DNA of 36,896 nt from an uncultured Clostridia bacterium. Lineage in GTDB: Bacteria; Bacillota; Clostridia; Christensenellales; Borkfalkiaceae. Position numbers and translations under genes: made by a program. Below the pieces are notes generated by a model. The model was not told the origin of the DNA, did not search any database, and saw only the letters and a list, made by a program, of their open reading frames with translations. Position 1 is the stretch's first letter. The number at the start of each line of letters is the position of its first letter. Below are positions 1 through 36,896 of this stretch, in pieces. The stretch spans positions 1-36,896 of the forward strand of contig CANQNO010000016.1 of assembly GCA_947625245.1 (NCBI GenBank), written 5' to 3'.

Positions 1-2118
1 TGCCGCGTAACAACTCGAGATGGTAACATTTCCCGCCGCTATCCCGACGAGCCCGCCCGCATACACGACGCGCAGCGCGGAGTCGAGCGTGCCATTCGTG
101 GCACGAACCGACGCAGCGCAGGTATTAAATGTGGTTCCTTTGTCGTCCGAGCCGATCGCCACGCCGACGAGCCCGCCCACGACGGAACCGTCGATCGTAA
201 GACCCGACAGGTTGAGGGCGGGAGGGAGATGCGCATCATCGAGATAAGCGCGGACATTTTGGAAGGTGCAGTTCACGGCAAAGCCGACGAGCGCACCCGA
301 AGCGCCGCCCCACTGCTCCGACTCGTTGATGGCGGTAATTATGTGATCCGTTGTTTCGAGAAATGTCGGGTCGTAATTTCTCCGCAATGTGGCAGGGTTG
401 ACGATATCGATGTTTTTGAAGGTACAGCCGTTTGCGTATTCGAACAAGCCGCCCGGATACGAAGAAGCATCGCCACCGTTCCGCGCGGTAAAAATAATGT
501 TTTGAATCTTATAGGAGCCGCTTTGCGGCGTTATTCCGTCCAAAGTAAATGGCTTGTTGCCATCGCACGAATTAACGCTCGCTCCTTGGTTGACCGCCCA
601 GTCGCCCCACAAATCTTGGCGCTTATTATCGTCCGTGATTCCCAATTTCTTCCACAATTCCTCGCGCAGGGACTTTAACAGATTGTAGAAGGTGTCCCCG
701 TCGATGTCCGAATAGAGGTTGGCTGTGTCGATCTTATTTTCACTCTCGAACACCTGCCAAAGATTGGAAAGCGCGCGCATGGAAGAGAGCGAGACCCGAT
801 TAACGCCTTTATCGAGCGAGCTGAAATAAGGGCTCACCTCTTCGGACGTGAGGTTGACGGGAGCATACTTGTCGTCGGCATACCCCCAAATATCTGTCGT
901 CGTGCCCGTCGTCTCCGTCCAAGTTTCGCCGGACAATACGTGCAACTCCATGCGGACGCGGCAAGTCTTGTCAATGGGGATATAGCCCGTTGCCGGAGTA
1001 CTGCTACAAATTTTATCATATAGCTCCTGCGATATCGTGGGATCTTTGTCATTAGGACCTTTCCCAAGTTCAGCATGCTGACGGAACCAATAGGTGATGT
1101 AAGGATTGGACGATTGCGTCATCCAATCGTTGATCGTCGCGCGCGGATAGAAGGGGGCGCTCGCCACCGAAACGATATCGGGATGTATGTTATGTTTCAG
1201 ATATTCCGTCGCGTTGGCGCTCTTTCCCAAGACCGCGCTGTCGATGATAAAGCGCATTATATTTTTGTTGTCTACTATCTTTTGAAGCGTTAATTGATTC
1301 AGCACCGAATCATCGGCTTCAATAGAACCTGCTTGTTTCGTTTGGTATTGGCTATGAAACATCCCCTCGGCATAGACGAGCATTTCATCCCATTTGTCAT
1401 TGTTTTCGGAATCGGGGAACTGAATATAAATTTCCAGCCCCAACGGCAAGTTTGCGATCGATGCATCGGGAGTCCCCCGCATCTCCGCTTCAAGATACAG
1501 TTCCTCGTCCTTTTCCTGTATGCTGACCTTAAACCTCGGCATCGCGATGTCATGCTCGGGCTCGGGCGCTGCCTCGCCGAGGTAAAGACCTATGCGCTTG
1601 CTCTTTAAAGTATGTTCGTTAGCCTGAGGAAGAATATCGGTTAAATCATAATCTTTATCGCTGTAAAAAACTTCGAGAACGTCGGCGGTAGATTCCTTAA
1701 ATACAACCACTATCTTGCCCTTATCCAAAAGCTCGCTGTCTGTAATCGCGCCCGACAAAAGCTGTTCTCTGCCCTTATTGCCCTTTTTGCCAATAAAATT
1801 GTTTATGACAAGCACTTTCTCTTCCGTGCTTTCGTCCATCACCAAATTGATTTCTTCGGCGGCGCCGTTTTCCCTGTCGCACAGAATAAAATATGCCGAC
1901 TCCGCCGAAGTGCCGGCGTTTTTCATGCCGTAGAGCTTGCTCTGCACGGCTACCGCCACCGCGCGGGCGTTGTCGTTCATTTCAGCCATTTTTATTGATT
2001 CGGATTCCGCAAGAATATTCGGCATTGCAATTCCCAGCAAAATCGCCATCAGCGCAACGACCAGCAAAACTTCGACGAGCGTGGTGCCGCGCCTGCTGTT
2101 TAACTTTGTAAATTTCAC
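1..2118 (-). CDS. Prepilin-type N-terminus surface protein with GLUG-like repeats (partial, runs off left edge)
   Basis: An open minus-strand frame of 706 codons runs without a stop from a GTG at 2118 to the window edge, so the C-terminus is missing. GGGG lies about 8 nt before the GTG. The N-terminus is a textbook type IV prepilin leader: a short basic peptide ending RRG, cleaved before TTLVEV, with Glu at +5, followed by a hydrophobic helix (about residues 14-33). The middle is a long globular region I do not recognise. From about residue 556 GLUG-like units begin (GGLFEYANGC, GALVGFAVNC, GGLVGVAIGS, GGLVGIAAGN); the last three start 40 residues apart (608, 648, 688). Pseudopilin-like anchoring plus adhesin-like repeats suggests an exported, membrane- or pilus-associated surface protein; partner assembly genes are not in view. 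The exact function is unknown. Confidence 0.85.
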   Translation of the reverse strand, partial: MKFTKLNSRRGTTLVEVLLVVALMAILLGIAMPNILAESESIKMAEMNDNARAVAVAVQSKLYGMKNAGTSAESAYFILCDRENGAAEEINLVMDESTEEKVLVINNFIGKKGNKGREQLLSGAITDSELLDKGKIVVVFKESTADVLEVFYSDKDYDLTDILPQANEHTLKSKRIGLYLGEAAPEPEHDIAMPRFKVSIQEKDEELYLEAEMRGTPDASIANLPLGLEIYIQFPDSENNDKWDEMLVYAEGMFHSQYQTKQAGSIEADDSVLNQLTLQKIVDNKNIMRFIIDSAVLGKSANATEYLKHNIHPDIVSVASAPFYPRATINDWMTQSSNPYITYWFRQHAELGKGPNDKDPTISQELYDKICSSTPATGYIPIDKTCRVRMELHVLSGETWTETTGTTTDIWGYADDKYAPVNLTSEEVSPYFSSLDKGVNRVSLSSMRALSNLWQVFESENKIDTANLYSDIDGDTFYNLLKSLREELWKKLGITDDNKRQDLWGDWAVNQGASVNSCDGNKPFTLDGITPQSGSYKIQNIIFTARNGGDASSYPGGLFEYANGCTFKNIDIVNPATLRRNYDPTFLETTDHIITAINESEQWGGASGALVGFAVNCTFQNVRAYLDDAHLPPALNLSGLTIDGSVVGGLVGVAIGSDDKGTTFNTCAASVRATNGTLDSALRVVYAGGLVGIAAGNVTISSCYAA

Positions 2119-2162
2119 GGTAATACCCCAGTCAATGTATTTTTTATTGCTTTTCGGCAATA

Positions 2163-2353
2163 AAGTACATAGAATACATTATTATATGTAATTTTACGCA
2201 TACATTTTACCCTATTCTATGCGCTAAGTCAAGAGCATTTTGCCTGAGTATGTCACAAAATTAATATTTTTATGCGGATTTTTCGCTTTGCGGCTTTTTT
2301 AAAGCCGCAATTTTTTTGTAAAAATAACGCGGAATAATGTATTCTATGTACTT
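2163..2353. repeat. Perfect 21-bp inverted repeat flanking a 149-bp spacer
   Basis: Positions 2163-2183 (beginning AAGTACATAGAATAC) are exactly the reverse complement of 2333-2353. The arms face outward around a spacer that contains a terminator-like hairpin. The layout resembles a small MITE-like element or paired regulatory sites; I see no clear target-site duplication. A TATAAT on the minus strand (2181-2186) overlaps the left arm and could belong to the prepilin-like gene's promoter. Confidence 0.75.
2288..2317 (+). terminator. Intrinsic-terminator-like hairpin
   Basis: A 10-bp stem (TTGCGGCTTT / AAAGCCGCAA) with a TTT loop is followed by a run of seven T on the plus strand. No plus-strand gene lies upstream, so it would end either a small RNA or a lost gene. 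Confidence 0.6.
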
Positions 2354-2385
2354 AAACGGGGCGGCAAAAATGCCGCCCCGTTTAA
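2352..2385. repeat. Strong GC-rich hairpin
   Basis: A 15-bp perfect stem (TTAAACGGGGCGGCA and its complement) with an AAAA loop begins at the last two bases of the right inverted-repeat arm. It looks like a bidirectional terminator stem but has only short T tracts. Confidence 0.6.
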
Positions 2386-2393
2386 ATATTTTG

Positions 2394-2420
2394 CGCGCCT
2401 GCGGCGCGTTTTTTTATTTT
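2394..2420 (+). terminator. Intrinsic-terminator-like hairpin upstream of the TetR promoter
   Basis: The stem CGCGCC / GGCGCG with a TGC loop is followed by a T-rich tract (T7, A, T4). It insulates the TetR operon promoter from any transcript coming from the left. Confidence 0.6.
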
Positions 2421-2434
2421 ATTGCTTAAAACAG

Positions 2435-2476
2435 TTGACACGGTGTCAGAGCTGTGTTAAAATTGACACGGTGTCA
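2435..2476 (+). promoter_or_regulatory. Promoter and twin palindromic operators of the TetR operon
   Basis: TTGACA (2435-2440), a 17-nt spacer and TAAAAT (2458-2463) form a near-consensus vegetative promoter. The 13-bp palindrome TGACACGGTGTCA occurs twice, at 2436-2448 (over the -35) and 2464-2476 (over the expected start point). Their centres are 28 bp apart. A repressor bound at both would cover the whole promoter, so autorepression by the TetR protein encoded just downstream is the natural reading. Confidence 0.88.
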
Positions 2477-2501
2477 GAATACATTGAAAGAGAGAAACAT
2501 T

Positions 2502-3131
2502 ATGCCAAAAGGTTCCAAAGAATTATCCGAAATTAGAAAGGAAGAAATTATAAACGCCTGCGAAAAGTTATATGAGACGAAGAGTTTTAAGGATATTACG
2601 ATAAAGGATATAGGCGAGGTAACTTCTTTTACCCGCACTTCCATTTACAACTATTTTTGCACTAAGGAAGAAATTTTTCTTGCCCTGTTAAAAAGGGAAT
2701 ATGAAAAGTGGATAAAAAGTCTGAACGACCTTACGCTAAACAACGAAAGCCTTTCCGTGGAAGAAATTGCCTCCTCCCTTGCCCGTACTCTCGAGGACAG
2801 GCGGCTGCTTTTAAAGCTTATGGCTATGAATAACTATGACATGGAAGAAAACAGCCGCACGGAAAATCTTGCGGAGTTTAAGGGGGCGTACGGCGAATCG
2901 CTACGTGCGCTCGACAGGTATTTTAAAAAATTTACGGGTTTTTCCGAAGCCGCGCGGCAAGAACTGCTGTATATCTTTCTTCCGTTTGTGTACGGCGTAT
3001 ATCCGTATGCGGAGGTCACCGAAAAACAGCGCGCCGCCATGGCAAAAGCGAACGCGCCGTTTGTTTATCACTCTGTTTATGAACTGACTTATAATTGTGT
3101 TAAAAATCTGCTGAAAGGCAAAGGAGAATAA
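2502..3131 (+). CDS. TetR/AcrR family transcriptional regulator
   Basis: A 209-residue protein with the TetR-type N-terminal helix-turn-helix at about residues 31-53 (DITIKDIGEV...SIYNYF) and a divergent all-helical ligand-binding C-terminal half, the usual length for the family. I chose the ATG at 2502 because an in-frame start 16 codons earlier would lie upstream of the predicted transcription start. Twin palindromes over the promoter point to autorepression, relieved by an unknown ligand. It leads an operon with a carboxymuconolactone decarboxylase-cupin fusion, a small monooxygenase and an Fe-S flavoprotein-like reductase, so the inducer may be a quinone or other electrophile; that last step is inference. 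Confidence 0.9.
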   Translation: MPKGSKELSEIRKEEIINACEKLYETKSFKDITIKDIGEVTSFTRTSIYNYFCTKEEIFLALLKREYEKWIKSLNDLTLNNESLSVEEIASSLARTLEDRRLLLKLMAMNNYDMEENSRTENLAEFKGAYGESLRALDRYFKKFTGFSEAARQELLYIFLPFVYGVYPYAEVTEKQRAAMAKANAPFVYHSVYELTYNCVKNLLKGKGE

Positions 3132-3135
3132 AATT

Positions 3136-3894
3136 ATGAAAAGGGAAAAAATCACGCAGGACGCCGGAAGAAAGGCTTTGGGGGAGTTCGCCCCCGACTT
3201 TGCGCACTTTAACGACGACGTGCTCTTCGGCGAGAATTGGAACAACGGCGATATAGACCACAAGACGCGTTGCATAATAACGGTAGTCGCGCTTATGGCT
3301 TCGGGCATTACGGACAGCTCGCTGAAATACCATTTGGAAAACGCCAAAAAAGCGGGCGTTACCAAAAAGGAGATGGCCGCCGCAGTAACCCACGTTGCGT
3401 TTTACGCCGGCTGGCCGAAAGCGTGGGCGGTGTTCAATATGGCAAAGGACGTATGGGCGGAAGAGAGCGCCGAAACCGCAATGGCGGCGCATGCAAACGA
3501 GATGGTATTCCCCATCGGCGCGCCCAACGACGGCTTTAAGCAATATTTCAGCGGAAAGAGCTATCTTGCTCCCCTTTCCAAAGAACAGGTCGGCATTTTC
3601 AACGTCACGTTTGAGCCTTCCTGCCGCAATAATTGGCATATACACCGCGCCGGAAAGGGCGGCGGGCAAATTTTGATTTGCGTAGCGGGGCGCGGCTACT
3701 ATCAGGAGTGGGGCAAAAAAGCCATTGAAATGAAGCCGGGCGACGTAATCAACATCCCCGCCGGAGTAAAGCATTGGCACGGCGCGGCTAAAGACAGCTG
3801 GTTCTCCCACCTTGCCATAGAGGTTCCGGGCGAAAACAGCTCTAACGAGTGGCTGGAACCCGTAAAAGACGAAGAATACAACAAGCTTAAGTGA
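3136..3894 (+). CDS. Carboxymuconolactone decarboxylase (CMD)-cupin fusion protein
   Basis: A 252-residue protein with two domains. Residues about 20-110 match the CMD/AhpD-like helical fold (KTRCIITVVALMASGITD, then YHLENAKKAGVTKKEM), including a His at 66. Residues about 150-235 are a cupin barrel with the paired metal-ligand signatures WHIH (167-170) and PAGVKHWH (208-215). Both are found in small-molecule detoxification and ring-cleavage enzymes, but the substrate cannot be read from sequence. The start has AAAGGAGAA placed well upstream, only 4 nt separate it from the tetR stop, and it ends overlapping the ribosome site of the next gene. The classic AhpD CxxC is not present, so peroxidase activity is doubtful. 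Confidence 0.88.
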   Translation: MKREKITQDAGRKALGEFAPDFAHFNDDVLFGENWNNGDIDHKTRCIITVVALMASGITDSSLKYHLENAKKAGVTKKEMAAAVTHVAFYAGWPKAWAVFNMAKDVWAEESAETAMAAHANEMVFPIGAPNDGFKQYFSGKSYLAPLSKEQVGIFNVTFEPSCRNNWHIHRAGKGGGQILICVAGRGYYQEWGKKAIEMKPGDVINIPAGVKHWHGAAKDSWFSHLAIEVPGENSSNEWLEPVKDEEYNKLK

Positions 3895-3902
3895 GGCTAA
3901 GT

Positions 3903-4193
3903 ATGCCGCTTACGGTCAATATCCGCTATACGGGCACGGACGGCAACGCAAAAAAGTTTGCGGAAGAAATGAAAGAGAGCGGGCTTGTGGATAAGGTCCG
4001 CTCCGAAAAAGGCAATCTTCGCTATGAATATTTTCTTCCCTTAGACGATCCCGAAACGGTGCTTCTAATCGACGTTTGGGAAAGCGAAGAGGCGCTCGGC
4101 TTCCACCACAAAAGCCCGATGATGAAAGAGATTGCCGCCCTGCGTGAAAAGTATCGGCTTAAAATGAAAGTGCAAAAATATAAGGAACTTTAA
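3903..4193 (+). CDS. Small antibiotic-biosynthesis-monooxygenase (ABM) domain protein
   Basis: A 96-residue protein with the compact ferredoxin-like ABM fold: RYEYFLPLDDPETVLLIDVWESEEALGFHHKSPMM is a typical core split by the DVWES strand and the conserved HxxS(P) segment, as in YgiN-type quinol monooxygenases. I start it at the ATG at 3903, which has GAGG 6 nt upstream; a GTG at 3891 would place the ribosome site inside the gene. It lies 8 nt after the CMD-cupin stop and 12 nt before the reductase gene, so it is clearly co-transcribed. A role in quinone/quinol or other aromatic turnover fits the neighbours, but the substrate is unknown. Confidence 0.82.
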   Translation: MPLTVNIRYTGTDGNAKKFAEEMKESGLVDKVRSEKGNLRYEYFLPLDDPETVLLIDVWESEEALGFHHKSPMMKEIAALREKYRLKMKVQKYKEL

Positions 4194-4205
4194 AGGAGAA
4201 AAATT

Positions 4206-4745
4206 ATGAACAAAAAAGTTTTGATAATATCTTCGAGCTACAGGACGAAAGGCAATTCGGCGAGGCTTGCCGAAGAATTTTTTAAGGGCGCTTCGGAGGC
4301 TGGCAACGAGGTTGAGCTGATTTCCCTGCACGATAAAAATATAGCCTTCTGCCGCGGGTGCCTTGCCTGCCAAAGGACAAAAAGATGCGCTGTTCCGGAC
4401 GACGCCGATATAATACGCGAAAAGATGCTCCGCGCGGACGTGTTGGTCTTTGCCACACCCGTATACTATTACGGAATAAGCGGACAGCTTAAAACACTGC
4501 TTGACAGGTGCAACCCGCTGTATTCTTCGGACTATAAATTCCGCGATGTGTACCTGCTGTTTGCAGCGGCGGAAAACAGCGAAGAAGCCGAAAAAAGAAC
4601 GCTGGACAGCTTTGACGGCTGGGTAGTATGCTTTGAAAAGGCGCGCCTTAAGGGCTATGTGTTCTGCGGCGGCGTGAACGGCGTTGACGATATAGACGGA
4701 AACCCTAAGCTTGAAGAAGCCCGTAATATGGGAAGAACAATTTAA
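4206..4745 (+). CDS. NAD(P)H-dependent FMN reductase / iron-sulfur flavoprotein-like
   Basis: A 179-residue flavodoxin-fold protein. The N-terminus IISSSYRTKGNSARLAEEF is the FMN phosphate loop of the NADPH-dependent FMN reductase family, and FATPVYYYGISGQLKTLLDR (83-102) is the second flavin-binding segment. Cysteines at 49, 52, 55 and 61 give CX2CX2CX5C, the compact motif that binds a 4Fe-4S cluster in archaeal and clostridial iron-sulfur flavoproteins. AAAGGAGAA precedes the ATG. As last intact gene of the TetR operon it could supply electrons to, or directly reduce, the quinone-like compounds the other members handle. That pathway role is inferred from context. Confidence 0.87.
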   Translation: MNKKVLIISSSYRTKGNSARLAEEFFKGASEAGNEVELISLHDKNIAFCRGCLACQRTKRCAVPDDADIIREKMLRADVLVFATPVYYYGISGQLKTLLDRCNPLYSSDYKFRDVYLLFAAAENSEEAEKRTLDSFDGWVVCFEKARLKGYVFCGGVNGVDDIDGNPKLEEARNMGRTI

Positions 4746-4811
4746 TTTTTACATATCCGTAAAATTAAAAGCACGGTTAAAAAACGTAAAATCGGATAAT
4801 CGGCTTAAAAG

Positions 4812-5300
4812 CTGAATAGGTTCACTAAGGCGATAGATTTTCATGCACATATCATCACCCCCGAATATAATTGGGGCTTAAAGTCTTTGGGTATTAACCC
4901 TCTTGCCGTAGACGGGTTTGATTTGCCCGACCGAAGCGCGGAAAAACACCTTGAATTTATGAGGGAAGCGGAAATCGGGCATAGCGTACTTTCCTCGCCC
5001 ACTCCCCATCTATCGGGGGATGACGGAAGATTTGTTGCAAAAATTCACAGGGAAGTAAATGCTTTTATGGCGGAAGTTTGCAAAAAATATTCCGACAAGT
5101 TTTCCTTTGTCGCTTCCGTTCCTCTCCCGTATAAGAAAGAGGCGATAGAAGAATACCGATTTGCGAAAAAAAAGCTCGGCGCTATAGGCGTAAAACTTAC
5201 GACAAACGCGGACGGCGTTTATTTGGGCGATCTCTCTCGACGGTTTTATGGCTGAATTGGACAAAGACAACGTGTGCTTGCGGGTAATCCCGCCACCGCG
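4812..5300 (+). pseudogene. Decayed amidohydrolase (ACMSD-like, amidohydrolase 2 family)
   Basis: Reading from 4812 gives TKAIDFHAHIITPEYNWG, the metal-binding HxH strand of metal-dependent hydrolases, then 100 more recognisable residues (REVNAFMAEVCKKYSDKFSFVASVPLP). The frame has no ATG/GTG/TTG with a ribosome site in front of the HxH motif and stops at 5255. The family's next segment (SLDGFMAELDKDN) continues in another frame from 5233. The break falls in a TCTCTCTC run at 5231-5238, so loss of one TC unit explains it. After about 5275 homology ends abruptly at a fragment of another gene. It probably once belonged to the upstream redox operon. Confidence 0.8.
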
Positions 5301-5639
5301 CCCGATTCCCCGACGAGGGAAGATTTTGACTTTATCGGCTGGTTCCGTTCGGCAGACGAAAATGCAACGCTGTGGAACTTTTCCACTGACCGTGTAAACA
5401 GCGATCTCACGCTCTACGCACATTGGACGGAAATAGAAGAAACGCCCGCGCCTTCGGATACGCTCACGTTTGAAAAAAGCACGGCGGGAGAAGGCTATAT
5501 CGTCACGGGAGATAGCGGACAAGCGGCAAATATCGTAATACCCGACGAATACAACGGCGCAAATTGGCTTTCGGGCGAACGGTTTTCTTCTTCCCCCACT
5601 CAAACCGAAGTTGAAAATTGGATAAACGGTTTAATGTAA
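5274..5639 (+). pseudogene. Fragment of an InlB-B-repeat / BspA-like surface protein
   Basis: A 121-residue open frame reads PTREDFDFIGWFRSADE...NSDLTLYAHWTE, a typical Listeria-Bacteroides (InlB B, beta-grasp) repeat, followed by GYIVTGDSGQAANIVIPDEYNG, which resembles the start of a BspA leucine-rich repeat. No signal peptide, no ribosome site and no anchor are present, and the first codons coincide with the end of the decayed amidohydrolase. This is the internal remnant of a large cell-surface protein, fused by deletion to its neighbour. Confidence 0.72.
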
Positions 5640-5678
5640 CCCGCACCCGTTGCTATTTTGAATATAATTTGGTAAAAC

Positions 5679-5720
5679 AAAAAGGACGTAAGTTGAACAT
5701 TATCAATTAACGTCCTTTTT
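5679..5720 (-). terminator. Intrinsic terminator of the helicase gene
   Basis: AAAAAGGACGT (5679-5689) pairs with ACGTCCTTTTT (5710-5720). Read on the minus strand the stem is followed by TTTTTGTTTT, directly downstream of the helicase stop. Confidence 0.8.
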
Positions 5721-5753
5721 AGATAAATACCTTATAACTACAATAAGGTAAAT

Positions 5754-8700
5754 TTATTTTTTGCAATAAAACTTTTTTATTGCCTCTAAAAATCTTAAAC
5801 CATACTCATTATATGTAGTTTCGCTAAACCCGTTGAGTGAAATAAATTCTTCTCTCGTTTCGGGGCGATAGGTTGCAAGGCTTACCAATTTTTGATTATT
5901 AATTACCTTATAAGGCGCGATTTCTTTCTCTTTGGCGATATCAAAACGCAGAGCACGCAGAGCCGTTAAAAGCTCCATATCGGTAATAATATTGCCCTCA
6001 TCATCTGCGACAACATTAAAATTATCTTTACCGATAAGCGTTGTTTTATGCACTTCGGCTTTTTTGCGCTCCGAAGCGACAGGCTTTTCATCGGTAGATT
6101 TTATCTGCGGCATTTGCGTGGGAATTCCTTTTTGATAAAGTGGTTTATCGGCTGATAAATCATCTTCAAATCCCGTGGTAAGCCAACGCTTGTAATAATC
6201 TCGGCTCATACGCCTGTCGCAACCCGTTCCGTCGGCTTTATAATTTGTACAGCCCAAAATATAATTGTCTCCTGTTTTTGCCTTTTTGACGACAAGATAA
6301 CCGTCTTGACAACTGTCGCATTTTTGGATAGAAAAATCACCGCCTCCAATCTCATTGGTCATAAAACTGCAAATTTCAGGTTCGTTTGTACACAACCATA
6401 AACGAAAGCCGTAATCTTTTTTATATCTTAACTGCAAAGGATAGCCGCAGACAGGACATTTTTTTATAGTACCAATATTTGTTTCATTTTCTTTATTGAG
6501 TTCCCCGTGCACGGTAATGTTAGGATAATCTTTTATTAATTCCAAAATAAATTCCGACGGATGATTTTCGGGTGTTACAATAAACACTCTGTTTTTAGTT
6601 CGTGTCATAGCCACATAAAACAGCCGCCTTTCTTCCGCATACTCTATTGAAGTATCGTCTTTAATAACATACTTCATCACGGGGTCATCATCAACTTTTG
6701 CGGGGAAGCCGTAAAGTTCATTTCTCGCATTTACAATGATTACATTATCATAACCCAAACCCTTTGAGCTATGAGCCGTCAAAAATTCCAATTTTGCTTT
6801 CGGATATTTCTTGCTGAAAATTTTACCGTTGTTTTCGTCATAAACGAAATCATTTGAAAAGCATAAGTTGCGGGCATCAAAGTTAAATCGCCCAATCAAC
6901 AAAATTGATGAGTTTAAACTTTTACCCTCTCGCTTATTCTGTTCTAAAATTTTTCCGATAAGTTCTTCAACCTGCTTGCCGAGTTGAAAATATTTACCGC
7001 CTTTGCCCTTAAATTCTTTTTTGTCGTAATCTTCACTGTAAGTGTGGATAATGACGGGCTTTTGAATATGTTTGGGGGAAATAAGAGATTTTTTAATTTG
7101 CGTTTCGTTCTTCTGAACAAAATTTCCTGCAATATCTATAACTTCCTGTGCGTTACGGTAAGTCTTTGTAATTTTCAGTTCTTGCCCGTAACCCATAATA
7201 GAGCAGAAGTGAGTAAACAAGGAAATATCCGAGCCGCTAAACGCATATATAGACTGCCAATCATCACCCACAGCTATAATTTTAGCATTACAGATTTTTG
7301 ATAATTCTTTTGTTAAATCAAAACGTTGTCTTGAAATATCTTGATATTCGTCAACTATAATGTATTTATAATCAAGCTTCTCGTTGGCGTTTTGCTTTTC
7401 ACGCAAAATTCTCGCGGAGTCGTTAATCATATCTTGGAAATCGATAGCGTTTTCTTCCGATAATCTTTTTTGATACTCTAAATAACACGCCTTGCAAACA
7501 TCAAAAAATAATTTTGTGCGGACATTTGCGTTGGTTCTTTCAAAACGATAGAAATCATCAAGCGTATATCCGTTTGTTTTGAAATTATTTATAAAGGTGC
7601 AGATGAGTTTTACCAGCTTTAATATGTATTTATTTTCTTCGGTATTGACGAGCTTTGTAAATACTTCTTCCGACGGACGGCTATTCAATACAAAACCATT
7701 TTCTTCAAGCTGTTCTTTTAAATGCTCTAAAAAATCACGTCTGTCATTGTATTGAGAATATGTATAAATCAAGGTACTGCCGTGCTTTTTATGCAAGGCA
7801 ATTTTATCTTGAATTTCCTGCTTATATCTATTGAGTTCTTCGGCGGTATAAAAACTATGCCTACCATTTTCGGTTATACCGAAATGCTCAATATAGGCAA
7901 CTTTATTCCCCTGTCTGATACAGAAATCGGGAGTATAGGGCTTTTTGGCTTTTAAAATGTGATAAGGATAAATTTCCTCATAGTTATAATCGATTTGATT
8001 TAAGTAAAGGAAGTTTGCAATTTTAACTTCTTGGGCGGAACGTAAAATTTCATTTGTAATGGTGGTAACTTTGTGAGTGCGCCTGTCGATGATTTGCGCG
8101 TTATACTCATTGACATTACTTTTTAAGGTGCTGAAATCGGCTTTGGCGATATAGTTAAAAAACAGGTTAATATCATCGCCCTCGTATGGAGCGTCGAAAT
8201 AAGAGCCGAAGAACATAATCAGTTTATCGACTAATTCGGGTTGAGTAAGGATATTGACTTTTAAATAGTTATTTACGCTATTAAAAAGGAAACCATCACC
8301 GACAATTTTCTTTTTATTATCTTCCTGTTGGCGCAAAATTGCGTATCCCGTACTATGAAAGGTCGTAATAGGGCAAGGAATTAAAAGCCCTGTATTTATT
8401 CTTTCTTTTAACTCACCAACCGCCTTATTGGTAAAGGATATAACAAGAATTTGTTTAGGGTCAATGTGTTTCTTTTCAACCAAATATCTTACTTTTGCCG
8501 CAACGGTTGTTGTTTTACCTGCGCCTGCGCCGGCGATTATCAAAGTGTAATCTTCGTCAGATAAAATTACCCTGCGCTGTTCTGCATCAAGGTTTATATT
8601 GGGGTCAACTTCGTATAAGATTTTATCTAAATAGGATTTTTCCGAAGATAAATGACTATGTATAAAAGCCTCATTATGTTCGGCAAAGATTGTAGAGCCT

Positions 8701-8990
8701 TTGGCTATATCGATTATATCCTCATAGAAATATAGAAACTTTGTGATTTCAGTTTCCTGCAACTTATTCTGTTTACAATAATATGATAAGGTTTGAGCTT
8801 TTTGGGCGCTACTAAAAAAAGTATAAGAATTTCTATATTTCTCTAACAAATACTTATAATCGCTACGGGCAATAAATTTGTCTGCAGTCATTAAAGCTTC
8901 AAACTCTTTATTGCAAGCAACAGCCTCTCTATATTCGGTAGGAATATTCGTATTTTCCCTTTTGCCGAATAGTTTTGAAAACAAGCTCAT
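5754..8990 (-). CDS. UvrD/Rep-superfamily helicase, HelD (helicase IV)-like, with nuclease-like insert, zinc ribbons and HRDC domain
   Basis: A 1078-residue superfamily 1A DNA helicase. Walker A is AGAGAGKTT (153-161); motif II is DEYQD (547-551); GDDWQSIYAF (575-584), the TAHSSKGLGYDNV segment (738-750) and EERRLFYVAMTRTKNR complete the helicase core. Between the core halves, residues about 320-410 hold a VSR/PD-(D/E)XK-like insert (TPDFCI...YIEHFGI), as in helicase IV. The C-terminal part has two four-cysteine zinc ribbons (C845/848/867/874 and C891/894/914/924, topoisomerase type) and an HRDC domain (about 1005-1075). It is a single-gene transcription unit with its own promoter and terminator. 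Its codons are far richer in A/T than its neighbours', which suggests horizontal acquisition. A repair or phage-defence role is possible but not shown. Confidence 0.93.
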   Translation of the reverse strand: MSLFSKLFGKRENTNIPTEYREAVACNKEFEALMTADKFIARSDYKYLLEKYRNSYTFFSSAQKAQTLSYYCKQNKLQETEITKFLYFYEDIIDIAKGSTIFAEHNEAFIHSHLSSEKSYLDKILYEVDPNINLDAEQRRVILSDEDYTLIIAGAGAGKTTTVAAKVRYLVEKKHIDPKQILVISFTNKAVGELKERINTGLLIPCPITTFHSTGYAILRQQEDNKKKIVGDGFLFNSVNNYLKVNILTQPELVDKLIMFFGSYFDAPYEGDDINLFFNYIAKADFSTLKSNVNEYNAQIIDRRTHKVTTITNEILRSAQEVKIANFLYLNQIDYNYEEIYPYHILKAKKPYTPDFCIRQGNKVAYIEHFGITENGRHSFYTAEELNRYKQEIQDKIALHKKHGSTLIYTYSQYNDRRDFLEHLKEQLEENGFVLNSRPSEEVFTKLVNTEENKYILKLVKLICTFINNFKTNGYTLDDFYRFERTNANVRTKLFFDVCKACYLEYQKRLSEENAIDFQDMINDSARILREKQNANEKLDYKYIIVDEYQDISRQRFDLTKELSKICNAKIIAVGDDWQSIYAFSGSDISLFTHFCSIMGYGQELKITKTYRNAQEVIDIAGNFVQKNETQIKKSLISPKHIQKPVIIHTYSEDYDKKEFKGKGGKYFQLGKQVEELIGKILEQNKREGKSLNSSILLIGRFNFDARNLCFSNDFVYDENNGKIFSKKYPKAKLEFLTAHSSKGLGYDNVIIVNARNELYGFPAKVDDDPVMKYVIKDDTSIEYAEERRLFYVAMTRTKNRVFIVTPENHPSEFILELIKDYPNITVHGELNKENETNIGTIKKCPVCGYPLQLRYKKDYGFRLWLCTNEPEICSFMTNEIGGGDFSIQKCDSCQDGYLVVKKAKTGDNYILGCTNYKADGTGCDRRMSRDYYKRWLTTGFEDDLSADKPLYQKGIPTQMPQIKSTDEKPVASERKKAEVHKTTLIGKDNFNVVADDEGNIITDMELLTALRALRFDIAKEKEIAPYKVINNQKLVSLATYRPETREEFISLNGFSETTYNEYGLRFLEAIKKFYCKK

Positions 8991-9021
8991 AAATGCTCCA
9001 AAATTTGTTTACTCTTAATTA

Positions 9022-9050
9022 ATTATAGCATTAATTTATCTATCCTGCAA
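9022..9050 (-). promoter_or_regulatory. Promoter of the helicase gene
   Basis: On the minus strand TTGCAG (9045-9050), 17 nt and TATAAT (9022-9027) lie 31 nt before the ATG; TTTTGGAG precedes the start codon. Confidence 0.8.
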
Positions 9051-9061
9051 TAAAATAACAC

Positions 9062-9254
9062 GCCTAACATTTTTTATAACAAAGTCACTATATCATTTAG
9101 GCACGTAAGCTGTCTGAACTTACGAATCTAAATGTAACCTTATCAAAATCATGCGCAGAGAGATGTGTTCTGCCGTTTCCCTAAGGAACCCTCGGCAGAG
9201 CTTCGGGCTAAGCCCTCGCGCGAACCCAACGTGAGTTCTTCATTTCCTCCATAC
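9062..9254 (-). ncRNA. Candidate structured RNA (family not assigned, strand and ends uncertain)
   Basis: This 190-bp non-coding stretch is packed with nested complementarity. CATTTAG (9094-9100) pairs with CTAAATG (9128-9134) around a second stem CGTAAG/CTTACG (9104-9109, 9119-9124). TCTGCCG (9169-9175) pairs with CGGCAGA (9193-9199) around GTTTCC/GGAAC. A further stem GCCTAA/TTAGGC (9062-9067, 9097-9102) would compete with the first, as in a switch or terminator, and on the minus strand it is followed by GTGTTATTTTATT. No convincing reading frame exists. The minus strand is favoured because of that T-rich end. I cannot name the family. Confidence 0.5.
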
Positions 9255-9293
9255 AAATTAGGGCGGAGCACAATAGGTGCTCCGCCCTAATTT
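9255..9293 (-). terminator. Terminator hairpin downstream of tRNA-Ser
   Basis: A perfect 17-bp stem (AAATTAGGGCGGAGCAC and its complement) with a 5-nt loop abuts the 3' CCA of the tRNA gene. A short T tract follows on the minus strand. Confidence 0.7.
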
Positions 9294-9380
9294 GGCGCAG
9301 AGAGAGGGATTCGAACCCCCGGAAGGTCGCCCTTCAACGGTTTTCAAGACCGCCGCGATAGACCGCTCCGCCATCTCTGC
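9293..9380 (-). tRNA. tRNA-Ser (anticodon UGA), CCA encoded
   Basis: The minus strand folds as a class II tRNA: acceptor GCAGAGA (9374-9380) pairs with TCTCTGC, followed by a G discriminator and an encoded CCA (9293-9295). The anticodon loop is CUUGAAA with UGA at 9344-9346, giving serine for UCA codons. A long variable arm (GGGCGACCUUCC) and the GGTTCGAATCC T-arm are present. At 88 nt it has the size expected for tRNA-Ser. Confidence 0.95.
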
Positions 9381-9552
9381 ATTTCTCTTACAATTGCCGC
9401 GGTTTGACGCGATTGAGCTTTGCCATCAATCGCTATTCCGTCGCCTGCGGCTCCTTACAAGACCGCCGCGATAGACCGCTCCGCCATCTCTGCATTTTTC
9501 TTACAATTGCCGCGGTTTGACGCGATTGAGCTTTGCTATCAATCGCTATTCC
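9345..9552. repeat. Tandem 95-bp duplication covering the 5' half of tRNA-Ser and its upstream DNA
   Basis: Positions 9345-9439 and 9458-9552 are identical except for two C-to-T differences, with a 113-bp period and an 18-bp spacer. Each copy holds the 5' part of the tRNA (to just inside the anticodon loop) and about 60 bp upstream, including the inverted repeat GCGATTGA-9-TCAATCGC (9409-9434 region and its copy). Confidence 0.9.
9458..9493 (-). pseudogene. Truncated tRNA-Ser copy (5' half only)
   Basis: The second repeat copy carries a perfect tRNA-Ser 5' half, from acceptor GCAGAGA (9487-9493) through the D-arm to CTTG of the anticodon loop. It then breaks off into unrelated bases (TAAGGAGCC), so no tRNA can form. 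It lies upstream of the intact gene on the same strand. Confidence 0.85.
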
Positions 9553-9596
9553 CGCAAAAATATGCAAGAAATGCAAATATGTATCGCGTTTTGCAG

Positions 9597-10307
9597 CTAA
9601 TTCCGCCTTAAAATATTGGAAAGGTTATATTCTTTTTTTATACTATCTATTCTGCCCGAACAAAAGTAGCTGTAGACGTCGCTGTCCGATGCGTAGATGC
9701 AATGGTCGTACAGCGTAACCTTGTTTATGTTGCACAGCAACTGGACTTCGGCAGTAAAAACGTCGTCCGCCGAAGAAGGCGCAGAGCTGCCCGTCAGGTG
9801 GTTATGCGCGATCAAGATCCCGAAAGGCTTGTGCGTTGAAATGAGCGAAGCCACCTCTTCCCTTCCCAGCGTCACGCCGTGCTTGTCGAAATCGGTTTTG
9901 GAAAAAATATATTTTATTTTGCCGTTCTTTTCACAAAAATAAATTTCGAGGACTTCGTCCGGCTTGTTGCTCAGCCGTTTTGCCGTAAAATTTTTAAAAT
10001 CCCCGTAATTTTTCAGAAATATTTCTTCCGCTCCGTCCGAATAGGCTTTTGCGGCAACCATTGCGACTATTTTTATATAGTGCGCGACGCTGTCGCCCAC
10101 TCCTTTCACGGATTTGAGTTGTTCCACGGATGCGTCGAACACTCCCCTCAACGATCCGAAAGCATTTATCAGCTCATGGGCAATGGGATTTGTATTGATA
10201 CGCGGATAGGCGTTGAACAGCAAAATTTCGAGCCGCTCGTGTTCGTGAAGAAACGAGCCCGAATCCAGCTTTTCGTAAAGCCTTTTCCTGTGTCCTTCAT
10301 GTAACAT
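9597..10307 (-). CDS. radC: RadC-family JAB-domain protein
   Basis: A 236-residue protein. The N-terminal part carries the RadC UPF0758-type helical region with a helix-hairpin-helix (SVKGVGDSVAHYIKI, 66-80). The C-terminal JAB1/MPN-like domain has the zinc-site motif AHNHLTG...SSADD (H168, H170, D181), equivalent to HNHPSG...D in the family. I prefer the ATG at 10307 because AAAAGGAGAGAG sits right before it and homology starts at GHRKRL; an upstream in-frame ATG (10340) would put that ribosome site within the gene. RadC proteins are named as repair proteins but their molecular function is uncertain. It follows the membrane-protein gene 10353-11819 by 45 nt, in one operon. Confidence 0.9.
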   Translation of the reverse strand: MLHEGHRKRLYEKLDSGSFLHEHERLEILLFNAYPRINTNPIAHELINAFGSLRGVFDASVEQLKSVKGVGDSVAHYIKIVAMVAAKAYSDGAEEIFLKNYGDFKNFTAKRLSNKPDEVLEIYFCEKNGKIKYIFSKTDFDKHGVTLGREEVASLISTHKPFGILIAHNHLTGSSAPSSADDVFTAEVQLLCNINKVTLYDHCIYASDSDVYSYFCSGRIDSIKKEYNLSNILRRN

Positions 10308-10352
10308 TTCTCTCTCCTTTTCAAGCCTTTTGCGGCTCATTTTGTCCGCTCG

Positions 10353-11819
10353 TCAACCTGCAAATCTTAAAACCGCGCGGCTTTCGCGGGATTCGCCCAA
10401 TGCGAAAGGCAATACCGAGCTGTATATGAGATTAGGCAATATATTGAACATGTGATTATCGAAAAGCGAAGCTATCAGAAGACCCGAAATTATAATGGCG
10501 AAATACGCCTTGTTAAAAGTGGGATTTTTTGTAAAATATACCAACGTCTGGACGCGGTGGATCAAGTATGCCACAAACCCAACCATACCGCTCGCCGCTA
10601 TAATTTCGGCAAACGTGTTGCAGGCGAATTCGGGCACGAAGTTAAGCCCCGTAAAGTCGTTTTCCAAAAAGTTCAAAAAGAACCCTGCGCCGAATACGGG
10701 ATAATTTACAAAGAACTCCTTCATCGCCATATCCGATATAAGGCGTATCCTTCTTGCATCGAACAGCAAGCCGTTTTGTTCGGATATGTTGTCCATAACA
10801 CTGCCCAACAGCCGCGTTATAGAGCTCCATTTTGCTATTATCACTATGCCGCAGATAAGGACTATCCCCACCGCCATTATTATGTTGAGTTTTCTGTTCT
10901 TGCTCTTTATCATTGCAAGAAGCATAGACGCGGGATATACCACCGCGACGCTTACCATAGCTTGTCTGCTCGTAGTTAAAAACACCGCCGCGGTGAGCAC
11001 TGTGGCATATATCAAAAACCCGAACCCGTATTCGTATTTGGTAGCAAGCATTATCACTGCGGGAATACACAGTACCAACAGCGTTCCCACCGTGTTCCAT
11101 ATCCCCCAGCCGAAAACCACCATTTCTTTGATGACTTCGCCGTGCGAATCGAGCATTGCGCTGCCGTTATGTATGTACAATACGGCAAGCTCCGTCACCA
11201 GCAGCAGAGAAAGAGCCAAAAATCCGAAACAGATTTTTATGTAATTCTCTTCGCAGATTTTTACGTTGAAAGTTATAAGCGCGAAGAGCCCCGCGTATAA
11301 CGCCGCCATTATCAAAGCGTAAACAAAGTCGTAAACCGAATATCCCTGTTTTCCTATCCCGCTCAAAAGGAAAGCCAACCCGAGGGCGCAGAGCCCTGCG
11401 AGCACGGGCGTGGGTTTGCAATTTCCGTGTTTGAACGTGGTTACAAACCTTACGGCTATTGCCAGAATAACAAGCCCGAGTATCACGCCTATTAGCGCGA
11501 GGTTTACGGGCGAGGAATAATATCCCCTGTTGACGTCCGGATTTACAAAAGGCGTCATATCGCCCGGGGAATTTTTAAGCGAAACCAATACGTTGAAAAA
11601 GAAAAGCTGTGAAACGAGCGGGGTAAGGTCGTCAAGAAACAGCAGCATAAGTATCACGGTTATGCCGAGATAATATATGCCTGCCATATCCAGACCCAGA
11701 TAGTAGCAAAATACGAGCCAGGCGGCAGTAAAAAAAGGAAAGGCGCGGGATGCCAAAACCGCCTTTATTAACGCAACCGCTGAATATTTATTGTCTTTTA
11801 AGCTTCTTACAAAACGCAT
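10353..11819 (-). CDS. O-antigen ligase / Wzy_C-like polytopic membrane protein
   Basis: A 488-residue hydrophobic protein with about 11-12 predicted membrane segments. The second half carries the Wzy_C/O-antigen-ligase hallmarks: TTSRQA (about 282-287) at a membrane boundary, RRIRLISDMAMKEFFVNYPVFGAG before the large loop, and ACNTFAEIIAASGMVGFVAYL, which corresponds to the family's HNxxLexxxxxGxxG element (the His is a Cys here). Such proteins polymerise or ligate polysaccharide or glycosylate proteins at the outer face of the membrane. A TTG at 11825 is an alternative start; neither start has a clear Shine-Dalgarno. A perfect consensus promoter lies upstream. A Wzz-like protein elsewhere in the window may be functionally related. 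Confidence 0.8.
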   Translation of the reverse strand: MRFVRSLKDNKYSAVALIKAVLASRAFPFFTAAWLVFCYYLGLDMAGIYYLGITVILMLLFLDDLTPLVSQLFFFNVLVSLKNSPGDMTPFVNPDVNRGYYSSPVNLALIGVILGLVILAIAVRFVTTFKHGNCKPTPVLAGLCALGLAFLLSGIGKQGYSVYDFVYALIMAALYAGLFALITFNVKICEENYIKICFGFLALSLLLVTELAVLYIHNGSAMLDSHGEVIKEMVVFGWGIWNTVGTLLVLCIPAVIMLATKYEYGFGFLIYATVLTAAVFLTTSRQAMVSVAVVYPASMLLAMIKSKNRKLNIIMAVGIVLICGIVIIAKWSSITRLLGSVMDNISEQNGLLFDARRIRLISDMAMKEFFVNYPVFGAGFFLNFLENDFTGLNFVPEFACNTFAEIIAASGMVGFVAYLIHRVQTLVYFTKNPTFNKAYFAIIISGLLIASLFDNHMFNILPNLIYSSVLPFALGESRESRAVLRFAG

Positions 11820-11854
11820 AGACAACTGTTCGCTGACAAATGTAATTCTTTTTA

Positions 11855-11883
11855 ATTATACTCCCGCTTCGGCTTTTTGTCAA
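11855..11883 (-). promoter_or_regulatory. Consensus promoter of the Wzy_C-like/radC operon
   Basis: Minus-strand TTGACA (11878-11883), 17 nt and TATAAT (11855-11860) match the vegetative consensus exactly. It diverges from the phosphatase promoter 45 bp away. Confidence 0.88.
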
Positions 11884-11928
11884 CGCCAAACGGCAGGATA
11901 AAAAAGTGTTTTTAAAAAGCTGCTAAAC

Positions 11929-11957
11929 TTGACTTAGAGAGTTATAAATGTTAAAAT
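11929..11957 (+). promoter_or_regulatory. Promoter of the tyrosine phosphatase gene, predicted leaderless
   Basis: TTGACT (11929-11934), 17 nt, TAAAAT (11952-11957). Only 6 nt separate the -10 from the ATG at 11964, so transcription should begin at or next to the start codon. No Shine-Dalgarno is present. Confidence 0.8.
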
Positions 11958-11963
11958 ATAAAT

Positions 11964-12761
11964 ATGCGTACCGAACGGATAAAGCTGAAAGGCGTAAACA
12001 ACATGCGCGATTTGGGCGGTTTGCCCGCGGCGGACGGAAAGAGGATAAAGAGCGGCAGGCTTATAAGAAGCGGGCGGCTGTATAAATTGCCCGCAAAAAC
12101 CGTTGCCGCGCTCGAAAATATGGGCGTGGATACTGTAGTGGACATGCGGCTCGACAAGGAAATAGAGACCCGCCGCCCCACCCTTATTAAGACGGCGGAG
12201 TATTACTATCTCCCCCTCGTCTGCACCGCGACGCCCGGCATCACCACGGGCAAGAGCATGGCGGGCACAATGCGGAAAGAGAGCCGCCGCATAGAAGAGG
12301 AATTCGGCACCGCCGACAACTATATGATAAGTATGTATAAGTACATACTTTTCGAAGAAGAGTCGCAAAAAAAGCTCAAAACGATTTTTGACCTCATTTT
12401 AAAGGAAGAAAACTGCATTATATGGCATTGCAATTCGGGAAAGGACCGCGCGGGGCTGGTTTCGATGCTGGTTGAAGGCGCTTTGGGAGTGAGCCGCAAG
12501 GATATTGTTGACGACTATATGGCGACAAGAAAAATCCAGCTGCGGCACAGGCGTCTGCAGAGATTGGGGCTTGCGCTCATACCGGGGTTCGGGGATTTCA
12601 AAAAACTGCTGCGCGCGCTTATGGCTACCAAACCCGAATACATAAACGGCGCGATAGACGAAACAGAGAGGCGTTACGGAAGCATAACGGGATACGTAAT
12701 TAACGCTTTGGGCGTATCCGCAGAGGACATTGAAAGGCTTAAAGATAAATATCTTGAATAA
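11964..12761 (+). CDS. Tyrosine-protein phosphatase (Y_phosphatase3 family)
   Basis: A 265-residue protein with the family start VNNMRDLGGLPAADGKRIKSG and RSGRLYKL, and the cysteine phosphatase signature HCNSGKDRAG (nucleophile C156, phosphate-binding R162). Asp residues around DMRLDKE (61-67) follow the usual layout. The family dephosphorylates tyrosine phosphate or, in some members, phosphoinositides. The homologous N-terminus begins right after Met1, so the leaderless start is preferred over the internal ATG at 12003. It is followed after 11 nt by the serine dehydratase gene; a functional link between the two is not obvious. Confidence 0.9.
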   Translation: MRTERIKLKGVNNMRDLGGLPAADGKRIKSGRLIRSGRLYKLPAKTVAALENMGVDTVVDMRLDKEIETRRPTLIKTAEYYYLPLVCTATPGITTGKSMAGTMRKESRRIEEEFGTADNYMISMYKYILFEEESQKKLKTIFDLILKEENCIIWHCNSGKDRAGLVSMLVEGALGVSRKDIVDDYMATRKIQLRHRRLQRLGLALIPGFGDFKKLLRALMATKPEYINGAIDETERRYGSITGYVINALGVSAEDIERLKDKYLE

Positions 12762-12772
12762 AAAAGGCAACC

Positions 12773-13987
12773 ATGCAATCACTAAGAGAACTTTACAAAA
12801 TAGGGCGCGGGCCTTCGAGTTCGCACACCATAGGACCCGAAAGGGCGATAAAGGAGATCAAACAGCGCTATCCCGACGCCGATGCGCTTAAAGTGGTATT
12901 ATACGGCTCGCTCGCCATGACGGGCAAGGGGCACGGCACCGACAACGTGATAATTAAGACCGCCGAACCGCTTTATTGCGAAGTGTCTTTCGATTTTGAG
13001 ACTCCCTGCCCCGTCCACCCCAACACAATGGACGTAAAGGTTTTGCGCGAGGGAAAAACGCTTGCGGTAAAGCGCGTATACAGCGTAGGCGGCGGCACGA
13101 TAGTGTTTGACGGGGAAAAAACTGCAGGAAAGGACGCGGATAAGGTATATAATTTAAGCACTTTCCACGACATTGCCGACCACTGCATTTCAAACAACAT
13201 AAGGCTGTGGCAATACGTCGAAAAATGTGAGGGGAAGGAAATTTTCAATTTTCTTCTCGATATCTGGGAACAGATGAAACAGACCATCCACGACGGGATA
13301 ACCACCTCGGGCGAACTTCCCGGCGGTTTGGGCACACAGCGGCGGGCGCAATACCTCTATCACCAAAGACACATAGACGAATCGGCGCAGACGCGCGAAA
13401 ACAGGCTGGTATGCTCTTACGCCTTTGCGACGAGCGAGCAGAACGCGGCGGGCGGGATAATAGTGACCGCGCCGACTTGCGGGTCTTCGGGCGTAATGCC
13501 CGCGGTGCTAAAATACATGCAGGACAGCCGCGGTTTTACCGACGAACAGATTGCAAGGGCTTTGGCGGCGGGCGGAATTATAGGCAACATAATAAAGACC
13601 AACGCTTCCATAAGCGGCGCGGAGTGCGGGTGCCAGGCAGAGATAGGCACGGCTTGCTCCATGGCTTCGGCGGCGCTTGCCGAACTGTTCGAGCTGGGAT
13701 TGGGTCAGATAGAATATGCGGCGGAAGTTGCCATGGAACACCATTTGGGGCTTACCTGCGACCCTATTGCGGGACTTGTGCAGATACCCTGCATAGAGCG
13801 CAACGCCGTTGCCGCAATGCGCGCCATAAACGCCTTATCCCTTGCGGATTTTTTATCGGAATCGCGAAAGGTGTCCTTTGACACGGTTGTGGAGACAATG
13901 TATTCGACGGGCAGGGATCTGCTTAACAAATACCGCGAAACGGCTTCGGGCGGGCTTGCGGAATTTTACAAGAACAATAAATCATAA
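12773..13987 (+). CDS. sdaA: L-serine ammonia-lyase, iron-sulfur-dependent, single chain
   Basis: A 404-residue enzyme that deaminates L-serine to pyruvate and ammonia. The beta-type half comes first (GPSSSHTIGPERA at 13-25, the SSSHT substrate loop, and HGTDN), then the alpha-type half with APTCGSSGVMPA, SGAECGCQAEIGTACSMASAA and LTCDPIAGLVQIPCIERNA. C285 or C287, C329 and C340 are the likely ligands of the labile 4Fe-4S cluster. The fused arrangement is that of enterobacterial SdaA/SdaB rather than the split Bacillus SdaAA/SdaAB. AAGG precedes the ATG by 5 nt. It shares a transcript with the phosphatase gene and ends at a strong terminator. Confidence 0.95.
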   Translation: MQSLRELYKIGRGPSSSHTIGPERAIKEIKQRYPDADALKVVLYGSLAMTGKGHGTDNVIIKTAEPLYCEVSFDFETPCPVHPNTMDVKVLREGKTLAVKRVYSVGGGTIVFDGEKTAGKDADKVYNLSTFHDIADHCISNNIRLWQYVEKCEGKEIFNFLLDIWEQMKQTIHDGITTSGELPGGLGTQRRAQYLYHQRHIDESAQTRENRLVCSYAFATSEQNAAGGIIVTAPTCGSSGVMPAVLKYMQDSRGFTDEQIARALAAGGIIGNIIKTNASISGAECGCQAEIGTACSMASAALAELFELGLGQIEYAAEVAMEHHLGLTCDPIAGLVQIPCIERNAVAAMRAINALSLADFLSESRKVSFDTVVETMYSTGRDLLNKYRETASGGLAEFYKNNKS

Positions 13988-13992
13988 AAGCA

Positions 13993-14024
13993 GGCGGCGC
14001 CCGCGGAAAACCGCGGGCGCCGCC
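13993..14024. terminator. Bidirectional terminator between sdaA and glmS
   Basis: A 14-bp perfect GC stem (GGCGGCGCCCGCGG and its complement) with an AAAA loop lies between the two convergent genes. Only short T tracts flank it. Confidence 0.75.
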
Positions 14025-14042
14025 TTAATATATGCCGTAAAT

Positions 14043-15803
14043 CTATTCCACCGTCACGCTTTTGGCGAGATTGCGCGGCTTGTCGGGGTCGCAACCCAAA
14101 ATCACAGCCGTGCGGTAGGCGAGAAGCTGTAACGCCGCAGCCGACAGCAGGGGCGACAGATATTTGTCGCAGCGCGGCAACTCTATTATCTCCGCCCGTC
14201 CCTTTAAATCATGCTTTACGCCGGGCAGACCCGTTATTACAGCCACTTTGCCGCGGCGGGCAAGCACTTGCTCCACCGCTCCCTCCGCCTTTACCGATAT
14301 ATCCGGGTCGGTTATTACGAATACCGAAAGCGTGCTCCCGTCTATGAGCGCGAGCGGACCGTGCTTCAATTCGCTTGCGGGATAGCCGCAACCCGGGATA
14401 TAGCTCACCTCTTTAAGTTTAAGGCTTCCTTCCAAAGCCACGGCATAGTCGATATCCCTGCCCAAAAAGTAGACGCCGCTACTCTCCGCGCACAGCCGCG
14501 CAGTTGCGTATATGTCTATCTTTTCAAGCGTTTTTAAAATGAGTTTGGGCATTTCGGCGACCGCCGCGAAATTTTCCTCTTTTTCAGCAACCAGCGAGGC
14601 GAGCATATACAGCGCGGCTATCTGCCCCGAATAACTCTTTGTGGCGGCGACGCCTATCTCCGCGCCCGCGGCAACGGGAACAACCACGTCCGCAATCCGC
14701 GTTATGGCGGAATAGGGCGAATTTGTAACCGCGAGCACGGTGCAGCCCTGCGATTTATACAGCCGTGCGGCTTCAACCGTGTCGGCGGTTTCGCCGCTTT
14801 GGGTTATAGCTATAAGCGCCGTCTTTTCGGCGACGTTCAGGGTTTTATACCGCAATTCACCCGCATAATCGGTTTCGCAGGGGATATGCGCAAATTCCTC
14901 TATGTAACGCTTCCCCGCGAGAGCGGCGTGATATGCCGTTCCGCAGCCCGTAAATACTATCCGCCGTACGCCGCTCAATGCGGACTTTATCAAGTCTTTT
15001 TGTCCGCAAAACGCCGTTATGGTGTTTTTGACGGTTGCGGGCGCTTCCCACAGCTCCTTTACCATAAAATGCGGAAACCCGCCCAAAGCCAGCGCGGAAG
15101 GTTCGGCAAGGTTTGGAAGATAAGCGCGGGTTATCTCTCTTTTACCGCCGTCGTAAATTTTGGCGGAGAGGGGCGTCACAAGCGCAAAATCGCCGTCCTC
15201 GAGTACGCAGACTTCTTTGCATTTCCCCGCGAGGGCGGTCATGTCGCTGGCAAGATAATTGCAGTTTTCGCCCAAACCCAAAATAACGGGCGAACGGCAT
15301 TTTGCCGCCGCTATCTCCTCTTTGCCTTCACACAGGCACAACAGCGCATACGAACCTTTGAGCATATCCGCACATTTTATTACGGCTTCTATCAGATCCC
15401 CGTCGTAAAATCCGTCGATAAGGTGGGCTATAACTTCACTGTCCGTTTCCGACAAAAAAATTTCGCCGCGTTCGGTAAGCCGCTGCCTGAGCTCGGCATA
15501 ATTTTCGATTATCCCGTTATGCACTACGGTGATCCTGCCGTACGTGTGCGGGTGGGCGTTGGCGTTGGAAGGCTTGCCGTGCGTTGCCCAGCGGGTGTGC
15601 CCTATGCCCGTATGCCCGCCGAAGAACCGCAGCGACGCGCCCAACTTTTCCACCCTGCCGCAACTCTTTACCGTTTTGCATGCGCCGTTTTCCATAATCG
15701 CCATACCCGCCGAATCGTATCCGCGGTATTCCAGATTTTTAAGTCCTTCGTAAATTATTTGCGCGGCGTTGCCGCCGCCCGTATAACCTATTATTCCGCA
15801 CAT
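14043..15803 (-). CDS. glmS: Glutamine-fructose-6-phosphate aminotransferase (isomerizing)
   Basis: A 586-residue two-domain enzyme that makes glucosamine-6-phosphate from fructose-6-phosphate and glutamine, the entry to UDP-GlcNAc and peptidoglycan. It begins MCGIIGY, so the N-terminal nucleophile Cys is in place; RGYDSAGMA, TRWATHG and HNGIIENY of the glutaminase domain follow. Two SIS domains (TGCGTAYHAAL; SQSGETADT) bind the sugar phosphate, and the C-terminus ends KPRNLAKSVTVE as in the family. AAGGAGA precedes the ATG and glmM ends 17 nt upstream. That gap leaves no room for the glmS ribozyme known from many Firmicutes. It is the last gene of the amino-sugar operon. Confidence 0.97.
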   Translation of the reverse strand: MCGIIGYTGGGNAAQIIYEGLKNLEYRGYDSAGMAIMENGACKTVKSCGRVEKLGASLRFFGGHTGIGHTRWATHGKPSNANAHPHTYGRITVVHNGIIENYAELRQRLTERGEIFLSETDSEVIAHLIDGFYDGDLIEAVIKCADMLKGSYALLCLCEGKEEIAAAKCRSPVILGLGENCNYLASDMTALAGKCKEVCVLEDGDFALVTPLSAKIYDGGKREITRAYLPNLAEPSALALGGFPHFMVKELWEAPATVKNTITAFCGQKDLIKSALSGVRRIVFTGCGTAYHAALAGKRYIEEFAHIPCETDYAGELRYKTLNVAEKTALIAITQSGETADTVEAARLYKSQGCTVLAVTNSPYSAITRIADVVVPVAAGAEIGVAATKSYSGQIAALYMLASLVAEKEENFAAVAEMPKLILKTLEKIDIYATARLCAESSGVYFLGRDIDYAVALEGSLKLKEVSYIPGCGYPASELKHGPLALIDGSTLSVFVITDPDISVKAEGAVEQVLARRGKVAVITGLPGVKHDLKGRAEIIELPRCDKYLSPLLSAAALQLLAYRTAVILGCDPDKPRNLAKSVTVE

Positions 15804-15820
15804 AACGTCTCCTTGCAGTT

Positions 15821-17170
15821 TCAGAATTTGGCGCAGTTGGCTTTTACCTTTTTTTCGAGCGCGGCGACGGCGGCCGCGCAGTCGCCGTAAACTTCGCCTT
15901 CCGCCATAAGCCTTATCAGCCTCTCCGTTCCCGAAGGGCGGGCTACTATCCGCACGTTCAGTTTTTCGGAAAGCTCTGCGGCAAGCTCGGCAACCCCGCT
16001 CATAGCCGCCGTTTTGTTTTCGGCGGGAACGTTAAAATTGATCTGTTCCAGCGGCTTGTAACCCTTTAAAAGTTCATACAGGTTGCATTTTTGCGCCGAA
16101 ATGGCTTCCATTATCATGAGCGCGGTCACAAGCCCGTCGCCCGTGGTTTCGTACTTTGAAAACACTATGTGCCCGCTTCTTTCGCCGCCGAGCGCCGCCC
16201 CCGAAACCTGCATTGCGCGCCATACGTTGCTGTCGCCGACGTCGCAAATTTCGGTAGAAACGCCCTTGTTTTTAAGACTGTTTATAAGCCCGCCGTTGGA
16301 GAGGGCGGTGCAGACGACGGTATTTTTAAAAAGTTCGCCTTTGCTCTTTAAAAAGTCGGCACAGATATAAAGAATTTCGTCGCCCGTGAGCACTTCCCCG
16401 CGCGAGCCTACGGCAATGCACCTGTCGCCGTCGCCGTCGAACGCAAAGCCCAAATCGAGAGAATTTTCCTCGACGAGTTTTTGGAGAGCGCCTATATTGG
16501 TGGAGCCGACTCCGCCGTTTATGTTGGTGCCGTCGGGGTTGTCGCCTATCACAAAGGTCTTTGCGCCCAAAGCCATGAATACGCTGCGCGCTATCTGCCA
16601 GGCGCTGCCGTTAGCCGCGTCCAGCCCGACGTTCAGCCCTTTATACGAGCAGGTGGAAAGGGATATAAGGTGACCCACATATCTGTTTCTGCCCGATATA
16701 TAGTCCACCGTACGCCCCACGTTGTTGCCGCTTGCAAAGGGGATTTCGCCGCCGAAAGGGGTCAAATCCCCGTCGAGATAGCGTTCGGTGAGGGAAATCA
16801 CCCCGCCCGAAAGCTTTTCGCCCTGTGAATTGAATAGTTTTATGCCGTTGTCGCGGTAGCCGTTATGGCTTGCCGAAATCATAACCCCGCAGTCAAAGCC
16901 GTCACAGCGCGTCACGTACGATACCGACGGCGTTGTGGTGACGTGCAAAATATAGGCGTCCCCGCCCGAAGCGGTAAACCCGGCGGCAAGCGCGTATTCG
17001 AGCATATACGAAGAAAGCCTTGTATCCTTGCCTATTACGGCGCGGCATTTTTTGCCCATGTTCACGCCGAAATACCAGCCCAGCACCCGCCCGCATTTAA
17101 AAGCCTGCTCTGCGGTTATGGTTACGCCCGCCTCGCCGCGGAAACCGTCCGTTCCGAAATATTTACCCGT
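15821..17170 (-). CDS. glmM: Phosphoglucosamine mutase, apparently with an ACG start codon
   Basis: Reading from an ACG at 17168-17170 gives a 449-residue protein beginning (M)GKYFGTDGFRGEAG, the canonical GlmM N-terminus. AAAGGAGG lies 5 nt before this ACG and no ATG, GTG or TTG exists between it and residue 29 (GTG, 17086), which would cut off the conserved first strand. The phosphoserine loop is GVMISASHNGYRDNG (S101 the phospho-acceptor; Gly replaces the usual Pro), the metal loop is FDGDGDR, and the phosphate-binding loop is RPSGTERLIR. It converts glucosamine-6-phosphate to glucosamine-1-phosphate. It sits between a GlmU acetyltransferase-like gene and glmS, so the operon supplies successive steps of UDP-GlcNAc synthesis. 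Confidence 0.92.
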   Translation of the reverse strand, partial: TGKYFGTDGFRGEAGVTITAEQAFKCGRVLGWYFGVNMGKKCRAVIGKDTRLSSYMLEYALAAGFTASGGDAYILHVTTTPSVSYVTRCDGFDCGVMISASHNGYRDNGIKLFNSQGEKLSGGVISLTERYLDGDLTPFGGEIPFASGNNVGRTVDYISGRNRYVGHLISLSTCSYKGLNVGLDAANGSAWQIARSVFMALGAKTFVIGDNPDGTNINGGVGSTNIGALQKLVEENSLDLGFAFDGDGDRCIAVGSRGEVLTGDEILYICADFLKSKGELFKNTVVCTALSNGGLINSLKNKGVSTEICDVGDSNVWRAMQVSGAALGGERSGHIVFSKYETTGDGLVTALMIMEAISAQKCNLYELLKGYKPLEQINFNVPAENKTAAMSGVAELAAELSEKLNVRIVARPSGTERLIRLMAEGEVYGDCAAAVAALEKKVKANCAKF

Positions 17171-17208
17171 AAACGCCTCCTTTTAAGTTTGTTATTCGAT
17201 AAAATTCT

Positions 17209-17811
17209 TTAAAAATCGCCGTACCTGCCGCGCGCGCCGCCCGGCTTTATATGCTCTTCGGCACGGCCTATGCAAAAGCTTTCGTCGCCGACGTTTCGGC
17301 TTACCGTGGTGCCTGCCGCTATAAAGCTGCCTTTGCCTATATCAAGCGGGGCAATGAGGTTGCAGTTCGCGCCTATAAAAGCGTTGTCGCCGACTGTTGT
17401 CTTGTGCTTTTTTTTGCCGTCGTAATTGCAAAAGACCGCGCCGCAGCCTATATTCACGTTTTTGCCGACTTCGGCGTCGCCGATATATGCAAGATGCGCC
17501 GCCTTTGTGCCGTCGCCTATAGAGGAGGACTTAACTTCCACAAAATCCCCTATCCTGCAATTGTTGCCTATGTTTGCGCCGCCGCGCAGGTATGCGTAGG
17601 GACCTACGGTGCAATTTTCGCCCACGTGTGCGCCGTTTAATGTGCTTGAAAACACAACTGTATTTTCGCCCACATAGCTGCCTATAAGAGTGCAGAACGG
17701 CATGATGACCGCCCCGCGGCAGATATGCGAGCCGCCCGATATGTGCGCGGGCGCATATATTTTTGCGCCTTCTTCCACGGCGCTGTCCGATGAAATATAA
17801 ACGCCTTCCAC
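17209..17811 (-). CDS. Stand-alone GlmU-type acetyltransferase (left-handed beta-helix) domain
   Basis: A 200-residue protein made of hexapeptide repeats that matches only the C-terminal half of GlmU, which acetylates glucosamine-1-phosphate. [11 protein letters not shown] (R76), [27 protein letters not shown] (K94, catalytic H106) and [11 protein letters not shown] (N129, Y130) align with the E. coli active site. The N-terminal uridylyltransferase domain is missing; nothing in the window replaces it. The start is a GTG at 17811 behind AGGGGGGA. It is the first gene of the operon with glmM and glmS, 38 nt ahead of glmM, which strongly supports an amino-sugar substrate. Confidence 0.88.
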
Positions 17812-17889
17812 CTTGTTTCCCCCTGTACGGTATTACAACTTATGCCCGTTCCGCCCGATAATGTTCATATCCAAACCCGCACGTTTGAG

Positions 17890-17918
17890 TTGACAACCAC
17901 TTTAATTAGTGGTAAAAT
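17890..17918 (+). promoter_or_regulatory. Promoter of ktrB with a palindrome filling the spacer
   Basis: TTGACA (17890-17895), 17 nt, TAAAAT (17913-17918). The spacer contains ACCACTttaattAGTGGT (17896-17913), an inverted repeat with 6-bp arms that a repressor could bind. The ATG lies 12 nt after the -10 with no Shine-Dalgarno, so the 5' UTR would be about 6 nt. Confidence 0.8.
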
Positions 17919-17930
17919 CTTAACGCTTTT

Positions 17931-19274
17931 ATGAAGAAGAGAAAATTTAAACTTTCCGTATGGCAGACTCTCGCCATAGGATATTTAATAGTTATTCTGT
18001 TCGGAAGCGCACTTTTGTGTATGCCCTTTTCCACGGCGGACGGCGAATTTACCGACTATCTCGGCGCGCTGTTCACTTCCGCCAGCGCGACCTGCGTGAC
18101 GGGGCTTACCCCCTATCATACGGGCACGCACTTTTCGCTCGCCGGGCAGATAATAATACTTATTCTTATCCAGTTGGGCGGCATAGGTTTCATGACCTTT
18201 GTCACCAGCATACTTATGCTTTTCAGGCGGGGCATCGGGCTGGGAAACCGCCAGCTGCTTATGGCAAGCTCGGGCAGCGGCAAACTTGCGGGGCTGTCCA
18301 CTCTGGTAAAGAGGATAGTTCTGGGTTCGGCTATTTTCGAAATCCTCGGCGCGTTTGTGCTGAGTTTCCGTTTCGTGCCCGACTTCGGCTGGGGCAGGGG
18401 AATATTTTATTCTGTTTTCCACTCCGTTTCGGCGTTCTGCAACGCGGGGTTCGATTTAATGCCCGCTGCGGGCGGCGGCTCCCTTTCGGCTTACGCGCTC
18501 GACCCCGTTGTTTCGGTTACCGTCTGCCTGCTCATAATAGTAGGCGGACTGGGCTTTTGCGTTTGGAGCGACGTTATTGACAGCCGCTTCAGGTTTAAAA
18601 AATTTCAGTTGAACACAAAAATAGTGCTTACGGTTACGGGGATATTGATAACCGCGGCAACCGCACTGTTTATGCTGTTTGAGTGGAATATGCCGTATTT
18701 CGGAGAACGCAACTTCGGGCAAAAGTTGCTTTTGGCGTTTTTTGACGCGGTGACGCCCAGAACGGCGGGATTTTATACTACCGCGCCACAATCTTTGTCC
18801 GACAGCAGTTACCTTCTTACCGTCGTGCTGATGTTCATAGGCGGAAGTTCGGGCTCCACCGCGGGCGGCTTGAAAGTTGGCACGTTCAGCGTTATAATAA
18901 TGGGTATGATAGGCGTGTTCCGCGGCAAACGCGACTTGAACATAGGCAAAAAGCGGGTTGAATATTCGCTTGTATACCAGTCGCTCGCCATATTTGCGGC
19001 GCTTTTGATGATAATCACGGCTTCCACCATTGCCATATGCGCGATAGACGTTCAGGTGGGTTCTAAAGACGCGCTGTACGAGTGCGTTTCGGCGGTGTGC
19101 ACCGTGGGGCTTTCCATGGGCATAACGGCAGGGCTTTCCGCCGTTTCGAAGATAATTCTGATACTTTTGATGTATGCGGGCAGGGTTGGAATTTTAACGC
19201 TTGCGCTTGCGCTTGCAAAGCGGCGCAGTTATAACGAAATACGTTATCCCGTAGACACTTTTTTGATAGGCTGA
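17931..19274 (+). CDS. ktrB: Potassium uptake protein, TrkH/KtrB family
   Basis: A 447-residue polytopic protein with the four pseudo-repeated M1-P-M2 units of the TrkH/KtrB superfamily. The selectivity-filter loops are visible: SATCVTGL (52-59), FCNAGFDL, PRTAGF and CTVGLSMG. GSSGSTAGGLKVGTF is the conserved gating-loop region. It forms a dimeric K+ (Na+-dependent) channel-like transporter in the inner membrane, gated by the cytosolic KtrA ring encoded next. The start at 17931 follows directly on a strong promoter. I looked for a c-di-AMP riboswitch upstream and found no room for one. Confidence 0.95.
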   Translation: MKKRKFKLSVWQTLAIGYLIVILFGSALLCMPFSTADGEFTDYLGALFTSASATCVTGLTPYHTGTHFSLAGQIIILILIQLGGIGFMTFVTSILMLFRRGIGLGNRQLLMASSGSGKLAGLSTLVKRIVLGSAIFEILGAFVLSFRFVPDFGWGRGIFYSVFHSVSAFCNAGFDLMPAAGGGSLSAYALDPVVSVTVCLLIIVGGLGFCVWSDVIDSRFRFKKFQLNTKIVLTVTGILITAATALFMLFEWNMPYFGERNFGQKLLLAFFDAVTPRTAGFYTTAPQSLSDSSYLLTVVLMFIGGSSGSTAGGLKVGTFSVIIMGMIGVFRGKRDLNIGKKRVEYSLVYQSLAIFAALLMIITASTIAICAIDVQVGSKDALYECVSAVCTVGLSMGITAGLSAVSKIILILLMYAGRVGILTLALALAKRRSYNEIRYPVDTFLIG

Positions 19275-19280
19275 TTAAAA

Positions 19281-19301
19281 GAGCCGCTCATAAGGCGGCT
19301 C
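19281..19301 (+). repeat. Intercistronic hairpin between ktrB and ktrA
   Basis: GAGCCGC (19281-19287) pairs with GCGGCTC (19295-19301), ending just before the GGAGG ribosome site of ktrA. It could protect mRNA ends or tune the KtrB:KtrA ratio; it lacks a T tract. Confidence 0.6.
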
Positions 19302-19313
19302 ACGGAGGAATAA

Positions 19314-19988
19314 ATGAAATCTGTTCTTATTATAGGGATGGGAAAGTTCGGCCAGCTTTTGGGCGAAAACCTGATCGATATGGGCGACGAAGTAATGATT
19401 GTGGACAGGGACGAGAGCACCATAAACACGCTTGCGCCCAAATATTCGGGCGCGCTGATAGCCAACGGCACTAACGCCGACAACTTAAAGGCGCTGGATA
19501 TTCCCTCCTTTGACGTCTGCGTCGTTTCGATAGGCGAAGATTTTCAGTCGTCGCTTGAAATCACGTCGATTTTAAAGGATTTAAACGCCAAATACGTGGT
19601 TTCCCGCGCGGACACCGACATACAGAGGAAATTCCTTTTGCGCGTCGGCGCCGACGAAGTGGTTTACCCCAACCGCGACATAGCCGAAAAACTTGCCATG
19701 AAACTGAACAACGAAAAGATTTACGACTACTTTGAAATAGACGCGGAGTATTCCATTTTTGAGCTTGCCGTGCCCGCGCAGTGGTACGGGCAGAGCATTT
19801 CGGAAGTGAATCCGAGAAATTTGGGCATGAACATCCTTACCATAAAAAACGGCAGCAAAGTTTTGCCCCCTCCCGGCGGCGATTACGTATTTTGCGACGG
19901 CGACCACATAGTGGTATTCGGCACCACCCAAAAAATAATAAAGTTTGCCAACAACAAGGCATCGGGTAAAAAGAAGAAAAACGATTAA
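19314..19988 (+). CDS. ktrA: Ktr system regulatory subunit, RCK domain
   Basis: A 224-residue soluble protein with an N-terminal RCK_N Rossmann fold (IIGMGKFGQLL, then VDRDE closing beta-2, and ANGTNAD) that binds ATP/ADP or NAD(H), and a C-terminal RCK_C domain (ELAVPAQWYGQSISEVNPRNLGMNIL...GDYVFCDGDHIVVFG), the module that binds c-di-AMP in Firmicutes. It assembles as an octameric ring gating KtrB. GGAGG lies 5 nt before the ATG, and the gene sits 39 nt behind ktrB. Lys-rich tail KASGKKKKND. Confidence 0.95.
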   Translation: MKSVLIIGMGKFGQLLGENLIDMGDEVMIVDRDESTINTLAPKYSGALIANGTNADNLKALDIPSFDVCVVSIGEDFQSSLEITSILKDLNAKYVVSRADTDIQRKFLLRVGADEVVYPNRDIAEKLAMKLNNEKIYDYFEIDAEYSIFELAVPAQWYGQSISEVNPRNLGMNILTIKNGSKVLPPPGGDYVFCDGDHIVVFGTTQKIIKFANNKASGKKKKND

Positions 19989-20004
19989 ACTTTAAAATAA
20001 AAAA

Positions 20005-20064
20005 TCCGCGCCACGGCGCGGAAAAAGGCGGGGGTTATGCGTTTGCATAACCCCCGCCTTTAAT
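20005..20064. terminator. Double hairpin terminator between ktrA and the Wzz-like gene
   Basis: A first stem TCCGCGCC/GGCGCGGA (20005-20022) is followed by a 14-bp stem GGCGGGGGTTATGC with its complement (20027-20040, 20045-20058) and TTTAATTTATT. The genes are convergent, and A/T tracts flank both sides. Confidence 0.82.
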
Positions 20065-20090
20065 TTATTGTTTGTATTTAATTTTCTTTT

Positions 20091-21356
20091 TTATGCGTTG
20101 TCCGCGTTTCCGCCGTCCGCGTTACCGTCTTTATTTTCCTGCGCGGTTTCGGGCGTTTCCGCCGACTTTTTCAGCTTGCCGTAACCCGCGATGAACGCTA
20201 TAACCACCGCAACCACCACGCCGACGGCGAGGCTTATGAAGAAGCCGGCAAGCAAGGTAATGTTACCCTCGCTGTTCAACGACCCCTCGCACACGAGCAC
20301 GGTGCCTAAACTTCCCTCTTCCAAATCTTCGGCAAATGCGCTTGATATCTCTTCTATCTTAGTTTTATATCCGTCGAGAGTCTGCTTTACCGAAGGATCT
20401 TCTTTGAGCACTACGCTCCCGTCCCCGACCAGATATAACTCGTACATAGTTATGTTTTTATTGCATTTGGCAATGTCTTTTGCAAGCTTAGCTATGCGCG
20501 AGGAGACGGCTTCGCCGTATACGTCTACGGTGTCGCCCTTTAAGAGGTTGTATTCGTCCATCAGATTGTCGCGTTCGGTTTCGGCGGCTTTAAGCAACTG
20601 CTTATAGCGCGCTTTAACTTCCTCCGCGCTGTGCACGAGCAATTCGCGTGTGGTTTCGGCGGCGGCATTTTCGTCGCGGATATCCACTATAGTGGAGTTG
20701 AGTTTTTCTTCGATATCTTCAAGACCTATTTCAAGCGTACGGCAGGCTTTCATAAGCGTATTGCCGGTATTTTTTATCATACCTGAGATTTCCTTGAGAT
20801 AGTCCACCCGCTTTTTTAAAAGCTCCGCCTTTTCCTCGTAAAAATCCGTAGTTTCGTAGACGTCGAAATACATGTCGCGGTCGGAAGCTATGCTTTTGAG
20901 ATATCTTACGGGCGTTTCCATAATATATTCAATAAAATCACGCGCCTGCGCTTCGTTTTTAAAATAGCTTGCCTTTACGCTCACCGTATACTTCCACTCT
21001 GCGGTTGTTGTTGTGCTATCCGCGCGCAACACGTCGACGTCGCCCTCAGAGTACATCTTTTCCACGTCCACATTGCCGAAACTTTCGCTCATGCCCTTGA
21101 TTTCGAGCAGGTTGCGGCGGGAAACGAGTTCTTTATAATTGAACAGCGCGCCGTCGGGATAATACACGTCGTTGCCTTCGGCAAACATAAGCGAGAACCT
21201 GCCCTCGTAATACTTGCGGCTTTCGCCGAAACCCAGCCAAAGCGCCAGAGTGCCGCATACCGTTATTACCGCGGCAATGACAAGCGCCAGCCACTTGCGC
21301 GATAACACGATTTTGAAAAATTGACCTATCGTCAAACCTGTTTTTTCCTCTTCCAT
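20091..21356 (-). CDS. Wzz-like chain-length determinant / polysaccharide co-polymerase
   Basis: A 421-residue protein with the co-polymerase topology: cytoplasmic N-terminus (GLTIGQFFKIVLSRKWLA, typical of Wzz_N), a membrane segment at about residues 24-45, a long extracytoplasmic helical region with coiled-coil character (about 160-345), a second membrane segment near 368-392, and an acidic Asn/Asp-rich cytoplasmic tail. No Walker-type kinase domain is fused, and the usual Pro-rich motif before the second helix is not evident. Wzz proteins set the length of surface polysaccharides made by Wzy polymerases; a Wzy_C-like gene lies 8 kb away, but a link is only inferred. AAAAAGG precedes the ATG. 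Confidence 0.72.
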   Translation of the reverse strand: MEEEKTGLTIGQFFKIVLSRKWLALVIAAVITVCGTLALWLGFGESRKYYEGRFSLMFAEGNDVYYPDGALFNYKELVSRRNLLEIKGMSESFGNVDVEKMYSEGDVDVLRADSTTTTAEWKYTVSVKASYFKNEAQARDFIEYIMETPVRYLKSIASDRDMYFDVYETTDFYEEKAELLKKRVDYLKEISGMIKNTGNTLMKACRTLEIGLEDIEEKLNSTIVDIRDENAAAETTRELLVHSAEEVKARYKQLLKAAETERDNLMDEYNLLKGDTVDVYGEAVSSRIAKLAKDIAKCNKNITMYELYLVGDGSVVLKEDPSVKQTLDGYKTKIEEISSAFAEDLEEGSLGTVLVCEGSLNSEGNITLLAGFFISLAVGVVVAVVIAFIAGYGKLKKSAETPETAQENKDGNADGGNADNA

Positions 21357-21393
21357 AAACCTTTTTCCGAAAGAATAAATACTCTGTATGTAT

Positions 21394-21422
21394 ATTTTAT
21401 ATTAATTTTAACCGTATGTCAA
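21394..21422 (-). promoter_or_regulatory. Promoter of the Wzz-like gene
   Basis: Minus-strand TTGACA (21417-21422), 17 nt, TAAAAT (21394-21399), 38 nt before the ATG. Confidence 0.85.
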
Positions 21423-21447
21423 ACAATAGTGCGCCGAAATTAAAACA

Positions 21448-21479
21448 TAAAAAAGCCCGATAAAACATTACCGGGCTTT
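21448..21479 (-). terminator. Terminator of the rpsF-ssb-rpsR operon
   Basis: AAAGCCCG/CGGGCTTT stem (21452-21459, 21472-21479) followed on the minus strand by a run of T, 11 nt after the rpsR stop. Confidence 0.88.
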
Positions 21480-21489
21480 GCGTTATTGA

Positions 21490-21768
21490 TTATTCTGCCT
21501 TAAAGGGAAGAAGCGCGGCGTTTCTTGCGCGCTTGATTGCCTTTGAAAGTTCGCGCTGGTGCTTTGCGCACGTACCGCTCATTCTGCGAGGCAACATTTT
21601 GCCGCTTTCGGTGACGAATTTTTTGATACGCAAAACGTCTTTATAATCTATTACGTCCACCTTTTCCTGACAGAACGCGCAGACTCTCCTGCGGGGCATT
21701 CTCTTATAATTCTTTTTGACTGCCGGTACAGCGGCGGTCGCTTCGTTCATGGTTTTATTTTCTTCCAT
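21490..21768 (-). CDS. rpsR: 30S ribosomal protein S18
   Basis: A 92-residue S18 with the conserved core [42 protein letters not shown]30-x2-C33 and C67-x2-H70 form a four-ligand zinc site, so this is a zinc-containing (C+) form of S18. The N-terminal 20 residues are an acidic-Ala extension. AAGGAG lies before the ATG. Last gene of the operon with rpsF and ssb. S18 and S6 bind 16S rRNA as a heterodimer. Confidence 0.97.
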
Positions 21769-21788
21769 AATCCAACTCCTTAAATTGC

Positions 21789-22217
21789 TTAAAAGGGAAT
21801 ATCGCTGTCGTCGTCAAACATCTGAAGGGCAGGCTTTTTGCCGCCTTGCGCGGAAGATGCAGGAGCGGCGTCGTCATAGCCGTCGTCCGCGGAAGCCTGT
21901 CCGCGGGGCGTTAAAAATTCAACGTCCTGCGCCACGATATCCACCGCGGTGCGGCGAACGCCCTGGCTGTCCTCATAATTTCTTAGCTCTACAGAGCCCG
22001 AAACCGCAACCTTGTTGCCTTTTTTGGCAAACCGCGCCACATTTTCGCCCAAATTGCGCCAGGCAACGACATTAAAAAAATCTGTCTTTCTTTCGCCGTC
22101 CGCACCCGAATAGTTGCGGTTGACGGCTATGGCAAAGCGGCAAATTTTTACGCCGCCCGCCGTTTCGGTGAGTTCGGGGTCGCGCGTGAGATTCCCTATC
22201 AAAAATACTTTGTTCAT
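21789..22217 (-). CDS. ssb: Single-stranded DNA-binding protein
   Basis: A 142-residue SSB: OB fold [16 protein letters not shown]...[20 protein letters not shown] (1-105), a flexible Gly/Ala/Asp-rich linker, and the acidic C-terminal tip DDDSDIPF that recruits replication and repair partners. It lies between rpsF and rpsR, the standard Firmicutes arrangement. AAAGG precedes the start. Confidence 0.97.
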
Positions 22218-22232
22218 AAATTTACCTTTGTT

Positions 22233-22517
22233 TTACGCTTTTACGGTAATCATTCTTCTTAAAACTTCCGACGTTAAACCCGCAATGCGGTCAAGCTCCT
22301 TTATTACGGAGCCGTCGGCTTCGAAAGAAAATGCCACATAGTTGCCTTCGGTCTTGTAATCGATGGGATATGCAAGCTTTTTAACGCCTAACTTATCCAC
22401 CGAAAACACGTTGCCGCCGCGGGACGTTATAACGTCCTCGAACTTCTTCTGGATTCCGTCTTTGGCTTCATCGGCTGTAGCGGCGTCCAAAACGTAGAGC
22501 ATTTCGTAAGTTTTCAT
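22233..22517 (-). CDS. rpsF: 30S ribosomal protein S6
   Basis: A 94-residue S6 beginning MKTYEMLYVLDAA and ending LTSEVLRRMITVKA, full length for the family (ferredoxin-like fold). The ATG at 22517 is chosen because GGGAGGTG sits 5 nt upstream and homology begins at once; the frame stays open for 22 more codons upstream but that part includes the leader hairpin. First gene of rpsF-ssb-rpsR, with its own promoter at 22591-22619. Confidence 0.97.
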   Translation of the reverse strand: MKTYEMLYVLDAATADEAKDGIQKKFEDVITSRGGNVFSVDKLGVKKLAYPIDYKTEGNYVAFSFEADGSVIKELDRIAGLTSEVLRRMITVKA

Positions 22518-22541
22518 AATTTCACCTCCCGGACTTAATCG

Positions 22542-22561
22542 GCATACCACCTGCGGTATGC
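22542..22561 (-). promoter_or_regulatory. Leader hairpin of rpsF, possible S6:S18 autoregulatory site
   Basis: GCATACC/GGTATGC (7-bp stem, GCAGGT loop) lies between the predicted transcript start (about 22584) and the rpsF ribosome site. The strand ATACCGCAGGTGG is reminiscent of the 16S rRNA element AUACCGGUGGCG near the S6:S18 platform. S6:S18 leaders with feedback control are known in bacteria; that this is one is an inference. Confidence 0.45.
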
Positions 22562-22590
22562 AAGGTAAACACATTACGTGCAATACAGGT

Positions 22591-22619
22591 ATTTTACATT
22601 AATTTTTCGGCGTTGTCAA
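22591..22619 (-). promoter_or_regulatory. Promoter of the rpsF-ssb-rpsR operon
   Basis: Minus-strand TTGACA (22614-22619), 17 nt, TAAAAT (22591-22596). The -35 is 7 bp from the stop codon of the upstream repeat-protein gene, and no terminator separates them, so read-through from the left-hand operon is also possible. Confidence 0.85.
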
Positions 22620-22625
22620 CTTTTT

Positions 22626-25136
22626 TCAGCCGCCCAAACCGCCCAAACCGCCCAAACTATTCAAATTTTCTATAATATAAACCATTGCCTGCACGGCGTC
22701 GGGTACGGTAAGCTCGCCCAGCGACTTGCCGCCGTAAGTTTCAATTCCTTCGGGAATTTTCGTTTCGTTCAATTTGATCCCTTCATCGAAAACGAGTATG
22801 CCCGCATCCTGCAACGCGCCCAAAGTGAAGTAGTTCATGTTGTGTTGAATATTGTCTATCATTTTGGTCAGCCCGTTTAAAGTATAGGCATGTTCGTTCC
22901 ACTCGCCCTCTTCGGTGTGTTGGGTGACGAGCAATTGCCAAAAATGCGTGGGTGCGCCGTAAGTGTAATAGGTTTTATCCGCGGGAAGCGATTCGAGTTT
23001 GCCTTTTTTGCTTTCCACCCCGTCTTCCTCCTTGCTTTCAAAATTCACAAGTTTATAAACGGCGGAATCCGTGCCGAACTCGCCCGATTCGAGGGTGTAG
23101 TAAATATAGAATTTATTGAAATCAATTTCGTTGTTCTCTGCCTCTGCGCCGCTTTGTACCACCTTTTTCATGACGGCTTTTTGGGTTTCGCCCGCCCCGT
23201 TTTTGCCGCCGTAAATTTCGTCGGCGTAAAGTTCGTTTATGGTGAGGTTGTCAATGTCGTCGGAAAGGGTGTTCACCGTGGAGTCGCGCAGGGCACGGAG
23301 TATGGTGTTGCCGCCTTCCGCCGCGCCCGGTATCAGCTCGCCTATCGTGAGGTCGTCCATAAGCCCGTCTATGCGGGCGTTTATGTCGTTTATTTTGGTG
23401 CCGCCGAGCGGTTCGCCCGACTTGTCTTCCGTTTCGTAAACCCCCGTAATGTTTTTGCCCTCTTCGTCGATATCGAGATAAACGGTTTTGCTGATACCTG
23501 TTTCGTCCTTTATTAACGCAGTTTTGTTTACGGCGTCGACTTTCGTCAGCCCGTAGGCGATATAGGGAAGAAGCGCGCTGTCGGAAGGAACATCCATTAC
23601 GTCGGTAATTTCTATCTCGTCAATGCCTTCGGAAACGGTGTTAAGAGTGTAATTGCCGAGCCTTTGCAAAATTTTGTTGTCGCCGACTTCAATAAGGTCG
23701 CAGAGCTGAAGGTCGTCGAACATGCCGTCCACCCTGTCGCTCAGTTCCGAAACGTTTGCCGCGGAAATCAGTTCGCCCTCTTCCGTTTTGACGGATATGA
23801 TTGCGTTTTCCTTTACTTCCACAATAACGGGCACGTCCGTCGTCACTGCAGGCTCTTCGCCATCGGCGGATCCGGACTTATACACTGCGGTGTACGAGCC
23901 GTCCTCTTCTGCGGTTATGCCCGTTATGCCGTAAGCGATATATGCCACTACTTTGTTGTCGACGGATACGTCGAGGAACACTGACACGTCTATTTTATCC
24001 GATATAGTGGAAACGTTTTCCACGGTAAGCCCCGCCAACGGGTTGCCGTCTACGTCGGTGACCGCGGTTATTTTGTCGTCTTCAACCGTAACTATGGCGG
24101 GGATATCCTCGTCGCCCAGTTTGTATACGGCAGTGTAGCCGCCGTCCTCGTTTTGGGTAAGCCCCGAAAGCCCGTAGGCGAAAAATACCATTACCTTGTC
24201 GTCGAGCCGCACGTCTACGAGGTCGCTTATTTCAAGACTGTTTATCTTTTCGTCGAGGTTGAATTCGCCGTTCATGAAATCGTTTATGGTTATGTCGCCC
24301 ATAAGTTTTTCCACAATACCGTTTTCTTCGGTCTCACCCAAAAGTTCGGTGACGCTCGCCCTGCCCAGCGCGCCCATACCGTCAGTGCCCGTAAGCGAGC
24401 CTATGGTTATGGGTTCGATATATATCTTTTCTTCCGCGTCGAAATAGAAGTTGCCCGTAGGCAATAGAGCCGCCGCGTCGCCCGTATATGCTTCGCCCGA
24501 CGGCGCAAAGCCGTTGCCGTCTCTTTGTGCGCAATACCAAACTTCGCCCTGCTTATAGGCAAAATTTTCGCCCGATTCGTCCTCGTAAAGGGGATAAACG
24601 GCGTTATCGAAAGTTACGCAGTCCGCTTCCACCCCGTCGAGCAGCAGTTCCACAAGGCGGTTCTTTTCTCCGCTTATGAAAGCCGAAGGGCGTATCTCCA
24701 TTATCTTGTCGTTCATATACTTGCCGAAGTCGGCAAATTTTACCTGTCTGAGTTCTTCGGCGTCAAGTTCGACGTATGACGAAACCGACTTGCGCAACGA
24801 TTCTATCATGCCGTCCGCAACGGGAAGAAGCCCCTCTATCTGCCCGAGGGTAAGCTCTTTGGGCTCTTTGAACATATCGGCGACCCGTTTTACGAGTTCG
24901 AGGGCGTTTTTCACGCCGCCGTTGTCCGTATCCGTATTCACATATTTATGGTTGCCCTCTTCGTCCTTGTTGTTCAGCCCCACGGTGCTCATTACCCTGT
25001 CGAGGTCTGCGGTCATTGCAAAATAACCCGCGCCGAACAGCGCGCCGGCAAGAATAATTATACCTATCAGAATTCCGATGAAAAAGGAAAGAAAAGAGAA
25101 GCCTTTCTTTTTTACTATCACATTTTTATCGCCCAT
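22626..25136 (-). CDS. Membrane-anchored 836-residue repeat protein of unknown function
   Basis: I do not recognise a named family. A cytoplasmic basic start (KNVIVKKKG) and one membrane helix (about 14-40) are followed by an extracytoplasmic acidic region. Two kinds of repeat recur: AYG(L/I)(S/T)G(L/I)T...GYTAVYK units (two good copies and a third diverged copy, AYGLTKVDAVNKTALIKDE), and short strands of the type LT(L/I)G(Q/E)(I/L), ITIGSL, LTIGEL, LTINEL, FTLGAL that punctuate the whole chain, often preceded by (I/V)DGM(F/M)DDL. The C-terminus is LGGLGGLGG, encoded by three perfect 9-bp repeats. It lies in the run cca-aldo/keto reductase-this gene-rpsF. GAGAGG precedes the ATG. An anchored extracytoplasmic beta-rich protein seems likely. 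Confidence 0.75.
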   Translation of the reverse strand: MGDKNVIVKKKGFSFLSFFIGILIGIIILAGALFGAGYFAMTADLDRVMSTVGLNNKDEEGNHKYVNTDTDNGGVKNALELVKRVADMFKEPKELTLGQIEGLLPVADGMIESLRKSVSSYVELDAEELRQVKFADFGKYMNDKIMEIRPSAFISGEKNRLVELLLDGVEADCVTFDNAVYPLYEDESGENFAYKQGEVWYCAQRDGNGFAPSGEAYTGDAAALLPTGNFYFDAEEKIYIEPITIGSLTGTDGMGALGRASVTELLGETEENGIVEKLMGDITINDFMNGEFNLDEKINSLEISDLVDVRLDDKVMVFFAYGLSGLTQNEDGGYTAVYKLGDEDIPAIVTVEDDKITAVTDVDGNPLAGLTVENVSTISDKIDVSVFLDVSVDNKVVAYIAYGITGITAEEDGSYTAVYKSGSADGEEPAVTTDVPVIVEVKENAIISVKTEEGELISAANVSELSDRVDGMFDDLQLCDLIEVGDNKILQRLGNYTLNTVSEGIDEIEITDVMDVPSDSALLPYIAYGLTKVDAVNKTALIKDETGISKTVYLDIDEEGKNITGVYETEDKSGEPLGGTKINDINARIDGLMDDLTIGELIPGAAEGGNTILRALRDSTVNTLSDDIDNLTINELYADEIYGGKNGAGETQKAVMKKVVQSGAEAENNEIDFNKFYIYYTLESGEFGTDSAVYKLVNFESKEEDGVESKKGKLESLPADKTYYTYGAPTHFWQLLVTQHTEEGEWNEHAYTLNGLTKMIDNIQHNMNYFTLGALQDAGILVFDEGIKLNETKIPEGIETYGGKSLGELTVPDAVQAMVYIIENLNSLGGLGGLGG
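22630..22656. repeat. Three perfect 9-bp tandem repeats at the gene's 3' end
   Basis: CCGCCCAAA is repeated three times, encoding the LGGLGGLGG tail on the minus strand. Such repeats can change copy number by slippage. Confidence 0.85.
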
Positions 25137-25151
25137 ATTTACCTCTCTTAT

Positions 25152-26003
25152 TTACTTCTGGTCGTTGAAGTCTGCCTTCCAACCCATAAACGCCTTTTCT
25201 TCGTCGGCGATCGCCCTATTGTAATATCGCCTGTCTTTATCCAGCGCGGCTATCTCTTTGAGTTCGTCGTCGGTCAACGTGAAGCCGAAAATATCGAGAT
25301 TGCTCTTGATATGTTCGGGGTTTCTGGAACCGGGGATGACGATATTCCCCACCTGCGTGTGCCAGCGAAGTATTATCTGAGCGTTGGTTTTATTATACTT
25401 TTTTGCAAGACGGGAGAAAACCTCTTCCTTTATCAACGACTTGTCGCCGTGCCCCAGAGGATACCACGCCATTAGCCCCATGCCGTATTTTTTAAGAGTT
25501 TCTTTCAGCTCGTTTTGGGGATAGTAAGGATGTGCTTCCACCTGCACTACCTGCGGCACTACACCGCAATTTGCAAGTACGTTGTTAAAGCGGTCTGCGG
25601 GAAAGTTGGAAAGCCCCAACGCCTTTACTTTGCCCGCCTTATATGCCCGTTCCATTGCCCTGTAGCCCTCGATGTAGTTCCCTACGGGCTGGTGCAAAAA
25701 CAGCAAATCTATATAATCGGTGCCAAGCCGTTCGAGCGTTTGGGCAATTGCCCTGTCGCCGTCCTCGTATTCGGTGCACCATATCTTTGTTACGAGAAAA
25801 ATATCCTTACGGGCAACCCCGCTTTTATTTATTCCCCTGCCAACCGCGCGTTCGTTCATATAGGCGTTTGCCGTATCGATAAGCCTGTATCCGCACTTGA
25901 GCGCCTCATATACGGAATTTTCCGCGTCTTCGGGAGAAAGCGTAAACGTACCTATGCCCGCCACCGGCATCTTAACGCCGTTGTTTAAATAAATATATTC
26001 CAC
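25152..26003 (-). CDS. Aldo/keto reductase
   Basis: A 283-residue NADPH-dependent oxidoreductase of the AKR superfamily (single TIM barrel). It begins LNNGVKMPVAGIGTF and shows the catalytic tetrad D43, Y48 (LIDTANAYMNE), K73 (VTKIW) and H104 (LLFLHQP), then GLSNFP and the cofactor segment IPGSRNPEHIKSNLDIF. It is closest in look to AKR5-type enzymes (2,5-diketogluconate reductase-like); the substrate is unknown. The GTG start at 26003 has AAGGAG 6 nt upstream. It is co-oriented with, and 39 nt behind, the CCA-adding enzyme gene. Confidence 0.94.
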   Translation of the reverse strand: MEYIYLNNGVKMPVAGIGTFTLSPEDAENSVYEALKCGYRLIDTANAYMNERAVGRGINKSGVARKDIFLVTKIWCTEYEDGDRAIAQTLERLGTDYIDLLFLHQPVGNYIEGYRAMERAYKAGKVKALGLSNFPADRFNNVLANCGVVPQVVQVEAHPYYPQNELKETLKKYGMGLMAWYPLGHGDKSLIKEEVFSRLAKKYNKTNAQIILRWHTQVGNIVIPGSRNPEHIKSNLDIFGFTLTDDELKEIAALDKDRRYYNRAIADEEKAFMGWKADFNDQK

Positions 26004-26042
26004 ATTTCACTCCTTATTTATTTTAAGCAATGTTGCAGCCTA

Positions 26043-27398
26043 TTATATTTTTGAGCGGCGCAGAATTTTCTGCGCGCGCAGTATAAGCGCGTTGCGCTCG
26101 TTGGCAACCTCTTTTAAGGCGCATGCCGTAAGAAGTTCTTCGAGGGTTTCCCCCACTTTATCCCGCGGGAAGCCCAGCCCTATAAGCTCGTTCCCCTTTA
26201 TTTTAAGTTCTTTAAGCGAGAAAGGCAAGCCTTCAAGCCGCATTTTTTTGCGTATGCCCCCGATTTTTGCCACCGACGGCGCAATATCCAAGTCGTCTTT
26301 GCACGCCGAATAGTCGGCTTGTTTAAGCATAAGAAGTTTGTCGAGGATATCCCCGTTTTGCAGTATGAATTTGCGCACCTTGTTTTCGCGGGCGTCGCAC
26401 CTGAAATCGTACATGTGGAGGGATATGAGCCTTGCTATCTCTTCGGTTTGCTTTTTGGGGTATTTGAGTCTTTCGCATACCGCGGCGGCGATTTTGGCGC
26501 CCTCTTCTTCGTGCCTGGTAAACTTGCCGTATGAATTAAAGCAAAAGGGCTTGCCTATATCGTGCAAAAGCGCCGCCGTGCGCACCGGCGGTTCGGCGTA
26601 CATTGCGCACCGCAAAGAGTGTTCGAGCACGTCGTAATCGTGGAAATCGCTCCTTTGGGCAATCCCGTCGCCCGCGGCAAGTTCGGGTAAAAAAGCCGCA
26701 AGCACCCCCGTCTTTTTTAAAATTTCAAGTCCCCTGTAATGCGCGTACTTTATTTTGTAACGCCCATCGGCATGCAGAAGAAGCTCCAGCTCGCAGCGGA
26801 CGCGCTCTTTGGAGACGTCGTTCACGAGCGCGCGGTGTAATTTTGCCGCTTCCATACAGCCCGCCGTGGGTTCGAAACCCGTTTGCGCCGCTATGCGGGC
26901 AAGCCGCATAAGCCTTAACCCGTCCTCGCCGAATACCTTTGCGGGCGGGGCGACGGCGTCGAGAATTCTGTTTTTTATATCCGTTATGCCGCAGAGCGGA
27001 TCCGCGAATTTTTGAGATTTTATGTCGTAATAAACGGCGTTGCACTTAAAATCGCGGCGGCGGGCGTCGAGCGTTATGTCGTCCGTAAAAAAGGTGTTGG
27101 CGGGAACGTGTTCCCCGCGCACGTATTCGTCGGAGCGGAAAGAAGCAAACTCGTACTCCTCGCCGTCCTTTTTTATCTTTACGGTGCCCGTGTTTTTATA
27201 TACGGCGTTGACCGTAAAGCCGCACTTTAAGGCACAGCCCGAAAATTCTTCGGCGGAAGCGGGCGCGCAAAGGTCGGTATCCGCTTCGTCCGATTTAAGC
27301 CCCGCAATAAAATCGCGCACAGCCCCGCCCACCACGTACAGCGGAAAAGGACAGGCGTTTGCAAGGTCTTTTAAATTTTCGGACAGAGTTTCATACAT
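26043..27398 (-). CDS. cca: CCA-adding tRNA nucleotidyltransferase (class II, with HD domain)
   Basis: A 451-residue protein. The nucleotidyltransferase head has YVVGGAVRD (21-29) and the metal-binding DTD (40-42), followed by the RRDFKCNA segment and the EDGLRLMRLARIAAQTGF helix of the poly(A) polymerase/CCA family. A C-terminal HD domain (ALLHDIGKP) may add phosphohydrolase activity. It matures or repairs tRNA 3' ends; the tRNA-Ser in this window already encodes CCA, so repair would matter there. It heads a minus-strand run that reaches rpsR and shares a divergent promoter region with the lipid kinase gene. Confidence 0.93.
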   Translation of the reverse strand: MYETLSENLKDLANACPFPLYVVGGAVRDFIAGLKSDEADTDLCAPASAEEFSGCALKCGFTVNAVYKNTGTVKIKKDGEEYEFASFRSDEYVRGEHVPANTFFTDDITLDARRRDFKCNAVYYDIKSQKFADPLCGITDIKNRILDAVAPPAKVFGEDGLRLMRLARIAAQTGFEPTAGCMEAAKLHRALVNDVSKERVRCELELLLHADGRYKIKYAHYRGLEILKKTGVLAAFLPELAAGDGIAQRSDFHDYDVLEHSLRCAMYAEPPVRTAALLHDIGKPFCFNSYGKFTRHEEEGAKIAAAVCERLKYPKKQTEEIARLISLHMYDFRCDARENKVRKFILQNGDILDKLLMLKQADYSACKDDLDIAPSVAKIGGIRKKMRLEGLPFSLKELKIKGNELIGLGFPRDKVGETLEELLTACALKEVANERNALILRAQKILRRSKI

Positions 27399-27433
27399 TA
27401 CGGCGCCGCTACCCCTTTTATACCTATAAAACT

Positions 27434-27485
27434 ATTATATCAACTTTCTATTTTATTTGCAATTTAATTGAGTATGTTATATAAT
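27434..27485. promoter_or_regulatory. Divergent promoter pair sharing one palindromic -35 box
   Basis: TTGCAA at 27457-27462 is its own reverse complement. To the right it is followed by 17 nt and TATAAT (27480-27485) for the lipid kinase gene. To the left, on the minus strand, it is followed by 17 nt and TATAAT (27434-27439) for cca. Both promoters are near consensus with optimal spacing, so one -35 box appears to serve both. Confidence 0.88.
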
Positions 27486-27515
27486 AATAAAAATAAAAGA
27501 CGCCCCGATATTAAT

Positions 27516-28388
27516 ATGTATTATATAATAGCAAATAAACTTCATTTAAAAGGCAACAGCGTAAAAAAATTGAACGAAGTTGGTTCGGTGTTCGAACACG
27601 CGGGTTGCCCATACGAATTTTTGTATACAGACCATGCCCGCCACGCCACTGAGCTTGCAAGGGAGATATCCTCCCGCGGGGAAGAAAATTCCATTATAGC
27701 GATGGGCGGCGACGGCACCCTGCACGAAATTCTGAACGGCGTGGAAGATTTTTCCAAAACCGCGCTGGGGATAATCCCCTTCGGCACGGGCAACGATTTT
27801 GCGGAAGCCGCGGGCATACCTTCCGACGTGAAAGAGGCGGCTGAGATTATAGCCTTCCGCGACCCCTCCAAGGTGGATTTTATACAGCTTTCTTCGGGAT
27901 TGCGCTCCTTGAACGCAGTGGGCATGGGCATCGACGTAGACGTTTTAAGGCGGGCGTATTCGGGCAAAAACAACAAAAAATCCAAATATTTCCGCGCGTT
28001 TATAAAGACTTTGTTCAAATTCAAAAGCTGTGATTTCACCGTTAAATACAACGGCGAAACCGAAAGGCATTACGGGCTTATAGCCGCGCTGGGGAACGGT
28101 AAGCAGATAGGCGGCGGCATAAAGCTATTTCCCGAAGCGCAAATAGACGACGGCTATATGGATATGATAGTCGTGGACTACATATCCCGCCCCAAACTCA
28201 TATCCGCGCTGCTCAAGCTTATGCGGGGCAAGGTGAATTCCGTAAAGGAAGCAAAAGTATTGCGCGTAAAGGAAGCTTCGATTATATCGGAAAGCGAAGA
28301 ATTTTATATAGAAGCAGAGGGCGAACTGTATAAAAACATGCAGATAGAAGCCGAAATCGTAACCGATAAGCTTAAATTTTATTTGTGA
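27516..28388 (+). CDS. Diacylglycerol kinase-like lipid kinase (YegS/DgkB family)
   Basis: A 290-residue member of the DAG-kinase catalytic family with MGGDGTLHEILNG (63-75, nucleotide loop) and GIIPFGTGNDFAEAAG (85-100), then GGGIKLFPEAQIDDGYMDM in the C-terminal sandwich. It would phosphorylate diacylglycerol or a related lipid to recycle it into phospholipid synthesis. I start at the ATG at 27516, because the promoter predicts transcription from about 27492, which excludes in-frame starts at 27468 and 27474. There is no clear Shine-Dalgarno. The SpoIIE-type phosphatase gene follows 4 nt after its stop. Confidence 0.9.
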   Translation: MYYIIANKLHLKGNSVKKLNEVGSVFEHAGCPYEFLYTDHARHATELAREISSRGEENSIIAMGGDGTLHEILNGVEDFSKTALGIIPFGTGNDFAEAAGIPSDVKEAAEIIAFRDPSKVDFIQLSSGLRSLNAVGMGIDVDVLRRAYSGKNNKKSKYFRAFIKTLFKFKSCDFTVKYNGETERHYGLIAALGNGKQIGGGIKLFPEAQIDDGYMDMIVVDYISRPKLISALLKLMRGKVNSVKEAKVLRVKEASIISESEEFYIEAEGELYKNMQIEAEIVTDKLKFYL

Positions 28389-28392
28389 CCAT

Positions 28393-29466
28393 ATGACCGA
28401 AAAATATTTGAGACGGATGCTCGACGGCATAAAAACCGCCGTAATAGCCGCCGACCAGAATTTGAAAACGGTATACGCCAACCCCTCTTTCAGAACGCTC
28501 TTTTCCTCGGAAAACGCGCGCGGGTGTTTGGGTAAACTTACAAACTGCGCCGATTGCGCGGGCGGGTGTTTCCCCGCGGGGAATTGCCGCGGCTGTGCGC
28601 TCGCCGCGGCGTTTGAGGACGCGTTTTTATCCAACCGCGAAGTTTCGAGAAGAATTTACCAAAAAGTGAAAGACGGGGATATCGTGCGGGAAGTGACCTA
28701 TACCATTACCGTGGCGCCGATAGGCGGCGGGTACTGCATGGGCACTCTGGACAACGCGCTGGAAATAGAGATAGCGCGGGAATTGCAGACCGCAAAATCC
28801 ATTCAGCAACGGCTGTTGCCCGCGGGCAAATGGGCGGGCGGCAAGAGGTATTCCTACATATACGTGCCCTGCCGCGAAATAGGCGGGGATTTGCCCGACG
28901 TGTATACGGTGGACGGCGAAGCCTGCGGCATGATAGCCGACGTTTCGGGCAAGGGCGTTGCCGCGGGCATGCTTTCGGCGTTTGTAAAAGCCGCTTACGA
29001 CAAGACTGAAAGATCCCCCGCAAAAGCCATTTGCAGTCTTAACGAAAAATTCGGGGAATTAAACCTCGACGAGAGAAATTACGTGACCGTAGCCGCGGTG
29101 AGAATAGGCAAAAACAGCATTACCTACTCCATGGCGGGTCACAACGTGCCAATTCTTTTAAAGACGGCGGGCGGCGTGACGCGGATAATGCTGAACAGTC
29201 CCCCCGTTTCGGGCTGGTTTGACCGCCCCAGCTATTTCGACGACGTAATCCCCTACAAGAGCGGGGATATTCTGGTGCTTTTGACCGACGGCGTGACCGA
29301 AAGAAAGGGCGTACGCGGCGAAATGTTCGGGGTGGACGGCGCGATAAAGACGCTGAGCTATTCCAAAACGGCGGACGACTTTATAAGGAACCTCGAAGCC
29401 GCGCTGAGAGACTTCTCCCCCTCCCCGCTGAACGACGACGTTACAGCCGTAGCGTTTGACTTGTAA
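28393..29466 (+). CDS. PAS-like sensor with cysteine cluster fused to SpoIIE/RsbU-type PP2C phosphatase
   Basis: A 357-residue protein. The N-terminal 120 residues are PAS-like (MLDGIKTAVIAADQNLKTVYANPSF) with a tight cysteine cluster at 45, 52, 55, 59, 65 and 68 that could hold a metal or Fe-S cluster. A linker helix (AKSIQQRLLP, as in RsbU) leads into the PPM/SpoIIE domain with GGDLPDVY, IADVSGKGVAAGM, LLTDGVTE and LNDDVTAVAF, which hold the metal-binding Asp residues. Such enzymes dephosphorylate anti-anti-sigma factors, but no sigma-factor partner genes are nearby. It begins 4 nt after the lipid kinase stop, suggesting translational coupling. Confidence 0.9.
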   Translation: MTEKYLRRMLDGIKTAVIAADQNLKTVYANPSFRTLFSSENARGCLGKLTNCADCAGGCFPAGNCRGCALAAAFEDAFLSNREVSRRIYQKVKDGDIVREVTYTITVAPIGGGYCMGTLDNALEIEIARELQTAKSIQQRLLPAGKWAGGKRYSYIYVPCREIGGDLPDVYTVDGEACGMIADVSGKGVAAGMLSAFVKAAYDKTERSPAKAICSLNEKFGELNLDERNYVTVAAVRIGKNSITYSMAGHNVPILLKTAGGVTRIMLNSPPVSGWFDRPSYFDDVIPYKSGDILVLLTDGVTERKGVRGEMFGVDGAIKTLSYSKTADDFIRNLEAALRDFSPSPLNDDVTAVAFDL

Positions 29467-29484
29467 AAAAATTTTATATGGAAA

Positions 29485-29525
29485 GCGGCGGGCGCAGAAT
29501 TTTGCGCCCGCCGCAGTTTTTATTT
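29485..29525. terminator. Terminator between the phosphatase and dxs
   Basis: A 12-bp stem GCGGCGGGCGCA with its complement (29485-29496, 29503-29514) is followed by AGTTTTTATTT on the plus strand. The genes converge here. Confidence 0.85.
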
Positions 29526-29533
29526 ATCTTTCC

Positions 29534-31366
29534 TTATTGCCGCCCGAAAACGGTTTTAACTTCCTCCGCTATCTGTTCGGGAGAAAAGCCGTGCGCCGCG
29601 CAGATTTCGGCGAAACTTCCGTGCTTTACAAAGCCGTAAACCGCGCGTACGGCTACGTTTTTGCCCGACGCCGTGAAGTACGGCGAAAGCTTTTGCGCCA
29701 TGCCGCCTTCGAAAATCCCCTCTTCGAGAAGATATATGTTCCGCGCCCCCGCCGTAAGCCTTTCAAGCTCTTCGAGGTCGAACGGGAATGCCTTTACAAG
29801 CCGCACTATGCCCGTGCCCCCCACTACGCACGGCAGGGCGTTGGCGGCTATTCTGCCGTATGTCAATATTATGGTTTTGCAATGTTCCGCACCCGCGGTA
29901 AAGGCAAAGTCGCCGTTTTTGGAATAGTTCCAATATCCGCCCGTCTCCTTGCCTTTGGGATAGCGCACTATCTGCAAGCCCTGCCCCGAAAGCGCCTTAT
30001 CCATGCAAAGTTTCAATTCCTTATAGGTGGCGGGGGAATATACGGTGCAACCGGGCAGGGAACAAAACAGCGAATAGTCGAAAAGCCCCTGATGGGTAAC
30101 CCCGTCGCCCGCAACGAAACCGCACCTGTCCAGAGCCAGCACAAAGTGAAACCCGCCCAGCGAGACGTCCTGAAAGAGTTGGTCGTAAGCCCTCTGCGCA
30201 AAGGTGGAATATACGGCGCAGACGGGCAGCTTACCCGCGGCGGAGAGCGCCGCGCCGAAGGTTACGGCATGCTCTTCGGCTATGCCCACGTCGAAAAACC
30301 GTTCGGGGTGCGCCGCGGCAAAGCCCGAAAGCCCCGTGCCGTCGGTCATGGCAGCCGTTATGGCGCATATGGCGGAATTTTCATCTGCCTTTTCGCACAG
30401 ATATTTGCCGAATTGCTCCGAAAAGCAATCGTCGCTCGGCGCCGAAACCCCTTTTGCGGGGTCGAAAGGCGACACGCTGTGATAGAGCGCGGGCTCCTTT
30501 TCGGCGGGCTCGTAGCCCAAGCCCTTTTTGGTATACATATGCACGACGCAGCAAGCTTCCCTGCGCTTAGCCTCTGCCAGCGCCGAACACATGCGCTTTA
30601 TGTTGTTGCCGTCCACGGGACCTATGTATTCGAGACCGTAATTTTCGAATATGTTTTTGTTTAAAAGTATGTTCTTTACAAAATTCTTGAGCCTGCGCCC
30701 CACTAAAATGAGCCCCTTGCCCAAAAACGGAATCTTTCTGAGGACTTTCTGCGTTCCGTGCTTTATGCGGAAGTAGCCCGAACTCGAACGCATGCGGCGC
30801 AACATTTTGTTCATGCCGCCCGTTATCCCCGAAATGCACATCTCGTTGTCGTTCAAAAGGATTATGAGGCGCAGGTTATGCACCGAACAATTGTTGAGCG
30901 CCTCGTATATCATGCCGTTCGTGAACGCGCCGTCGCCCACAACCGCAACGGTGTAATTCTTTTTGCCGTCCATTGCGTCGGCGGTGGCAAACGCCAGCGC
31001 CTGAGATATGCTTGTGCCGCAATGCCCTTCGTAAAGCGGGTCGTAAGCGCTTTCGGCGGGGTTGGAAAAGCCCGAAATGCCCCCCGATTTGCGGAGCGTG
31101 GAAAAGTTTTTGTACCTGCCTGTAAGAATTTTATGGGTGTAGCATTGGTGCGAAACGTCGAAAAGTATCCTGTCGCCGGGCGAGTCGAAAACTTTGTGCA
31201 ACGCAAGAGTAGCCTCCACCACGCCGAGGTTGGAAGCCAAATGCCCGCCGTTTTGCGATACGGCGTCAATTATGGTTCCGCGGATCTCCTTTGCAAGCCC
31301 GCCGAGCTGTTCGTCGGTAAGCCCTTTGAGATCCCCGGGAGAATTTATGTTTTCGAGTAACGACAT
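29534..31366 (-). CDS. dxs: 1-deoxy-D-xylulose-5-phosphate synthase
   Basis: A 610-residue transketolase-family enzyme, full length. It condenses pyruvate with glyceraldehyde-3-phosphate using thiamine diphosphate, first step of the MEP isoprenoid route and also a feed to thiamine and pyridoxal synthesis. QNGGHLASNLGVVEAT and the HxCyTHK region open the protein, VGDGAFTNGMIYEALNN carries the GDG...N thiamine motif, and VGIAEEHAVTFGAAL holds the conserved Glu. The ATG at 31366 lies only 9 nt after the -10 box and lacks a Shine-Dalgarno, so the mRNA is predicted to be nearly leaderless. A pyridoxal-kinase-like gene lies upstream on the same strand but behind its own terminator. Confidence 0.97.
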   Translation of the reverse strand: MSLLENINSPGDLKGLTDEQLGGLAKEIRGTIIDAVSQNGGHLASNLGVVEATLALHKVFDSPGDRILFDVSHQCYTHKILTGRYKNFSTLRKSGGISGFSNPAESAYDPLYEGHCGTSISQALAFATADAMDGKKNYTVAVVGDGAFTNGMIYEALNNCSVHNLRLIILLNDNEMCISGITGGMNKMLRRMRSSSGYFRIKHGTQKVLRKIPFLGKGLILVGRRLKNFVKNILLNKNIFENYGLEYIGPVDGNNIKRMCSALAEAKRREACCVVHMYTKKGLGYEPAEKEPALYHSVSPFDPAKGVSAPSDDCFSEQFGKYLCEKADENSAICAITAAMTDGTGLSGFAAAHPERFFDVGIAEEHAVTFGAALSAAGKLPVCAVYSTFAQRAYDQLFQDVSLGGFHFVLALDRCGFVAGDGVTHQGLFDYSLFCSLPGCTVYSPATYKELKLCMDKALSGQGLQIVRYPKGKETGGYWNYSKNGDFAFTAGAEHCKTIILTYGRIAANALPCVVGGTGIVRLVKAFPFDLEELERLTAGARNIYLLEEGIFEGGMAQKLSPYFTASGKNVAVRAVYGFVKHGSFAEICAAHGFSPEQIAEEVKTVFGRQ

Positions 31367-31375
31367 ATTGCAATT

Positions 31376-31403
31376 ATTATATCATAATTAAATAAATTGT
31401 CAA
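31376..31403 (-). promoter_or_regulatory. Promoter of dxs, predicted near-leaderless
   Basis: Minus-strand TTGACA (31398-31403), 16 nt, TATAAT (31376-31381). Nine nucleotides separate the -10 from the ATG. Confidence 0.82.
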
Positions 31404-31430
31404 TTTATTATTCGGGATAATTCGGGCGCG

Positions 31431-31459
31431 GAAAAAGGACCGCGGTTTTGCCGCGGTCC
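31431..31459 (-). terminator. Terminator of the pyridoxal-kinase-like gene
   Basis: Stem GGACCGCGG/CCGCGGTCC (31437-31445, 31451-31459), followed on the minus strand by TTTTTC. Confidence 0.85.
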
Positions 31460-31487
31460 CGTTGGGTTGTATGTTTTTGATTTATGG

Positions 31488-32285
31488 TCAGGAATTGAGA
31501 ATTTCTTCGAAATTAGCGCCGTAAAAATGCGATTTGTCGGTCTTTCTTATGCAGTCGGCAACAAATTTGCCCGCGGCGGCGCAACTTTCTTTAAGGGTGT
31601 GCCCGCCGAGATATTTTGCCGTGAACACCGCGGCAAAGATATCCCCCGTGCCGTGCAGCCTTGCGGGGAGAAGTTCCGAAAGCACGTACTCCGTTTTGCC
31701 GCCGTCGTATATAGCCTCGCCTATAAGCCCGTCAAGCTCCACTCCCGTTATTATTATCACGCCGTCCGTAAGCTTTTTCATTTCCGAAACAGCCTGTTCC
31801 ACATAGTTCCTGTCGTATTTTTCCCTGTATTCGAGTCCCGTCATATAGCAGACTTCGGTGAGGTTGGGCACGATCACGTCCGCCCTTCTAATAAGGTGCG
31901 CCATCGCCTTTACGTAATCCAGGTCAAAGCCGCCGTACAGCTTACCGTTGTCGCCGAAAGCGGGGTCGATGATTTTTTTCGCGCCCGCCGCGGAAAATTC
32001 GTCAAAGCACTCTTCCGCCAGATCCATAAGCTCCTTTTTGCCGAGATATCCCAAAAGAAAGCCTTCGAATTTAAAGCCGTTTTTCTTCCAGTATCCGTAT
32101 ATGTTCTTTATTTCGGGGGTAAGGTCCAGATAGCTCCACCCGTTGAACATGGTGTGGTTGGAAAGCACCGCCGTGGGAAGGACGCACGTCTCTATACCGT
32201 ACCTTGAAAGTATGGGCAACGCAACCGTTAAAGAACATTGCCCCACGCAGGACAGATCCTGCATTGTTAAAATTCTCTTTGACAT
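31488..32285 (-). CDS. Pyridoxal/pyridoxamine kinase-like PfkB-family enzyme
   Basis: A 265-residue ribokinase-fold kinase. LTMQDLSCVGQCSLTVALPIL and TAVLSNHTMF are typical of PdxK/PdxY-type kinases, IIDPAFGDNGKLY precedes the phosphate region, VIVPNLTEVCYMTG follows, and LHGTGDIFAAVF is the anion-hole/catalytic-Asp motif (usual GTGDxF). It should phosphorylate B6 vitamers to pyridoxal phosphate. It is a single-gene unit between its own terminator and a promoter with a large inverted repeat. AAGCGAGG stands about 9 nt before the ATG. Confidence 0.88.
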   Translation of the reverse strand: MSKRILTMQDLSCVGQCSLTVALPILSRYGIETCVLPTAVLSNHTMFNGWSYLDLTPEIKNIYGYWKKNGFKFEGFLLGYLGKKELMDLAEECFDEFSAAGAKKIIDPAFGDNGKLYGGFDLDYVKAMAHLIRRADVIVPNLTEVCYMTGLEYREKYDRNYVEQAVSEMKKLTDGVIIITGVELDGLIGEAIYDGGKTEYVLSELLPARLHGTGDIFAAVFTAKYLGGHTLKESCAAAGKFVADCIRKTDKSHFYGANFEEILNS

Positions 32286-32289
32286 AAAA

Positions 32290-32318
32290 AATATCCTCGC
32301 TTTGCAGAGGATATTATA
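32290..32318 (-). promoter_or_regulatory. Extended -10 promoter overlapped by a 9-bp inverted repeat
   Basis: AATATCCTC (32290-32298) and GAGGATATT (32307-32315) form an inverted repeat with an 8-bp centre. On the minus strand it overlaps TGTTATAAT, an extended -10 box (TATAAT at 32313-32318), and spans the predicted start point. It may be an operator, or a hairpin that hides the GAGG ribosome site. Confidence 0.65.
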
Positions 32319-32372
32319 ACAAAATATTGATATTATTCGTATTACCAGAACAATAAAATTTTTTAATATCAG

Positions 32373-33011
32373 TTACACGTTTTTCTTTATCTTTTCTGCG
32401 GCGGAAATGCGGTTGTCGACGCCAAGTTTTAAATAAATGGAGCTTATGTAATTGCGGGACGTGCCGTCGGAAAGTTTTAACGCGGCGGCTATCTGGCGGT
32501 TGGTGAAGCCGTCGGCTATCATTATGGCTATTTCCGCTTCCCTGTCGGAAAGGTTGAAAGTTTTTTTAAGTTTTAAATTTTTGTCCGCCGAAACCATTAT
32601 CGCCGCGTCGGTTATTTTTTTTGCTATTTTGGAGGGTAGTATGGTGTCGCCGTCATAGGCGTTTTTTACGGCGTCTATCAGAGCCTGCGCGCTTATGTCT
32701 TTTAAAAGATATCCGCTCGCCCCGTTGTTTATGGCGCTTAAAATGTAGTCGCTGTCGTCGAACGTGGTAAGAATTATTATTCTTATCCTTTCGTCGAATT
32801 CTTTAATGCGTTTGGTTGCCACCACTCCGTTCATGTTGGGCATGCGGATATCCATCAAAACAACGTCGGGTGAAAACTTTTTGCACATGTCCACCGCTTC
32901 CGCGCCGTCGAGCGCAATGCCCACAACTCTTATTTCGTCCGAAGTCTGCAAAACGGATTTTATGCCCTCAGCCAAAATCTGTTGGTCGTCAACAAGCAAT
33001 ACGTTAATCAT
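32373..33011 (-). CDS. NarL/FixJ-family response regulator
   Basis: A 212-residue two-domain regulator. The receiver has the acidic pocket LLVDDQQ (D8, D9), phospho-acceptor D54 (VVLMDIRMPNMNG), the Thr of ILTTF and the Lys of YLLKDI. The LuxR-type helix-turn-helix is at about 148-208 (LSDREAEIAIMIADGFTNRQIAAAL...VRNYISSIYLKLG; Ser-Arg-Asn replaces the usual V-K-x). Its start overlaps the end of the histidine kinase gene by 8 nt, so the two are one operon and a cognate pair. The target genes are not evident. Confidence 0.95.
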   Translation of the reverse strand: MINVLLVDDQQILAEGIKSVLQTSDEIRVVGIALDGAEAVDMCKKFSPDVVLMDIRMPNMNGVVATKRIKEFDERIRIIILTTFDDSDYILSAINNGASGYLLKDISAQALIDAVKNAYDGDTILPSKIAKKITDAAIMVSADKNLKLKKTFNLSDREAEIAIMIADGFTNRQIAAALKLSDGTSRNYISSIYLKLGVDNRISAAEKIKKNV

Positions 33012-34266
33012 TTTTCACCTCGTTTAAGCCTTTGTCATTGCCCGAAGGCACGGTAATTTTTACCTCGAAGCCCTCGTCCTCTTCCCCCGAAAAGGAGCAC
33101 GAACCGCCGAGTTCCGCCGCCTTTTCCATTATGCCCTTTAAGCCGAACCCGGGCACCACTTCGCCCTTTACGCCGCAACCGTTGTCGGAAAGATACAACA
33201 CGGTATACCCGTTTTCCTCTTTGAGCTCTATATAAAAGGCGGTAGCGCCGCCGTGGCGTATGCCGTTGGCAAGGCACTCTTTAAGGCTGTTGCACAAAAA
33301 TCTGTCCGCTTCGTCCGAAACTTCCGCTTCGCACAGGTTGCACCTCGCCTTTATGTCGGTGCCGCTCATGGTCTGGGCGATTATCTCCTCCATTTCCTCG
33401 CGCAAGGGGCGGGTCTTTTGCCTGCCGGCAAGCAGGTGTACGCTTTCGCGCATCTGTTCGAGCGCGTTCCTCGCCTGCAAATTAGCCGAAATTATGCGGT
33501 TCTTCGCCTCTGCGGGGTCGGTGTCAATGAGGAGCTTTGCCGCCTCCGTCTGTATTATTACGGTGGTCATGGAGTGCCCGGCGTTGTCGTGGATATCCTT
33601 TGCTATCCTGTTGCGCTCTTCGTACACCAGGGTTTCGGACAGCTGTTCGTACGCCTCTTTAAGCCGCGCGCGGCTTTCGTCCGCCTCTTTTAAAGCTTTG
33701 GAAAGCTCCCTGTTGGTGCGGTAAAAGCTGAGGAGAAACTGCACTATTACGAAGTCGAGCGCAATGGCGAGCAAGCCGAACAGCACGCCCGAAGAAATTT
33801 CGACGGCGGAGTTTATAATGTTTGCCGAGGGGTTGGCGTTTATCCAGCCCACTACAAACGACACGCCGAACAGCGCGCAGCTTAAAAGAAAGATTATGAG
33901 CTTGTCCTTAAACCTTACTATATCCACGTACAGCTGGGTCAAAACCACGCAATACAGCGTGGACAGGAGGGAATTGCCCGTAAAAATACAAATTACGAAC
34001 AGGAGCGCCGCGTCGACGCCGTAAAAAAACATTTTGGCGGCAAAACTCTTTACCCAATAGCTGTCTATCACTTCCGCCACGGTGAGCGCCGCGCAACACA
34101 TTATGACGATGAGCAGGCTGTACACCTTGCCTATCTGCCCGTATACGAACCCCGTTTCGGAAGTAGCGGCTTGCGCGCAAATAACTATCTCTATTACGAG
34201 CAGCAGTGCAAGCAAAATAAATTTAAGATATACTATCAGCCTTTCGGTCTCTATCTTTATCTTCAT
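33004..34266 (-). CDS. Sensor histidine kinase, HisKA_3 (NarX/LiaS/DesK-like)
   Basis: A 420-residue membrane kinase with about six predicted transmembrane segments in the first 180 residues and no large external domain, suggesting it senses the membrane itself or a small ligand. A coiled-coil linker (about 183-213) leads to the dimerisation helix ERNRIAKDIHDNAGHSMTT (phospho-accepting H226). The ATPase domain shows FLCNSLKECLANGIRHGGAT (N box), LSDNGCGVKGE (G1) and GFGLKGIMEKAAELGG (G2). A minus-strand extended -10 box (TGGTAAAAT, 34307-34315) lies upstream. No Shine-Dalgarno is seen before the ATG. It diverges from the dipeptidase gene. Confidence 0.94.
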   Translation of the reverse strand: MKIKIETERLIVYLKFILLALLLVIEIVICAQAATSETGFVYGQIGKVYSLLIVIMCCAALTVAEVIDSYWVKSFAAKMFFYGVDAALLFVICIFTGNSLLSTLYCVVLTQLYVDIVRFKDKLIIFLLSCALFGVSFVVGWINANPSANIINSAVEISSGVLFGLLAIALDFVIVQFLLSFYRTNRELSKALKEADESRARLKEAYEQLSETLVYEERNRIAKDIHDNAGHSMTTVIIQTEAAKLLIDTDPAEAKNRIISANLQARNALEQMRESVHLLAGRQKTRPLREEMEEIIAQTMSGTDIKARCNLCEAEVSDEADRFLCNSLKECLANGIRHGGATAFYIELKEENGYTVLYLSDNGCGVKGEVVPGFGLKGIMEKAAELGGSCSFSGEEDEGFEVKITVPSGNDKGLNEVKND

Positions 34267-34306
34267 TTATTGTTTTTGAGGAAAAATTTGTTTTTATGTT
34301 AAATTC

Positions 34307-34337
34307 ATTTTACCACAAAATAAAAAAAGTGTATAAT
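34307..34337. promoter_or_regulatory. Divergent promoter region of the histidine kinase and dipeptidase operons
   Basis: On the minus strand TGGTAAAAT (-10 at 34307-34312) faces the kinase gene. On the plus strand TATAAT (34332-34337) with a poor -35 (TTTACC, 34309-34314) faces the dipeptidase gene. The plus -35 lies on the minus -10, so simultaneous use is unlikely. Confidence 0.55.
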
Positions 34338-34372
34338 GTTTTACGGAAGTTTTTATAATGAGGTTGGAAATT

Positions 34373-35626
34373 ATGGAGTATTTTAACGATATTTTAAAAG
34401 AAATTTCGGAAATCGTGAAGATAAACTCGGAAGAAGGCGAAAAAAAGCCCGGCGCACCCTTCGGCGAGGGTCCCAAAAAGGCGCTTGATCATTTCCTCGC
34501 GCTGGCAAAAAGCATGGGTTTTGAAACGCACGACATAGACGGTTATGCCGGTGAAGCGATATTCGGCGAAGGCGAGGAATTCGCCGTGCTCGCGCACCTC
34601 GACGTCGTACCCGCGGGTAGCGGCTGGAAGCACTTGCCGTACGGCGGCGAAATAGATTACCAAAACCGCCGCATCTGGGGCAGGGGCACCATGGACGACA
34701 AGGGTCCCGCCGTCATTTCGCTGTTTGCCATGAAAGCGCTTAAAGACGAAGGCTTTAAGCCTTCACGTAAAATAAAGCTCATTGCCGGCTGCAACGAAGA
34801 GAGCGGCTGGGGCTGCATAGATTACTATAAAAAACACGCCCATATGCCCGACGAGGGCATTTCGCCCGACGCCGATTTCCCCGTAATTTACGCCGAAAAG
34901 GGCATACTTCAAATAAGGCTTAAATTCCCCGCCGAAGGCGACTTTTCCACCCTGCGCGGGGGCGAAAGACCCAATATGGTCTGCGATTACTGCGAGGCGG
35001 AAGCGGTTGAAAACAAGCCGCTTTTAGCCAAATTGGGGCTTGAATATGCCGCGGGCAAGGTAATATCCCGCGGTAAATCGGCGCACGGCTCCACCCCCGA
35101 AAAGGGCGTAAACGCCATCCCCCCTGTTTTAAAATACACGGGGCTTGAAAATTCCGTTTTAAGCCGCCTTGAAAAGCTTGAAAAGGAACTTGAAAAATTG
35201 CACGACGAAACGGGCAACCTCACTTTCTCCCCCAACGTAATAAGGGGCGGAAAGGGCTGCGTTTACATTACCTGCGACGTGCGCTATCCCGCCACGTATA
35301 AGCGCGACAGCGTGATAAAAATTTTGAAGGACAGCGGAATAGGTTACGAAATCCTGCACGAGCAGGCTCCCCTCTACAACGACAAAAACAGCAAGCTTAT
35401 TACCACTCTTTTAAACGTTTATAACGAGGTCACCGGCAAAAAATGCTCGCCCATCGCGATAGGCGGCGGCACTTATGCAAGGGCTTTGAAATGCGGCGCG
35501 GCGTTCGGCCCCGAAGAAGAGGGCGAAGAGAGCACCATCCACCAGCCCGACGAGTACATAACCTTTGAAAAGATAGAAAAGAGCTTTAAAATTTACAAAC
35601 TTGCGCTGGAAAGGCTTACAAAATAA
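34373..35626 (+). CDS. pepV: M20-family dipeptidase, PepV/Sapep-like
   Basis: A 417-residue metallopeptidase. Zinc ligands and catalytic residues are in the expected spots: AHLDVVPAGSGW (H75, D77), GRGTMDDKGP (D108/D109), CNEESGWG (E142/E143) and SPDADFP (D166), with GKSAHGSTPEKG in the lid domain. The usual PepV length is nearer 465 residues, so the lid is somewhat short. It releases amino acids from dipeptides in the cytoplasm. The start at 34373 has GAGG upstream; an in-frame ATG at 34358 would swallow it. The YiiX-like gene follows after 11 nt. Confidence 0.9.
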   Translation: MEYFNDILKEISEIVKINSEEGEKKPGAPFGEGPKKALDHFLALAKSMGFETHDIDGYAGEAIFGEGEEFAVLAHLDVVPAGSGWKHLPYGGEIDYQNRRIWGRGTMDDKGPAVISLFAMKALKDEGFKPSRKIKLIAGCNEESGWGCIDYYKKHAHMPDEGISPDADFPVIYAEKGILQIRLKFPAEGDFSTLRGGERPNMVCDYCEAEAVENKPLLAKLGLEYAAGKVISRGKSAHGSTPEKGVNAIPPVLKYTGLENSVLSRLEKLEKELEKLHDETGNLTFSPNVIRGGKGCVYITCDVRYPATYKRDSVIKILKDSGIGYEILHEQAPLYNDKNSKLITTLLNVYNEVTGKKCSPIAIGGGTYARALKCGAAFGPEEEGEESTIHQPDEYITFEKIEKSFKIYKLALERLTK

Positions 35627-35637
35627 CCTTTACATAA

Positions 35638-36564
35638 ATGGAAAAGAAAAGACATGTAAAAAAGCGGATCGTTGCGCTCATTGTTGCGGGCGTGTTTGTC
35701 CTTATTGTGGGTTTTACCGCGCTGGGGCTGTTTATAGGCTACCGGCTGTGCGACGCCCACGCCTATGTCTGGACCCCCTCTTACCGGAAATTGCCCGAAG
35801 AGGAATTGCGGGAACTGTTTTTTAAGGAGTTAAAAACAGACGAAGATTATAAAATTTTGTTCGACCAGACGGGGCTTACGCAAATAGGCATAGAGCGCGC
35901 CTTACTGCGCGGCGAGCGGGGCTGGCAACGCGTGAAAGAAATACAGGGCAGCTATTTCAGACCGCGCGAAGTGGACAGCGAGGAATTTGCCCCCTTTATA
36001 TGCACCGACCATATAAATGATTTAAGCAAGGAAATCTATCTTGAAAAGGGAGATATATTGATCACCTCTTCCACCCACTTTTCGGGCTTCCGCATAGGCC
36101 ATTCGGGAGTGATAATAGACCCTTATTCCCAAACGCCCGTCTTTCAATCCAACGCCGTAGGCGTGGCAAACGGCTTTGACAAAGTGGAATTCGGCTTTAC
36201 CGACAGAATAAATTTTATGGTCTTGAGAATCAAGCCCGAAGCGTTCGGCGCGGAGAGCGTTTTGGACGAAGTTTATTTAAAGTGTATAGACGACGCCACG
36301 GATTTTATAGTGAACGAACTTAAAGACGGCGAATATTTTCCGCTGACCGGAGTGTTTTCGGACAAGAACAAGTGCAAAAAGACGAGCTGTTCGCACATCA
36401 TATGGTACGGCTTTAAGCACTTTGACGACAAAAACGGCGGGGCGAGGAACATAGATTTGGACCCCGACGGCGGACTTCTCGTAACGCCGAGAAACATTTC
36501 CGACTCCCCCCTTGTGGAGCTTGTGCAGACCTTCGGCTTCGACCCCGAAAAGCTGTACGAATAA
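35638..36564 (+). CDS. YiiX-like permuted papain-fold (NlpC/P60 superfamily) membrane-anchored protein
   Basis: A 308-residue protein with a basic start and one membrane helix (about 10-34), so it is anchored with the enzyme domain outside. GDILITSSTHFSGFRIGHSGVIID (138-161) carries the GH motif (H155) and KKTSCSHIIWYGF (247-259) the Cys (C251), the order seen in permuted YiiX/YebB-type NlpC/P60 folds. These may cleave peptidoglycan peptides, lipids or amide bonds. It follows pepV within 11 nt on one transcript, an extracellular-intracellular hydrolase pair by inference. No Shine-Dalgarno is evident. Confidence 0.75.
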   Translation: MEKKRHVKKRIVALIVAGVFVLIVGFTALGLFIGYRLCDAHAYVWTPSYRKLPEEELRELFFKELKTDEDYKILFDQTGLTQIGIERALLRGERGWQRVKEIQGSYFRPREVDSEEFAPFICTDHINDLSKEIYLEKGDILITSSTHFSGFRIGHSGVIIDPYSQTPVFQSNAVGVANGFDKVEFGFTDRINFMVLRIKPEAFGAESVLDEVYLKCIDDATDFIVNELKDGEYFPLTGVFSDKNKCKKTSCSHIIWYGFKHFDDKNGGARNIDLDPDGGLLVTPRNISDSPLVELVQTFGFDPEKLYE

Positions 36565-36584
36565 AAATATTTAAAAATCATAAA

Positions 36585-36625
36585 CGCCCCGCCCGCAGAA
36601 ATCTGCGGGCGGGGCGCTTTATTTT
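36585..36625. terminator. Bidirectional terminator after the YiiX-like gene
   Basis: A 15-bp perfect stem (CGCCCCGCCCGCAGA and its complement) is followed by CTTTATTTTG on the plus strand. The XRE gene converges from the right. Confidence 0.85.
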
Positions 36626-36642
36626 GCGAGGCGCAAACATTT

Positions 36643-36852
36643 TTAATAATCGGATAGCCCCAAAAGATAATCCGCCGAAACGTCGAAAATTTTGCAGAGT
36701 TTGAACAGAATTTCTACCGACGGCAGATTTTCGCCTTTCTTCCAGTTGGTTATATTGCCCTCGGATATCCCCAACTTCCCGGCAAGTTGCTTTTGCGAAA
36801 TGCCGCTGAATTTAAGAGCTTCGGTAAACCTTTCCTTAAACAATATTTCCAT
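36643..36852 (-). CDS. Small XRE-family helix-turn-helix regulator
   Basis: A 69-residue protein that is a single Cro/CI-type domain: SGISQKQLAGKLGISEGNITNWKKGENLPSVEILFKLCKIFDVSADYLLG, with the recognition helix around residues 31-40. Nothing besides the DNA-binding domain is present. The palindrome TCAGTTTAACTGA sits right before the start codon, which suggests autorepression. No Shine-Dalgarno is seen. The regulated genes may lie beyond the right edge. Confidence 0.9.
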   Translation of the reverse strand: MEILFKERFTEALKFSGISQKQLAGKLGISEGNITNWKKGENLPSVEILFKLCKIFDVSADYLLGLSDY

Positions 36853-36856
36853 AAAT

Positions 36857-36874
36857 TCAGTTTAACTGATTTTA
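36857..36874 (-). promoter_or_regulatory. Operator palindrome and -10 box of the XRE gene
   Basis: TCAGTTTAACTGA (36857-36869; 6-bp arms, central T) lies between the start codon and a minus-strand -10, TAAAAT (36869-36874). The matching -35 would fall at the window edge. A plus-strand TTGACA at 36885-36890 could be the -35 of a divergent gene beyond the window. Confidence 0.6.
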
Positions 36875-36896
36875 ATCCAAACGCTTGACAAATTCA

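Follow-up and report, generated by a model that had tools for sequence, protein, structure and literature searches.

Bacteria almost never use ACG to start a protein. To our knowledge, few bacterial genes have a conserved non-canonical start codon, and those in the literature that we searched use AUU, AUC, AUA or GUC. A 2020 preprint by Gvozdjak and Samanta reportedly describes bacterial genes that prefer non-AUG starts, and one study is said to have measured all 64 codons in E. coli. IF3 discriminates against the non-canonical start of its own gene, infC (PMC5472188), and in Staphylococcus aureus this start is AUA (PMC13009471). In Streptomyces, sigR starts at GTC, is repressed by IF3, has a very strong ribosome-binding site, AGGAGGTG, and yields little product relative to its partner (PMC5472188). 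In S. aureus, the conserved weak starts of cvfC1 (AUU) and ccpN (AUA), each with an extended Shine-Dalgarno (SD) sequence, lower protein yield, and that of ccpN does so in a medium-dependent manner (PMC13009471). In chloroplasts, the ACG of psbL, ndhD and rpl2 is edited to AUG in the mRNA, and PMC9845219 states that such editing is not observed in bacteria. A survey reports that, for the first two bases of the codon, IF3 accepts Watson-Crick pairs and no others (PMC10158994), a rule that ACG paired with a CAU anticodon breaks because its second base mispairs. A reporter library in E. coli, whose other values look noisy, placed ACG among the codons that initiate at 0.1-1.5% of ATG (PMC6925171), and reinitiation in E. 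coli drops when IF3 is over-produced (PMC2268962). Among open-licence papers, we came across neither a conserved ACG start in any bacterial gene nor any work on the starts of glmM.

Here we analyse a glmM gene, from a group of uncultured bacteria of the gut, whose start codon appears to be ACG. In the window (that is, the whole 36,896-nucleotide stretch of DNA under analysis), the start of glmM reads, on the minus strand, AAAAGGAGG cgttt ACG GGT AAA TAT TTC GGA ACG GAC GGT TTC CGC GGC, with the GGAGG at 17180-17176, a spacer of 5 nt, and the middle C of the ACG at position 17169. The first-pass annotation had claimed that this ACG occupies the position expected of the initiator Met, with an SD sequence 5 nt before it, that no ATG, GTG or TTG occurs in frame before residue 29, and that a start at residue 29 would destroy the first domain. 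All of this was borne out: the frame lacks ATG, GTG and TTG from the ACG until the GTG at 17086, and a start at that GTG would cost GlmM 28 residues, the conserved GTDGFRG among them. Coordinates are collected in Table 1.

Table 1. Features of the glmM locus in the window, and a second candidate non-canonical start in two relatives.
Feature	Position	Strand	Basis
glmM, phosphoglucosamine mutase, 449 aa	15821..17170	-	open frame and profile matches
Putative ACG initiation codon of glmM	17168..17170	-	sequence; same codon at the site in 40/64 lineage genes
Shine-Dalgarno AAAAGGAGG, 5 nt upstream of ACG	17176..17184	-	sequence; GGAGG 5-9 nt before ACG in 40/40
In-frame TAA 5' of ACG, rules out an in-frame start further upstream	17183..17185	-	sequence
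GTG, residue 29, first canonical in-frame codon, judged not to be the start	17084..17086	-	ORF reading
GlmU-like upstream gene, hexapeptide acetyltransferase part only, 200 aa	17209..17811	-	profile matches
glmS, next gene downstream in the presumed operon, 17 nt past glmM	14043..15803	-	profile matches
alpha/beta-hydrolase-like gene, candidate ATT start	L151:7512-8231; L178:83-802	-	by eye

The identity of the gene was assessed with profile models and genomic context. The 449 open codons of the frame encode the domains PF02878, PF02879, PF02880 and PF00408 in that order, each above its gathering score, and the match to domain I of the Pfam PGM_PMM family begins at residue 3. The NCBIfam glmM model TIGR01455 matched from residue 5 and over positions 1-441 of 442 with 422.6 bits, which lies under its curated cut-off of 447.55 bits; in control searches of 14 genomes, four archaea included, all matched and 8 of the 14 passed the cut-off. 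The gene stands in an amino-sugar context, with glmS downstream and a GlmU C-terminal-like gene upstream, whose stop falls 38 nt before the ACG. The GlmU-like protein matches GlmU models only from about position 256 (i.e., the acetyltransferase half), and the uridylyltransferase half must sit elsewhere or be replaced. In the genome assembly to which the window belongs (94.4% complete), only one glmM was found, the second match being a distant phosphohexomutase of 61.3 bits.

A protein search was run against 80 relatives and the window's own genome, and from its matches we took the 29 best-scoring same-genus loci besides our own. The first-pass annotation had named ATG in relatives as the sign of an assembly error or a strain-specific mutation. 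Among these 29 best same-genus loci, the codon before GKYFGTDG was ACG in 18 and ATG in 4, with TTG in 2, ATA in 2 and GTG, GCG and AGT in 1 each; two of the 18 ACG loci have a canonical codon directly before the ACG. We extended this set with a pattern search of 93 genus genomes in which 24 codons were allowed at the start site (76 matched). The rows added in this way were picked by a pattern that shuts out all other codons, whereas the 29 best-scoring relatives were not chosen by pattern. Once duplicates had been merged, the set comprised 106 glmM genes; of the 85 genomes that they come from, 82 belong to the genus and 3 to other families within the order. Three loci are not among the 106 rows: L001 (a duplicate of L003), L103 (an ACG gene of G120 on a contig stub) and L122 (a fragment). 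Eleven of the 93 genus genomes are without a row (G025, G036, G043, G046, G087, G092, G097, G102, G119, G120 and G124), and in four of them (G025, G036, G043 and G046, 92-95% complete) distant phosphohexomutases were the only glmM-like matches.

A tree of 105 of the 106 genes, from which we read the assignment of rows to lineages ourselves, separates the lineage of the window's glmM (72 rows) from a paralogous one (34 rows). The window's lineage consists of 64 genes with the start at its ordinary place and a subclade of 8 in which the site is shifted. In the 64 genes, window included, the start site reads ACG in 40, ATG in 10, GTG in 7, ATA in 3, TTG in 2 and AGT and GCG in 1 each; one of the 40 ACG rows, L096, lies at a contig end and is absent from the tree. 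The idea that close relatives would carry the same codon thus held in part: ACG is widely conserved across the lineage and not fixed in it. Two start sites are odd, those of L042 (G045) and L015 (G037), which read GCG or AGT, and L015 probably starts at an upstream ATG with an extension.

The paralogous lineage starts at ATG in 32 rows, TTG in 1 and GGC in 1. This paralog (L037, L051, L065 and others) is about 55% identical, is followed by a glmS-type motif in 30 of 34 rows and is often preceded by a gene with a (S/C)VRG-type tail. The two lineages were found together in 21 of the 85 genomes, 12 of which have ACG in the window-lineage copy, and the window's lineage occurs alone in 51, of which 28 start at ACG; a second copy was sought less thoroughly in genomes known from the pattern search alone. 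Outside the genus, no ACG start of glmM was found in the 20 of 32 other-family genomes of the order that were read or in the three tree rows from such families. A scan of GTDB genomes gave 78 loci that could be read among its 80 best: 72 with a canonical codon no more than 30 nt away, five with neither a canonical codon nor ACG, and one with ACG and no canonical codon; this last locus (L262, same genus) comes from the same assembly as G006 and is not independent. Parsimony over 71 rows of the lineage makes ACG ancestral, with 8 changes, when the tree is rooted on the paralog, a root that is itself an assumption. Furthermore, the branches of clades that are ACG throughout add up to 8.5 amino-acid substitutions per site, so ACG is an old state.

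We considered whether the ACG could be an ordinary threonine codon or a chance arrangement, and rejected both. None of the 64 lineage genes has ACA, ACC or ACT at the site, yet ATG, GTG, TTG and ATA occur there, and the arrangement recurs in genes across the genus. By comparison, the 40 ACG genes encode the Thr of GTDG with ACG in 20 cases, ACA in 7, ACC in 7 and ACT in 6, and within the 39 of these rows that are in the tree this Thr codon changed 12 times. Over all 63 tree rows, the start codon changed 16 times versus 19 for the GTDG Thr codon, which weakens the argument from conservation, and codons 8 (GAC in 62 of 63) and 5 (TTC) changed less than the start codon. Read from the sequences, ACG is very probably the genuine initiation codon of glmM.

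The ACG start is accompanied by a strong SD sequence. GGAGG lies 5-9 nt upstream in all 40 ACG genes (at 7 nt in 24 of the 40), compared with 10 of 19 canonical-start genes of the same lineage and 1 of 33 canonical-start paralogs. Within the lineage, a Fisher test of genes with weak starts (39 ACG and 3 ATA; 42 of 42) versus canonical ones (10 of 19) gave p 5e-6, a value not corrected for phylogeny; a phylogeny-aware test of the same association rested on 6 independent pairs and was not significant (median p 0.25), with 0 pairs in the opposite direction. RNA folding lent no support to a structural switch at the start, either in the window (z 0.87) or across the 40 ACG genes (z averages 0.24, with a single gene below -2, against mononucleotide shuffles). 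Finally, the glmS ribozyme (RF00234) was found in 0 of the 93 genus genomes under stricter filters and is absent from the window, while the control searches detected it in Bacillus subtilis and Deinobacterium chartae.

These observations could be joined in the following model. An ordinary CAU initiator tRNA would decode the ACG as fMet despite mispairing with its middle base; such a start would be intrinsically poor, and the strong, well-spaced GGAGG would rescue it. In many relatives the GlmU C-terminal-like gene overlaps glmM, and termination followed by reinitiation may help glmM there as well. The pair of weak codon and strong SD would be held by selection as a translational brake, which would keep GlmM synthesis at a low rate that is probably sensitive to IF3, and perhaps GlmS synthesis too if the two are coupled. 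That low rate would be the point of the arrangement, in a genus where no glmS ribozyme was found to restrain the pathway. The first-pass annotation expected that weak initiation would throttle amino-sugar flux, as it may do; the conservation of ACG suggests that its weakness may be selected rather than harmful. The IF3 pairing rule, the weak ACG reporter, the SD precedents and the reinitiation data together argue for a low, SD-supported, IF3-sensitive rate. The start itself is well supported; its regulatory role is one that we infer. We lean slightly towards this explanation as a whole. The further reading, in which a genus-wide, selected ACG start, SD-tuned and IF3-sensitive and belonging to the sole glmM found in many of these genomes, would tie the supply of cell-wall amino sugars to the state of translation initiation, is more tentative, and we regard it as plausible but on balance doubtful.

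The strongest alternative, a live one although somewhat unlikely, holds that ACG is the true start and is simply tolerated, with the strong SD and coupling to the upstream gene making the codon nearly irrelevant; ACG would then be a historical accident of no regulatory value. Overlap with the upstream gene bears directly on this question. In 23 rows of the window's lineage, an upstream gene with a GlmU-type tail, ...GRY..(N/D/Y/G)G, has a stop that overlaps glmM codons 2-3, so that the gene ends 8 nt past the start codon's first base; two more rows have this end 23 nt past it. In 21 of these 25 rows the start is ACG and the upstream gene's codon across it is AAC, GAC or TAC; three have ATG (L043, L093 and L114), and the last has GGC over GCG. 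In another gene, L117, the overlap is 4 nt and the start is GTG. Reinitiation could therefore relax the choice of codon in 21 of the 40 ACG genes, as the alternative requires. However, the other 19 ACG genes, window included, keep ACG all the same with no such overlap found. Changing ACG to ATG takes one step and, in the 21 overlapping rows, gives AAT, GAT or TAT, which leaves the upstream residue unchanged; in an essential gene such a change would normally be favoured, and it has mostly not been taken. The force of this silent-route argument is moderate, because C-ending codons are generally preferred (in the window's own genome, AAC makes up 0.64 and GAC 0.69 of their pairs) and no codon is synonymously more conserved than codon 8, GAC. 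In addition, ACG is dispensable, since 22 of the 64 genes have ATG, GTG, TTG or ATA, and its 16 changes on the tree likewise fit a codon that is tolerated.

We consider it very unlikely that the lineage reads ACG as a start in general, through an altered initiator tRNA, IF3 or ribosome. Our census of starts covered 436,896 bases of the window's own genome (400,000 sampled bases plus the window) and 146 homology-supported genes, less 4 near edges. Under a strict SD rule, 75 of the resulting 142 genes have a canonical codon with an SD nearby and 67 do not. Seven of the 67 lack any canonical codon in the scanned stretch, and among these glmM alone has ACG with an SD; of the other six, one has an SD and ATG just beyond the stretch, and five look like partial or shadow matches. 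No other ACG start with an SD occurs among the 142 sampled genes, and when genes of three sampled genomes were compared in 193 pairs, the sole ACG-ACG pair with an SD was glmM. The initiator tRNA is ordinary, with a CAU anticodon, in five relatives (G006, G014, G041, G089 and G113). A pattern for the initiator anticodon stem was found in 73 of the 93 genus genomes, where five matches read CGU and the rest CAU. We rejected an initiator tRNA with a CGU anticodon, as ARAGORN finds a tRNA at none of the five CGU matches. The initiator tRNA of the window's own genome, G000, was not found in its assembly, which we take as an assembly gap. The small G000 genome does carry two different tRNA-Thr(CGU) genes (L184 and L186, on contigs 7 and 25), both of which look like ordinary elongators.

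What speaks for a general tolerance is that other non-canonical starts are present. The infC gene of G000 (L213, contig 22) has no canonical codon at its start and reads ATT ATA after AGAGGT, and most of its counterparts in the genus and order (L214-L241; N-terminus given for 21 of 29 loci) are similar and seem to start at ATT, ATA or the like, a few having ATG near. Because these infC starts are non-canonical, discrimination by IF3 is probably intact in the genus. In both G017 and G041, an alpha/beta-hydrolase-like gene, judged by eye, has ATT as the first codon past an in-frame stop and AAGGAG upstream of it, and is probably a second candidate for a conserved non-canonical start.

It is also highly improbable that translation starts elsewhere, whether further upstream, at the GTG of residue 29 or at some other near-cognate codon. 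Gene finders limited to ATG, GTG and TTG would pick residue 29, and some relatives have an in-frame ATG, GTG, TTG or ATA upstream: a canonical in-frame codon lies within 25 codons upstream in 17 of the 40 ACG rows (23 have none), and in two of the 40 an ATG stands two codons before the ACG. In the shifted subclade (L023, L064, L066, L085, L024, L025, L026 and L076), where ATG or TTG stands directly before the site, the start has apparently shifted upstream by one codon; the codon left behind as codon 2, counted apart from the 64, is ACG in 6, GCG in 1 and ATG in 1. On the other hand, four rows have a stop no more than 5 codons upstream of the ACG, among them the window, where TAA stands five codons upstream and the four codons in between (AAG GAG GCG TTT) include no start codon. 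The residues before 29, including those around GTDG, are present in glmM genes of the lineage, and the spacing of the GGAGG suits the ACG and not residue 29. An assembly or sequencing error, or a broken gene, is next to impossible even though the window comes from a draft assembly, since 39 other genes from separately assembled genomes have the same ACG.

If ACG is the start, gene finders limited to ATG, GTG and TTG must truncate such genes, here by 28 residues and into the first domain. If an essential metabolic gene conserves ACG, often at a position where ATG would be silent, this would widen the set of start codons that bacteria can use, and glmM is a case in which possible control of metabolism through IF3 can be tested directly. 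A fidelity-controlled metabolic operon whose start is mismatched at the middle base would, if true, belong to a class that we did not find described for bacteria in the open-licence literature.

Set beside known systems, glmM has features of each. The chloroplast genes have ACG where AUG belongs, as glmM does, and differ in that their mRNA is edited. Like infC and sigR, glmM has a rare start that is conserved (ACG in 40 of 64 genes), no canonical start at its N-terminus in the window and a strong SD with the weak start (GGAGG in 40 of 40). infC shares with glmM a conserved non-canonical start in a housekeeping gene; however, its AUU, AUC or AUA keeps AU at the first two bases and serves IF3 in controlling its own level, whereas the mismatch in glmM falls on the second base and the gene is metabolic. 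cvfC1 and ccpN resemble glmM in joining a conserved weak start to an extended or strong SD, but they differ in codon and function, and their starts were mapped by ribosome profiling. sigR shares with glmM a conserved rare start within an operon together with a strong SD; its codon is GUC, its product is a sigma factor and its start was tested by experiment, whereas the ACG of glmM belongs to an essential enzyme and is known from sequence.
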